DNA of 64,000 nt, taken from positions 2,001,254 to 2,065,253 of the forward strand of contig NZ_CP013141.1 in NCBI RefSeq assembly GCF_001442535.1, read 5' to 3'. This DNA comes from Lysobacter antibioticus (GTDB lineage Bacteria > Pseudomonadota > Gammaproteobacteria > Xanthomonadales > Xanthomonadaceae). Below the pieces are notes generated by a model, which was not told the DNA's origin, searched no databases, and was given only the letters and a program-made list of their open reading frames with translations. A program made the position numbers and the translations under genes. Positions within the stretch are counted from its first letter, which is position 1, and each line of letters begins with the position of its first letter. Below are positions 1 through 64,000 of the stretch, piece by piece.

Positions 1-400
1 CTACCGCTCCTCGGGCGCCGGCGGCCAGCACGTCAACAAGACCGAATCGGCGGTGCGCATCACCCACGTCCCGAGCGGGATAGTCGTAGCCTGCCAGACC
101 GAGCGCAGCCAGCACGCCAACCGCGACCGCGCCATGAAGATGCTCGCGGCGAAGTTGTACGAGCTGGAAATCCAGAAGCGCAACGCCGTGCGCGACGCGG
201 TCGAGGCGACCAAGTCCGACATCGGCTGGGGCAGCCAGATCCGCAACTACGTGCTCGACCAGAGCCGTATCAAGGACCTGCGCACCGGCATCGAACGCAG
301 CGACACCCAGAAGGTGCTCGACGGCGATCTCGACGAATTCGTCGAGGCCAGCCTGAAGTCGGGCCTGGAAGTGGGCTCGAAACGTATCGACGCGGTCTGA
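1..400 (+). CDS. prfB: Peptide chain release factor 2 (RF2), C-terminal part
   Basis: This is the C-terminal 132 codons of a class I release factor, read from base 2 and ending in TGA at 398-400. The universally conserved GGQ motif, which enters the peptidyl-transferase centre and triggers hydrolysis of peptidyl-tRNA, lies at bases 20-28. It is followed by the usual [13 protein letters not shown] stretch. The call as RF2 rather than RF1 rests on the neighbour lysS, since prfB-lysS is a conserved pair, and on the C-terminal sequence ending in SKRIDAV. The N-terminal part, including any programmed frameshift site and the codon-recognition motif, lies outside the window. Confidence 0.93.
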
Positions 401-453
401 AAGCCGGGAGTCGGGAATCGGGAGTCGGGTCTTACAGCCGTCGCGTCTCCGGT

Positions 454-537
454 CGTCATCCCCGTGAAGGCGGGGATCCAACGACTTGAAAGTGCGCATC
501 GGTGAAGCCCTGGATCCCCGCCTTCGCGGGGATGACG
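454..537. repeat. Inverted pair of 27-bp palindromic units
   Basis: Two inverted copies of a 27-bp unit (454-480 and 511-537) face each other across 30 bp. The first begins CGTCATCCCCGTGAAGGCGG and the second ends CCTTCGCGGGGATGACG. Each half contains a CCCCG/CGGGG stem, so the pair can fold as two small hairpins or one long one. Sequences of this type are common intergenic palindromes in Proteobacteria. It sits in the 396-bp gap between prfB and lysS, which holds no gene that I can support. Confidence 0.75.
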
Positions 538-640
538 GGCAGAAGGGGTGCGCTACGGCGGGTGAAGCGGGAATGCGTTGCCCGCACACGCACCGACCGC
601 ATCCTTTCTCGCCCGCCAAGATCGCCCCCCCAAGACCGTT

Positions 641-690
641 CGCATCCGTTCGCATCCGTCCGCATCCATCCGCATCCATCCGCATCCATC
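641..690. repeat. Five tandem copies of a 10-bp unit
   Basis: Five head-to-tail decamers run without interruption: CGCATCCGTT, CGCATCCGTC and then CGCATCCATC three times. The array ends 106 bp before the lysS start codon. The 10-bp period is close to one turn of DNA. It could be a replication-slippage microsatellite or a set of phased binding sites. Confidence 0.85.
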
Positions 691-796
691 AGCGCCGTCT
701 CCACGCCTGCCGCCGACCGCCACCCAAGCACCCGCGCCGCGACTTCAGTAATCTGCATCCCTCAAGCTTTCCCAAGCCCTACCTGAAACCCAGACC

Positions 797-2314
<1,518 letters not shown>

Positions 2315-2400
2315 GGCCGTCCCGGGGCGGCTGCGCGCTGGCCGTGTTAGCGCGGTGTGAGGTCGCGGCGGCCGGATCAAACGCAGGCAAGCACAATGGA

Positions 2401-2427
2401 CGGCCAACGCGGGTTGGCCGTTTCTTC
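2401..2427 (+). terminator. Rho-independent terminator after lysS
   Basis: The 8-bp stem CGGCCAAC / GTTGGCCG (2401-2408 and 2413-2420) has a 4-nt loop and is followed by TTTCTTC. It lies 87 bp after the lysS stop codon and separates lysS from the rpf genes. Confidence 0.7.
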
Positions 2428-2523
2428 AGTCGGCGCGCGTTGAACCGTGACGTACAGCGCTCATTCGCATACTGAGTCCGGGCGATAGCGGGCGAACCCG
2501 GATCGTCTAGGGACCTTCGGCGG

Positions 2524-2580
2524 CTGTCACAGGCATCCTGGCGGGGTATGCTCCCAGATCGGTCACCACAGGGGGTGACC
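2524..2580 (+). promoter_or_regulatory. Candidate rpfG promoter and 5' hairpin
   Basis: A possible promoter reads CTGTCA (2524-2529), a 17-bp spacer, then TATGCT (2547-2552), which puts the transcript start near 2559. The first transcribed bases would be a perfect 7-bp inverted repeat, GGTCACC / GGTGACC (2561-2567 and 2574-2580), ending 17 bp before the GTG start codon of rpfG. The hexamers match the consensus only partly, so this is a suggestion. Confidence 0.35.
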
Positions 2581-2597
2581 CCATTACGGAAGCCGGT

Positions 2598-3656
2598 GTG
2601 AACGTCGTTATCGTCGATGACCAAACGTCCGCGCGCACCATGCTGCGCCACATCATCGAGGACATCGCGTCCGAGTTGTCGGTGCACGATTTCGGTGAGC
2701 CCGAGGCGGCGCTGGCGTGGTGCGAAACGCACCAGCCCGACCTGTTGCTGCTCGACTACCGCATGCCGGGCATCGACGGGCTGGAGTTCGCGCGGCGTTT
2801 CCGCCGCCTGCCGATGCACCGGGACATCCCGATCATCCTGGTAACGGTGGTCGGCGACGAACCGGTGCGCCAGGCCGCGCTCGAAGCCGGGGTGATCGAT
2901 TTCCTGGTCAAGCCGGTACGCCCGCGCGAGCTGCGCGCGCGTTGCCGCAACCTGCTGCAGCTGCGCCAGCAGTCCGAGAACGTCAAACAGCGGGCTTTGT
3001 CGCTGGAACAGCGGCTGCTGTCGAGCATGCACGAGGTCGAGGAGCGCGAGCGCGAGACCTTGTCGCGGCTGGCCCGGGCCATCGAGTACCGCGATGCCGG
3101 TACCAGCGCCTACCTGGAGCGGATGTCGCACATCGCCGGCCTGATCGCCGAGCAACTGGGCATGTTCGAGGACGAGATCCGGGTCATCGAGATGGCGGCG
3201 CCGCTGCACGATATCGGCAAGATCGCCATCCCCGACGCGGTTCTGATGAAGCCCGGCCCGCTGACCGAGGAGGAGACGGCGGTCATGCGCCGCCACCCCA
3301 AGATCGGCTACGAACTGCTCAGCGGCAGCCAGAACCGGTTCATCCAGGCCGGGGCCCTGATCGCCTTGCGCCACCACGAGCGCTACGATGGCAGCGGCTA
3401 CCCGGACGGGCTGGTCGGGGACGATATTCCCCTGGAAGCCCGGATCGTGGCGGTCGCAGACGTGTTCGACGCCCTGATTTCGCCACGTCCCTATAAAAAA
3501 GCCTGGGACGTGGAGGAGGCATTGGGGTATATGTACGCTCAGCGCGGTCGTTTATTCGATCCACGTTGCGTGGACGCCCTGATCCGCAGCCGGGCCCGGC
3601 TCGACGAAATCTGCGATCGTTATTCGGCCAGCTTCCCCCGTCCCGGCTTGGAGTAG
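2598..3656 (+). CDS. rpfG: RpfG: response regulator with HD-GYP c-di-GMP phosphodiesterase domain
   Basis: RpfG is the cytoplasmic output of the DSF quorum-sensing two-component system; it hydrolyses cyclic di-GMP when phosphorylated by RpfC. The 352-residue protein has a receiver domain (1-120) with the DD pair at 7-8, phosphoacceptor D53 in LLLLDYRMPG and K105 in FLVKP. A helical linker leads to an HD-GYP domain (about 150-345) with H204-D205 in LHDIGKIAIPD and the GYP signature at 267-269 in DGSGYPDGL. The start is GTG at 2598 and gives the MNVVIVDD N-terminus known for the family. Only three bases separate its stop codon from rpfC, so the two are surely one transcript. Confidence 0.97.
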   Translation: MNVVIVDDQTSARTMLRHIIEDIASELSVHDFGEPEAALAWCETHQPDLLLLDYRMPGIDGLEFARRFRRLPMHRDIPIILVTVVGDEPVRQAALEAGVIDFLVKPVRPRELRARCRNLLQLRQQSENVKQRALSLEQRLLSSMHEVEERERETLSRLARAIEYRDAGTSAYLERMSHIAGLIAEQLGMFEDEIRVIEMAAPLHDIGKIAIPDAVLMKPGPLTEEETAVMRRHPKIGYELLSGSQNRFIQAGALIALRHHERYDGSGYPDGLVGDDIPLEARIVAVADVFDALISPRPYKKAWDVEEALGYMYAQRGRLFDPRCVDALIRSRARLDEICDRYSASFPRPGLE

Positions 3657-3659
3657 CCG

Positions 3660-5828
<2,169 letters not shown>

Positions 5829-5834
5829 CAGCAT

Positions 5835-5859
5835 CCTGCCACGCGAGGCGCGTGGCAGG
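5835..5859. terminator. Hairpin between convergent rpfC and rpfF
   Basis: A perfect 10-bp stem, CCTGCCACGC / GCGTGGCAGG (5835-5844 and 5850-5859), has a 5-nt loop. It sits in the 48 bp between the two convergent stop codons. No clear T-tract follows on either strand, so it may act as a bidirectional terminator or a 3' end stabiliser. Confidence 0.55.
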
Positions 5860-5876
5860 CCCCCCCCTGCAAGACA

Positions 5877-6788
5877 TCAGGCCAGCGCCAGCGCCGGCGC
5901 GGTCGCGCCGGCCCGGCGCTGCTGCGCACGCACCAGGCGTTCCATGGTCTTGAGCCCGCGATCGTTGAGGCGCATCGCCGCATCGACCCATTCGGTGGTC
6001 ACCGACAGCAACTCGTCCAGACTGACCGGACGGCAGGCCTGGCGGACCGTGTTCATCGCCCGCAGGGCATTGCCCATGCGCTGGTTGCGCTTGATCAGCT
6101 CGGACGCCGCCTGCAAGCCGTAGCCGCGCGGCACGACCTGGTCGACCACGCCCATGCGCAGCAGTTCTTCGACCGGATAGACGCGGGCGTTGAGCATCAT
6201 GCGTTCGGCCTGGACCGGGGTGACCCGGCGGGTCAGGAAGGTGTAGGCGCCCATGCCCGGGAACAGGTCGAACAGCACCTCCGGGAAGCCCATGCCGGTG
6301 CCGGCCTCGGCGATGATGGTGTGGCAGCACAGCGCGGCCTCGAAGCCGCCGCCGAGCGCATCGCCCTGGATCACCGCGATGCTGTGGACCCGGTCTTCGT
6401 GCAGCTGATAAAGATTGAAGGCGACTTCGATGCACAGGCATGCGTACTCGAGCAGACGCTCGCGATTGCCGCTGCGGATCATGCGCGAGAACAGCGCCAG
6501 GTCGCCGCCCAGGTTGAACACGTCGGCGTCGGAGGCGAGCACGAAATGGCGGATGCCGGCGCGCGGATCGCAATCGGAAGCCAGTTCGCGGCGAATGCGT
6601 TCCTGCGCGCGCTTCATGTCGTGGAGCAAGTGCTCGGAGAAGCAAGGCGAGTAGGGCGCGTCCTGTCCATGGACGTGATTGGCGGGCTGGGCGTGCATAT
6701 AGCCCCAGTCGGTACCGCTGGCCGGGTCGGCGACATGGCGGAAGAGGGCGGGGACGTTCGCGATTGGCAGACGGGCGGACATGGACAT
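5877..6788 (-). CDS. rpfF: RpfF: DSF synthase, crotonase family
   Basis: RpfF makes the diffusible signal factor (cis-unsaturated fatty acids) from acyl-ACP by combined dehydratase and thioesterase activities in the cytoplasm. The 303-residue protein has the crotonase fold. The two catalytic glutamates are E150 in DALGGGFEAAL and E170 in GMGFPEVLFDLFPG; they match E141 and E161 of Xanthomonas RpfF with the same 20-residue spacing. The chosen ATG at 6788 has AGGAG seven bases upstream; an ATG two codons later is possible. It lies downstream of rpfB on the same strand but beyond a strong terminator, so it needs its own promoter in 6789-6960. Confidence 0.97.
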   Translation of the reverse strand: MSMSARLPIANVPALFRHVADPASGTDWGYMHAQPANHVHGQDAPYSPCFSEHLLHDMKRAQERIRRELASDCDPRAGIRHFVLASDADVFNLGGDLALFSRMIRSGNRERLLEYACLCIEVAFNLYQLHEDRVHSIAVIQGDALGGGFEAALCCHTIIAEAGTGMGFPEVLFDLFPGMGAYTFLTRRVTPVQAERMMLNARVYPVEELLRMGVVDQVVPRGYGLQAASELIKRNQRMGNALRAMNTVRQACRPVSLDELLSVTTEWVDAAMRLNDRGLKTMERLVRAQQRRAGATAPALALA

Positions 6789-6963
6789 GGCGGAACTCCT
6801 AGAGGACGGGTGGCGGGCCGGGATACCCGCGTTTCGATGCTACACCTCGCCCAGGCATCGTTCAGACAAGGTTCGGTCTTCGTCCTGGCGCATTCATTTC
6901 CGGCACAAAACCGGGGCTGAACCCCGGCCCGATTGCGGGCTCGGGCCGGCTCCGGACGGACAC

Positions 6964-6991
6964 GAAAAAGGCCCCTCGGGGAGGGGCCTTT
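6964..6991 (-). terminator. Rho-independent terminator of rpfB
   Basis: On the minus strand a 9-bp stem, AAGGCCCCT / AGGGGCCTT (6968-6976 with 6982-6990), has a 5-nt loop and is followed by a run of T (AAAAA at 6965-6969 on the plus strand). It lies just after the rpfB stop codon and before rpfF. Confidence 0.85.
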
Positions 6992-7031
6992 CGGGGTCGG
7001 CGCCAGGGGGGGCCGGCTCGTGCCGCGGAGC

Positions 7032-8705
<1,674 letters not shown>

Positions 8706-8966
8706 CGCGATCCCCTCTCTAATCGCTCGTCGATTCTGGCCGCCGGCCCGCTGTGTGCGCTGCCGTACGGTATTTTCTCGATTGGAGCATAGGCTCTACT
8801 GACTGGCAAGGCGATGCCGCGAAGGGCGGTGCGGACATTGTCCGAGGCGTAGCGGACCTGTCAGGATGGCGCTCCGAGGGGGCGCGCGAACGGTCGTGCG
8901 AAGCGGTCGCCGCCGCCGGCGGCGCAGGGACCGCGGCAAGGGGACGGCGGTAAAGGGAGGCTTCCG

Positions 8967-9458
8967 GTGAATAGTGCGAACAGTCGCGACAATGGGATCG
9001 CCGTGCGACAAGAATCGGGCCTTGGGCCGCCATGGCGCCGGTTCGTCTTGGCGGCGGTCCTGGCGCTGTTGTCGACGGCCTGCGGCCGCGACCCGCCCGA
9101 GCAGCGCCTGCGCGATTCGGTGACGCAATTCCAGGCCGCGGTCGAGCAACGCGACGCGCCGGCCCTGCAGGAGTGGCTGGCGGCCGATTTCGTCGGCCCC
9201 GAGGGACTGGACCGCGAAGGCGCGCGCCGGCTCGCGGTCGGCAGTTTCCTGCGCTACCGGCAACTGGGCGTGACGGTCGGCCCGCTCGATATCGCCATGC
9301 AGCCCGACCACGCGACCGTACGTTTCACCGCGGCATTGACCGGCGGTTCCGGCCGGCCCCTGCCCGAGGCGGCTCGGCTGTACGAAGTGGAGACCGGCTG
9401 GCGCGAGGAAGACGGCGACTGGCGCATGACCTCGGCGCGCTGGAGCGCGAAGCTGTAG
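8967..9458 (+). CDS. Small lipoprotein, possible NTF2/SnoaL-like fold
   Basis: This 163-residue protein has a long charged N-terminus, a hydrophobic stretch (FVLAAVLALL) and a lipobox LSTAC, so it should be a lipoprotein anchored after the cysteine near residue 39. The mature part reads like a small alpha+beta nuclear-transport-factor-2 type domain: QLRDSVTQFQAAVEQRDA followed by beta strands such as VRFTAALTG and DWRMTSARWS. That fold call is inference. The start is GTG at 8967, chosen because GGAGG lies six bases upstream. It converges on acnA across a hairpin. Substrate and role are unknown. Confidence 0.8.
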   Translation: MNSANSRDNGIAVRQESGLGPPWRRFVLAAVLALLSTACGRDPPEQRLRDSVTQFQAAVEQRDAPALQEWLAADFVGPEGLDREGARRLAVGSFLRYRQLGVTVGPLDIAMQPDHATVRFTAALTGGSGRPLPEAARLYEVETGWREEDGDWRMTSARWSAKL

Positions 9459-9522
9459 TCCGAGAGCGTTCCGCGGCGCCGGGGCGATGCCCCGGAAAGC
9501 GCAAGCAGGACCCCGGATACGA

Positions 9523-9546
9523 CGAGAGCGGCCGAAGCCGCTCTCG
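9523..9546. terminator. UUCG-capped hairpin between the lipoprotein gene and acnA
   Basis: A perfect 10-bp stem, CGAGAGCGGC / GCCGCTCTCG (9523-9532 and 9537-9546), has loop CGAA on the plus strand and thus the very stable TTCG loop on the minus strand. It lies between two convergent genes. No T-tract is present, so it may be a weak bidirectional terminator or a 3' protecting structure. Confidence 0.55.
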
Positions 9547-9599
9547 CAGGTGTGGCGGTGGCCGTGAGGCCGCAGGTTCTTCGTTCTTGCCGGCGCCGA

Positions 9600-12395
<2,796 letters not shown>

Positions 12396-12806
12396 GTCGG
12401 TGGAGCTCCTTTGGTACGGCTGGCGTGCCGCCGGGGCGGCACGGAGGCTGGCGCGCCTGGAGGATGGGCGCGGTGGCTGGCGATGGCGCCGATTATCGCT
12501 TTATCGGGTTCAGGAAGCGTGCAGACCATGGTCGCAAGCGCGCTACAGCGTTCCACCCCAAGCGTATGGATGGATCGCGCAAAGCCTTGCGCGGCGGGGG
12601 GCCGGCACACCCGCCGCGTTGCCGCGAAAGCCCTTTGAAGGCAAAATACGCGGTCGAGGCCGTGCCCTTCGCGGGCGCCCGCGGCCTTGCCTCCCAGCAA
12701 CTCGCCACCAGCATCTCGCCACGTTGAATCCGATCGCGCCGGTCGCGGCGGCGGACCCACGCAGCCAGTGCCACGTCTTTACCGCTTCACTCCGACGGGA
12801 ATCTCC
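12396..12806. other. Intergenic region between divergent acnA and acnB
   Basis: This 411-bp gap must hold the promoters of both aconitase genes. I see no gene, no clear sigma-70 hexamers and no repeat in it. Confidence 0.5.
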
Positions 12807-15395
12807 ATGCTCTCCAGCTATCGCCAACACGTTGCCGAGCGCGCCGCGCTGGGCATTCCGCCGCTGCCCCTGACCGCCCAGCAGACCGCCGAGGTCATCG
12901 AGTTGCTGAAAGCGCCGCCGGCGGGCGAGGAGGAGTTCCTGCTCGATCTGATCACCCAGCGCGTGCCGGCCGGCGTCGACGACGCTGCCAAGGTCAAGGC
13001 CTCGTATCTCGCCGCGGTCGCCTTCGGCACCGAGAAGAACGTGCTGATCAGCCGCGAACGCGCGACCGAACTGCTCGGCACCATGCTCGGCGGCTACAAC
13101 ATCCACCCGCTGGTCGAGCTGCTCGACGACGCCCAGGTCGGCACCATCGCCGCCGAAGCGTTGAAGAAGACCCTGCTGATGTTCGACGCCTTCCACGACG
13201 TCCAGGACAAGGCCGAGGCCGGCAACGCCAACGCCAAGTCGGTGCTGCAGAGCTGGGCCGACGCGGAATGGTTCACCAGCCGTCCGGAAGTGCCGGAAAG
13301 CCTGACCATCACCGTGTTCAAGGTGACCGGCGAGACCAACACCGACGACCTGTCGCCGGCGCCCGACGCGACCACGCGCCCGGACATCCCGATGCACGCC
13401 CTGGCGATGCTCAAGAACGCCCGCGACGGCATCGTGCCGGAAGAAGACGGCAAGCGCGGCCCGATCGCCTTCATCGAATCGCTGAAGGACAAAGGCCATC
13501 TGGTCGCCTACGTCGGCGACGTCGTCGGTACCGGTTCGAGCCGCAAGTCGGCGACCAACTCGGTGCTGTGGTTCACCGGTGAAGACATCCCCTTCATCCC
13601 GAACAAGCGCTTCGGCGGCGTGTGCCTGGGTTCGAAGATCGCGCCGATCTTCTACAACACCATGGAAGACGCCGGCGCGCTGCCGATCGAACTCGACGTG
13701 TCGCAGATGAACATGGGCGACGTGGTCGAACTGCGTCCCTATGACGGCAAGGCCATCAAGGACGGCCAGGTCATCGCCGAATTCGCGCTCAAGTCCGACG
13801 TGCTGCTCGACGAAGTGCGCGCCGGCGGCCGCATCCCGCTGATCGTCGGCCGCGGCCTCACCGCCAAGGCGCGCGAAGCGCTGGGCCTGCCCGCGTCGAC
13901 CCTGTTCCGCCTGCCGCAGAACCCGGCCGACACCGGCAAGGGCTATTCGCTGGCGCAGAAGATGGTCGGCCGCGCCTGCGGCCTGCCGGAAGGCGAGGGC
14001 GTGCGTCCGGGCACCTATTGCGAGCCGAAGATGACCTCGGTGGGTTCGCAGGACACCACCGGCCCGATGACCCGCGACGAGCTCAAGGACCTGGCCTGCC
14101 TCGGCTTCTCGGCCGACCTGGTGATGCAGTCGTTCTGCCACACCGCGGCCTATCCGAAGCCGGTCGACGTCAAGACCCACCACACCCTGCCGGAGTTCAT
14201 CTCCAACCGCGGCGGCATCTCGCTGCGCCCGGGCGACGGCGTGATCCACAGCTGGCTCAACCGCATGCTGATGCCCGACACCGTCGGCACCGGCGGCGAC
14301 TCGCACACCCGCTTCCCGGTCGGCATCTCGTTCCCGGCCGGCTCCGGCCTGGTCGCGTTCGCCGCGGCCACCGGCGTCATGCCGCTGGACATGCCCGAAT
14401 CGGTACTGGTGCGCTTCAAAGGCGAAATGCAGCCCGGCGTGACCCTGCGCGACCTGGTCAACGCGATTCCGCTGGCCGCGATCAAGTCCGGCTTGCTGAC
14501 CGTCGCCAAGCAGGGCAAGAAGAACATCTTCTCCGGCCGCATCCTCGAGATCGAAGGCCTGCCGCAGCTGAAGGTCGAGCAGGCGTTCGAGCTGTCCGAC
14601 GCGTCGGCCGAACGTTCGGCCGCCGGCTGCACGGTCAAGCTCGACAAGGAACCGATCATCGAATACCTCACCAGCAACATCACGCTGTTGAAGTGGATGA
14701 TCGCCGAGGGCTACGCCGATCCGCGTTCGCTCGCCCGCCGCATCAAGGCGATGGAAGGCTGGCTGGCCAGTCCGCAGTTGCTGGAAGGCGATGCCGATGC
14801 CGACTACGCCGCGGTGATCGAGATCGATCTGAACCAGATCGTCGAGCCGATCGTGGCGTGCCCGAACGATCCCGACGACGTCAAGACCCTGTCGGACGTC
14901 GCCGGCGCGGTCATCGACGAAGTCTTCATCGGTTCGTGCATGACGAATATTGGTCATTTCCGGGCTGCCGCGAAGCTGCTCGAAGGCAAGCGCGACATCC
15001 CGACCCGCCTGTGGGTCGCGCCGCCGACCAAGATGGACGCGTCCGAGCTGACCAAGGAAGGCCATTACGGCACCTTCGGCACCGCCGGCGCGCGCATGGA
15101 AATGCCGGGCTGCTCGCTGTGCATGGGCAACCAGGCGCAGGCCCGCGAAGGCGCGACCGTGTTCTCGACCAGCACCCGCAACTTCCCGAACCGTCTTGGC
15201 CGCAACACTAACGTCTACCTGGGTTCGGCGGAGCTCGCGGCGATCTGTTCGCGCCTGGGCCGCATCCCGACCCGCGAGGAGTACATGGCGGACGTCGGCG
15301 TGCTTAAGGCCGACGGCGACAAGATCTACCGCTACATGAACTTCGATCAGATCGAAGACTACAAGACGGTCGCCGACACGGTGGTCGCGGCCTGA
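12807..15395 (+). CDS. acnB: Aconitate hydratase B / 2-methylisocitrate dehydratase
   Basis: AcnB is the main TCA-cycle aconitase in many Gram-negative bacteria and can also hydrate 2-methyl-cis-aconitate. The protein has about 862 residues, close to the 865 of Escherichia coli AcnB. It shows the AcnB-specific order: an N-terminal HEAT-like domain ([20 protein letters not shown]), the swivel domain with [12 protein letters not shown], then the cluster domain with [10 protein letters not shown] and [10 protein letters not shown], whose cysteines bind [4Fe-4S]. The ATG at 12807 was chosen because MLSSYRQHV is the conserved family start; the frame is open upstream but not conserved-looking there. 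A strong terminator follows. Confidence 0.97.
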
Positions 15396-15418
15396 TCGCC
15401 AAGCGGTAACGCACGACG

Positions 15419-15449
15419 AAAAACCCCGGCCTCGGCCGGGGTTTTTTAT
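15419..15449 (+). terminator. Rho-independent terminator after acnB
   Basis: AAAACCCCGGC pairs with GCCGGGGTTTT around a short loop and is followed by TTTTTT (15443-15448). The flanking A-tract makes it able to work on both strands. Confidence 0.88.
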
Positions 15450-15496
15450 TGGGTGCGGTTAGCGCTATCCGACCCGCATGCCGCGTATCCGCCTAT

Positions 15497-16007
15497 GCAG
15501 GAGCGGCGCAAGCCGCGACAGACGAAGCGACGCCACTCACCCGCAGAACGCGGCAAACGGAACGCGGTCGCGGCTCGCGCCGCTCCTACCCGGGAGGTTC
15601 CGCCCCAACGAAGCCGCGTGACCAAAGGGTAGGAGCGGCGCAAGCCGCGACAGGCGAAGCGACGTCAGCTACCCGCAGAACGCGGCAACCGGAACGAGGT
15701 CGCGGCTCGCGCCGCTCCTACATGGGAAGTTCCGCCACAACGGCACCGCGCCACCAAAGGGTAGGAGCGGCGCAAGCCGCGATAGGCGAAGCGGCATCAC
15801 CACACGCACGACACGGCAACCGGAACGAGGTCGCGGCTCGCGCCGCTCCTACATGGGAAGTTCCGCCACAACGGCACCGCGCCACCAAAGGGTAGGAGCG
15901 GCGCAAGCCGCGATAGGCGAAGCGGCATCACCACACGCACGACACGGCAACCGGAACGAGGTCGCGGCTTACGCGGCTCCTGCCGGGAAGGTTCCGCCGC
16001 AGGAGAC
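15497..16007. repeat. Tandem array of four REP doublets, period 131-132 bp
   Basis: Four direct units begin at about 15497, 15629, 15761 and 15892. Each unit opens with GTAGGAGCGGCGCAAGCC, continues with about 45 bp of spacer and then shows the same palindrome inverted (GGTCGCGGCTCGCGCCGCTC), followed by about 39 bp of linker. Each palindrome can fold as GCGGC-GCAA-GCCGC, a hairpin with a GNRA-type loop. Units 3 and 4 are nearly identical until the fourth decays near 15968. This is a repetitive extragenic palindrome of the Xanthomonadaceae type, amplified as whole doublets in the gap between convergent acnB and hflD. The region encodes no convincing protein. Confidence 0.9.
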
Positions 16008-16013
16008 CCGCCC

Positions 16014-16622
16014 TCAGCCCAAACGCGCCTCGATCGCATCGACCATGGCGCGGCGGCGCAGCAGGAAATCCCAATAGCTGCCGCCGAGCTGGCGCCATAG
16101 CACCGCCGAGCGCACCGCGGCCAGCAAGGCGGCGCGGACTTCGGCGACCACGCCGGGTTGGCCCAGGTAATGCGGGTTGCCTTGGACCAGCACCCGCGGG
16201 CGCAGGTGGCTCAAGGTCTCGGCGTACAGGCTGCCGAGGGCGGCGATCACATCGGGGTGGCTGCTGCCGAGGCGGCCGGCGGCGGTGGCCTGGCCGTGGA
16301 TGCCGCGCAGGACCTTCTCGGTCATGGCGGCGTCGCGGACGAAGCGGCGCTCCAGTTGCAGCACGGCCAGGGCCAGGCGCGGCAGGTGCTCGTCGTTGGC
16401 GCGGTTGACGAAATAGTCCTGCAGCAGCACCAGGCCCGGTCGCAGGTTCGCCAAGCCGCCGTAGACGGCCGCCGGGGTCGAGGCGTCGATGCGGAACACC
16501 GAGTCCAGGGCGGTGTCGAGCACGGAGGCGTTGGCCTGGCCGGTGTCGGCGATGCGCCGCACCTGGCCCAAGGCCTGGGCCAGGCCGGCGAGTGCGAGTA
16601 CGCGTTCGGAGAGGTCGGCCAT
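16014..16622 (-). CDS. hflD: HflD-like lysogenization regulator homologue
   Basis: This 202-residue all-helical protein matches HflD (formerly YcfC) by its N-terminus, [24 protein letters not shown], and by the conserved LLQDYF and LVVLERR-like helices. In Escherichia coli HflD is a peripheral membrane protein that antagonises phage lambda CII; its housekeeping role is not clear. The ATG at 16622 shares one base with the mnmA stop codon (TAATG), so translation is likely coupled. The order nudJ-mnmA-hflD is the same as in enterobacteria, which supports the call. Confidence 0.9.
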
Positions 16623-17752
16623 TACGTAGTGGGTTCCTTGGGGGGCAGGGGGGCGGCGCAATCGGGCGCGTCGGTGGCGGCGATCACCGCGCCACCCAGG
16701 CAGACCTCGCCGTCGTACAGCACCAGCGACTGGCCGGGCGTGACCGCGCGCTGGGATTGGGCGAAACGGACTTCCACGCTGCCGTCCTCGCGCACCGAGA
16801 CTTCGCAGTCCTGGTCGGGTTGGCGGTAACGGGTCTGGGCGCTGCAGACGAAGCGGGCGGCCGGCGGCTGGCCGGCGATCCAATGGGCGGCTTCCGACCA
16901 CAGGGTCTGCGAATGCAGCCAGGGGCTGTCGCTGCCCTGGTCGACGTACAGCACGTTGCTCGCGACGTCCTTGCCGACCACATACCACGGCGCCGGCTCG
17001 AAGCCGCGCACGCCGCCGATATTGAGGCCCTCGCGCTGGCCGAGGGTGAAATAGAACACGCCCGGATGGCGGCCGACGACCTGGCCGGCCGGGGTGCGGA
17101 TCTCGCCTTCGCGCGCCGGCAGGTAGCGCGCCAGGAACTCGCGGAAATCGCGTTCGCCGATGAAGCAGATGCCGGTCGAATCCTTCTTGGCGGCGGTCGG
17201 CAACTGGGCCGCGCGCGCCATCTCGCGCACGTCGCGCTTGAGCAGGTCGCCGAGCGGGAAACGCGTCGCCGACAGCTGCGCCTGGCCGAGCTGGTGGAGG
17301 AAGTAGCTCTGGTCCTTGCTGCGGTCGAGCGCCCGCAGCAGGCGGAACTCGGCCCCGGCCTTATCGACGCGGGCGTAATGGCCGGTCGCGATGAACTCCG
17401 CGCCGAGTTCGCGGGCGGCGTCGAGGAAATGCTTGAACTTGATCTCGCGGTTGCACAGCACGTCCGGGTTCGGGGTGCGGCCGGCGGCGTATTCGGCGAG
17501 GAAGTGCTCGAACACCCCGGCCCAGTACTCGCCGGAGAAATCGCGGAAATGGATCGGCAGGCCGAGCCGACCGGACACCGCGACCGCGTCGCGGCGGTCG
17601 TCCTCGGCGCGGCAGTCGCCGCTGCCGTCGTCGGCCCAGTTCTGCATGAAGAGGCCGGCGATCGACTCGCCGGCGTCGCGCAGGCGCAGCGCGGCGACCG
17701 AGGAATCGACCCCGCCCGACATGCCCACGATGGTGCGTACCGATACGGCCAT
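16622..17752 (-). CDS. mnmA: tRNA-specific 2-thiouridylase MnmA
   Basis: MnmA adds sulfur to uridine 34 of tRNA-Glu, Gln and Lys in the cytoplasm. The 376-residue protein starts [21 protein letters not shown], which holds the SGGVDSS pyrophosphatase (PP-loop) motif. The catalytic cysteines are visible in [13 protein letters not shown] and in [15 protein letters not shown]. The C-terminal beta-barrel ends with a short proline-rich tail. I chose the ATG at 17752, five bases after the Nudix stop codon, over longer in-frame extensions because it gives the family start. It is the middle gene of nudJ-mnmA-hflD. Confidence 0.96.
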
Positions 17753-17757
17753 GAGGA

Positions 17758-18252
17758 TCAGACCGGGTCGGGCGAGACCATTTGCTGCAGCAGATCCAGC
17801 GAATGGCGGCGCCCACCGAGATAGTCGGCGACCACCCGCCAGACCAGCGGGCTGCGGTGCTCGGGCGAGCGCGCCTGCAGCTCGGCCGGGCTCATCCACA
17901 GGGCCTGGACGATGCCTTCGTCGAGGCGCCGGCTCGGGTCGTGGCGGACCGGTTCGGCGGCGAAGGCGAAGCGCAGGTAGTGGCGGCCGCCGGCGCCGTC
18001 CTCCTGCAGCGGCGCCTTCCACTGGTAGGCGCCGACGAAGGCGGTCAGGCGCACGTCCCAGCCGGTCTCCTCGCGGGTCTCGCGCAGGGCCGCGTCGATC
18101 AGGCTCTCGTCCGGCTCCAGATGCCCGGCCGGCTGGTTGATCACCAGGCGCCCGCCGACCGATTCCTCGACCATCAGCAGGCGGCCGCCGTCGACCACGA
18201 TGGTGGCGACGGTCACATCGGGTTGCCAGAATCGGCCTTCGCGGTAGCTCAC
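17758..18252 (-). CDS. nudJ: NudJ-like Nudix hydrolase
   Basis: This 164-residue protein carries a full Nudix box, [25 protein letters not shown] (consensus G-x5-E-x7-REUxEExGU), which binds Mg2+ and cleaves nucleoside diphosphate-linked compounds. NudJ of Escherichia coli acts on HMP-pyrophosphate and nucleotides and lies upstream of mnmA, as here. The chosen start is GTG at 18252, giving [16 protein letters not shown]; an upstream in-frame ATG would overlap the preceding gene. Only one base separates the preceding stop codon (18254-18256) from this GTG, so the cluster is tightly packed. The exact substrate cannot be read from sequence. Confidence 0.88.
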
Positions 18253-18253
18253 G

Positions 18254-18796
18254 TCAGAATTCGTCCTGGCCGGGGGTGAGTTGCGATTCCATCTCGTCGG
18301 CCGCGCGGACCACATAGTCGATCGCATCGTCGAGGTCTTCCTGGCTCGCGTCGGCGTCCAGTTTGACCACGAACACGGCCACCGAGTCCTGTTTGACCCA
18401 ACCGCCCATCTTGCTGAGCTGGCTGTCCTCGAGCAGGCGGTTGGCGACCTCGGCCGGGAAGTCCTTGTCCGAGGTGCGATAGCCCGGCGACCAGACCTCG
18501 CGGACCTGCAGCTTGCCGTAGCGCTCGGTGTGCGAGATGACGTAGGCCATCTGGCTGCGGTCCTCGTCGAGGCCGAAGGTCAGGGTGTAGTCGCCGTCCT
18601 TGTCGACCTCGTACTTGTAGCCCAGGGCATCGAGTTGCTTGCCGATGCGCGGGTCGGCGGTCTTGGCCGGGGCCGGCTCGGCCTTGGCCGGGGCGCTCTT
18701 GAGCGAGGCGGCGTCCGCCTTCGTCGTCGGCGCGGCCGTCGCCAGGACGGGCAGCAGCGAGAACAGCAGGGCAGGCAGGTAACGGGGCAGACGCAT
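18254..18796 (-). CDS. Exported protein of unknown function, YbjN-like
   Basis: This 180-residue protein starts MRLPRYLPALLFSLLPVLATAAP, a clear Sec signal peptide with an AxA cleavage site near residue 22. An alanine/lysine/proline-rich linker follows, then a compact domain with DPRIGKQLDALGYKYEVDKDGDYTLTFGL and an acidic C-terminus. The domain pattern resembles YbjN-type proteins; this is a weak inference. I chose the ATG at 18796 because it starts the signal peptide and AGGA lies a few bases upstream; the longer frame has no such features. It is the first gene of the cluster that leads into nudJ, mnmA and hflD. Confidence 0.75.
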   Translation of the reverse strand: MRLPRYLPALLFSLLPVLATAAPTTKADAASLKSAPAKAEPAPAKTADPRIGKQLDALGYKYEVDKDGDYTLTFGLDEDRSQMAYVISHTERYGKLQVREVWSPGYRTSDKDFPAEVANRLLEDSQLSKMGGWVKQDSVAVFVVKLDADASQEDLDDAIDYVVRAADEMESQLTPGQDEF

Positions 18797-18940
18797 GAGG
18801 GTCCTTGAATTTCGCGGCGCCGGCGCAACCTTGACCGGCGGCTCCGACCAAGATGGCGGCGCTGCGGCATTTTGCAATGCGGCCGGGCATGCGTCCATGT
18901 CGCACGGCGGCCGCATCCACGGCGGGACAGGGCAGGGGTT

Positions 18941-18946
18941 TATAAT
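18941..18946 (+). promoter_or_regulatory. Perfect -10 element (TATAAT) of clpS
   Basis: TATAAT lies only six bases before the clpS ATG at 18953. Transcription would begin at or next to the A of the start codon, which makes clpS a candidate leaderless mRNA. The -35 position shows no good match. Confidence 0.55.
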
Positions 18947-18952
18947 CGCGCA

Positions 18953-19273
<321 letters not shown>

Positions 19274-19362
19274 AAGGTAGTTGTCGCACCCGCTGGGGCG
19301 GGGCATGGAAAAGCCGGCGAGCGCCCCCACGTAGCGTGCATACGTTCTGGAGGCTCCGCCCC

Positions 19363-21645
19363 ATGTTCAGCAAGGATCTCGAATACAGCATCGGCCAGTG
19401 CTACAAGCGCGCCCGCGAGGCGCGCCACGAGTACATGACGGTCGAACACCTGCTGCTCGCACTACTCGACAACCCGTCCGCCGAGGCCGTCCTCAAGGCG
19501 ACCAACGCCGACTTCGCGCGTCTGCGCAGCGACCTCGAACAGGCCATCGCGACCTCGGTCCAGGTGCTGCCCGACGACGTCGACCGCGATACCCAGCCCA
19601 CTTTGGGTTTCCAGCGTGTGCTACAGCGCGCTGTCTATCACGTGCAGTCTTCCGGCAAAAAGGAGGTCACCGGCGCCAACGTGCTGGTCGCCATCTTCGG
19701 CGAGAAGGATTCGCACGCGGTCTACTTCCTCAATCAGCAGGACGTGGCCCGCCTCGACGTGGTCAATTACCTGTCGCACGGCATCGTCAAGCACAACGCC
19801 GAAGATAGCCACGGCCATCACGAGGAAAGCGAATCCAAGCCGGCCGAAGGCCCGGAGAGCGAAGGCAAGTCCGACGCCCTGGCCGAGTTCGCCAGCAACC
19901 TCAACCAACTGGCCCGCGAGGGCAAGATCGACCCGCTGGTCGGCCGCGGCGACGAGGTCGAACGCACCATCCAGGTACTGTGCCGCCGGCGCAAGAACAA
20001 TCCGCTCTACGTCGGCGAGGCCGGCGTCGGCAAGACCGCGATCGCCGAAGGCCTGGCCAAGCGCATCGTCGACGGCGACGTGCCGGAAGTGCTGCGCAAC
20101 GCCACCATCTTCGCCCTCGACCTCGGCGCCCTGGTCGCCGGCACCAAGTACCGCGGCGACTTCGAGAAGCGCCTCAAGGCGGTGCTGGCCCAGCTCAAGA
20201 AGCAGCCCGAGGCGATCCTGTTCGTCGATGAGATCCACACCATCATCGGCGCGGGTTCGGCCAGCGGCGGCACCATGGACGCCAGCAACCTGATCAAACC
20301 GGCCCTGTCCTCGGGCGAGCTGCGCTGCATCGGTTCGACCACGTTCCAGGAATACCGCGGCATCTTCGAGAAGGACCGCGCGTTGGCGCGGCGCTTCCAG
20401 AAGATCGACATCGTCGAGCCGACCGTCGGCGAGACCTACGAGATCCTGCAGGGCCTCAAGCCCAAGTACGAATCGCACCACGGCGTGACCTACGCCGACG
20501 AAGCCTTGCAGGCCGCGGTCGACCTGTCGGTCAAGCACATCGGCGACCGTCTGTTGCCGGACAAGGCCATCGACGTGATCGACGAGGCCGGTGCGCGCCA
20601 GAGGCTGCTGCCGGAGAGCGTGCGCAAGCAGCTGATCGACATCGAAGAGATCGAGATGATCGTGGCCAAGATGGCGCGCATCCCGACCAAGCAGGTCTCG
20701 GCCAGCGACAAGGACGTGCTGCGCAACCTCGAGCGCAACCTCAAGATGGTCATCTTCGGCCAGGACGCGGCGATCGAGACCCTGGCCTCGGCGATCAAGC
20801 TGGCGCGCTCGGGGCTGGGCAACCCGGACAAGCCGATCGGCAACTTCCTGTTCGCCGGCCCGACCGGCGTCGGCAAGACCGAGGTCACCAAGCAGCTCGC
20901 GTTGCAGCTCGGCATCGAGCTGGTCCGCTTCGACATGTCCGAGTACATGGAGCCGCATTCGGTCAGCCGCCTGATCGGCGCGCCTCCGGGCTACGTCGGT
21001 TTCGACCAGGGCGGCCTGCTGACCGAGAAGATCGTCAAGACCCCGCACTGCGTGTTGCTGCTCGATGAGGTCGAAAAAGCGCATCCGGACATCTTCAACA
21101 TCCTGTTGCAGGTCATGGACCGCGGCACCCTGACCGACACCAACGGTCGCGAGGCCAACTTCAAGAACGTGGTGCTGGTGATGACGACCAACGCCGGCGC
21201 GGCCCAGGCCTCGCGGCGCTCGATCGGCTTTACCAAGCAGGACCACTCGACCGATGCGATGGAAGTGATCCGCAAGGGCTTCAGCCCGGAATTCCGCAAC
21301 CGCCTCGACGCGGTGGTGCAGTTCCAGGCGCTGGGCTTCGATCACATCCTGCGCGTGGTCGACAAGTTCCTGATCGAGCTGGAGGCGCAACTGCACGAGA
21401 AGAACGTGACCTTGACCGCGACGCCGACCGCACGCGACTGGCTGGCCCAGCACGGTTTCGACCCGCAGATGGGCGCGCGTCCGATGGCGCGTGTGATCCA
21501 GGACAAGATCAAGCGTCCGCTCGCCGACGAACTGTTGTTCGGCAAATTGGTCGGCGGCGGCCGGGTCACCATCGACGTGCGCGACGACGAGCTGATCGTC
21601 GATGCGCACGCCGAGCCGGAGCGCTTGTTGCCGGTCACGGTCTGA
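19363..21645 (+). CDS. clpA: Clp protease ATP-binding subunit ClpA
   Basis: ClpA is the hexameric AAA+ unfoldase that feeds ClpP. The 760-residue protein has an N domain for ClpS binding (1-145), a histidine/glutamate-rich linker, AAA-1 with Walker A GEAGVGKT (219-226) and AAA-2 with Walker A GPTGVGKT. The ClpP-docking loop is seen as RRSIGFTKQD. I chose the ATG at 19363 because TGGAGG lies about nine bases upstream and MFSKDLEYSIGQCYKRAREA is the conserved start. A terminator follows. Confidence 0.97.
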   Translation: MFSKDLEYSIGQCYKRAREARHEYMTVEHLLLALLDNPSAEAVLKATNADFARLRSDLEQAIATSVQVLPDDVDRDTQPTLGFQRVLQRAVYHVQSSGKKEVTGANVLVAIFGEKDSHAVYFLNQQDVARLDVVNYLSHGIVKHNAEDSHGHHEESESKPAEGPESEGKSDALAEFASNLNQLAREGKIDPLVGRGDEVERTIQVLCRRRKNNPLYVGEAGVGKTAIAEGLAKRIVDGDVPEVLRNATIFALDLGALVAGTKYRGDFEKRLKAVLAQLKKQPEAILFVDEIHTIIGAGSASGGTMDASNLIKPALSSGELRCIGSTTFQEYRGIFEKDRALARRFQKIDIVEPTVGETYEILQGLKPKYESHHGVTYADEALQAAVDLSVKHIGDRLLPDKAIDVIDEAGARQRLLPESVRKQLIDIEEIEMIVAKMARIPTKQVSASDKDVLRNLERNLKMVIFGQDAAIETLASAIKLARSGLGNPDKPIGNFLFAGPTGVGKTEVTKQLALQLGIELVRFDMSEYMEPHSVSRLIGAPPGYVGFDQGGLLTEKIVKTPHCVLLLDEVEKAHPDIFNILLQVMDRGTLTDTNGREANFKNVVLVMTTNAGAAQASRRSIGFTKQDHSTDAMEVIRKGFSPEFRNRLDAVVQFQALGFDHILRVVDKFLIELEAQLHEKNVTLTATPTARDWLAQHGFDPQMGARPMARVIQDKIKRPLADELLFGKLVGGGRVTIDVRDDELIVDAHAEPERLLPVTV

Positions 21646-21666
21646 TCGTCTCAGCGACGAGGTAAC

Positions 21667-21698
21667 GAAAAAGGCGGCCTGCGGGCCGCCTTCTCGTT
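21667..21698. terminator. Terminator after clpA, usable on both strands
   Basis: A perfect 9-bp stem, AAGGCGGCC / GGCCGCCTT (21671-21679 and 21684-21692), has loop TGCG. It is flanked by GAAAAA on the left and TCTCGTTT on the right. It lies between the convergent clpA and the next minus-strand gene. Confidence 0.85.
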
Positions 21699-21720
21699 TC
21701 CGCCCGATGCGGGGCGTCGA

Positions 21721-22071
21721 TCAACGCGCGCGGCGATAACCCTTGAACGCGGTCTCGTCGATCTTTTCGACCGATTCGATGTCGCAGAAATCGCGCTGAG
21801 TCTTGACCCGGGTGCCGCTCGGGCAGATGCGGCCCTTGGTCTTCTCGGCGCTGACCACGAGCTTCGGGGTGAAGCTGAGGTCGTAGCAACCCTTGCGTAC
21901 GTTCAATCGGTAGTAATTGTCGGCATCCTTGACCAGGACGGCCTTCTCTCCGACACGCGACAACTGGGCCTCGGCGCTGAGATCGACGCAGGCGTCGATC
22001 GGATCCGCGAACGCGACACTCGCGGAAAGACAGAGCAGGGTGGCCAGAGCGGTCCTTGATAGCGGCAACAT
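21721..22071 (-). CDS. Small exported protein of unknown function
   Basis: This 116-residue protein begins MLPLSRTALATLLCLSASVAFA, a signal peptide with AFA cleavage near residue 22. The mature part contains four cysteines (in IDACVDL, KGCYDLSF, RICPSG and RDFCDIES) that could form two periplasmic disulfides. The repeated beta-strand pattern around YYRLNVRKGCYDL suggests a small beta-rich domain. I do not recognise the family with confidence. It converges on clpA and shares an upstream region of 472 bp with the cysteine-rich peptide genes. Confidence 0.75.
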   Translation of the reverse strand: MLPLSRTALATLLCLSASVAFADPIDACVDLSAEAQLSRVGEKAVLVKDADNYYRLNVRKGCYDLSFTPKLVVSAEKTKGRICPSGTRVKTQRDFCDIESVEKIDETAFKGYRRAR

Positions 22072-22154
22072 GGGGGCGTCCTATTGAGCGAGCTCGGATT
22101 GAGCTGAGGCAACGTTAGTCGCGTCGCGCCGCATGCGAATCTGGAAGAAGTCGT

Positions 22155-22170
22155 TGTGACCTTCGTCACG
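22155..22170. promoter_or_regulatory. Candidate Clp/CRP-type binding site
   Basis: TGTGA-N6-TCACG matches nine of the ten conserved positions of the CRP/Clp consensus TGTGA-N6-TCACA. It lies 84 bp upstream of the minus-strand exported-protein gene and 374 bp upstream of the first cysteine-rich peptide gene. Clp is the c-di-GMP-responsive CRP homologue downstream of the rpf system in this family. The rest of the 472-bp intergenic region shows nothing else I can name. Confidence 0.45.
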
Positions 22171-22543
22171 GCATGACGTTTGGCATAAACCGTTTCGCCG
22201 CTTTGTGCATCTACAGAGGGTTGTGGTTTCTTTCTGCGCCCGTGCGCGGCAACGGCGATGACGAGATCTGCGTGGGCTGCGCGGGCTTGCGCCGTGCCCG
22301 GCCGCATCGCAGGGGACGCAGCCGAGCGCGTCGCGTTCTGTGAGGCGGCGACGCGCAATTGTCGCAGTGCAGCTCGATCGGCGCGCGCAGCCGATGCTAG
22401 CGTCGGCATGCCGCATCGGCAGGTTGCAGTACACGCACGTCGTCGCGTCGTCCGTCACCGCAGTTGCCCGGGATTCGCAGCAAACGCCCATGGACGGCGA
22501 GCGCCGACGAGGTCTTTCGTCGACTCAAGGAAGGAGTGTCCGT

Positions 22544-22735
22544 ATGAAGTTTCGCAAGTTCGCGCTCGCGGCCGTCGCCGCTGTGGTCTTCTGCTCTTCG
22601 GCCGTCGCCGGCGTCTGGCCGGGGCCGTGTCAGGTCTGCCGCAACGCTTACCAGGCCTGCCAGCTCGATCCCGCCGCCGAGTGCGAATCCGAATTCAGCC
22701 GTTGCCTGATCCAGGCCGGCTGTCCGCTGGAATAG
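22544..22735 (+). CDS. Small secreted six-cysteine peptide, copy 1
   Basis: This 63-residue protein has a signal peptide (MKFRKFALAAVAAVVFCSSAVA) and a mature peptide of about 40 residues with the pattern C-x2-C-x6-C-x7-C-x6-C-x5-C. The mature part is short, acidic and ends GCPLE. A strong ribosome binding site (AAGGAG) precedes the ATG. The next gene encodes a paralogue with the same cysteine frame. The peptide is too short for a confident family assignment; it could be a secreted effector, a bacteriocin-like peptide or a metal- or redox-active peptide. Confidence 0.78.
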   Translation: MKFRKFALAAVAAVVFCSSAVAGVWPGPCQVCRNAYQACQLDPAAECESEFSRCLIQAGCPLE

Positions 22736-22855
22736 TCGGTCCGCTGTTCGTCTTTGCCACACGCCGGCCGCAGCGGCAGCGATCGCCATGCCCGCGAGGC
22801 TGCGAGCCGGCGCCAAGACCGTCGTTTCATCCCACCCAAGGAAAGGAGTTCACCC

Positions 22856-23062
22856 ATGAAACTGCGTGGTTTTTCGCTGGCCGCGATGGCCGCCTTCGCG
22901 TTCGCCAGCGCCGCATCGCTGACCGCGACCGCGGCCGATCCCTGCGACGCCTGCTGGCGCACCTACAACAAGTGCATCGAGGTCGGCAGCGACCCGGGCT
23001 ATTGCGAGTACAAGGTCACCGAGTGCCTGGCGCGCTACGGCTGCCCGGCGCCGCCGTTCTGA
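22856..23062 (+). CDS. Small secreted six-cysteine peptide, copy 2
   Basis: This 68-residue protein has a signal peptide (MKLRGFSLAAMAAFAFASAA) and a mature part with C-x2-C-x6-C-x9-C-x6-C-x5-C, the same frame as the gene upstream apart from two extra residues in the middle. Shared positions besides the cysteines include the tyrosine before the third cysteine and GCP near the end. AAAGGAG lies upstream of the ATG. The two genes are 120 bp apart, so a tandem duplication followed by divergence is the simplest reading. Function unknown. Confidence 0.78.
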   Translation: MKLRGFSLAAMAAFAFASAASLTATAADPCDACWRTYNKCIEVGSDPGYCEYKVTECLARYGCPAPPF

Positions 23063-23193
23063 GTTCCGCCCGGCGGGGACGGCGGCCCGCTGACAGGCCA
23101 AGCGCTCGCCATGGGCGGAGCGCAGTGCAGGCCGCCACGGCCGCATGAGCGGCCTGGGGCGCCTGTGAGCCTGGCCGGCAAATCCGAGGCATG

Positions 23194-23220
23194 AAAAAGG
23201 CGGCTAACGCCGCCTTTTTT
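23194..23220. terminator. Bidirectional terminator between the peptide genes and infA
   Basis: AAAAAGGCGGC pairs with GCCGCCTTTTTT around loop TAAC. Both sides have the tract needed for intrinsic termination, serving the plus-strand peptide gene and the minus-strand infA. Confidence 0.88.
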
Positions 23221-23236
23221 CAATAACTTACCGCAA

Positions 23237-23455
23237 TTACTTCATGCGGTAGGTGATGCGACCCTTGGTGAGATCGTAGGGCGTCATTTCGACCTTGACC
23301 TTGTCGCCGGTCAGGATACGAATGTAGTTCTTGCGCATGCGACCCGAGATATGGGCAATGATCTCGTGCCCGTTTTCGAGACGCACGCGGAACATGGTGT
23401 TCGGAAGAGTTTCCGCCACCGTGCCCTCGAATTCGATCACGTCATCTTTTGCCAT
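23237..23455 (-). CDS. infA: Translation initiation factor IF-1
   Basis: IF-1 is a 72-residue OB-fold protein that binds the A site of the 30S subunit during initiation. The sequence starts [19 protein letters not shown] and ends KGRITYRMK, with the conserved [19 protein letters not shown] core. AGGAA precedes the ATG. It lies downstream of aat on the same strand, a common pairing in gamma-proteobacteria. Confidence 0.98.
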
Positions 23456-23544
23456 GTGTTTCCTAGGGAGTCGCGAGAAGCGGGCGTCGCGCGCCCGCGA
23501 AGCCGCACATTCTGCCACGCCGGCGGCTGGGTAGCAAAAATCCG

Positions 23545-24315
23545 TTAATCGCGCCGGCCGCTGGGACTGGAACCGGCCTCGCGGTCCGCCAGTCGCGAAG
23601 CCGGCCAATCGCCGAAGCGCTCGGTCCAGGGCCCGGCCGGCTCCGGCAGCGCGGTCAGAGCGGCGACCTCGGCCAGGAAGGCCGCGCGCGGCATCGACTC
23701 GGCGCCCAGGCTGAGCAGGTGCGGGTTCTCGACCTGGCCGTCGAGCAGCGGCCAGCCCCATTCGTGCAAACGTCTCGCCAGTGCCGCCAGTGCGACCTTG
23801 GAGCCGCCCGAGCGGGCACTGAACATGCTTTCTCCGAAGAACATGCGCCCGATCGCGACCCCGTAGATGCCGCCGGCCAGGCGCTTGCCGTCGTAGACCT
23901 CGACCGAATGGGCGTGGCCGAGCTCGTGCAGGCGCTGGTAGGCGGCGAGCATGTCCTCGGTGATCCAGGTGCCGTCCTGGTGCGGGCGGGGCGCCCGCGC
24001 GCAGGCGGCGATGACCTCGGCGAAGGCGGTGTCGGCGCGCACCGTCCAGTCGCACTGGCGCAGGCCGCGGCGGAATTTCGACGGCAAACGCACGCGGTCG
24101 GTGCGGAACACGGTGCGCGGGTCCGGGCACCACCACAGCAGCGGATAGCCTTCCGACGGCCATGGAAACACGCCGTGGCGGTAGGCATTGAGCAGCCGGC
24201 CCGGGCTCAGGTCGCCGCCCATCGCGAGCAGGCCGTCGGGCTGGCGCAGGGCGCGTTCGGGCGGCGGAAAGGGCGCGTCGGGGTCGGGCGAGAGCAGGAT
24301 CGGCGGCTGGCTCAT
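23545..24315 (-). CDS. aat: Leucyl/phenylalanyl-tRNA--protein transferase
   Basis: Aat adds Leu or Phe to proteins with N-terminal Lys or Arg, creating N-degrons that ClpS/ClpAP recognise. The 256-residue protein shows the family signatures [32 protein letters not shown] and FGESMFS. The ATG at 24315 overlaps the stop codon of the preceding FemAB-like gene (ATGA), so the two are translationally coupled. With clpS and clpA in the same window, most of the N-end-rule pathway is present here. Confidence 0.96.
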
Positions 24316-25523
24316 GGGCCCGGCTCCGTGGCGATCCCCTGAGTCTGCGCTTCGACCGCTTTGAACGGTGTGTGCAGGGCCAGGGTGCGCGCGTACTGCC
24401 GCACCGAGGCCGCCTCGTCGCGGCACCAGGGCCGCAGGGCGCCGCGGAAGCCGGGGTCGGCGATCCAGTGGCGGCTGCGCACGAAGCTCGGCAGGAAGCC
24501 GCGCGCGAGCTTGTGCTCGCCCTGGGCGCCGGGCTCGAAGCGGGTCAGGCCCTCGCGCAGGCAGTAATCGATGCCCTGGTAGTAACAGGTCTCGAAATGC
24601 AGCCCGGGCAGGCTGACCTCCGCGCCCCAGTAGCGGCCGTACAAGGTGTCGCCGCCGCGCAGGCACAGCGCCCCGGCGATCGCCTCGCCCTCGCGCTCGG
24701 CCAGGAAGATCACCAGCGACTGCGGCATGCTCCGCGCCAGATGGCGCAGGAAGTCCAGGGTCAGCGCCGGGTGGTTGCCGTATTCGGCGAAGGTGGTCAG
24801 GTAGAATCGGTGCATCGTCGCCAGGTCGGTGTCGCTGGCGTCGCTGCCTTCGACGATGCGGAAGCTCACCCCGGCGCGGGCGACCTTGGCGCGCTCCTGG
24901 CGAATGTTCTTGCGGTGCTTATGGTCGAACGCGGCCAGGAACTGGTCGAAATCCCGCCAGCGCCGGCCCTGCGCATCGGCGTCGTTGCGCCAGTGGTACT
25001 GCACATCGATGCGCTGCAGCCAGTCGCCGCCGCAGGCCTCGTGCTCGAACGCGGCCTCTTCGCCGGCCTCGTGGAAATTCAAGTGCGCCGACGACAGGCC
25101 CTGGCGCTCGCACAACTGCGCCATCGCCGACAGCAGCAACGGCCGCTGCGCATCGTCGCGCGCGAGCAGGCGCGGCCCGGTCACCGGCGAGTACGGCACG
25201 GCGGCCAGCCATTTCGGGAAGTAGTCGCGGCCGTGCTGGGCATAAGCGTGGGCCCAGGCGTGATCGAACACGAACTCGCCGTGCGAGTTCTGCTTGAGGT
25301 AGGCCGGCATGGCCGCGATCAGTTCGTCGCCGTCCCACACGCTCAGGTGGTGCGGGGCCCAGCCCCATTCCTCGCGCAGGCAGCCCTGTTGTTCGAGACC
25401 GGACAGGAAGGCATGGGCGACGAAGGGATTGCGGCCGTCGTGCAGCGCATTCCATTGCGCGGGCGCGACCTCGGACAGCGAGGCGAGCAGCCGGATCGAC
25501 AGAGCATCGGTGCTTGCGGTCAC
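24312..25523 (-). CDS. FemAB/GNAT-like protein of the DUF482 family
   Basis: This 403-residue protein matches the PF04339 (COG3146) family, described as peptidoglycan-biosynthesis or GNAT/FemAB-like. Recognisable parts are the N-terminal [17 protein letters not shown], the central [14 protein letters not shown] basic segment, and the C-terminal GRYWGAE and [14 protein letters not shown]. These fold as tandem GNAT domains in related proteins, which suggests aminoacyl or acyl transfer; the substrate is unknown. Its stop codon overlaps the aat start, and coupling to an aminoacyl-tRNA transferase hints at a related donor, which is inference. Confidence 0.82.
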
Positions 25524-25665
25524 GGGCGGTGCGAGTCGCTATCGAGGGGCCCGCGCTGCGAACGGAGCTGCGGGCGCGGAGGCCTTGCACGGGCGTCGAG
25601 GGGCGACGCCCGCAGGCGGGCGCCGGGTTCGCGGCCGATTCGCATCGATCCGCGAGGCCGCGGCA

Positions 25666-26934
<1,269 letters not shown>

Positions 26935-26955
26935 TGGGCCGCACTGGAGACAGCA

Positions 26956-28026
26956 ATGCGTATCGGCGTACCGAAGGAAACCAAGACCCTCGAAGGGCGC
27001 GTCGCGCTCGTTCCCGCCGCGGCGGGCGATCTGGTCAAGCGCGGCCACGAGGTCTGGCTGGAACAGGACGCGGGCATCAAGAGCGGGTTCAAGGACGCCG
27101 ACTACACCCGCCTGGGCGTGAAGATCGCCCCGGACGCGGCGGCGCTGTACGAAAAGGGCGAACTGATCGTCAAGGTCAAGGAGCCGATCGCCGGCGACCT
27201 GCAGCATCTGCGCAAGGATCACCTGCTGTTCTGCTACCTGCACCTGGCCGCCGAGCCGGTGCTGACCAAGCAACTGCTCGACATCGGCCTGACCGGCATC
27301 GCCTTCGAGACCGTCGAGCTGCCCAACGGCGACCTGCCGCTGCTGGCGCCGATGTCGATCATCGCCGGCAAGATCGGCGTCCAGGTCGGTACCCACCTGC
27401 TGCACCAGCCCATGAGCGGCAAGGGCAAGCTGCTCGGCGGCCTGCCGTCGACCGAGCGCGGCAAGGTGGTGGTGTTCGGCGCCGGCCAGGCCGGCGGCGC
27501 GTCGGCGGCGCTGGCCGCGGCCGGCGGCTCCAACGTCACCGTGTTCGAAATGCGCCAGGACCGCATGGACCAGATGATGCGCCTGGGCAACAACGTCACC
27601 GCGTTGTTCCCCTATGTCGACGTGGTCGCCCGCGAAGTGGCCTCGGCCGACCTGGTGATCGGCGCGGTGCTGGTGACCGGCGCGCGCGCGCCGCACGTGC
27701 TGACCCGCGAAATGCTCAAGGGCATGGAAGACGGCAGCGTGGTGGTCGACATCTCGATCGATCAGGGCGGCTGCTTCGAGACCTCGCGTCCGACCACCTG
27801 GAAGGAGCCGACCTACGTCGAAGAGGGCGTGACCCACTTCTGCGTGACCAACATGCCGGGCGCCGTGCCGCAGACCTCCTCGCAGGCGATCTGCGCGGCG
27901 ATCCTGCCGTGGGTCAACAAGCTGGCCGCCGGCGACGAGTGGCGCAACAACCCGGCGCTGGTGCGCGGCATCAACGTCGAGGCCGGCAAGCTGATCCATC
28001 CGGCCCTGCAGGGCATGAAGCTGTAA
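26956..28026 (+). CDS. ald: Alanine dehydrogenase
   Basis: Ald converts L-alanine to pyruvate and ammonia with NAD+. The 356-residue protein starts [18 protein letters not shown], the family signature, with catalytic lysine and histidine candidates in KVKEP and CYLHLAAEP. The Rossmann motif is [17 protein letters not shown]. The ATG at 26956 has GGAGA five bases upstream; an in-frame start 12 codons earlier would fall within the leader terminator and is less likely. It stands alone, with a terminator hairpin in its leader. Confidence 0.95.
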
Positions 28027-28337
28027 GCGAAACCACGGCCGGGACCGGCCGGCCAGGCGGGGCGACGCGATCGCGCTCGCCGGGTCCGGACGGTTTGCGC
28101 TGGAGGAGCGGGGCGGTAAGGTGGGGCGGTGGCCGATCTCGGTGCTACCGTCGCGCCGGCCGCCCCGTTTCTCGTAAGGGGCGCCGGATTCGCGCCGTCC
28201 CACGGAGATGCCGCGGCGATGTCGCGGGGATGGGCGGGGCGGCGCTTGGGCGGGCCGCCAGCCTGTTTCTTTCCACTTCGCGCGATTCGGCTGTATATTC
28301 AACAACTAACAGTATCAACCTAAGGCAGCACATCACG
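28027..28337 (+). promoter_or_regulatory. ald-ftsK intergenic region with candidate ftsK promoter
   Basis: This 311-bp gap holds no gene. A plausible promoter is TTCCAC (28271-28276), a 17-bp spacer and TATATT (28294-28299), about 40 bp before the ftsK start. The -35 match is partial. Confidence 0.4.
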
Positions 28338-30701
28338 GTGGCGCAAGCTCCCACAGCCAGTCGCAAGAAGGCCAAGCCAACCGAAGCGGTGAAAACCCCG
28401 CCGTCGCCGAAGCGACAGCGCCTCATGCGCGACATCTCGCTGATCGTGATCGCGCCGCTGCTGCTGTATCTGCTGGCGAGCCTGGTGACGTTTTCGCCGG
28501 CCGATCCGGGTTGGTCGCATTCGGGCTCGATCACCGCGCCGCTGCACAACGTCGGCGGCCGCGTCGGTGCCTGGACCGCCGACGTGCTGCTCTACCTGTG
28601 CGGTTATGTCGCCTTCCTGCTGCCGATCATGCTCGGCGCGATCGCCTGGATCGCGCTGTTCGGCATGGATACCGACGGCGACGGCGAAGCCGACCTCGGC
28701 CCGGCGCTGCGCCTGATCGGCATCGTTGGTTTCCTGGTCTCGGCGACCGGCCTGCTGCAACTGCGTTTCGGCCCGGCCGAAGATTTCTCCGCCGGCAGCG
28801 GCGGCATCCTCGGCCAGTTGGTCGGGCGTTCGCTGTACTCCGGTTTCGGCCCGGTCGGCGGCAATCTGTTCCTGCTCGCGCTGCTGCTGATTTCGGTGAC
28901 CCTGGCCACCGGCATCTCCTGGTTCGCGGTCATGGACAAGCTCGGCCAGTGGACGATGGCCTTGGGCCCGAGCCTGAGCAAGCTGTTCCGCCGCGGCAGC
29001 CAGCAGGCGACCGAATGGCGCCAGGCCCAGGTCATGCGCGAAGAGCGCGAGGAAGTGCGCAAGGTCGACACCGAGCTGCGCTCCAAGCGCGAGAAGGTGC
29101 GGATCGAACCGCCGCCGGCACCGGTGGTGGAGAAGAGCGAACGCGCCAAGCGCGAAACCCAGATCCCGCTGTTCAACACCGGCGACGGCAGCGGCTTGCC
29201 GCCGCTGGCCCTGCTAGACGATCCCAAGCCGCAGCCCAAGGGCTACAGCGAAGAGACCCTGGAAACCCTGTCGCGGCAGATCGAGTTCAAGCTTAAGGAC
29301 TTCCGTATCGACGCTCAGGTCATGGGCGCGTACCCGGGCCCGGTCATCACCCGTTTCGAGGTGCAGCCGGCCCCCGGCGTCAAGGTCAGCCAGATCAGCT
29401 CGCTCGACAAGGACATCGCCCGCGGCCTGTCGGTCAAGTCGGTGCGCGTGGTCGACGTGATCCCCGGCAAGTCGGTGATCGGCCTGGAAACGCCGAACAC
29501 CAGCCGCGAGATGATCTACCTGTCCGAGCTGCTGCGTTCGAAGGAATACGACAAGTCCGGCAGCCCGCTGACCTTGGCCCTGGGCAAGGACATCGCCGGC
29601 CGCCCGACCGTGGCCGACCTGGCGCGCATGCCGCATCTGTTGGTCGCCGGCACCACCGGTTCGGGTAAGTCGGTCGCGGTCAACGCGATGGTGCTGAGCC
29701 TGCTCTACAAGGCCTCCGCGAAAGAACTGCGGATGCTGATGATCGACCCGAAGATGCTCGAACTCTCGGTCTACGAGGGCATCCCGCATCTGCTCGCGCC
29801 GGTCGTCACCGACATGAAGGAAGCCGCCAACGGCCTGCGCTGGTGCGTGGCCGAGATGGAGCGCCGCTACAAGCTGATGTCGATGGTCGGCGTGCGCAAC
29901 CTGGCCGGCTTCAACAAGAAGGTCCGCGACGCCGAGGAAGCGGGCCAGCCGATGATGGACCCGCTGTTCAAGCCCAACCCGGAGCTCGACGAAGCGCCGC
30001 GCCAGTTGGAAACCTTGCCCTTCATCGTCATCTTCATCGACGAATTCGCCGACATGATGATGATCGTCGGCAAGAAGGTCGAAGAGCTCATCGCCCGCCT
30101 GGCGCAGAAAGCGCGCGCCGCCGGCATCCACCTGATCCTCGCCACCCAGCGCCCGTCGGTCGACGTCATCACCGGCCTGATCAAGGCCAACATCCCGACC
30201 CGCATCGCCTTCCAGGTGTCGAGCAAGATCGACTCGCGCACGATCCTGGATCAGTCCGGCGCCGAGACCCTGCTCGGTCACGGCGACATGCTGTATCTGC
30301 CGCCCGGCACCGCGATGCCCGAGCGCGTGCACGGCGCCTTCGTCTCCGACGAGGAAGTGCACCGCGTGGTCGAACACCTCAAGCAGGTCGGCGGCCGCCC
30401 GGATTACATCGAGGGCGTGCTCGACGAAGTGCAGACGATGGGCGATGGCACCGTGGTCGGTGCGACCGGCCTGCCGGAAACCGCCAACGCCGGCGGCGAC
30501 GAATCCGATCCGCTCTACGACGAGGCCGTGCGCATCGTCACCGAGACCCGCCGCGCCTCGATCTCGGGCGTGCAACGCCGGCTCAAGATCGGCTACAACC
30601 GCGCCGCGCGCCTGATCGAGGCGATGGAAGCGGCCGGCATCGTCACCCCGCCCGAGCACAACGGCGACCGCAGCGTGCTGGCGCCGCCGCCGCCGAAGTA
30701 G
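28338..30701 (+). CDS. ftsK: DNA translocase FtsK
   Basis: FtsK pumps chromosomal DNA at the septum and helps dimer resolution. The 787-residue protein has four to five membrane segments in its first 200 residues (starting [18 protein letters not shown]), a linker, and a motor domain with Walker A GTTGSGKS and Walker [17 protein letters not shown]-terminal winged-helix gamma domain ([26 protein letters not shown]) recognises KOPS. The linker is short, giving a compact SpoIIIE-like length. The likely start is GTG at 28338 ([11 protein letters not shown]) just before the first membrane segment; the ribosome binding site is weak. Confidence 0.95.
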
Positions 30702-30729
30702 GGCGCTTCGACCTCATGCGGGCTTGCGG

Positions 30730-30891
30730 ATGAATGGCGGATCCTTGCTGGCCCGTATGCGGACGTTCGTCGCCCGCCGGCCGGCGATGCTGTGGTGGCT
30801 GGCCGCGCTGCTGCTGGCGTTGGCGGTCGAGCCGGTGCTGCAGGCGGGCCTGATCGGCTTTATCGAAGGCCTCACGGAGGCGCCGCCTTAG
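30730..30891 (+). CDS. Possible small membrane protein
   Basis: A 53-codon frame starts at ATG 30730 and encodes a basic N-terminus (RMRTFVARRP) followed by a strongly hydrophobic stretch, MLWWLAALLLALAVEPVL. It would be a single-pass inner-membrane peptide. It lies 28 bp after ftsK and 89 bp before lolA, in the same direction. No good ribosome binding site is visible. It may be a true small protein or a chance frame. Confidence 0.45.
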   Translation: MNGGSLLARMRTFVARRPAMLWWLAALLLALAVEPVLQAGLIGFIEGLTEAPP

Positions 30892-30980
30892 CTGAACCGA
30901 TGAAGCGCCCGGCCAGCCCTGGCGCGTGCCCGTTCAGTTTTTTGTTGTCAGACTCTGCGCAAGCGTTCTGGAGTATTCCC

Positions 30981-31613
30981 ATGATTCGTACCGTCAAATT
31001 CGCCGCGGCCGGCGCGATCGCCGCCGTACTGTTCTCGGCCAGCGCCTTCGCCGGCGCGCGCGACGACCTGGGCGCCTTCACCCGCGGCCTCAAGGGCCTC
31101 GACGGCCAGTTCGCCCAGCAGGTCTACGACGCCAACGGCAAGCTCAAGGAAACCTCGCAGGGCCAGGTGGCGCTGTCGGCGCCGCGCCTGTTCCGTTGGG
31201 AATACGTCAAGCCGTACCCGCAGTTGATCGTCGCCGACGGCAAGAAGGTCTGGGTCTTTGAACCCGACCTCAAGCAGGTCACGGTGCGTCCGCAGGGCGC
31301 CGAGGAACAGAACAGCCCGCTCGCCGCGCTGATCGACCCGACCCGTCTGGATGCGATGTTCGTGGTCAAGGACAACGGCAGCAACGGCGGCCTCAACTGG
31401 CTGTCGCTGCAACCCAAGACCGAGAACGACGCCAGCTTCCGCAGCGCCAAGCTCGGCTTCAACGCCAGCGGCCTGGCGAAGATGGAAATCGTCGACGCGC
31501 TGGGCCAGAAGACCGAGATCAGCTTCAGCGGCTGGAAGCGTAACCCGAGCTTCCCGGCGACCACGTTCAAGTACGCGCCGGCCAAGGGCGTGGACGTGAT
31601 CGGCGAAGGCTGA
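30981..31613 (+). CDS. lolA: Outer-membrane lipoprotein carrier protein LolA
   Basis: LolA carries lipoproteins through the periplasm from LolCDE to LolB. The 210-residue protein has a signal peptide (MIRTVKFAAAGAIAAVLFSASAFA) and the LolA core FAQQVYDANGKLKETSQGQV, PRLFRWEY and DGKKVWVFEPDLKQVTVRP. GGAG lies about eight bases before the ATG. ftsK-lolA is the standard order; rarA normally follows but is displaced here by about 3 kb. Confidence 0.96.
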   Translation: MIRTVKFAAAGAIAAVLFSASAFAGARDDLGAFTRGLKGLDGQFAQQVYDANGKLKETSQGQVALSAPRLFRWEYVKPYPQLIVADGKKVWVFEPDLKQVTVRPQGAEEQNSPLAALIDPTRLDAMFVVKDNGSNGGLNWLSLQPKTENDASFRSAKLGFNASGLAKMEIVDALGQKTEISFSGWKRNPSFPATTFKYAPAKGVDVIGEG

Positions 31614-31651
31614 GCGACATTCCGCGGCACGGCCGCGACGCGCAAGGATCG

Positions 31652-31684
31652 AAACGCGAGCCCCGACGGGCTCGCGTTTTTCGT
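31652..31684 (+). terminator. Rho-independent terminator after lolA
   Basis: A perfect 12-bp stem, AAACGCGAGCCC / GGGCTCGCGTTT, has loop CGAC and is followed by TTCGTTT. It cleanly ends the ftsK-lolA unit. Confidence 0.9.
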
Positions 31685-31706
31685 TTGTGCGCAGCTTTGC
31701 GGGCGC

Positions 31707-31794
31707 CGATGTCGCGAAGAGTGACATCGATCAACTGCGTTTGCGTCGCGGGCTCGTGTTTGTGAGTCGCGTCGCAGCGCATCGTCGCGATGCG
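31707..31794. promoter_or_regulatory. Two inverted repeats in the lolA to secreted-protein gap
   Basis: The 387-bp region 31614-32000 holds no gene beyond the lolA terminator. It contains CGATGTC-N9-GACATCG (31707-31713 and 31723-31729), a perfect operator-like dyad, and CGCATCG-tcg-CGATGCG (31778-31794), a short hairpin. Either could be a regulator site for the secreted-protein gene at 32001. No binding protein can be named. Confidence 0.4.
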
Positions 31795-32000
31795 TCGCGT
31801 TATTCGTCGGCTCGGTCCGCAGCCGTGCCGCGTTGCATGCTGCGCGGCGTCACAGCACGAACCAAGGCGCTGCATGCCCCGGCGCGATCGCGGTGGCATG
31901 CTCGCCGCGCTTCGCCCGGACCGAGGCGAGGCCGGCGCAGGAGCGAAGCTGGCCGCATGCGCGCGTTTCCCCGCCAGCGACCCGACTGGAGTACGACCGC

Positions 32001-32993
32001 ATGAAGCGTCTATCGTTATTGATCGCCTTGTTGCTGCCGACGATGGCGGCCGCCCAGGACCAGACCTTGGAGAAGGACAACGGCATCATCCGCATCCGGC
32101 TCAACGAAAAAGTTGCGCCGTTCCAGGAGCGCTCGCCGATGATCACCGGCCTGTGGATCGCCGGCCGCCTGGCCGTGCCGCACGACAACGTCGGCGCCGA
32201 CTTCCAGATGACCACGCGCAGCAGGGAGGGCAACGAGTACAACCCCACCCAGGGCGGCGACTGCAACGGCCATGCCTCGCTGCTGACCGGTTCGATCCCG
32301 AACTGGAGCGGCGCCCAGCTCGGCACCCCGGCCAGCCACGGCATCCTGCTCGGCATCGATCCGTTGCTGTACGACGAGCCGGGCCTCTCCGGCAGCTGCC
32401 GGGGCCGTCCGGCGCAGGTCGCGCCCTACGACATGGCCTTCGGCGTCACCCTCGGCGACGGCTTCGCCATGCCGCGCGAAGCCATGATGCTGGACATGTC
32501 GATCCGCAAGGACTTCTCCGGTGCGCAGAATCCGGTCAAGGCATTGTCGGAACTGCCGGTCGCCTTCGTCGACGCCAATTTCCTGCGTTACGCCTATTAC
32601 AGCCTCAACGGTTCGCAGTTCCAGCGCTTCCAGGCGTCGTCGGCCCTCAGCCACGACATCAGGCAATGGCCGTGGAACGAGAACTTCTTCCAGAGCGCGC
32701 ACGCCATCGCGCTGTGCGATCGCCCCGACATGGTCGAGCAGCCGAACCAGGGCACCTGCATGGCGTTCTATTCGCACGAGCCGACGCTCGTCTACGCCAG
32801 TCGCCGCCAGGGCGCGCCTTACGAACTCGGGCTGATGGCGATGCTCGGCGACGACGATTTCTCGACCGAGATCGTCGGCACCGAGTGGCATACCGCGCGC
32901 CGGCTGGTGGCGGTGGGGCACCTGACCTCGGTGGCGGCGGTCATCGCGCACGCCGAGCAGCACGTCCCGGCCTCGTCGTGGGCACAGTGGTAA
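32001..32993 (+). CDS. Secreted protein of unknown function
   Basis: This 330-residue protein has a clear signal peptide, MKRLSLLIALLLPTMAAAQ. The mature part has scattered cysteines (GGDCNGHAS, SGSCRGRP, IALCDRPD, GTCMAFYS) that could form disulfides, and aromatic-rich segments such as LRYAYYSLNGSQFQRFQA. I do not recognise a domain. GGAG precedes the chosen ATG. It begins the three-gene block that interrupts the usual lolA-rarA order and has its own terminator. Confidence 0.75.
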   Translation: MKRLSLLIALLLPTMAAAQDQTLEKDNGIIRIRLNEKVAPFQERSPMITGLWIAGRLAVPHDNVGADFQMTTRSREGNEYNPTQGGDCNGHASLLTGSIPNWSGAQLGTPASHGILLGIDPLLYDEPGLSGSCRGRPAQVAPYDMAFGVTLGDGFAMPREAMMLDMSIRKDFSGAQNPVKALSELPVAFVDANFLRYAYYSLNGSQFQRFQASSALSHDIRQWPWNENFFQSAHAIALCDRPDMVEQPNQGTCMAFYSHEPTLVYASRRQGAPYELGLMAMLGDDDFSTEIVGTEWHTARRLVAVGHLTSVAAVIAHAEQHVPASSWAQW

Positions 32994-33057
32994 GCGCCCG
33001 GGCGGGTTGATGCGATCCCGCTGCGGATCGTCCCGGTGGCCGCGGTCGGCGGCCGCC

Positions 33058-33085
33058 AACGCGAGCCCGGCGGACTCGCGTTTTT
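33058..33085 (+). terminator. Terminator after the secreted-protein gene
   Basis: AACGCGAG pairs with CTCGCGTT around a 9-nt loop and is followed by a T-tract (33081-33085). Confidence 0.75.
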
Positions 33086-33160
33086 GTTCGCCGCGGCGGC
33101 CGGAGCGGGTGAGCAGGGCGCGAGCTTCGCCGAGTCGTGTCGCGCTCGGCAGTAGCGCAG

Positions 33161-33637
33161 TTACAGCGGCTTTTCGTAACGGATCGTGGTCAGGCCGCTG
33201 TTCCATTCCTCGTCGGGATAACGCGCCGTTTCGCGATAGCCCAAGGCCAGGTACAAGGCCTGACTGCCGGTATTGAAGGTGTCGGTTTCCAGGCTTGCGG
33301 TCGCGACGCCGTCTTCGCGCATCGCCGTTTCCAGCGTCGCCATCAGCTGTGTGGCCACGCCGTGCCGTCGCGCCGAGGCGGTCACGTGCACAGCCCCGAC
33401 GAAACCGCCATCGCGGTGGGCGAAGCCGGCCACGCGACCATCGAGCTCGGCGATCACGAAGCGGCCCAGGTGCGCATCGACGAAGCGTTCGGTGCCGCCG
33501 CCGTTGCGATAAGCGGCGATCGCCTCGGCGCTGAGTTGCGGGCGCCAGGTGTCGACGAAGGTTTCCTCGAGCAGGGCCAGCACGGCGGCGCGGTCGTCTG
33601 CGCGTGCCGGGCGGATGCGAAGCGGGGTTTGGGTCAT
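33161..33637 (-). CDS. GNAT-family N-acetyltransferase
   Basis: This 158-residue protein is a single GNAT domain. It starts MTQTPLRIRPARADDRAAVLALLEE, and the acetyl-CoA loop is seen as VTASARRHGVATQLMATLE (motif R-x-x-G-x-A). The C-terminal part, NTGSQALYLALGYRETARY, is the usual motif B. The acceptor may be a small molecule or a protein N-terminus; this cannot be read from sequence. It is on the opposite strand to lolA and rarA, in the inserted block. Confidence 0.88.
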   Translation of the reverse strand: MTQTPLRIRPARADDRAAVLALLEETFVDTWRPQLSAEAIAAYRNGGGTERFVDAHLGRFVIAELDGRVAGFAHRDGGFVGAVHVTASARRHGVATQLMATLETAMREDGVATASLETDTFNTGSQALYLALGYRETARYPDEEWNSGLTTIRYEKPL

Positions 33638-33760
33638 TGACGTGTCGCGGCGCTGCCTGGCAGCGCCGGATTTCCGATGCCGATGGGCCGATCATTGTGC
33701 TGCGGCCATGCATCGACAGGAATCGCGCTGTCGGTCCTTAACGCGATGTTTCGTACGGCC

Positions 33761-34297
33761 TCAGCCCGCGGCCGGCGCCTGCTCCGGGAACCACTCCGCG
33801 CGCGCCAGCCAGCCGGCCAGGAAGCGCTGCAGTACCGGATGCGCGGCGGCCAGATTGCGGTAATAGTCGATGCGGCCCTGGCGATAGTGCGGGTACAGCG
33901 CGGCCTGATCGGCGGCCTGCAGTGCCGCGGCCGTGTCCGGGCCGAAACGGCCGTCGGCCACCACTGGTGGGCCGAGCAGGGTCTGCACCAGCAGCACCGC
34001 ATGGAAGCCGGCGTTGACCTGGAAATCGAACAGGTCCTCGGCCAGGCACTGCAGGCCGATCGCGTCGCATTGGAGCGGGTCCCAGTACAGGGTCTTGTAG
34101 AGGATCGCCGCCTGGCCGTTGCTCAGCGCCTTGAGGTTGTCGAGAGTGGGCGCGATGCCGAGCAAGGCCTGCGCATGCGCCTGGAAGGTCGCCAGGGTGA
34201 TGCCCTTGTTGGTCGCGCCGCCCGGGTCGGCCGGGTCGTCGACGTAGCCGCCCTCGAACTTCAGCAGTTGCGGGAAAAACGCGTTGAAATCCGCCAT
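33761..34297 (-). CDS. Putative N-acetylmuramidase, glycoside hydrolase 108 type
   Basis: This 178-residue protein carries the GH108 signature, FEGGYVDDPADPGGATNKGIT, with the likely catalytic glutamate at E15. A C-terminal peptidoglycan-binding-like region follows (LLGPPVVADGRFGPDTAAALQ and YYRNLAAAHPVLQRFLAGWLARA). The family includes phage endolysins and secreted lysozymes. No signal peptide is present, so export would need a holin, a secretion system or cell lysis. No other phage gene lies nearby. In a predatory lysobacter it might serve in lysis of other bacteria, which is inference. Confidence 0.82.
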   Translation of the reverse strand: MADFNAFFPQLLKFEGGYVDDPADPGGATNKGITLATFQAHAQALLGIAPTLDNLKALSNGQAAILYKTLYWDPLQCDAIGLQCLAEDLFDFQVNAGFHAVLLVQTLLGPPVVADGRFGPDTAAALQAADQAALYPHYRQGRIDYYRNLAAAHPVLQRFLAGWLARAEWFPEQAPAAG

Positions 34298-34533
34298 CGC
34301 GATGCTCGCTGTATAGGTGGATGGAGTTCCGGCGTACCGGGTACGTGAACAAGAACGTCGCCGGGGCGGGGCTGTGAGCGGGCCTGCGTGCGCAGACCCG
34401 GTCGCGGATCCTACTCACTCGCCGGCGTGCTTGCCGCTACGCTCGATTTCCGGCCCGCACGCGGTTTGCGTTATCCCGCTGGATCAAGGGCTTGCGCCCA
34501 GGCGCGGCTCGCCGCCGGCGCGATCTTGCTATC

Positions 34534-35955
34534 GTGTCGGACCGCCCGACACCGGAACCCGTTCGCCCCGTGGCCCGCCGCAACGCCTCTTCCTCCGCTA
34601 ACGATCGCGACCTGTTGAGCGTGGATCGCGACGGCCTGCGCCCGCTCGCCGAACGCATGCGTCCGCGCGCGCTCGACGAAATGGTCGGCCAGCGCCGTCT
34701 GCTCGCGCCGGGTTCGGCGCTGCGCCGCGCGGTCGAGTCCGGACGCGTGCATTCGATGATCCTGTGGGGGCCGCCGGGCTGCGGCAAGACCACCTTGGCG
34801 CTGCTGCTGGCGCGCTATGCCGATGCCGAGTTCAAGGCGATCTCGGCGGTGCTGTCGGGCCTGCCGGAAGTGCGCCAGGTGCTGGCCGAGGCCGCCCACC
34901 GTTTCGCCGACGGCCGCCGCACCGTGCTGTTCGTCGACGAGGTGCACCGCTTCAACAAGAACCAGCAGGACGCGTTCCTGCCGCACATCGAGCGCGGCAC
35001 CATCCTGTTCGTCGGCGCCACCACCGAAAACCCCTCGTTCGAGCTCAACTCGGCCTTGCTGTCGCGCTGCCGCGTGCACGTGATGGAATCGGTCTCGCCG
35101 GAGGACATCCGCCAGACCCTGCGCCGTGCGCTCGAGGACGAGGAACGCGGCCTGGGCGGGCAGTCGATCCAGGTCGGCGACGAACTGCTGCTGCAGATCG
35201 CCACCGCCGCCGACGGCGACGTGCGCCGCGCCCTGACCCTGCTGGAGATCGCCGCCGAGCTGTCGCAGGACGAAGACGGCCTGATCACCGAGGCCACCCT
35301 GGCCCAGGTGCTGGCCGACCGCACGCGCCGCTTCGACAAGGGCGGCGACCAGTTCTACGACCAGATCTCGGCGTTGCACAAGTCCGTGCGCAGCTCCAAC
35401 CCGGATGCGGCGCTGTACTGGTTCGCGCGCATGCTCGACGGCGGCTGCGACCCGCATTACCTGGCGCGCCGGATCGTGCGCATGGCGGTCGAGGACATCG
35501 GCCTGGCCGATCCGCGCGCCCAGCAGATGGCGGTCGATGCCTGGGACACCTACGACCGGCTCGGCAGCCCGGAAGGCGATCTGGCCCTGGCCCAGGTGGT
35601 GATCTACCTGGCGAGCACGGCCAAATCGAACGCGGCCTATGCGGCCTTCAACGCGGCCAAGAGCGACGTCGGCCAGTACGGCACCCAGGACGTGCCGATG
35701 CACCTGCGCAATGCGCCGACCAAGCTGATGGAACGCCTGGGCTACGCCAAGGGCTATCAGTACGACCACGACGCGGCCGGCGGCATCGCCCTCGACCAGA
35801 CCGGCTTTCCCGAGGCGATGGGCGAGCGGGTGTATTACGAGCCGGTCGCGCGCGGCCTGGAGATCAAGCTCGGCGAGAAACTCGCGCGTCTGCGCGCGCT
35901 GCGTTCGCAGGCGCGCGGCGAGGGCGACGGGCAGGGCGAAGGCGAGGGCGGCTGA
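34534..35955 (+). CDS. rarA: Replication-associated recombination protein A (RarA/MgsA)
   Basis: RarA is a AAA+ ATPase that acts at stalled replication forks. The conserved core begins RPLAERMRPRALDEMVGQ and holds Walker A GPPGCGKTT, Walker B LFVDEVHRFNK, and sensor GATTENPSFELNSALLSRC. The C-terminal tetramerisation region is present. The start is uncertain: GTG at 34534 gives 473 residues, and GTG at 34570 (MARRNASSS) is an alternative; neither has a good ribosome binding site. crcB follows after 77 bp. Confidence 0.93.
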   Translation: MSDRPTPEPVRPVARRNASSSANDRDLLSVDRDGLRPLAERMRPRALDEMVGQRRLLAPGSALRRAVESGRVHSMILWGPPGCGKTTLALLLARYADAEFKAISAVLSGLPEVRQVLAEAAHRFADGRRTVLFVDEVHRFNKNQQDAFLPHIERGTILFVGATTENPSFELNSALLSRCRVHVMESVSPEDIRQTLRRALEDEERGLGGQSIQVGDELLLQIATAADGDVRRALTLLEIAAELSQDEDGLITEATLAQVLADRTRRFDKGGDQFYDQISALHKSVRSSNPDAALYWFARMLDGGCDPHYLARRIVRMAVEDIGLADPRAQQMAVDAWDTYDRLGSPEGDLALAQVVIYLASTAKSNAAYAAFNAAKSDVGQYGTQDVPMHLRNAPTKLMERLGYAKGYQYDHDAAGGIALDQTGFPEAMGERVYYEPVARGLEIKLGEKLARLRALRSQARGEGDGQGEGEGG

Positions 35956-36032
35956 CCGGCGAGGGCATACTCGGACGCGGCGGATCAGGCCGGCAGCGGT
36001 GACGGGCACGGACAACAGGGAGATCGCACACG

Positions 36033-36419
36033 GTGTTGGCTTCGTTCTTTGCAATCGGCCTCGGCGCCGCGATCGGCGCCTGGGCGCGCTGGGGCCTGGG
36101 CCTGTGGCTCAATCCGAGCCATGCCAGCCTGCCGCTGGGCACCCTGGCGGCGAACCTGATCGGCGGCTACGGCATCGGCCTGGCCGTGGCCTGGTTTTCG
36201 CAACACCCCGCGATCGCGCCGGAGTGGCGCTTGTTCGTCATCACCGGCCTGCTCGGCGGGCTGACCACCTTCTCGACCTTCTCGGCCGAAGTCGTGCACT
36301 TGCTGGGGCGCCAGCAATTCGGCTGGGCCTTCGGCGTGGCCGCGCTGCATATGTTGGGCTCGTTCGCGATGACCGCGGCCGGCATCGCCAGCGTGCAGGC
36401 TTGGGGGCGCGCTGGCTGA
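36033..36419 (+). CDS. crcB: Fluoride-specific ion channel CrcB
   Basis: CrcB (Fluc) exports fluoride as a dual-topology dimer. The 128-residue protein has four membrane segments and the signatures [27 protein letters not shown] and [14 protein letters not shown]. The start is GTG at 36033. No fluoride riboswitch is recognisable in the 77 bp between rarA and crcB. Confidence 0.95.
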
Positions 36420-36462
36420 GTCGTGCTGGCCGAGCCGCGCCGGCGGAGCGGCGGCCCGCCAT

Positions 36463-36813
36463 TCACTCGATGGGCGGCGGGACCGGACGACGCGACATGC
36501 GCAGCACATCGTCGCTCGGTGCGGACACCTTGTTGGCCAGGACCTGCTGCAGGGATTCGACCTCGGCCCAGACCATGTGCTGCAGCGCCTGCAACAAGGT
36601 CATGCCGGCATTCGACAGGATCAGGCGGCCGTCGTGGCTCAGAGCCAGCCCATCCTCGATCAATGCATGTTTCATGTGGCTGGTTTCCGGTTGCACCCCG
36701 CGTTGCAACCCAACTAGAACGCTCAACAGAGCGTGTTCGCGCAATGACACCTTGAACAAAGCACTTCCCCTCTCTGCACCCGGCACGTATGGCTTGTATG
36801 TGCCGGCGATCAC
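36463..36813 (-). CDS. Hypothetical protein, possible transcriptional or regulatory factor
   Basis: A 116-codon frame is read from GTG at 36813; earlier starts are not supported. It encodes a mostly helical protein with FKVSLREHALLSVLVGLQRGV, then MKHALIEDGLALSHDGRLILSNAGMTLLQALQHMVW. Its first half is richer in A and T at third positions than its neighbours, which may mean recent acquisition. No good ribosome binding site is seen, and the start could be at an internal ATG. No family recognised. Confidence 0.5.
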   Translation of the reverse strand: MIAGTYKPYVPGAERGSALFKVSLREHALLSVLVGLQRGVQPETSHMKHALIEDGLALSHDGRLILSNAGMTLLQALQHMVWAEVESLQQVLANKVSAPSDDVLRMSRRPVPPPIE

Positions 36814-37012
36814 GATATGGGATCGGACGTGATGACAGCTTTGACAGGCACCGGTGCACCCGAAAGTTGTCTTTACCGAGGACCGGGCGGGGGCCGCCCG
36901 GTGTCGCGGCGGCATTGGCGCACGTGCCCGGCCCCGTTGTAACTGTCCTGGCGATGCGGCATCGTCGCCGCACCCGCCGGGTCGGCGGGCACACCACAGA
37001 TTCGGGACTTCC

Positions 37013-37747
37013 ATGCTGATCTACGACAAAGTCGTGCCGCTGAACCGGCACACCCATCGCCGCCTGCGCCTGCGTTCGTCCTCGCACAACGCCCGCTTCG
37101 CCGCCGGGCTCAACTCCGTGCCGTTGACCACGGTCGAGTTCCTGCAGGCCGCCTGCGAGTACGCGATCGTGTTTGCCAAGCTCGAGAGCGGCGACTACCT
37201 GCCGGCGATCATGGTCGGCCTGCGCAACGAAGAGAACCTCTACGTCGGCGAAGACGCGCGCTGGAAGCGCGGCTACGTGCCGGCGTTCCTGCGCCAGTAC
37301 CCCTTCATCCTCACCGAAGACCGCGCCAACAACACGATGACGGTGTGCATCGACATGGGCTACGACGGCCTGTCGGAAGAAGAGGGCGAGCCGTTGTTCC
37401 AGGAAAACGGCGAGGACACCGAGAGCCTGGCGCGGGCGATGGGCTTCATGTCGAGCTACCACGACGAGTTCAGGCGCACCGCCGCGTTCACCGCCAAGCT
37501 CAAGGAACTCGACTTGCTGGAGCAGCGGGTGATCCGTTTCGGCGCCGAGGGCGAGCCGCAGCGTGAACTCGGCGGCGTCTACGTCGTATCGGAAGAGCGT
37601 CTGCTCAAGCTCGACGACAAGCTCATCCCGGATCTGCTGCGTTCCGGCGCGCTCGGCTTGATCTACACCCACCTGACCTCGATGCAGAACCTCGACCGGC
37701 TCTCGGCCTTGGCGCAGGAAGCGCAGAGCAAGACGGCGACGAACTGA
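37013..37747 (+). CDS. SapC family protein
   Basis: This 244-residue protein matches the SapC (PF07277) family: it starts MLIYDKVVPLNRHTHRRLRL and shows VPLTTVEFLQAACEYAIVFAK and RGYVPAFLRQYPFIL, with the C-terminal FTAKLKELDLLEQ. The family name comes from a gene beside a Campylobacter S-layer protein; the biochemical role is not known. The ATG at 37013 gives the family start. It stands alone between a low-GC hypothetical gene and a repeat region. Confidence 0.88.
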   Translation: MLIYDKVVPLNRHTHRRLRLRSSSHNARFAAGLNSVPLTTVEFLQAACEYAIVFAKLESGDYLPAIMVGLRNEENLYVGEDARWKRGYVPAFLRQYPFILTEDRANNTMTVCIDMGYDGLSEEEGEPLFQENGEDTESLARAMGFMSSYHDEFRRTAAFTAKLKELDLLEQRVIRFGAEGEPQRELGGVYVVSEERLLKLDDKLIPDLLRSGALGLIYTHLTSMQNLDRLSALAQEAQSKTATN

Positions 37748-37859
37748 GTTGCGCTTGGTTTTATCGCCGCGCCGCTGTTTTTTGTGCCTCACTGGCAGCG
37801 AAGTTTCTCGCTGCGGCGCGCATTGATGAGCGCTGGCTCTCGGCATTGCTGTACGCCGC

Positions 37860-38300
37860 TGAGCACTTGCGAAGGCTAAAGAAGATCCGGAGGGCGGCGC
37901 GCAGGGATGCGCGCCGTTTTTCATGCGCCGCAAGACCGTCGCAGCGCGGTCGCGGCTTGCGCCGCTCCTACTCTTTGAGGCGGCGGCCACGACGCCCTGA
38001 TCTCGCGTCGCTTGCGACTGGAGCTCAGGGTAGGAGCGACGCAAGTCGCGACCGATCTCGCGGTGTTTCGACAAGCAAGAGCAGAAGCTTCCGTCCGCTA
38101 ACGCGGCCGGGTTACTTTCTTTTGCTAAGCTCAAAAGTCCGCCTGGATTCCCTTCGGTCAAAGGTAACCAAAGAAAAGGGCTTTCCTTGACGAAGCTCCC
38201 CTGCGAGTACGCAGCTCGCGCCGGGATTTTCCGATAAGACATCCTTGTCTTATCGGAAAACGCCGCACGTCCTGTGCGGCGCCCTCCGGGTCTACGATCG
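37860..38300. repeat. Composite dispersed repeat, locus A
   Basis: The 660 bp between the SapC gene and potI hold no gene. From left to right there is a forward GGA-loop hairpin with T-tract (37888-37925), an outward-facing REP pair (37948-37971 and 38030-38052), then an inverted half of the dispersed element: GTTACTTTCTTTTG, CCCTTCGGTCAAAGGTAACC, a 34-bp perfect palindrome (38227-38260) and a second hairpin (38262-38280). The same modules recur at 43861-44095 and 58801-59300. Short open frames inside it read from the hairpins and are unlikely to be genes. Confidence 0.8.
38227..38260. terminator. Perfect 15-bp hairpin with flanking A and T tracts
   Basis: TTTTCCGATAAGACA pairs perfectly with TGTCTTATCGGAAAA around loop TCCT. 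It has the form of a terminator on both strands. On the minus strand the apex reads ACAAGGATGT, which matches the CsrA/RsmA consensus ACARGGAUGU. It lies 3' of potI and could end the pot operon. Confidence 0.7.
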
Positions 38301-38331
38301 CATCGCGCGTTCGGAGTCGCGCCAAGCTTTC

Positions 38332-38368
<37 letters not shown>

Positions 38369-38407
38369 AGACACTCGACCTGACACTGGGGCGCCGCGCG
38401 CAGTGCC

Positions 38408-39223
38408 TCAGTCGCGCAACCGCGCCAGCTTGCGTTCGCGCCGGTGCATCAACACGCCGGCCACGCTGACCCCGATCGCCACCAGCAACACGATGATCGT
38501 GGTCAGGGCGTTGATCTCCGGGGTCACGCCGATCTTGACCTTGGAATAGACCAGCATCGGCAGGGTGGTCGAGCCCGGGCCGGAGGTGAAGCTGGCGATC
38601 ACCAGGTCGTCCAGCGACAGGGTGAAGGCGAGCAGCCAGCCGGCCAGCAGGGCCGGCGCGATCAGGGGCAGGGTGATGACGAAGAACACCCGCCACGGTT
38701 TCGCGCCCAGGTCCATCGCCGCTTCTTCCAGGCTCGCGTCCATCGAGGTCATGCGCGAGCGCACCACCACGGTGACGTAGCACGCGGTCAGGGTGATGTG
38801 GGCGAGAGTGATCGTGGTCATGCCGCGCTCGGGCCAGCCGAACAGCTGCTGCACGCCGACGAACAGCAGCAGCGAGGACAGGCCGAGCATGACGTCGGGC
38901 ATCACCATCGGCGCCGAGTTCATCAGGCTGAGGATGCCTCGGCCGGGGAAGCGGCCGAAACGCGACAGCGCCAGGCCGCTCGCGGTGCCGAGCGCGACCG
39001 CGGCGGTGGCCGAGATCGCGGCGATGGTCAGGCTGCGCTGCACCGCTTCCAGGATCTGCTCGTTGCGCATCAGCGCGCCGTACCACTGCAGCGAGAACCC
39101 GCCCCAGGTGGTGGCGCGTTCGGAGCCGCTGAAGGAGAACACGATCACCGAGACGATCGGCAGGTACAAGAACGCGTAGCCCAGCGCCATCATCGTGTAG
39201 AGGGTGAACGGCCGCCGCTTCAC
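38408..39223 (-). CDS. potI: Putrescine ABC transporter permease PotI
   Basis: PotI is one of the two inner-membrane permeases of the PotFGHI importer. The 271-residue protein has six membrane segments starting MALGYAFLYLPIVSVIVFSFS and the EAA loop LEEAAMDLGAKPWRVFFVITLPLIAP that contacts the ATPase. The start is GTG at 39223; it overlaps the potH stop codon (GTGA), so the two are coupled. Confidence 0.93.
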   Translation of the reverse strand: MKRRPFTLYTMMALGYAFLYLPIVSVIVFSFSGSERATTWGGFSLQWYGALMRNEQILEAVQRSLTIAAISATAAVALGTASGLALSRFGRFPGRGILSLMNSAPMVMPDVMLGLSSLLLFVGVQQLFGWPERGMTTITLAHITLTACYVTVVVRSRMTSMDASLEEAAMDLGAKPWRVFFVITLPLIAPALLAGWLLAFTLSLDDLVIASFTSGPGSTTLPMLVYSKVKIGVTPEINALTTIIVLLVAIGVSVAGVLMHRRERKLARLRD

Positions 39224-40209
39224 GAACGGGCCTCGCGCGCCACGCGGCGGTTCTCGACGTATTCGAACAACAAGGTGGGCAGCACGATCAGCAACAGCAT
39301 GGCGATGGCGATCGCCGCCGACAACGGCCAGTCGCGGTTGGTGAAGAACTCGGTCCACAGCACGCGGCCGATGGTCAGCGCGTCGGGGCCGCCGAGCACG
39401 TCGGGGATCACGAACTCGCCGACCGCCGGGATGAACACCAGCAAGGTGCCGGCGATGATGCCGGGGATCGACAAGGGCAAGGTCACGCGCGCGAACGCCT
39501 GCCACGGTTTCGCGCCGAGGTCGGCGGCGGCTTCGAGCAGGGTGAAGTCGAGCCGGACCAGGGTCGCGGCGAGCGGCAGGATCATGAAGGGCAGGTAGTT
39601 GTAGGTGATGCCGATATAGACCGCCAGGTCGGTGTGCAGCACCGCCTCGCCGGGTTCGATCAGGCCGGTCCAGGCCAGGGCCTGGCTGATCAGGCCGTTG
39701 GCGCGCAGCAGGCCGATCAGGGCATAGGTGCGCAGCAGCGAGCTGGTCCAGAACGGCAGGATCACCAGCACCAACAGCAATAGGCGCAACACCCGCGGCG
39801 CGCGGGCGATGCCGTAGGCGATGGGATAGCCCAACAGCAGGCAGAACAGGGTCGAGACCGAGGCGAACAGCAGCGACTTCAGATAGGCGGCGATGTACAG
39901 CGGGTCCGACAACAGCGCTGCGTAGTTGGACGCGTGCAGGCGCAGCGAGGCGGCGCCGTCGGCGCCGGTCTCGATCAGCGGCGTGTACGGCGGTACTTGG
40001 CCGAACAGGCCCTGGGCGAAGCTGATCTTGAGCACGATCAGGAACGGCACCAGGAAGAACAGCGCCATCCACAGCATCGGCACCGCGGTCACCAGCAGGC
40101 GGCCGCGGCGGCTGCGGAACTCGTCGCCGACCGAGCGGAACCAACCGAAGAGGTTGTTAACGACCTCGGCCCAGAAACCCCAGCCCCCCAAGTCGCGCTT
40201 TTGCCCCAT
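39220..40209 (-). CDS. potH: Putrescine ABC transporter permease PotH
   Basis: PotH pairs with PotI to form the channel. The 329-residue protein has an N-terminal extension (MGQKRDLGGWGFWAEVVNNLF), then membrane segments from LLVTAVPMLWMALFFLVPFLIVL onwards, and the EAA loop LLEAAADLGAKPWQAFARVTLPL. The ATG at 40209 was chosen; a GTG three codons earlier is possible. It lies 79 bp after potG and overlaps potI by four bases. Confidence 0.92.
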   Translation of the reverse strand: MGQKRDLGGWGFWAEVVNNLFGWFRSVGDEFRSRRGRLLVTAVPMLWMALFFLVPFLIVLKISFAQGLFGQVPPYTPLIETGADGAASLRLHASNYAALLSDPLYIAAYLKSLLFASVSTLFCLLLGYPIAYGIARAPRVLRLLLLVLVILPFWTSSLLRTYALIGLLRANGLISQALAWTGLIEPGEAVLHTDLAVYIGITYNYLPFMILPLAATLVRLDFTLLEAAADLGAKPWQAFARVTLPLSIPGIIAGTLLVFIPAVGEFVIPDVLGGPDALTIGRVLWTEFFTNRDWPLSAAIAIAMLLLIVLPTLLFEYVENRRVAREARS

Positions 40210-40288
40210 CCCACTCACAAGCCAACCCCCAGCGTCGAGGCGCAGACCGCTCCGGTACCCATGGGCCGGCGATGTACGAATCCGGCGC

Positions 40289-41446
40289 TCACGACGACAG
40301 CACCACCGCACTGCTCGCGTCCCACGACAGCCACAGGGTGTCGTCCCAGTCGTAATGCGGCTCGGAGCTGCGCGCGACGTGGGTTTCCTGCACCCGCAAG
40401 GTCGCGCCGTCCTCGGTCTGGACGTGATAGATCGAAACGTCGCCGAGGTAGGCGATGTCGCGGACCTTGCCGACCACGGCATTGTCCAGGCCTTCGGGGC
40501 GGGTTTCGTGGACGTCGATCTTCTCCGGACGCACGGCGATGCCGACCGCGGTACCTTCCGGCAGCGGATCGGGATGGCGCGCGAGCAGTTCGCCGCCGAC
40601 CCCGTCGCAGTGCACGCGCAACAGGCCGCCGTCGTCGTGGCCGAGTACGCGCCCGTCGAGCAGGTTGATGCCGCCGATGAACTCGGCGACGAAGCGGGTC
40701 GCGGGGTATTCGTACAGCACCGCCGGCGTCGACACCTGGACGATGCGGCCGGTGTCCATGACCGCGATCCGCGACGACATCGTCATCGCCTCTTCCTGGT
40801 CGTGGGTGACCATGATGAACGTAGTGCCGACCCGCTCCTGGATGCTGACCAGTTCGAATTGGGTGTGTTCGCGCAGCTTCTTGTCGAGCGCGCCGAGCGG
40901 CTCGTCGAGCAACAGCAGCTTGGGCTGCTTGGCGAGCGCGCGGGCCAGGGCGACGCGCTGGCGCTGGCCGCCGGAAAGCTGGTCGGGCTTGCGGTTGCCG
41001 AGCTGCGGCATGCGCACGAGCTCCAGCATCGCCTGCACGCGGTCGCGGATCTCGCCGGCGCCGAGGCGGGCCTCTCCGGGCAAGCTTTGCTTGAGGCCGA
41101 AGGCGATGTTCTGGGCCACGCTCATGTGCGGGAACAGGGCGTAACTCTGGAACATCATGTTGACCGGCCGCTGGTACGGAGGCAGCTCGGTGACGTCGAC
41201 GCCGTCGATCAGCACGCGGCCGCGGTCGGGCGTCTCGAAACCGGCCAACACGCGCAGCAGACTGCTCTTGCCCGAGCCGGAACCGCCGAGCAGGGCGAAG
41301 AACTCGCCGCGGTATACGTCCAGCGAGATGTCGTCGCAGGCGTAGACCTTGCCGTAGGTCTTGGTTACGCCTTCGATGCGCACGAACGGCTGTGCGGACG
41401 GGTCGCGCCAGGGTTCGAGCGCGGCGTTGCGGGCGGGGACGCTCAC
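40289..41446 (-). CDS. potG: Putrescine ABC transporter ATP-binding protein PotG
   Basis: PotG powers putrescine uptake. The 385-residue protein has Walker A GGSGSGKSS, the ABC signature LSGGQRQRVALARAL, Walker B LLLLDEPLGALD and the H-loop MVTHDQEEAM. A C-terminal TOBE-type regulatory domain follows. The start is GTG at 41446, four bases after the potF stop codon, giving MSVPARNAALEPWRDPSAQPF before the nucleotide-binding domain. Confidence 0.94.
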   Translation of the reverse strand: MSVPARNAALEPWRDPSAQPFVRIEGVTKTYGKVYACDDISLDVYRGEFFALLGGSGSGKSSLLRVLAGFETPDRGRVLIDGVDVTELPPYQRPVNMMFQSYALFPHMSVAQNIAFGLKQSLPGEARLGAGEIRDRVQAMLELVRMPQLGNRKPDQLSGGQRQRVALARALAKQPKLLLLDEPLGALDKKLREHTQFELVSIQERVGTTFIMVTHDQEEAMTMSSRIAVMDTGRIVQVSTPAVLYEYPATRFVAEFIGGINLLDGRVLGHDDGGLLRVHCDGVGGELLARHPDPLPEGTAVGIAVRPEKIDVHETRPEGLDNAVVGKVRDIAYLGDVSIYHVQTEDGATLRVQETHVARSSEPHYDWDDTLWLSWDASSAVVLSS

Positions 41447-41450
41447 GCCC

Positions 41451-42596
41451 TCAGTGCCCGCTCTTGATGCGGGTCCAGGCGCGTACGCGCTGGCGCTGCA
41501 CGTCTTCGGGCAGCGATTTGGGGTCGATGAGCTTGGCGCGGACCTCGGCCGGCGGATACACGCCGGGGTCTTGGGCGATGGCCGGGTCGACCAGGGGCAG
41601 TGCGTCCTTGTTGGCACTGGCGTAAGCCACGTGGTTACTGATCGCGGCGGCGACTTTCGGGTCGAGCAGGTAATCGATGAAGGCGTGGGCGTTGGCCGCG
41701 TGCTTGCTGTCCTTCGGCACTGCGATCACATCGACCCAGCGGATCGCGCCTTCCTTGGGCAGCACGAAGCGCAGGTTCGGTGCGGGCTTGCCGGCCTTGG
41801 CCGCGGCATCGAAGGCGTCGGTGCTGGCCTGGGCGATATCGCCCGAATAGCCCATCACCAGGCAGGCGTCGCCGTTGGCGAAGGCGTCCTTGTACTCGGC
41901 GTTGTTGAAAGTACGCACGTACGGCCGGATCGCTTCGTAAACTTTCTTGACCACCTCGATCTCGTCGGCGGTGCCAGCATTCGGATCGCGTCCGCGCCAG
42001 ATCAGCGCCGCGCCGAAGGCTTCCTGGTCGTCGTCGAGCACGGTGATGCCGCATTTGGCGAGCTTGGCGGCGTTGGCCGGGTCGAACAGCAGCGACCAGG
42101 TATCGAGCGCCGCGCCGACACCGAGCGCGGCCTGGACCTTGTCGACGTTGACGCCCAGCCCGGTGGTGCCCCACATGTACGGCACCAGGTGCGCGTTGCC
42201 CGGGTCGATGGCGGCAAGATTCTGCAGCAACTGCGGGTCGAGGTGCTTCCAGTGACTCAGCTTGCTCTTGTCCAGCGCCGCATACAGTCCGCTCTTGACC
42301 TGGCGCTGGGCGAACGGCCGCGCCGAGGGAAACACTACGTCGTAGCCCGACGCGCCCGCGGTGAGCTTGCTTTCCAGGGTTTCGTTGGCGTCGTAGACGT
42401 CGTAGTTGACCTTGATGCCGGTGGCCGTCTCGAAGTTCTTGATGGTGTCGTCGGCGACGTAGTCCGACCAGTTGTAGACATTGAGCACCTTTTCCTCGGC
42501 GCCGGCCGACGCGGCGGGCGCGGCCTGGTCGGGCTGTTTGCCGCCGCAGGCGACGAGCATCAGGGCGCAGGCGAGCGGGGCAAGGCGCAGGATCAC
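41451..42596 (-). CDS. potF: Putrescine-binding protein PotF, lipoprotein form
   Basis: PotF is the substrate-binding subunit of the importer. The 381-residue protein has the family core KVLNVYNWSDYVADDTIKNFETATGIKVNYDVYDANETLESKL and, later, PYMWGTTGLGVN. Unlike the soluble Escherichia coli PotF, it has a lipobox, LMLVACGG, after a short hydrophobic start, so it should be lipid-anchored. The GTG at 42596 was chosen because GGAGA lies six bases upstream. It is the first gene of potFGHI; the 303 bp upstream, to the divergent outer-membrane gene, show nothing else that I can name. Confidence 0.93.
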   Translation of the reverse strand: MILRLAPLACALMLVACGGKQPDQAAPAASAGAEEKVLNVYNWSDYVADDTIKNFETATGIKVNYDVYDANETLESKLTAGASGYDVVFPSARPFAQRQVKSGLYAALDKSKLSHWKHLDPQLLQNLAAIDPGNAHLVPYMWGTTGLGVNVDKVQAALGVGAALDTWSLLFDPANAAKLAKCGITVLDDDQEAFGAALIWRGRDPNAGTADEIEVVKKVYEAIRPYVRTFNNAEYKDAFANGDACLVMGYSGDIAQASTDAFDAAAKAGKPAPNLRFVLPKEGAIRWVDVIAVPKDSKHAANAHAFIDYLLDPKVAAAISNHVAYASANKDALPLVDPAIAQDPGVYPPAEVRAKLIDPKSLPEDVQRQRVRAWTRIKSGH

Positions 42597-42899
42597 GGCG
42601 TTCTCCAAAACAGGTGCGATGGCGGGGATGTTCGGAGGGCGGTCGGGCGGTGTCAATGTAAGACAGCTCTTTGCGCCGGCCTTCACGCGAACGAGCCGAT
42701 CGTGGGCCTGCCTAGAGTGCGTTGAGCGCCTCTCCCGGTTACGGGGCGAGCGAGCGCGGCCTGCGAGCCATTGGCCCGCGTGCTCGCGAACGCCGAGACG
42801 CTATGCATTCTGGTCGGGGTGGGGGAGGGCGAGGGAACAGGGGGGTGAGAGCGGGCCGACTGCGCTATCGTCGCCGACAGTCCGCCTGGAGAGACCTGC

Positions 42900-43688
42900 A
42901 TGTCCGACCGCACTCATCGCCTTCGCCGTGCACCGAGTGCGATCCTGTTGGCCTTGGGGCTGGCAGGCCTGTCGCCGCTGGCCGCCGCCGCGCAAGACTC
43001 CACCGACGCTGCCACGGCCGCCGAACCGCCGGCCTGGGCCGTGCACGGCGGCGTGAGCGCGCTCAGCGACTACATCTGGCGCGGCGTGTCCCAGACCCAG
43101 GAAGACCCGGCGTTGCAGGCCGAGATCGAGCTTGAACACGAGAGCGGTTTCTATGTCGGGCTGTGGGGATCGAGCATCGATTTCACCGCCGCCGGCGAAG
43201 AGGACGACGGCATCGACTACGAACTCGACGGCTACCTCGGCTGGGCCGGCGAACTGCGGCCCGGCCTGGAACTGGACGTGGCCCTGACACGGGCGGCCTA
43301 TCCGGGCGCGCGTTCGGGCTACGACTACGATTACACCGAACTCGAAGGCACGCTCAACTTCGCCGTGCACTACCATGTCGGCCTGGCCTACTCGCCGGAC
43401 ATCTTCGGCCTCGGCGGCAAGGGCTACTACTGGAACGCGGGCGGCGAATGGCCGCTCGGCGAGAGCGGCTTCGGGTTGAAGGCGCAGGTCGGCCACTACG
43501 ACTTGGAAGACGCCGCTGGCGACAGTTACAACGATTACCTGTTGGCGCTGACGCGGGAGTTCGGGCCGGTGCGGGCGGAGTTGCAGTACACCGATACCTC
43601 GAGTTATGGGGCTGAGTTGTCGGAGGCGCTTGACGATGGGAAGTTGGCGGATGGGCGGGTGAGTTTGGTGGTGGGGTGGGAGTTTTAG
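42900..43688 (+). CDS. Outer-membrane protein of the TIGR02001/Gcw_chp type
   Basis: This 262-residue protein has a signal peptide (ending LAGLSPLAAAAQ) and a beta-barrel-like mature part beginning VHGGVSALSDYIWRGVSQTQEDPALQ, the signature of the TIGR02001 family. Alternating strands such as FYVGLWGSSIDF and the terminal aromatic residue (VVGWEF) fit outer-membrane insertion. GGAGA precedes the ATG. Substrate unknown. The last 80 bp use many G and T third positions, unlike the rest of the gene. Confidence 0.88.
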   Translation: MSDRTHRLRRAPSAILLALGLAGLSPLAAAAQDSTDAATAAEPPAWAVHGGVSALSDYIWRGVSQTQEDPALQAEIELEHESGFYVGLWGSSIDFTAAGEEDDGIDYELDGYLGWAGELRPGLELDVALTRAAYPGARSGYDYDYTELEGTLNFAVHYHVGLAYSPDIFGLGGKGYYWNAGGEWPLGESGFGLKAQVGHYDLEDAAGDSYNDYLLALTREFGPVRAELQYTDTSSYGAELSEALDDGKLADGRVSLVVGWEF

Positions 43689-43719
43689 GAGGGTGATCGC
43701 GCGTCGATGATGCCAAGGG

Positions 43720-43801
43720 GTAGGAGCGGCGCAAGCCGCGACCGCGGCAATCATGGCCTGCGTCGCCGCATGAAAGAGGTCGCGGCTTGCGCCGCTCCTA
43801 C
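43720..43801. repeat. REP doublet upstream of repeat locus B
   Basis: A forward GTAGGAGCGGCGCAAGCC and an inverted GGTCGCGGCTTGCGCCGCTC face each other across about 35 bp. It begins 32 bp after the stop codon of the outer-membrane protein gene. Confidence 0.88.
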
Positions 43802-43839
43802 CCGAAAGCAGGCTTGCTGTTGCTGTGCGTCGCTTCGCA

Positions 43840-44095
43840 CTCGCGAAGGCAATAGAAGACCCGGAGGGCGGCGCGCAGGGATGCGCGCCGTTTTTCATCG
43901 GGACAGGGATGTCCCGTATGAAAAAGCCCTGTGTTGGCATCGAACGCGCGGGCCTGTGATTCAAAAAGAAGCATTTTTCTTTGGTTACCTTTGACCGAAG
44001 GGAATCCAGACGGACTTTTGTTGCTTTAGACAAAAGAAAGTAACCCGCCGCTTTAGTGGCGGAAGCTTTTAGCGTTTGATCTTGATCTTGCTTGA
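43840..44095 (+). repeat. Dispersed GGA-hairpin element, locus B
   Basis: This is the clearest copy of the dispersed element. It has hairpin 1 (43869-43890, loop AGGGAT, followed by TTTTT), hairpin 2 (43899-43916, CGGGACA-GGGA-TGTCCCG), then a region with CTTTGGTTACC, GACCGAAGGGAATCC, a CTTTTGT/ACAAAAG hairpin, AAAGTAACC and a CCGCC/GGCGG hairpin. The whole block recurs at 58801-59060 and inverted at 59080-59300 and about 38100-38300. Another single REP half lies at 44125-44147. No protein is encoded with any confidence. Confidence 0.82.
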
Positions 44096-44166
44096 TCGCT
44101 TCGAAGCGAGACTGCAACAACGATGTCGCGGCTCGCGCCGCTCCTACCCTGAACGCAAATGCGAAC

Positions 44167-45096
44167 TCACCCGAACAACCCTCGCTCGCACACCCCGACC
44201 ACCACCTCCCGCAACCATTGATTGGCCGGATCGAACTCGCTGTTCGCATGCCAATACAGATGCAACTGCGCCGCAGGCAGCGCGAACGGCACCGCGGCGC
44301 GTTGCAACTGCGCGCTGGCTGCGATGCGTCCGGCCAGGCCGGCCGGCATGGTCAGCAGATGGTCGGACTCGGCCACGACCTGGCAGGCGGAGTGGTAGTT
44401 CTGGCAACGCAGGGCGATCTGCCGCTGCAGGCCGAGGTTGAGCAGGGCGATGTCCTCGATTACCTGGCCGCTGGCGCGGGTCGACACCGCGACATGGCGC
44501 GCCTGCAGGTATTGCTTGAGGCTCAGGCGTTTCGCCAGGGCATGGCCGCGACGCATCACCACGCAGAAGCCGTCCTGGAATAAAGGCCGGTGCCGCACGG
44601 GTTCGCTGATCGGCAGGGCGACGTCGATCGCCAGGTCGACCTGGCCGCCGGCCAGTTCGCGGCCGAGTTCGCGCCGCGTTACCGCCACGCTGGCCAGGGT
44701 CGCGCCCGGGGCTTGCGTATCCAGGGCCTGCGCGAGCGCAGGCAGCAGGGCGCTTTCGGTCGCGTCGGGCATGCCGATGCGGAACGACTGCCGAGTCCGC
44801 GCCGGGTCGAAACGGTCCCACTGCTGCAACAGCTCGCGCAGGCGGCCGAGGGCGTCGAGCAGGCTCGGGGCCAGGCGCTGGCAGGCCGGGGTCGGGCTCA
44901 TACGGCGGCCGTCGCGGACGAACAGCGGGTCGCCGAATTGCAGGCGCAGGCGGGCGACGGCATGGCTGACCGCCGACGGGGTCAGGAACAAGGCCTGGGC
45001 GGCGCGGCTGAGGTTCTGCTCGCGGTAGACCGCCTCGAATACTTTAAGCAGGTTGAGGTCGAGCTGGTCGGTCCTGTTATGAATATGGCTCATCAT
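44167..45096 (-). CDS. LysR-family transcriptional regulator
   Basis: This 309-residue protein has an N-terminal winged helix-turn-helix (LDLNLLKVFEAVYREQNLSRAAQALFLTPSAVSHAVARLR) and a LysR substrate-binding domain from about residue 95. It is divergent from the acyl-CoA operon by 87 bp and most likely controls it. A perfect GAAGT-N11-ACTTC box lies three bases from its start codon, which suggests autorepression. The ATG at 45096 is followed directly by a second ATG; no Shine-Dalgarno sequence is seen. Effector unknown; an acyl-CoA or hydroxy acid is a reasonable guess. Confidence 0.9.
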   Translation of the reverse strand: MMSHIHNRTDQLDLNLLKVFEAVYREQNLSRAAQALFLTPSAVSHAVARLRLQFGDPLFVRDGRRMSPTPACQRLAPSLLDALGRLRELLQQWDRFDPARTRQSFRIGMPDATESALLPALAQALDTQAPGATLASVAVTRRELGRELAGGQVDLAIDVALPISEPVRHRPLFQDGFCVVMRRGHALAKRLSLKQYLQARHVAVSTRASGQVIEDIALLNLGLQRQIALRCQNYHSACQVVAESDHLLTMPAGLAGRIAASAQLQRAAVPFALPAAQLHLYWHANSEFDPANQWLREVVVGVCERGLFG

Positions 45097-45098
45097 GC

Positions 45099-45119
45099 GA
45101 AGTTAGCAAATATCACTTC
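45099..45119. promoter_or_regulatory. LysR-type operator between the regulator and the acyl-CoA operon
   Basis: GAAGT-TAGCAAATATC-ACTTC is a perfect five-base dyad with an 11-bp AT-rich core, the T-N11-A form typical of LysR-family sites. It is in the 87-bp divergent promoter region. Confidence 0.65.
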
Positions 45120-45183
45120 ATTCAGCCCGGTCGGCCGCCTAGGATGGCCTGGACCGGGCCGTCGCCCGTGCCAGGAATCCGTG

Positions 45184-46431
45184 ATGGACTTCGCTCCGAG
45201 CGCCCGCACCGTCGAGCACTTGCAACGCCTGCGCGGCTTCATCGCCGACCACATCGAACCGTTCGACGCGCAATACCGGCGCGAGAACGCCGAATTCAAC
45301 GCCGGTGCCGACTGGCGCCAATGGCGGGTGCATCCGCGCATCGCCGAGTTGAAGGCGCTGGCGCGCGAGGCCGGGTTGTGGAACTTGTTCCTGCCCGATG
45401 CCGAACTCGGCGGCGGCCTGTCGGTGCTCGAGTACGCGCCGCTCGCCGAGGCGATGGGCCATTACGAGTTCGCCGCCGAAGTCTTCAACTGCAATGCGCC
45501 CGACACCGGCAACATGGAGGTGCTGTATCACTTCGGCACGCCGGCGCAGAAAGCGCGTTGGTTGACGCCGTTGCTGGCCGGCGAGATCCGTTCGGTGTTC
45601 TGCATGACCGAGCCCGACGTCGCCTCTTCGGACGCGACCAATATGCAGGCGACGATCCGCGTCGACGGCGATGAGCTGGTGCTCGACGGGCGCAAATGGT
45701 GGTCGACCGGCATCGGCCATCCGGCTGCGCGCCTGGCGATCTTCATGGGCCTGTCCAACCCCGAGGCCGAACCTCACGCGCGCCACAGCATGGTGCTGGT
45801 GCCGCTGGACGCACCCGGCGTGCGCATCGAACGCATGCTGCCGACCTTCGGCGAATACGACCCGCCGTACGGCCACGGCGAAGTCGTGTTCGAGAACGTG
45901 CGGGTGCCGAAGGACCAGCTGATCCTCGGCCTGGGGCAGGGCTTCGCGATCGCCCAGGGCCGGCTCGGCCCCGGACGCATCCACCACTGCATGCGTGCGA
46001 TCGGCGCGGCCGAACGTGCTCTGGAGCTGATGATCCGCCGCGGCAGTGCGCGCCAGGCCTTCGGCCAGCCGATCCTGCGCCTGGGCGGCAACCTCGAACG
46101 CGTCGCCCAGGCCCGCATCGCCATCGACCAGGCGCGTCTGTTGACCTTGTATGCGGCCTGGAAGATCGAACGTTTCGGAGTGAAGGCGGCGATGACCGAA
46201 ATCTCGGCGATCAAGGTGGTCGCGCCGAACCTGCTGCAGGACATCGTCGACCAGGCGATCCAGATCCATGGCGGCGCCGGCGTTTCTCATGACGTGCCGC
46301 TGACCGGTTTGTTCATGATCGCGCGCGCCCTGCGCATCGCCGACGGCCCCGATGAGGTGCACCGGGCGATGGTCGCGCGCATGGAGCTGGCCAAGTACGG
46401 CCTCGGCCGCAACTCCAAGGAAGCCGCATGA
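45184..46431 (+). CDS. Acyl-CoA dehydrogenase, ACAD10/11 type
   Basis: This 415-residue FAD enzyme closely follows the C-terminal domain of ACAD10 and ACAD11. Diagnostic stretches are GLWNLFLPDAELGGGLSVLEY, EVFNCNAPDTGNMEVL, RSVFCMTEPDVASSDATNM, GRKWWSTG and IHGGAGVSHDVPL...LRIADGPDEVH. These differ from short-chain dehydrogenases and mark the group that handles 4-hydroxyacyl-CoA after phosphorylation. The stop codon overlaps the next gene (ATGA). It is the first gene of a five-gene operon under the divergent LysR regulator. Confidence 0.92.
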   Translation: MDFAPSARTVEHLQRLRGFIADHIEPFDAQYRRENAEFNAGADWRQWRVHPRIAELKALAREAGLWNLFLPDAELGGGLSVLEYAPLAEAMGHYEFAAEVFNCNAPDTGNMEVLYHFGTPAQKARWLTPLLAGEIRSVFCMTEPDVASSDATNMQATIRVDGDELVLDGRKWWSTGIGHPAARLAIFMGLSNPEAEPHARHSMVLVPLDAPGVRIERMLPTFGEYDPPYGHGEVVFENVRVPKDQLILGLGQGFAIAQGRLGPGRIHHCMRAIGAAERALELMIRRGSARQAFGQPILRLGGNLERVAQARIAIDQARLLTLYAAWKIERFGVKAAMTEISAIKVVAPNLLQDIVDQAIQIHGGAGVSHDVPLTGLFMIARALRIADGPDEVHRAMVARMELAKYGLGRNSKEAA

Positions 46432-47264
46432 CCACGCAACGAGTCTTCATCACCGGCGGCGCCTCCGGCCTCGGTCGCGCGCTCGCCGAAGGCTATGCGC
46501 GCGACGGTGCGCAGGTATGCATCGGCGACGTCAACGCCGCTCGCGGCGCGGAAACCCTGGCGGCCTTGCAGGCGCTCGGCGCGACCGCGCACTACCTGCA
46601 TTGCGACGTGACCCGCGAAGGGGATTTGCATGGCGCCGCCGAATGGATGCTGGCGCAATGGGGCGGCGTCGACCTGGTGGTCAACAACGCCGGCGTGGCC
46701 GATATGGGGCCGGTCGAGGCGATGCCGATCGCCGACTGGCAATGGATGATCGACATCAACCTGCTAGGCGTGGTGCGCGGCTGCAAGGCGTTCGCGCCGA
46801 TCCTGCGCCGGCAGGGCGGCGGCACGATACTCAACATCGCCTCGATGGCCGGGTTGATCCATCCGCCGTACGCGGCCGCCTACAACGCCACCAAGGCCGC
46901 GGTGGTGGCGCTGTCGGAGACGCTCAAGGCCGAACTCGAAGCCGACGGCATCCGTATCGCCGTCGCCTGTCCGGCGTTCTTCCGCACCAATCTCAGCGAA
47001 AGCCTGCGCAGCACCGACCCGCGCTATGCGCGCTGGATGCGCAAGCTGGTCGACGAGGCCAGCATCGGTGCCGACGAGATCGCCGCGATGATCCGCGACG
47101 GCGTCGCCCGTGGCGAGTTCCGCATCCTCACCCATGCCTCGGCAAAGCGCTTCTGGATGCTCAAGCGCCTGCTGCCCTACCGTTTCTACGAAGCGGCGAT
47201 GCGCCGTGCCGGGCAGGGCGGCCGGGCGAAGAAGAAACCGATCGCGGTGGGCGGCAAGGCATGA
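46428..47264 (+). CDS. Short-chain dehydrogenase/reductase 1
   Basis: This 278-residue SDR has the cofactor loop TGGASGLGRA (residues 9-18), NNAG at 86-89, and the catalytic set S139, Y152 and K156 (YNATK). The aspartate in GDVNAARG near residue 34 favours NAD(H). The lysine-rich C-terminus is an extension. It overlaps the dehydrogenase before it and the kinase after it by four bases each, so the three are coupled. It could oxidise or reduce a hydroxy- or ketoacyl-CoA intermediate. Confidence 0.92.
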   Translation: MTTQRVFITGGASGLGRALAEGYARDGAQVCIGDVNAARGAETLAALQALGATAHYLHCDVTREGDLHGAAEWMLAQWGGVDLVVNNAGVADMGPVEAMPIADWQWMIDINLLGVVRGCKAFAPILRRQGGGTILNIASMAGLIHPPYAAAYNATKAAVVALSETLKAELEADGIRIAVACPAFFRTNLSESLRSTDPRYARWMRKLVDEASIGADEIAAMIRDGVARGEFRILTHASAKRFWMLKRLLPYRFYEAAMRRAGQGGRAKKKPIAVGGKA

Positions 47265-48358
47265 GCGGGCAGCCCGCCGGCGTGGTCTCGTCCGACGGCA
47301 GCCGCGCAGTGCGGGCCGGCGAGGAGCTCGATGCCGCCGCCGTCGATGCCTGGCTCAAGCCGCGCCTGCCGCATCTGCGCGGCACGCCGGTGGTCAGCCA
47401 ATACGCAGGCGGCGCATCGAACTGGACGTACCGCCTGCACTACGACAACGACGATCTGATCCTGCGTCGCCCGCCGGCCGGCAAGAAGGCCAAGTCCGCG
47501 CACGACATGGGCCGCGAGTTCCGCATCCAGCAGGCGTTGAAGCCGGTGTTCCCGTTCGTGCCGGCGATGTACGCCCATTGCGAGGACGAGGCGGTGATCG
47601 GTGCGGAGTTCTACGTGATGCAGCGCCTCGACGGCCTGATCCCGCGCAAGAATCTGCCGCGCGGCGTCGAGTTATCGCGCGATCAGGTCCGCAGCCTGTG
47701 CGTCAACGTGCTCGATACCTTGATCGCGTTGCATCGGGTCGACCACCGTGCGGCGGGCCTGGAACAGCTCGCCGCCGGCGCCGGCTACATCCAGCGCCAG
47801 ATCGACGGCTGGAGCCGGCGTTACGGCGATGCACGCACCTGGAACGTACCGAGCGGCCGCGCCATCGTCGACTGGCTACGCGCCAACCTGCCGCAGGACG
47901 AGCGAATTTGTCTCACCCACAACGATTTCCGTTTCGACAACGTGGTGCTCGATGCGCAGGACCCGACCCGGGTGATCGGCGTGCTCGACTGGGAACTGGC
48001 CACGCTCGGCGACCCGCTGATGGACCTCGGCAATACCCTGGCTTACTGGGTCGAGGCCGGAGACGACTTCATCGCCCAGAGCACCCGCCGCCAACCGACT
48101 CATCTGCCCGGCATATTCAGCCGTCGCGAGGTGATGGAGTACTACAGCGAACGCACCGGTCTGCGCCCGCGCAGTTGGGCCTTCTACGAAGTCTATGGCT
48201 TGTTCCGCCTGTCGGCGATCGCGCAACAGATCTACTACCGCTATCACCACGGCCAGACCCGCAACCCGGCTTTCAAGCGCTTCTGGCTGTCGGTGAATTA
48301 TCTGCATTGGCGTTGCCGCCGCGCGATCGCGCGCGACCGCCGCGGGCAGGGCGCCTGA
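47261..48358 (+). CDS. APH-family kinase, ACAD10/11 N-terminal type
   Basis: This 365-residue protein has the aminoglycoside-phosphotransferase fold found as the N-terminal kinase of ACAD10/11 and as LvaA of Pseudomonas putida. Landmarks are YAGGASNWTYRL (nucleotide loop), LTHNDFRFDN with catalytic D222, and VLDWELATLGDP with metal-binding D243. Members phosphorylate the 4-hydroxyl of hydroxyacyl-CoA. Its position next to an ACAD10/11-type dehydrogenase reconstitutes the two-domain protein as separate genes. The start overlaps the SDR stop codon (ATGA). Confidence 0.92.
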   Translation: MSGQPAGVVSSDGSRAVRAGEELDAAAVDAWLKPRLPHLRGTPVVSQYAGGASNWTYRLHYDNDDLILRRPPAGKKAKSAHDMGREFRIQQALKPVFPFVPAMYAHCEDEAVIGAEFYVMQRLDGLIPRKNLPRGVELSRDQVRSLCVNVLDTLIALHRVDHRAAGLEQLAAGAGYIQRQIDGWSRRYGDARTWNVPSGRAIVDWLRANLPQDERICLTHNDFRFDNVVLDAQDPTRVIGVLDWELATLGDPLMDLGNTLAYWVEAGDDFIAQSTRRQPTHLPGIFSRREVMEYYSERTGLRPRSWAFYEVYGLFRLSAIAQQIYYRYHHGQTRNPAFKRFWLSVNYLHWRCRRAIARDRRGQGA

Positions 48359-48359
48359 G

Positions 48360-49142
48360 ATGGCGGCGACGATTCATCTGATCCGCCACGGCCAGGCCGC
48401 GTTCGGTGCGGCCGACTACGACGAACTCAGCGCCCTGGGGCGCCAACAATCGTGCCTGCTCGGCGCCGCGCTCGCGCCGCTATGGCGCGACGGCGACCGC
48501 ATCATCGTCGGCGGCATGCGCCGGCACCGGCAGACCGCGGAGGAATGCCTGACGGCGATGCGTTCCGCCTGCGCCCCCCAAGAGGGCTTGGCGCGCCTTT
48601 CAGACCCAGCGCAACCAAGCCCCTCTCCTGCTTGCGGGAGGGGAGTTGGGGTGAGGGCGCAAGAGGTTGCGTTCGAGCCGCGCTGGAACGAATTCGACCA
48701 CCGCGAAATCGTCGCCCGCCATCGCCCCGAATACGTCGACCACGAACGTCTGGTCGCCGACCTGAGCGCCGCCGTCGATCCGCGCCGCGCCTTCCAGTCG
48801 CTGTTCGCTGCGGCCATGACGCGCTGGTCCAGCGGCGACTACGACCACGACTACAACGAAACCTGGCCGGCGTTCCGACAACGTTGCCGCGAAGCTCTGC
48901 AAGCGGCGGCGGAAGCCGCGGCGGATTCGAGCAACGTGTGGGTGTTCACCTCGGGTGGCCCGATCGCCGCGGTCGTGCAGGGCCTGCTCGATGCGCCCGA
49001 CGCGCAGGCGCTGCGCCTGAGCTGGAGTCTGGTCAACGCCAGCGTAACTCAGTTGCATGTCGCCCGCAGCGGCCTGCGCCTGTCCACCTTCAACGGTCAC
49101 GCGCATCTGCAGGCGCGCGAAGACCTTGTCACCTATCGCTGA
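48360..49142 (+). CDS. Histidine phosphatase family protein with an inserted palindrome
   Basis: This 260-residue protein has the catalytic RHG motif at residues 9-11 (HLIRHGQAAFG) and the family patterns RHRQTAEECL and WNEFDHREIVARHRP. The segment FTSGGPIAAV occupies the place where many members have a second histidine (HGG); serine there makes full activity uncertain. About 29 residues around PSPSPACGRGVGVRAQE are encoded by an inserted palindromic element, in frame. It starts one base after the kinase stop codon. A role in removing phosphate from acyl-CoA intermediates or side products would fit the operon, but this is inference. Confidence 0.88.
   Translation: MAATIHLIRHGQAAFGAADYDELSALGRQQSCLLGAALAPLWRDGDRIIVGGMRRHRQTAEECLTAMRSACAPQEGLARLSDPAQPSPSPACGRGVGVRAQEVAFEPRWNEFDHREIVARHRPEYVDHERLVADLSAAVDPRRAFQSLFAAAMTRWSSGDYDHDYNETWPAFRQRCREALQAAAEAAADSSNVWVFTSGGPIAAVVQGLLDAPDAQALRLSWSLVNASVTQLHVARSGLRLSTFNGHAHLQAREDLVTYR
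48615..48658. repeat. Palindromic element inserted within the phosphatase gene
   Basis: CCAAGCCCCTCTCCTGCTTG continues into GCGGGAGGGGAGTTGGGG, an imperfect hairpin of a type scattered in many proteobacterial intergenic regions (CCCTCTCC...GGAGAGGG...GTGAGGG). Here it lies inside an intact reading frame. Confidence 0.65.
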
Positions 49143-49167
49143 ACTGACCGCTTCCGGAGCCGGCCGC

Positions 49168-49923
49168 ATGCGCAAACACATCCTCATCACCGGCGCGAGT
49201 TCCGGGCTCGGCCGCGGCATGGCGCGCGAGTTCGCCCGTGCCGGCAGCGACCTGGCCCTGTGTGCGCGACGCCTCGATCGCCTGGAAGCGCTCAAGACCG
49301 AACTGGAGGCCGCGCATCCCGGTATCCGCGTCGCCATCCGCAGTCTCGATGTGAACGATCACGAGCAGGTGTTCGCGGTGTTCCGTTCTCTGCGCGCCGA
49401 ACTCGGCGCCATCGACCGCATCATCGTCAATGCCGGCATCGGCCAGGGCGCGCCTGTCGGCAAGGGCCAGTTCGCCCTTAATCGAAGCATCGTCGAGACC
49501 AATTTCCTCGCCGCGCTCGCGCAGTGCGAGGCGGCGATGGAGATCTTCCGCGAAGCCGGGCTCGGCCATTTGGTGCTGATTTCGTCGATGAGCGCGATGC
49601 GCGGCATGCGCGGCGGCCTCACTGCTTATGCAGCCAGCAAGGCCGGCGTCGCCTCGCTCGCCGAAGGCATCCGCACCGACATGCTGCGCAAGCCTTCGAT
49701 CAAGGTCAGTACGATTTTCCCGGGCTATATCCGCACCGAAATGAACGACCAGGCGCCGGCCAAGCAGACCCCGTACATCATCGACGAGGCCACTGGCTGT
49801 CGTTTGCTGGTGCGCGCTATCGACAAGGAAGCGGCCAAGGCTTACGTGCCGTGGTGGCCGTGGGCCTTGCTTGGCTGGTTGATGAAGCGTTTGCCGCTGT
49901 CGTGGGTGGCCAAGCTCAACTAA
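49168..49923 (+). CDS. Short-chain dehydrogenase/reductase 2
   Basis: This 251-residue SDR has TGASSGLGRG (residues 8-17), ARR at 33-35 that favours NADP(H), NAG at 88-90, and the catalytic set S140, Y154 and K158 (YAASK). The C-terminal WWPWALLGWLMKRLPLSWVAKL is hydrophobic and basic and may anchor the enzyme to the membrane. It is the last gene of the operon, 25 bp after the phosphatase; GGAG lies about ten bases before the ATG. Confidence 0.9.
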   Translation: MRKHILITGASSGLGRGMAREFARAGSDLALCARRLDRLEALKTELEAAHPGIRVAIRSLDVNDHEQVFAVFRSLRAELGAIDRIIVNAGIGQGAPVGKGQFALNRSIVETNFLAALAQCEAAMEIFREAGLGHLVLISSMSAMRGMRGGLTAYAASKAGVASLAEGIRTDMLRKPSIKVSTIFPGYIRTEMNDQAPAKQTPYIIDEATGCRLLVRAIDKEAAKAYVPWWPWALLGWLMKRLPLSWVAKLN

Positions 49924-50133
49924 GTGGGCTGCGCATCAGCTGGCGACGTTGGGCGGTACGCGTGCGTCGTGCAATGAGATTCCTCGCATGCGCAGAGGCC
50001 AGCGCCTCGTTCATGTTGTCGAACGGTCGCCGATTCAGCATCGCGGGTGCGCACGCCTAGGGTCAATCCCAGATTGACCCGGATGGGCTGCTGGCGACAC
50101 TGGACCACGCCATCCCCCAACAAAGGAATTGTC

Positions 50134-50373
50134 ATGTCCCTTTTCGGCGATCTAGCGAGCGGCATCGGTCAGGCACTCGGCGCAGGCATCGGTTCGCTCG
50201 GCGGCCCCTTGGGCACAATGATCGGCAGGGAGATAGGTGGCGTGATCGGCGATTTCGTCGCCGGCGCCGCGGACCAATTCCTCGGTTTGGCCAACGACGC
50301 CGCGCAGGATTCGGATCTGCCCGAAGCGGCCAAGTTCGTGCTGAACACGGCCTACGACATCGGCTTCAATTGA
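50134..50373 (+). CDS. Glycine-zipper small protein
   Basis: This 79-residue protein has no signal peptide and a glycine-rich amphipathic to hydrophobic stretch, GDLASGIGQALGAGIGSLGG, continuing to GGVIGDFVAGAADQFLG, with a GxxxG pattern. An acidic helix, NDAAQDSDLPEAAKFVL, ends it. The strong AAAGGA site precedes the ATG. Glycine zippers insert in membranes or pack as oligomers; bacteriocins and holin-like peptides share this look. The next gene overlaps by four bases. I do not recognise a named family. Confidence 0.75.
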   Translation: MSLFGDLASGIGQALGAGIGSLGGPLGTMIGREIGGVIGDFVAGAADQFLGLANDAAQDSDLPEAAKFVLNTAYDIGFN

Positions 50374-50675
50374 GCCGCGCGGCGATGGACCCGGAGCAGC
50401 GCCGTCGCGAATGGCTGGAACGGTTGCAGGCGATGCGCGAAATCGGTGCGATCGAGGCGTCCGACGAGAACGCCTTGATCCGCCAATACGACGAGCGTGC
50501 GCAACGCCTGCGCGACGAACTGGCGCGGATCGCCCCGGAGTATCTGCGCCGGGTCGACAGCGACGGCGAAGACGAGGCCAAGCGCTGGCTCGCCGAGACC
50601 GCCGAAGCCATGGGCAGGCGCGACGGCGAGGAAACCCGCCAGGCGCTGGCGGCGGCGACGCGTAATCACGCTTGA
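50370..50675 (+). CDS. Helical cytoplasmic partner of the glycine-zipper protein
   Basis: This 101-residue protein is highly charged and helical, with no membrane segment or cysteine: DPEQRRREWLERLQAMREIG, DERAQRLRDELARIAPEYL and DEAKRWLAETAEAMGRRD. The start is probably TTG at 50370 overlapping the stop codon of the previous gene (TTGA), or ATG at 50385. Tight overlap suggests that the two act together, for example as effector and immunity or regulator protein; this is inference. Confidence 0.65.
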   Translation: MSRAAMDPEQRRREWLERLQAMREIGAIEASDENALIRQYDERAQRLRDELARIAPEYLRRVDSDGEDEAKRWLAETAEAMGRRDGEETRQALAAATRNHA

Positions 50676-50710
50676 TAAGCGCAGACCGGGCCAAGCCTGG
50701 GTAGACCAGG

Positions 50711-51017
50711 GTAGGAGCGGCGCAAGCCGCGACTGCGGCAATGCGCGGCGACGTATGTCCCTATAGCCGACGCGTGTGTCGCGCTCTATCTGCACCGCGG
50801 GTCAACCGCGGCCCAGAGATCACGGTCGCGGCTCAGCCCGCTCCTACAGGGTAACGGCGTCGCTACCCGGAGTTTTGCAGGAGCGGCGTGAGCCGCGACT
50901 GCGCCAGTGCGAGCTGCGGCGCCTGTGCCTGCAACCGACAGCACCCCTGATTGGCGCAGCGTGCATGGAGCATCAACCGCGGCCGCAGATCACGGTCGCG
51001 GCTCGCGCCGCTCCTAC
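50711..51017. repeat. Two tandem REP doublets
   Basis: The palindrome occurs in forward, reverse, forward and reverse orientation (50711-50733, 50824-50847, about 50877-50899, 50996-51017). The spacers share CAACCGCGGCC and AGATCACGG before each reverse copy, so the doublet was duplicated with a period of about 166-172 bp. The 371-bp gap holds no gene. Confidence 0.82.
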
Positions 51018-51046
51018 CCTTGAAGCCCTTGAAACTCCTACGGCGC

Positions 51047-51496
51047 TCAGGTCTTCGGCGCCGCCAGATCCTCCAGGATCGGGCAATCCGGCCGATGGTC
51101 GCCGTGGCAACGGTGCGCCAGTTCCTCCAGGGTGCGCTGCATGGTCTGCATCTCGCGGATCTTGCCGGCGAGCTCTTCGGCGTGGGCCAGGGCCAGGCGC
51201 TTGACCTCGACGCTTTCGCGCGAGCGGTTGTCCCATAGCCCCAGCAAGGTCTCGATCTGCTTGATCGCGAACCCCAGCGAACGCGAACGCTTGATGAAGC
51301 GCAGGCGGTGCACGTCGTTGTCGCTGTACAAGCGGTAGCCGGCGATGCTGCGCCCGGCCGGCGGGATCAGGTCGATGCTTTCGTAGTGGCGGATCATCTT
51401 CGCGCTGACCCCGCTGAGGGTGGCGGCTTCGCCGATGTTGTGCAGGCCGTCGGCCTTGGCCTGGGCGAGTTCGGGCGGTAATGCGGTACGGGGCAT
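51047..51496 (-). CDS. cueR: Cu(I)-responsive MerR-family regulator CueR
   Basis: This 149-residue MerR protein has the helix-turn-helix NIGEAATLSGVSAKMIRHYESIDLIPPAGRS and a long dimerisation helix. The C-terminal metal loop CHGDHRPDCPI has two cysteines eight residues apart, the CueR pattern for Cu(I). I prefer the ATG at 51496, with GAGGA eight bases upstream; an in-frame ATG at 51511 overlaps the copA stop codon (ATGA). It lies downstream of copA, so the regulator is co-transcribed with its target. Confidence 0.94.
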   Translation of the reverse strand: MPRTALPPELAQAKADGLHNIGEAATLSGVSAKMIRHYESIDLIPPAGRSIAGYRLYSDNDVHRLRFIKRSRSLGFAIKQIETLLGLWDNRSRESVEVKRLALAHAEELAGKIREMQTMQRTLEELAHRCHGDHRPDCPILEDLAAPKT

Positions 51497-51507
51497 GGAT
51501 GCGGTCC

Positions 51508-54024
51508 TCATCGGCCGTCGGCCGGGCGCCAGCGGCGCAGTAGCAGGGTGTTGCCGAGCACGCTGACGCTGGAGAAGGCCATCGCCGCGGCGGCGATGAT
51601 CGGATCGAGCCAGCCGATCGCCGCCAGGGCGATACCGACCACGTTGTAGCCGAATGCCCAGAACAGATTCTGACGGATCTTGCGGGTGGTGCGGCGCGAA
51701 ATATCGATCGCATCGGCGACCAGGCCCGGTTGCGGACGCATCAGGGTGATGCCGGCGGCCTGCATCGCCACGTCGGTGCCGCTGCCCATGGCGATGCCGA
51801 CGTCGGCCGCGGCCAGCGCCGGCGCATCGTTGACGCCGTCGCCGACCATCGCCACCGTGCCGCGCCGCGCCAGTTCGGCGACCACCGCGGCTTTCTGCTC
51901 CGGCAGCACGTCGGCGCGCACTTCGTCGATGCCAAGCGCATCGGCGATGCTGCGCGCGGCGCCGGCATGGTCGCCGGAGATCATTACAGTGCGCAGGCCC
52001 AGCGCATGCAGACGCGCGATCGCGGCCTTGGCATCCGGGCGCGGTGCATCGCGAAAGCCGAGCAAGGCGAGCAAGCGCACTTCGGCGGCGCCGCCGGATG
52101 CTTCGGCTTCGGCTTCGGCTTCGGCCTCGGCCGCCAGCCACGACACGCTGTGTCCGCTCGCGCTCAGGCGTTCGGCTTGTGCGCGCCACGGCGACAGCTC
52201 GGCGCCCAGCTCTTCGAGCATGCGGGTGCTGCCGAGCAGCAATGAATGGCCGTCGACCCGGCCGCGCAGCCCGCGGCCGGGCACGGCGACGACCGCCGAG
52301 GCCGAGGGCAGGGTCAGTCCGGCGGCGGCCTCGCTCACCGCTTTGGCCAGCGGATGTTCGCTGCCCGATTGCAGCGCCGCGGCTTGCGCCAGCACCGCGT
52401 CGCGGTCGCCGTCGATGGCGATCAGTTCGGCCAGCACGGGCTCGCCGACGGTGAGGGTGCCGGTCTTGTCGAAGGCGACGGTGTCGATGCGGTGCGCACG
52501 TTCCAACGCCTCGGCATCCTTGATCAACAGGCCGGCGCGAGCGGCGGCGCCGGTGCCGGCCATGATCGCGGTCGGCGTGGCCAGGCCGAGCGCGCAAGGG
52601 CAGGCGATCACCAGCACCGCGACCGCGTTGAGGATGGCCTGGTTCCAATCGCCGGTGGACAGGCCCCAACCGAGCAGGGTGGCCAGCGCCAGCACGATCA
52701 CCACCGGCACGAACACCGCGCTGACCTGATCGACCAAGCGCTGGATCGGCGCTTTCTTCGCCTGTGCGTCCTCGACCAGGCGGATGATCCGCGCCAGGGC
52801 GCTCTCGGCGCCGACCGCGAGCGTTTCGACCACGATGCGGCCTTCGCCGTTGACCGCGCCACCGGTGACGCGTTCGCCTTCGTTGCGCGCCACCGGCAGC
52901 GACTCGCCGGTGATCAGCGATTCGTCGACATGGCTGCGGCCCTCGACGATGCGGCCGTCGGCGGCGATGCGCTCGCCCGGCCGCACCACGACCCGGTCGC
53001 CGACCCGCAATTGCGCGATCGGTAATTCGGTCTCGACGCCGGAGCGCAACACCCGCGCACTGAGCGGACGCAGTGCCTGCAGCGCGCGGATCGCCGCGGT
53101 GGTCTGGCGCTTGGCGCGCGCCTCCAGCCATTTGCCGAGCAGGATCAAGGTGACGATGACCGCCGAGGTTTCGAAGTACAGCGCGCTCGTATCGCCGCGC
53201 AGCAGGTGATACAGGCTCAGGCCATAACCGGCGCTGGTGCCTAGCGCGACCAGCAGGTCCATGTTGCCGCTGCGCGCACGCAGGGCATGCCAGCCGGCGC
53301 GATAGAAGCGCGCACCGAGCCAGAACTGCACCGGCGTGGCGAGCGCGAACTGCAGCCAGCCCGGCAGCATCCAATGCTGGCCGAACAACAGGCCGAGCAT
53401 CGGTGCGACCAAGGGCAGCGACAGCGCCGCGGCGATCAGCAGGTGACGGGTCTCGCGCGACATCGGCGCCGCCGGCGCGGTGGCGGTTTCGGCGCGGCTG
53501 GCGGCCTGCGGTGTCCCGCCGTCGCCATGGTCGTCATCGGACGATGCCGCGACGGGCAGGGCGGCGGCGTAGCCGGCGCGCTTGACGGCTTCGATCAACG
53601 CGGCCGGTTCGACACCGTCGAAGACCTTCACCGTCGCGCGTTCGGTCGCCAGATTGACCGAGGCCGCAACCACACCTGTCACCGCGCTCAACGCTTTCTC
53701 GATCCGCCCGACGCAGGAACCGCAATTCATGCCGCGCAGTTCCAGCACCATCTCGCGGGTGGCGATCGAGTACCCGGCCGCGACGACCGCGCGTTCGATC
53801 TCAGCGGGTGAGACGGCCGTGGCCGAGCCTAGCTCGGCGGTTTCGGTCGCCAGGTTGACGCTGGCGCGGTCGACCCCGGGTACCGCGAGCAGGGCCTTCT
53901 CGACCCGCGCCACGCAGGAGCCGCAGGTCATGCCGGCGATGCCGAAACGCAGGGAATGGCCGGCCGGTCTTGGCGCAGTCTCGGCGGTCGGATGTTGCGG
54001 GGTCGGGTGTGCAGCGGCATTCAT
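51508..54024 (-). CDS. copA: Cu(I)-exporting P1B-type ATPase CopA
   Basis: CopA pumps Cu(I) out of the cytoplasm. The 838-residue protein has two N-terminal heavy-metal-associated domains with GMTCGSC (C34, C37) and GMNCGSC (C101, C104), membrane segments, the transport motif CPC at 475-477, the phosphorylated aspartate D519 in DKTGT, and SEHP at 555-558. An (EA)n run at residues 632-642 in the nucleotide domain is encoded by a hexanucleotide repeat. The ATG at 54024 has GAGGA eight bases upstream. Long open frame continues upstream on this strand but is only a shadow of the helicase gene. Confidence 0.97.
52101..52130. repeat. Hexanucleotide repeat inside copA
   Basis: Four perfect copies of CTTCGG followed by CCTCGG encode alternating Glu-Ala in CopA. 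The array keeps the frame when units are gained or lost. Confidence 0.85.
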
Positions 54025-54062
54025 GCGGGAGTCCTCTCGGAAGTCCTGTTCGGATGCCGGGC

Positions 54063-54093
54063 AGGTTGGGGCTTCCCATGATGGGAAGGTCAA
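54063..54093 (-). promoter_or_regulatory. CueR-type copA promoter
   Basis: On the minus strand TTGACC (-35) and CAACCT (-10) are 19 bp apart, the over-long spacer typical of MerR-family promoters. The spacer region is filled by the dyad CTTCCCAT-g-ATGGGAAG (54072-54088). This closely resembles the CueR site of Escherichia coli copA. It ends 39 bp before the copA start codon. Confidence 0.85.
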
Positions 54094-54204
54094 GCTTCGG
54101 CCGGCGTGACGAGGGTCCGCTACCTGGTGAGCGCCCGCGACCGTGCTGAATCGTTCACCGGACAGGCGCCAACCCTCCGATTCCGGCCTCGTCGCGGTTT
54201 TGGG

Positions 54205-57200
54205 ATGCCAGAATCGACCCCATCTAGGCTGGACAACCCGAGGCCGCGGCGACGCGGCGAACGCATGGTCCTCGACGACTTCCATCCCGCCATCGCCGCC
54301 TGGTTCCGCTCGGCGTTTTCGGCGCCGACCCAGGCCCAGGAACTCGCCTGGCCGGCGATCCGCGCCGGGCGCAACACCCTGGTGGCGGCGCCGACCGGTT
54401 CCGGCAAAACCTTGACCGCGTTCCTGGCGGCGATCGACGCGCTGGTGCGCGAAGGGCTCGAACAAGGCCTGCGCGACGAGACCGTGGTGGTCTATGTCTC
54501 GCCCCTGAAGGCCTTGTCCAACGACATCCACCTCAATCTCGAAGCGCCGCTGGCCGGGATCGGTGAGGCGCTGCGCGGCATGGGCCTGGACGACCCGGGC
54601 ATCCGCACCGCGGTGCGCACCGGCGACACCCCGGCGAGCGAACGTCAGTCGATGCGGCGCAAGCCGCCGCACATCCTGGTGACGACGCCGGAGTCGCTGT
54701 ACGTGTTGATGGGCTCGGAATCGGGCCGGGCCATGCTCTCGACCGTGCGTACGGTGATCGTCGACGAGATCCACGCCGTCGCCGACGACAAGCGCGGCAG
54801 CCATCTCAGCCTGACCCTCGAGCGCTTGCGCGAGTTGTGCGCACAGCCGCCGGTGCGGATCGGTTTGTCGGCAACGCAGAAGCCGATCGACGAAGTGGCG
54901 CGGTTCCTGGTCGGCGCCGATGCGGTCGACGCGGCCGGCCGCCCGGATTGCGCGATCGTCGACATCGGCTACGCCAAACAGCGCGACCTGGCCCTGGAAT
55001 TGCCGGGCTCGCCGCTGTCGGCGGTGATGTCGCACGAGCAGTGGGACGAAGTCTACGAACGCCTGGCGGCTCTGGTCGGCGAACACCGCACTACCCTGGT
55101 GTTCGTCAATACCCGGCGCATGGCCGAACGCGCCGCGCGCCATCTCGCCGACCGCCTCGGTAAGGACGCGGTCGCCGCGCACCACGGCAGTCTGGCGCGC
55201 GAGCTGCGCCTGGACGCCGAGCAGCGGCTCAAGCGCGGCGAACTGCGGGTGCTGGTAGCGACCGCCTCGCTGGAACTGGGCATCGACATCGGCGACATCG
55301 ACCTGGTCTGCCAACTCGGTTCGCCGCGTGCGATCGCCGCCTTCCTGCAACGCGTCGGCCGCGCCGGCCACCACGTCGGCGGGGTGCCGAAAGGGCGTTT
55401 GTTCCCGCAGTCGCGCGATGACCTGGTCGAATGCGCGGCCTTGCTCGACAGCGTGCGCCGCGGCGAGTTGGACGCCTTGCAGATTCCGTCGGCGCCGCTG
55501 GACGTATTGGCCCAGCAAATCGTCGCCGAGGTCGGCTCGCAGGAATGGGGCGAGGACGCGCTGTACGCCTGCCTGCGCCGCGCCTGGCCCTATGCCGGGC
55601 TGCAGCGCAAGGATTTCGATGCGGTCGTGCGCATGCTGGCCGACGGCTTCACCACCCGGCGCGGGCCGCGTTCGGCCTATATCCATCGCGACGCCGTGCA
55701 CGGCCGCCTGCGCGCGCGACGCGGCAGCCGCATGACCGCGGTGATGTCGGGCGGCACCATTCCCGATACCGGCGACTACACGGTGCTGCTCGAACCCGAG
55801 GCCGTCACCATCGGCAACGTCAACGAGGACTTCGCCATCGAAAGCCTCGCCGGCGACGTGTTCCAGCTCGGCAACGTCAGCTATCGCATCCTGCGGGTCG
55901 AGCCGGGGCGGGTGCGGGTGGAGGAGGCGCAGGGCCAGCCGCCGAATATTCCGTTCTGGCTCGGCGAAGCGCCGGGCCGCAGCGACGAGCTGTCGGCGAG
56001 CGTGTCGCGGCTGCGCGAGGCGGTGGAGAACTTGCTGGCGGCATCGCCGCAAGCTGGCGAAGCCGCGCGTTCGCTCAGCGAGGCCTTTGGTTTCGATGCC
56101 GAGACCGCGATCCAAGTCGTCGACTACCTCGGCCGCACGCGCCAGGCGCTGGGCGTGGTGCCGAGTCAGGACCGACTGGTGTTCGAGCGCTTCTTCGACG
56201 AATCCGGCGGCACCCAACTGGTGATCCACTCGCCCTACGGCAGCCGCATCAACCGCGCCTGGGGCCTGGCCCTGCGCAAGCGTTTCTGCCGCAAGTTCAA
56301 TTTCGAATTGCAGGCCGCGGCCACCGAGGACGCGATCGTGCTGTCGCTGTCGACCAGCCACAGCTTCCCGCTCGAAGACGTCGCCCGCTATCTGCACTCG
56401 GCTTCGGCCCTGGACGTGCTGACCCAGGCCTTGCTGGATGCGCCGCTGTTCGCGGTGCGCTGGCGCTGGAGCGCGACCACCGCGCTGGCCCTGCCGCGTT
56501 TCGTCGGCGGCCGCAAGGTCGCCCCGCAGTTGCAGCGGATGAAGAGTGAAGATTTGCTGGCGACGGTGTTCCCGGACCAGGTCGCCTGCGCCGAGAATCT
56601 GGTCGGCGAACGCGAGGTCCCGGACCATCCGCTGGTCGCGCAGACCTTGCACGACTGCCTGTACGAAGCGATGGACAGCGCCGGTTGGCTGCGCATGCTG
56701 CGCCGGCTGGAGCTGGGCGAGGTGCAGGTGATCGGGCGCGATGTCACCGCGCCGTCGCCGATCGCCGCCGAAGCCATCAACGCGCGCCCGTACGCTTTCC
56801 TCGACGACGCGCCGCTGGAGGAGCGCCGCACCCAGGCGGTGATGGCGCGGCGTTATGCCGAGGCCGACAGCGCCGGGGACCTCGGCCGGCTCGATCCCGA
56901 GGCGATCGAGGCGGTCCGCGGCGAGGCCTGGCCGGAAGTCCGCGACGCCGACGAAATGCACGAGGCGCTGATGGGGCTCGGCTTCGTCACCATCGCCGAA
57001 GCGGCGGCGAACGATTGGCCGCGGTGGCTGACCGCGCTGGCCGACAGCGGCCGCGCCACCGCCTTGCGCCTGTCGGCGAGCGATCCCGCGCCGGCGTGGT
57101 GGGTCGCGACCGAGAGCCTGCCGCAGGCGCGCGCACTGTTCGCCGACGCCCTGGCCGAGCCGGCGGTGGCGGTGCCCGAGGAATACCTGGCGACGGCGTG

Positions 57201-58686
57201 GAGCGGCGAGGAGGCTCTGGTCGAGCTGCTGCGCTCGCGCCTGACCGCGCTCGGCCCGACCACGGTCGCGGCCCTGGCTCGCGACAGCCGCCGCGATGCC
57301 GGCGAGATCGAACTGGCGCTGTTGCGCCTGGAGCAGGAAGGCTACGTCATGCGCGGCCGCTTCGGCCGCGACAGCCTGCTCGGCGGCGACGAGGAATGGT
57401 GCGAACGGCATCTGCTCGCGCGCATTCACCGCTACACCGTCGGCCGCCTGCGGCGCGAGATCGAGCCGGTCGAGCCGCGCGATTTCGCCCGCTTCCTGTT
57501 CGACTGGCAGCATTTGGCCGCTGCGACGCGGATGCACGGGCCGCAGGCCCTGCGCGCGGTGCTGGAACAGCTCGAAGGCTATGAAGCGCCGGCGTCGGTG
57601 TGGGAGAGCGAGCTGCTGCCGGCGCGTATCGCCGATTACGATTCGAGCTGGCTCGACGAACTGTGCAGTGCCGGCCGGGTGACCTGGGCGCGCCTGCGTC
57701 CGGATGCGAATGCAGGCATCGCCAATGGCGCAGCGGCCGCGCCCGTGCCGCAAGGCGTGCCGAGCGTGCGGCAGACGCCGATCGTGCTGCTGCCGCGGCG
57801 CGCGTTGGCCGATTGGCGCCTCGCCGCCGGCCGCAAGGCCGATCCGGCGCCGGTGTCCTCGCGCGCGCAACGCGTCCTCGCCGCGCTCGAAGCGCGCGGC
57901 GCGTCGTTCTTCGACGAACTCGAACGCGATGCGCATCTGCTGCGCACCGAACTGGAAGAAGCGCTCGGCGAACTGGTTACCCGCGGCCGCATTACCTGCG
58001 ACAGCTACGCCGGCCTGCGCGCCTTGCTGGTACCGCCGTCCAAGCGTGTATCGACCCACGGTGCCCGCCGTCGCCGCGCCCTGCTGACCGACCTGCAGGA
58101 CGCCGGTCGCTGGTCGCTGACCGGGCCGGCCGAAGGCGAGGGCGCGCCTGCCGACGCGGCGCGCAACGCCGAAGCCAACGAGCACATCGCCTGGCGGTTG
58201 CTCGAACGCTACGGGGTGGTGTTCTGGCGCCTGATCCAGCGCGAAGCCGCCTGGCTCCCGCCCTGGCGCGACCTGCTGCGGGTCTACCGGCGCCTGGAAG
58301 CGCGCGGCGAAATCCGCGGCGGCCGTTTCGTCAGCGGTATGTCCGGCGAGCAATTCGCTTTGCCCGATGCGGTCAACAGCCTGCGCCAGATCCGTCAGCG
58401 CGATCGCGACAGCGCGGTGGTCTGCGTGTCCGCGGCCGACCCGCTGAACCTCACCGGCAGCGTGCTCGCCGGGGTAAAAGTGCCGCGCATCCCCGGTGCG
58501 CGCATCGCCTTCCGCGACGGCGTGGCGGTGGCGAGTCTGTTGGCCGGTCAGGTCGAGGAACTGGTCGAGTTGCCTGCCGACATCCAGCGCGAGGTCCATC
58601 GCTTGCTGCTGCGCCGACCGGGCAGCGCCGCCGCAGCGGCCGAGGCCAGCATCGACGAGGTCATGCGCAATCTGGCGCTGCGTTGA
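54205..58686 (+). CDS. lhr: Lhr-type DEAD/DEAH-box helicase
   Basis: This protein of about 1493 residues is in the size range of Lhr (1538 in Escherichia coli). The helicase core shows motif [12 protein letters not shown], motif [14 protein letters not shown], motif [11 protein letters not shown] and motif [15 protein letters not shown] long C-terminal region with winged-helix-like and beta-rich segments follows. Lhr proteins are 3'-5' single-stranded-DNA translocases linked to repair. Start is uncertain: ATG at 54205, or ATG at 54265 ([14 protein letters not shown]), which begins the conserved part; neither has a clear ribosome binding site. Confidence 0.92.
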
Positions 58687-58741
58687 TCGCTAGCACGTCG
58701 CTGACGTCTATCGTGCTGCTACGCGAGTCGGTCATTGCCAC

Positions 58742-59300
58742 GGTCGCGGCTTGCGCCGCTCCTACTCCTTGTTTCGCCGGCTCCGTTCTGGCTATGCGCA
58801 GCCTCGCACTCGCGAAGGCAGACGAAGACCCGGAGGGCGGCGCGCAGGGATGCGCGCCGTTTTTCATCGGGACAGGGATGTCCCGTATGTAGATCCCCGC
58901 GTGTGCGCCGCTCGTGCGGGCTTATGATTCAAAAAGAAGCAACTTCTTTGGTGACCTTTGACCGAAGGGAATCCAGACGGATTTTTGTTGCTTATGACAA
59001 AAGAAAGTTACCCGCCGCTTTAGTGGCGGAAGCTTCTATCGTTTGATCTTGGTCTTGCTGGAAGCTACTAGCTTCTAATGCTTAGGATCAAACGCAAGGA
59101 GCTTTCGCCCGCAAGCGGGCGAGTTACTTTCTTTTGTCATAAGCAACAAAAGAAAGGTAACCAAAGAAAAATGCTTTTCTTTGAATCAAGAGCCCGCGCG
59201 TGCGAAGCCGACGCAGGCATGCGCCACACGGGACATCCATGTCCCGGTGGCTCACGGCGCGCATCCTTGCGCGCCGCCCTCCGGGTGTCCATCGGTCTCG
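58742..59300. repeat. Dispersed repeat loci C and D in inverted orientation
   Basis: The 1116 bp between lhr and the gene at 59803 hold no gene I can support. A REP half (58742-58765) leads into locus C (58801-59060, plus orientation; hairpins at 58838-58859 and 58868-58885), which faces locus D (about 59080-59300, minus orientation; hairpins at 59229-59246 and 59255-59276). A long hairpin GTTACTTTCTTTTG / CAAAAGAAAGGTAAC lies at 59123-59161 in D. Together they form an imperfect inverted repeat of about 500 bp. Confidence 0.82.
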
Positions 59301-59360
59301 CGAGTTATAAACCGCGCAAAGCAACAGCCAAGCACAGCAACAGCCGCCGGCGGCCCGAGG

Positions 59361-59441
59361 GTAGGAGCGGCGCAAGCCGCGACCGCGGCAAGGATGGGCC
59401 CGCGTCGCCCCATAAGAGGTCGCGGCTCGCGCCGCTCCTAC
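59361..59441. repeat. REP doublet after repeat locus D
   Basis: A forward GTAGGAGCGGCGCAAGCC and an inverted GGTCGCGGCTCGCGCCGCTC face each other, with a spacer (GACCGCGGCAA...ATGGGCC) similar to that of the doublet at 43720. The rest of the gap to 59803 shows nothing else I can name. Confidence 0.85.
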
Positions 59442-59802
59442 CCCGAGATGAAAGAGCGGCATCTACTGGATGGTCGGCGATCCCCAGCCCGTTCAGCGGA
59501 CCAATCGATCCATTTCCCCATATCGATAGCCACGCCTGCGAACTCGGTCGCCATTTTTCGCTGAAGCGTTAAGCCTGCGCGTGTAATCGCCATGACGTTG
59601 ATGAACGCATGGCGAACAAATCGTTGCGACCGTAACGTCGCCTTCGCGGTCTACGGTGGCACTGTAGGTTTTGAGATCGATCCGTCGAACGGCGAGCGTG
59701 TCGCGGAGTCATCGTGGCACCGGGTGATCGCCACCCCGTTCGATCCCGCCCGCGCATCTGATCGCTCGCCATGCGTCCGGGTTCTCGCTCTAGGAGTCGA
59801 CC

Positions 59803-60171
59803 ATGACCGTCTATGCGAACCGTTCTCACGAGACGGATATTTCGACGATCGACTCGTCGACCACGGAAGCCGCGGATTCGGCGCTGCCGCTGGCGGTGCT
59901 CGACCTCGATTCGGAACTGGCCTACTGGCGCAACCACTATCGCGGCCTGGTCGATCGACCGGGCTTGCGCTACAGCGACTACGAGCCGGCGGTGAAACTG
60001 GGCCTGGACGCCTACATGCGCAGTCGCGGCCGGACGCTGGAGGAAATGCAGGACGGCATCGGCGTGTGCTATCGCCGCACCCGCGGCGCCTCGCGCCTGG
60101 ATTGGGACGAAGCCCGCACGGTGGTAGAGGCGGCCTGGGGCCGGCTCGAACAACGGAGTTCGCGCCCATGA
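59803..60171 (+). CDS. Conserved-looking hypothetical protein
   Basis: This 122-residue acidic protein has a disordered N-terminus and a helical core, DSELAYWRNHYRGLVDRPGLRYSDYEPAVKLGLDAYMRSRGRTLEEM, followed by DWDEARTVVEAAWGRLE. AGGAG precedes the ATG. Its stop codon overlaps the start of the next gene (ATGA). Helical proteins with this pattern occur in stress-response clusters, but I cannot name the family. Confidence 0.78.
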   Translation: MTVYANRSHETDISTIDSSTTEAADSALPLAVLDLDSELAYWRNHYRGLVDRPGLRYSDYEPAVKLGLDAYMRSRGRTLEEMQDGIGVCYRRTRGASRLDWDEARTVVEAAWGRLEQRSSRP

Positions 60172-60626
60172 CTCTGCGCCATGCATTCGAACACGGCGCG
60201 AAGGCGGCTTCCCGTTTTACCGGGCATCCGCTGTGTTTCGGTCTCGCGGTCGGCGTGGTGCTGGTCTGGGTAGTCAGCGGCCCCTTGTTCGGTTTCAGCG
60301 ACACCTGGCAGTTGGTCATCAATACCGGGACGACCATCATCACCTTCCTGATGGTGTTCCTGATCCAGAACTCGCAGAACCGCGACTCCGCCGCGGTGCA
60401 GATAAAGCTCGACGAGTTGATTCGCGCGACCGAGGCCGCCGAAAACGCCTTGCTCGACCTGGAGGAGCTCGACGAAGAAACGCTGGAGAAATTCCGCGAG
60501 CGTTACGAACAGCTCGCACGCGGCGCCCGCAAGCGCCGGCCCATCGGAGCCGATGGACAAACCCTTTCGCCTCAACAGGAGAACCAGGATGAAGAAGACC
60601 CAGCCGCACGCCCCGCAGGTTCGTGA
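60168..60626 (+). CDS. Low-affinity iron permease family protein
   Basis: This 152-residue protein has two membrane segments (LCFGLAVGVVLVWVVSGPLF and LVINTGTTIITFLMVFLIQ) followed by QNSQNRDSAAVQIKLDELIRA, the signature of the PF04120 family. The C-terminus is long and charged. Despite the family name, iron transport by bacterial members is not established. It overlaps the genes on both sides and lies in the stress-type cluster upstream of ku. Confidence 0.85.
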   Translation: MTLRHAFEHGAKAASRFTGHPLCFGLAVGVVLVWVVSGPLFGFSDTWQLVINTGTTIITFLMVFLIQNSQNRDSAAVQIKLDELIRATEAAENALLDLEELDEETLEKFRERYEQLARGARKRRPIGADGQTLSPQQENQDEEDPAARPAGS

Positions 60627-61197
60627 GTTGCTGCTGCAAGCTCTGGAAACCGAACAGGGCGGCATCAAGATCTACGAGGCGGCGGTCGAATGCGCCGTCA
60701 ACGAAGACCTGCACAAAGAGTGGCAGGGCTATCTGGACGAGACCCGCACCCACGAGAAGGTGTTGCTCAACGTCTTCAAAGAGCTGGGCCTGGACCCGAA
60801 GCAACGTAGCCCGGGGCGCGAGGTCGTCGGCCACATCGGCCAATCGCTGGAGAAAGCCATCCGGATGGCGCAAAAAGCCGGCGATCGCGAGGCCGCACAG
60901 TTGGTCGCGGCCGAATGCGTGGTGCTGGCCGAGACCAAGGACCACATGAATTGGGAGCTGATCGGGCACCTGGTCGAGCACGCGAAGGGCGATGGCCTCG
61001 AGGTGCTCAAGCAGGCTCATGAAGCGGTCGAGTCCGACGAAGATCATCACCTCTATCACACGACCGGCTGGACCCGCGAGTTGTGGATCGAGTCGCTCGG
61101 TTTGCCGGCGGTTCTGCCGCCGCCCGAGGAAATCAAGCAGGTCGAGACCGCGATCGGCGCAGCTCGGGCGGAACAGGCCCGCAGCCAGATGTTGTGA
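60589..61197 (+). CDS. Ferritin-like four-helix protein
   Basis: This 202-residue protein has helices with the metal-type residues spaced as in ferritin-like and rubrerythrin-like folds: LETEQGGIKIYEAAVEC, DETRTHEKVLLNVF, AAECVVLAETKDHMNWELIGHL and ESDEDHHLYHTTGW. The chosen ATG at 60589 has AGGAG upstream; an earlier ATG at 60553 gives a basic extension with no such site. Its start lies inside the end of the permease gene. Metal binding and peroxide or iron handling are inference. Confidence 0.75.
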   Translation: MKKTQPHAPQVRELLLQALETEQGGIKIYEAAVECAVNEDLHKEWQGYLDETRTHEKVLLNVFKELGLDPKQRSPGREVVGHIGQSLEKAIRMAQKAGDREAAQLVAAECVVLAETKDHMNWELIGHLVEHAKGDGLEVLKQAHEAVESDEDHHLYHTTGWTRELWIESLGLPAVLPPPEEIKQVETAIGAARAEQARSQML

Positions 61198-61453
61198 TTG
61201 CAGGGGAGCGCGGCCCTGGGTTGTCGCGGCCGGTCACGGTTCGCTCACGCGAATGCAGCCGGTCGCGGCAACTCAGGAACGTTGCGACCCGTAGCGGCGC
61301 CACCGCGGAGCGACGCTCGCCGAGGTGCGAGCGCGAAATCGGGACAGACGGTCTGCGCAGGGGGTCGCCATTCACCTCGGTTCAACGCCCGCGGCGGCAC
61401 AGTCGAGACCCGATGTTCCCGCCGGCGATCCAGGCCGGCCTTGCGAGGTAGCC

Positions 61454-62344
61454 ATGGCGCGCCCGATCTGGACCGGAACCCTGTCGTTCGGATTGCTCAA
61501 CATCCCGGTCAAACTGATGACCGGCGAGCGCCGCGTCGACCTGCATTTCCGCATGCTGGACAGCCGCAACAAAGCGCCGATCCGTTACGAGCGGGTCAAT
61601 GAAGAGACCGGCGAAGAAGTGCCGTGGAAGGAAATCGTCAAGGCCTTCGAGTACGACAAGGGCAGTTACGTGGTGATCGAGGAGGCCGATATCGCCGCGG
61701 CCGCGCCGGACCACAAGGAAACCGTCGATATCGATACCTTCGTCGACGCCGCTTCGATCGGCGCCGAGTTCTACGAGAAGCCCTATGTGCTCGAACCCGG
61801 CAAGAAAGCCGAGAAAGGCTACGTCCTGCTGCGCGAGGTGCTCAAGCGCACCGGCATGGTCGGCGTGGGCCGGGTGGTGATCCGCACCCGCGAATACCTG
61901 GCGGCGGTGGTGCCGCAGGACGACGCCCTGATGCTGATGATCCTGCGCTACGCCCAGGAATTGGTCGACCCCAGCGATTACAAGCTGCCCGAGGGCGGCA
62001 TGGCGAAGTGGAAGATATCCGCGCGCGAGGTCGAGATGGCCGAGCAGTTGATCAAGTCGATGAGCGGCGAATGGAAGCCGGACAGCTACAAGGACGACTT
62101 CCGCCAACGCCTGCACAAGGTCATCGAGCAGCGGGTTAAGTCGAAGAAGGTCGTGCGCGGCAAGCCCAGCGACGAAACCAAGCTGCCGGAAAACGCCGCG
62201 ACCAACGTCATCGACTTCGCCGAACTGCTCAAGCGCAGCCTGGAGAAGAAGGGCGGGCAGGGTGCGGGCAAGCGCGCGGCCAAGAAAGCCCCGGCCAAGA
62301 AGACCGCGAAGGCGGCCAAGAAGCGCACGCGCAAGTCGGCGTGA
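61454..62344 (+). CDS. ku: DNA end-binding protein Ku
   Basis: Ku binds DNA ends and recruits LigD in bacterial non-homologous end joining. The 296-residue protein starts MARPIWTGTLSFGLLNIPVKL, the family signature, with ERVNEETGEEV and KWKISAREVEMAEQLI in the core. A lysine-rich tail (KRAAKKAPAKKTAKAAKK) ends it, as in Ku proteins that load and thread on DNA. The ATG at 61454 has GAGG upstream and the conserved start. ligD follows after 24 bp. Confidence 0.97.
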   Translation: MARPIWTGTLSFGLLNIPVKLMTGERRVDLHFRMLDSRNKAPIRYERVNEETGEEVPWKEIVKAFEYDKGSYVVIEEADIAAAAPDHKETVDIDTFVDAASIGAEFYEKPYVLEPGKKAEKGYVLLREVLKRTGMVGVGRVVIRTREYLAAVVPQDDALMLMILRYAQELVDPSDYKLPEGGMAKWKISAREVEMAEQLIKSMSGEWKPDSYKDDFRQRLHKVIEQRVKSKKVVRGKPSDETKLPENAATNVIDFAELLKRSLEKKGGQGAGKRAAKKAPAKKTAKAAKKRTRKSA

Positions 62345-62368
62345 CGGCGCGGCTGTGAGGATTGCGCC

Positions 62369-64000
62369 GTGACTCTGCGCGATTACGTGCGCAAACGCCG
62401 CTTCGACGCCACGCCGGAGCCGGATGCCGACCGCGGCCGCGCAGGTCGAGGGCGGCGCAAGGCGCCGATCTTCGTCGTCCAGTTGCACCATGCGCGGGCC
62501 CGCCACTACGACTTCCGCCTGGAAGCCGATGGCGTGCTGAAGAGCTGGGCGGTGCCGAAGGGGCCGTCGTTGCGTGCCGGCGAGCGCCGTCTCGCGGTCG
62601 AGGTCGAAGACCACCCGCTGTCCTATGCGGATTTCGAGGGAGACATTCCCGAAGGCCAGTACGGTGCCGGCCATGTCGACATCTTCGATCATGGCACCTG
62701 GCGCACCGACGACGACGCACTCGACCAGATCGCCGCCGGCAAGCTCGATTTCGAACTCGACGGCGAGCGCCTGCACGGCCGTTTCACCCTGGTGCGGACC
62801 CGGCCCGTCGGCAAACAGCAGCAGTGGCTGCTGATCAAGCGCAGCGACGAGCATGCGCGCGACAGCGACGCCGACCGCATGCTCGACGAGCCCGCCGCGA
62901 TCGCCCAACCCGCGGCGCCGCTGCCGAAACAGGTCGCCGGAAAGTCGCGAGCGGCGAGCGCCAAGGCACGCGGGGCTGGGTCACGCGGGTCCGGGGTGCG
63001 TAGTTCCGGAGTCTGGCGCAACGTCGCGGCGAAGATCGCCGGTGCCGTCGCGGCGCCGATGCCGAAAGACGTCGAATTGCAGCTGGCTACCTTGCGCGAG
63101 CGCCCGCCGAGCGGCAGCGAGTGGCAGTTCGAAGTCAAGTGGGACGGCTATCGCATGCTCGCCTACGTCCAGCGTGGCGTACGCCTGCAATCGCGCAACA
63201 AGGTCGATTGGAGCGAGCGCTTCGCGCACCTGGCCGAGGCCATCGCTGGCCTGTCGGTGCGCAGCGCGATCCTCGACGGCGAGTTGATCGCCTCCGACCG
63301 CAGCGGCCGCAGCGATTTCGGCGAGTTGCAGCGCTTGCTCGAATCCGGGCAGTTGGATTCGCTGCGCTATGTGATCTTCGACCTGCTGTATCTGGACGGC
63401 ATCGACCTGCGCGGCGCGGCGCAGGAGCAGCGCCGAGGCTTGCTGCGCGAGGTGTTGGCGGCCTCGACCTCGGACGCGCTGGCCTTCAGCGAACATGTCG
63501 AAGGCGATGCCGGGCAGGTGCTGGCGGCGAGCGTTAAGGCCGGCCTGGAAGGCATCATCTGCAAGCGCGCCGATGCGCCTTACCACGGTGGCCGCAGCCA
63601 GGCCTGGATCAAGCTCAAGCACGTCGCCGACGAGGAATTCATCGTCGTCGGGCATACGCCGCCGAAGCGCGGCCGCCAGGGGTTCGGCTCCCTGCTGTTG
63701 GCCCGGCCCGGCGCCGACGGTCTGGCGTATGTCGGCCGTGTCGGCAGCGGTTTCAGCGATGCGGCGCTGCGCAGCCTGAGCAAGCGCCTGCAGGCGCTGC
63801 ACAGCGAACAGGCAGCGGTGGAACTGCCCGGGCACGTGCCGTTTCCGCGACGTTCGGTGCGCTGGGTCGCGCCGGAACTGGTCGTCGACGTGCATTCGCG
63901 TGGACGCGGCAAGGAAGGCCTGATCCGCCAGGCCAGCTTCGTGCGGCTGCGCGAGGACAAACGGGCCGCCGACCTGAGCGCCGCCGTCGCGGCCGCGCAG
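62369..64000 (+). CDS. ligD: ATP-dependent DNA ligase D, N-terminal part
   Basis: LigD seals and processes broken ends with Ku. The start is GTG at 62369 and the frame runs off the window after 544 codons. The N-terminal phosphoesterase domain (about 1-190) has HHARARHYDFRLEADGVLKSW, VPKGPS and EGQYGAGHVDIFDHGTW. A basic linker leads to the ligase domain with the nucleotidylated lysine K257 in EVKWDGYRML and later DGELIASD, EGIICKR and QAWIKLK. The polymerase domain, if present, lies beyond the end, giving the phosphoesterase-ligase-polymerase order known from Pseudomonas. Confidence 0.95.
   Translation, partial: MTLRDYVRKRRFDATPEPDADRGRAGRGRRKAPIFVVQLHHARARHYDFRLEADGVLKSWAVPKGPSLRAGERRLAVEVEDHPLSYADFEGDIPEGQYGAGHVDIFDHGTWRTDDDALDQIAAGKLDFELDGERLHGRFTLVRTRPVGKQQQWLLIKRSDEHARDSDADRMLDEPAAIAQPAAPLPKQVAGKSRAASAKARGAGSRGSGVRSSGVWRNVAAKIAGAVAAPMPKDVELQLATLRERPPSGSEWQFEVKWDGYRMLAYVQRGVRLQSRNKVDWSERFAHLAEAIAGLSVRSAILDGELIASDRSGRSDFGELQRLLESGQLDSLRYVIFDLLYLDGIDLRGAAQEQRRGLLREVLAASTSDALAFSEHVEGDAGQVLAASVKAGLEGIICKRADAPYHGGRSQAWIKLKHVADEEFIVVGHTPPKRGRQGFGSLLLARPGADGLAYVGRVGSGFSDAALRSLSKRLQALHSEQAAVELPGHVPFPRRSVRWVAPELVVDVHSRGRGKEGLIRQASFVRLREDKRAADLSAAVAAAQ

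Follow-up and report, generated by a model that had tools for sequence, protein, structure and literature searches.

The element analyzed here lies between a TorF-type porin gene (plus strand, ending at 43688) and a convergent LysR-type regulator gene (44167-45096, minus strand) of the 64-kb window, by which we mean the whole stretch of Lysobacter antibioticus DNA under study. This complete copy, a member of subfamily A, occupies 43814-44084 on the plus strand; many of its own-genome blastn matches span query base 15 to about 285, and others reach 351. At its upstream end is an array of the hexamers GTTGCT or GTTGCC (GTTGCY; 43814-43830), and such arrays stand directly upstream of most A and B copies in this genome. 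All further parts are read on the plus strand. By sequence and fold, the first is a mini-hairpin, P1 (43859-43869), which reads ACCC-GGA-GGGC. Its CCC/GGG stem is invariant, and 88 of 90 distinct sequences from relatives have a GNA loop (GGA, GAA, GCA, or GTA); GNA loops form unusually stable mini-hairpins. Hairpin 1 (HP1; 43869-43890) has an 8-bp stem, CGGCGCGC/GCGCGCCG, and the loop AGGGAT at 43877-43882. Behind it, a terminator-like run, TTTTT (43891-43895), also contributes to hairpin 2 (HP2; 43891-43925 including its outer stem), as part of the outer 5′ arm. The HP2 core, CGGGAC-AGGGAT-GTCCCG (43899-43916), presents the same loop at 43905-43910, and its outer stem pairs 43891-43898 with 43918-43925 around one bulged T at 43917. 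Both hairpins are supported by fold and covariation, and the spacing from GGA to GGA is 28 nt (43879-43881 and 43907-43909). Downstream follow a predicted local hairpin GCCC...GGGC (43926-43953), whose equivalent in some other genera pairs with the 5′ flank instead (stem P0); the stem region HP3 (GGTTAC...GTAACC; 43983-44045), with an interruption of about 20 bases in this copy; and HP4, a small G+C hairpin CCGCC...GGCGG (44045-44062), then AAGC. HP3, with its pyrimidine-purine arms, and HP4 recur across genera (43983-44062 here; loci L077, L088, and L302), and similar hairpins occur outside the order.

The 70-nt core (43857-43926) is predicted to fold as P1, HP1, and HP2 at −41.2 kcal/mol (z = −6.1), and none of 200 shuffled sequences was as stable. 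The predicted fold adds an A-U pair atop each hexaloop, leaving GGGA unpaired, and a longer fold of 43800-44080 has z = −5.1. The hairpin coordinates, the shared AGGGAT apex, the differing stems, and the TTTTT behind HP1, all reported in the original prediction, can be read directly in the sequence. We found no sigma-70-like promoter in the gap that holds this copy.

Five copies occur in the window, near 37887 (plus), 38289 (minus), 43861 (plus), 58830 (plus), and 59284 (minus). The first (37884-37923, plus) is truncated and consists of P1 and HP1 without HP2. The second (38218-38292, minus) belongs to subfamily B, with the loops AGGAC in HP1 and AAGGAT in HP2 and the HP2 stem GATAAG/CTTATC. 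The last two form an inverted pair, with a subfamily A copy as its left half (58827-58901, plus) and, as its right half (59213-59287, minus), an A-like copy without the T run and with loops AAGGAT and ATGGAT. Variation of HP2 across the window is as previously claimed, and ACANGGATGT occurs four times against 0.17 expected, a count reached by none of 100 shuffles. GTAG-headed REP sequences (GTAGGAGCGGCGCAAGCCGCGACC and its inverse) flank the elements at 43720-43801, 44125-44147, and 59360-59443.

That the hairpins are part of a dispersed repeat, as originally proposed, is confirmed by the genome, a single contig of 5,765,140 bases. A pattern of P1 plus HP1, which also picks up truncated copies but not variants like ACCCGAAGGGC, matched 187 times (99 plus, 88 minus), and the reversed pattern did not match at all. 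A covariance model returned at least 150 matches. Copies fall into two subfamilies: A, with a hexaloop in HP1 and the HP2 stem GGGAC/GTCCC, and B, with the HP1 pentaloop AGGAC and the HP2 stem GATAAGAC/GTCTTATC or near variants. Within 471 kb taken around copies, we counted 159 (93 A, 66 B), and beyond HP2 the family continues with HP3 and HP4. Copies within the genome are nearly uniform along the length of the element, so similar that a stronger constraint on the loops is not resolvable among them. Chance palindromes were rejected as an explanation by the motif excess in the window, the 187 versus 0 pattern control, and the comparison with shuffled folds.

The element is widespread among related bacteria. 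With a 211-base piece as query, blastn found a match in all 20 genomes of the genus (own included) and in 24 of 41 relatives. In three overlapping samples, a covariance model built from 48 copies (R1) was run with thresholds of E ≤ 1e-3 for the family and order and E ≤ 1e-5 for the class. It matched 103 of 198 genomes in the family (39 of 54 genera), 110 of 299 in the order, and 18 of 274 in the class. Sixteen R1-matching genomes share the class alone, 11 of them with at least two matches, and all 24 class-level loci gave an R1 match when re-read; lone near-threshold matches in other families may be due to chance. When R1 was run on 57 of 119 stretches selected by pattern, it matched 26 of the 27 from the family or a Proteobacteria record and none of the 30 from other bacteria. 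A phage or plasmid origin was rejected: distant blastn gave no match in 72,556 plasmid records (two queries, the window copy and the L088 copy) or in 50,697 phage records (one query, the L088 copy). In the open-licence literature, we found nothing on repetitive extragenic hairpins in Lysobacter or on the sequence strings of the element, and no paper, as judged by titles and the start of abstracts, that links CsrA and repetitive extragenic palindromic sequences in an element of this kind.

The original prediction had deduced, from four copies, a constant loop on a covarying stem. We collected copies into three alignments: A1 (48 copies, mostly from this genome), A2 (93 rows from relatives, 90 distinct), and A5 (58 rows with 57 distinct sequences, drawn from family, order, and class but with none from the genus), which are not fully independent, as some A1 loci recur in A2 and some genomes are common. 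In A1, 98.9% of cells were paired, both sides had changed in 8 of 13 pairs (6.1 in shuffles), and the covariation score was 0.399 versus 0.153 shuffled. The corresponding values were 96.1%, 11 of 13 pairs (8.1), and 0.525 versus 0.129 shuffled and at most 0.103 slid for A2, and 97.3%, 13 of 13 pairs (10.6), and 0.716 versus 0.168 shuffled and at most 0.163 slid for A5. Slid controls reached at most 0.163, and the covarying stem with a constant loop is strongly supported. One of five measures, the number of further pair types, was no better than shuffles, 33 (A1), 115 (A2), and 89 (A5) of 500 reaching it. Model-fitted alignments lean to the structure of the model, and the shuffles ignore relatedness; such fitting bias is unlikely to be the full account, because of the size of the effect and because wholly different stem sequences surround the same loop. 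In some copies from Luteimonas and its kin (L109, L096, L112, L164, and L174), HP2 has tandem G-A mismatches (CCGAGCC/GGCGAG).

Sites bound by CsrA/RsmA have the consensus C-ANGGAN-G, or CAGGANG in the CsrB type. These motifs are described, in excerpts of one study, as GGA hairpins that are generally paired (PMC4333381). In counts that are partly circular because R1 favors GGA loops, A2 loops read A-(N)-G-G-A-N, with GGA in all 90 HP1 and all 87 HP2 loops and an A ahead of it in all 90 HP1 loops and 86 of the 87 HP2 loops, and A5 has GGA in 55 of 58 HP1 and 57 of 58 HP2 loops (three HP1 loops and one HP2 loop among its 58 rows lack it). In A2, all four bases are seen at the optional N and at the last N, and the closing pair is C-G throughout; a few closing pairs of A5 change to G-C or U-A. 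A check anchored on P1 requires no GGA, but its stretches had been chosen as copy-bearing; in those of this genome, it found GGA in 147 of 148 HP1 and 142 of 147 HP2 hairpins. Six of the 154 own P1 anchors had no HP1 stem by the rule used, five with GGA at the loop position and one truncated. The same check gave GGA in 52 of 52 HP1 and 50 of 51 HP2 hairpins at other relatives' loci, and in 34 of 34 and 16 of 22 at further family loci, in 12 of which the gapless stem rule found no HP2. In other bacteria, the counts fell to 5 of 18 and 2 of 13, though these had been picked by a GGA-containing pattern. Each full copy has two hairpins with GGA in the loop, like the CsrA/RsmA-binding hairpin motif and like CsrA/RsmA sites paired for one dimer. 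The freedom and constancy of the loop match those of the CsrA/RsmA site, with GGA kept and the N positions free, and the likeness originally noted is strongly supported. Two other roles were rejected: a Shine-Dalgarno function for the GGAGG of P1, since its middle loop base varies, and a start codon in the ATG behind GGG, since subfamily B reads GGAC.

The genome encodes two proteins with a CsrA domain. One is a canonical CsrA (MLILTRRVGETLMIGD...), which passes the NCBIfam CsrA cut-off (115.4 versus 73 bits) and gives close alignments to CsrA chains of solved structure (best E 1.7e-27). The second is divergent, scoring 43.5 of 73 bits with the NCBIfam model and passing the Pfam cut-off; its gene (L063:1444-1710) immediately precedes an HlyD-type secretion adaptor gene. 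Membership in a known Rfam family was rejected, as no gathering match was found in the window or in 20 loci of relatives. The highest sub-threshold bit score in the window gap was that of RsmW (30.9 of 52 bits), a match that spans 43720, in the REP pair, to 43930 and therefore carries low weight; microRNA models also hit the REP pair, and the core has weak matches to SpF22 and sX7. TwoAYGGAY (RF01731) matched 24 times in this genome at E ≤ 1, the best at 40.5 bits against a gathering score of 43 and none above it, and not once in 14 control genomes. Twenty-two of these matches coincide with listed copies and one more reads as a copy; with an open threshold, 4 of 17 other loci matched at 30.7-35.7 bits. 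TwoAYGGAY and RsmW both belong to clan CL00106. In the whole genome, nothing exceeded the cut-off with the models of RsmY (best 28.9 of 57 bits) and RsmZ (best 24.4 of 44 bits).

TwoAYGGAY shares with the element two adjoining hairpins and ANGGAN-type GGA loops. Excerpts of its description propose it as CsrA-binding, with tandem G-A pairs in one stem (PMC4333381), which resemble the HP2 mismatches of some Luteimonas-type copies; high-copy dispersion, P1, HP3, and HP4 are features of the element that are absent from that excerpted description. RsmW, RsmX, RsmY, RsmZ, and CsrB likewise have GGA-loop hairpins, with which they sequester RsmA/CsrA. Each of these sponges carries several GGA motifs and comes from one or a few dedicated genes, whereas the element is dispersed in about 190 copies, each with two GGA hairpins. 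RsmW, according to the excerpted report, derives from a 3′-UTR (PMC4950607). RsmU of Xanthomonas campestris is summarized as an RsmA-binding 3′-UTR RNA outside the known antagonist families, which still bound in vitro after all four GGA were changed, in a complex that looked smaller (PMC7694677). By their descriptions, RsmU is a single locus and comes from the same bacterial family as the element. As these excerpts present RsmU and RsmW, RsmA-binding 3′-UTR RNAs do exist. If transcribed, the element would work like TwoAYGGAY or an Rsm-type CsrA-binding RNA, without being a member by Rfam's rule.

Some relatives have an additional stem, P0, which surrounds P1, HP1, and HP2. Across 13 sequences, both sides had changed in 6 of its 12 pairs (3.7 in shuffles), with a score of 0.359 versus 0.207; further pair types in this alignment (A4) did not exceed shuffles, 474 of 500 reaching them. 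By an alignment-free measure, 45 of 138 flank pairs lay above the 95th percentile of swapped flanks, where about 7 were expected (16 of 83 from A2, 29 of 55 from A5); the 138 are what was left of 151 rows once 7 that were short or at edges, 2 duplicates, and 4 containing N had been removed. The window copy has a weak P0, and its 3′ flank makes the local hairpin. For G-T mismatches to pair, the RNA must be the GGA strand; for A-C mismatches, it must be the opposite strand. Mismatches in the above-threshold P0 stems were 25 G-T, 3 A-C, and 22 other (p = 2.7e-5, by a statistic that ignores relatedness), and this wobble bias toward G-U on the GGA strand favors RNA. HP1 and HP2 lean the same way, weakly (10 versus 3 in 1930 pairs). 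Compared by folding energy, P0 favored neither strand, the sense strand being better in 65 of 138 cases.

We then placed copies relative to genes called with a home-made gene finder, whose calls are rough, with uncertain starts and some genes missed. Only 1 of 159 copies lay inside a predicted gene, and 91 of the 158 outside genes were in a convergent setting. Of 87 element-bearing gaps in this genome, 49 were convergent, 37 tandem, and 1 divergent, compared with 17, 82, and 43 of the element-free gaps in the same stretches. One further genome of the genus and five other genomes (22 and 30 elements) gave 25 convergent, 13 tandem, and 3 divergent element gaps versus 6, 40, and 19 element-free ones. 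The element thus avoids divergent, promoter-bearing gaps, as REPs do, and a role as a 5′ leader, also put forward in the original prediction, finds no support in this distribution. Tandem-setting copies were sense to both neighbors in 32 cases and antisense in 32 (8 and 9 in the six other genomes), which speaks against a simple sense 3′-UTR role. In convergent gaps, either orientation could be read by one neighbor; in tandem gaps about half of the copies could not, and with antisense as frequent as sense, about half would need a promoter of their own. Orientation shows no replichore bias between the genome halves (28/40 versus 25/37), with a slight minus excess among the matches listed (77 versus 53, p = 0.04).

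Taken together, it is reasonably probable that RsmA binding is the reason for the loops and that each copy encodes a putative RsmA-binding RNA module. Such a module would consist of two stem-loops showing C-A-(N)-GGA-N-G and the GNA-loop hairpin, with P0 around them in some relatives. The GGA strand could be transcribed by read-through from a flanking gene, more than half of the examined copies lying between convergent genes, or else from an unfound promoter. One CsrA dimer could bridge both loops, the roughly 190 copies could together form a distributed RsmA sponge, and each copy could couple the stability or the 3′ end of the transcript that carries it to RsmA. Copies may have spread as a repeat in inverted A/B pairs, in the manner of REP dimers. 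An RsmA decoy, as earlier suggested, appears to fit, because a canonical CsrA is present and the top sub-threshold Rfam matches, RsmW and TwoAYGGAY, are CsrA-clan RNAs. The conservation of P1, HP3, and HP4 is unaccounted for by CsrA and counts against an RsmA-binding module, as do the scarcity of G-U pairs in HP1 and HP2, the lack of a strand preference in the P0 energies, the restriction of above-threshold P0 stems to 45 of 138 flank pairs, the neutral orientation in tandem gaps, and the negative promoter search in the window gap.

Antagonists of CsrA/RsmA are known as a few dedicated small RNAs. It is conceivable, as a tentative extension that we regard as doubtful, that the antagonist function resides here in genome-wide mobile RNA cassettes (about 190 in this genome) that seed RsmA sites at gene ends, so that RsmA activity would be set by the summed transcription of hundreds of loci and not by dedicated RsmX/Y/Z genes. 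If true, a high-copy dispersed RNA module present in several families would be a new way to set or wire the activity of a global regulator, and it would be a case of a repeat in which the fold is conserved and the stem sequence is not. The element is also a testable candidate for RsmA control in a genome where the RsmY and RsmZ models find nothing over cut-off.

A different account takes the element as a REP/BIME- or MITE-like DNA repeat, whose hairpins would be single-strand DNA marks for a transposase or DNA-binding protein, whose inverted A/B pairs would be the mobile unit, and whose likeness to CsrA sites would be a coincidence or by-product. Several observations suit it. Close pairs are inverted in A-B arrangement in 65 of 71 cases, which makes them BIME-like dimers of two related units in inverted order, and 29 of 38 facing pairs are 400-460 bases apart. 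GTAG REPs and BIMEs (SMAG type) are likewise described, in excerpts, as dispersed intergenic palindromes that form inverted pairs at gene ends and avoid divergent gaps (PMC3733652), as the element does, and GTAG-headed REPs adjoin it. The genome has three Y1-transposase matches, one with an internal stop. Orientation is neutral in tandem gaps. G-U pairs are scarce in HP1 and HP2 (10 of 1930 pairs), below the expectation for RNA stems and compatible with palindrome correction at the DNA level. However, the loop varies where the CsrA consensus permits, P0 mismatches are G-U and not A-C on one strand, and the HP1 and HP2 stems differ freely among relatives, unlike a sequence-specific end. The element is also larger than a GTAG REP and has several hairpins, and its GGA loops stay constant where stems are rewritten. 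Only 14 of 93 rows in A2 and 23 of 152 matches in this genome have GTAG immediately before ACCC, and in A5 the commonest sequences at that position do not include it; the element is not built with GTAG at the foot of one short palindrome, and the GTAG REPs are separate neighbors. On this evidence a DNA repeat as the whole explanation seems unlikely, and an RsmA-binding module is compatible with a repeat that looks mobile.

The original prediction also offered a regulated terminator, and the element could be a terminator or 3′-end stabilizer cassette for convergent genes, in which HP1 and the T run would terminate transcription and HP2 would cap the 3′ end. The excess of convergent gaps agrees with this, as does GTTTT behind HP1, which 69 of 90 distinct rows have (the 90 include 3 truncated copies). 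A terminator-like site was called at 43871-43886, one of two sites found in all where shuffles give 1.0 on average. As a conserved role, termination is less supported: in several Lysobacter a GC-rich sequence replaces the T run, yet the loops are kept and the HP2 outer stem is maintained by pairing. Orientation in tandem gaps is neutral, and a terminator has no need of a GGA loop, so that we consider a cassette of this kind quite improbable. Functionless, recently copied repeats with stems kept complementary by replication template switching would suit the near-uniform own copies, which carry no within-genome sign of extra loop constraint, and the scarce G-U intermediates, but are very improbable given the cross-family conservation, in which stems are rewritten and the ANGGAN loops of two separate hairpins stay, loops that template switching would leave unpreserved.

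Two further arrangements were observed among relatives. One relative with four listed matches has an inverted pair inside a flagellar operon (L095:1114-1575), between fliP and a putative fliQ-like ORF that stands ahead of a FliR-type gene. At L171:5830-5877, a match to the Xanthomonadaceae sRNA sX5 (49.8 of 50 bits) stands beside an element pair.
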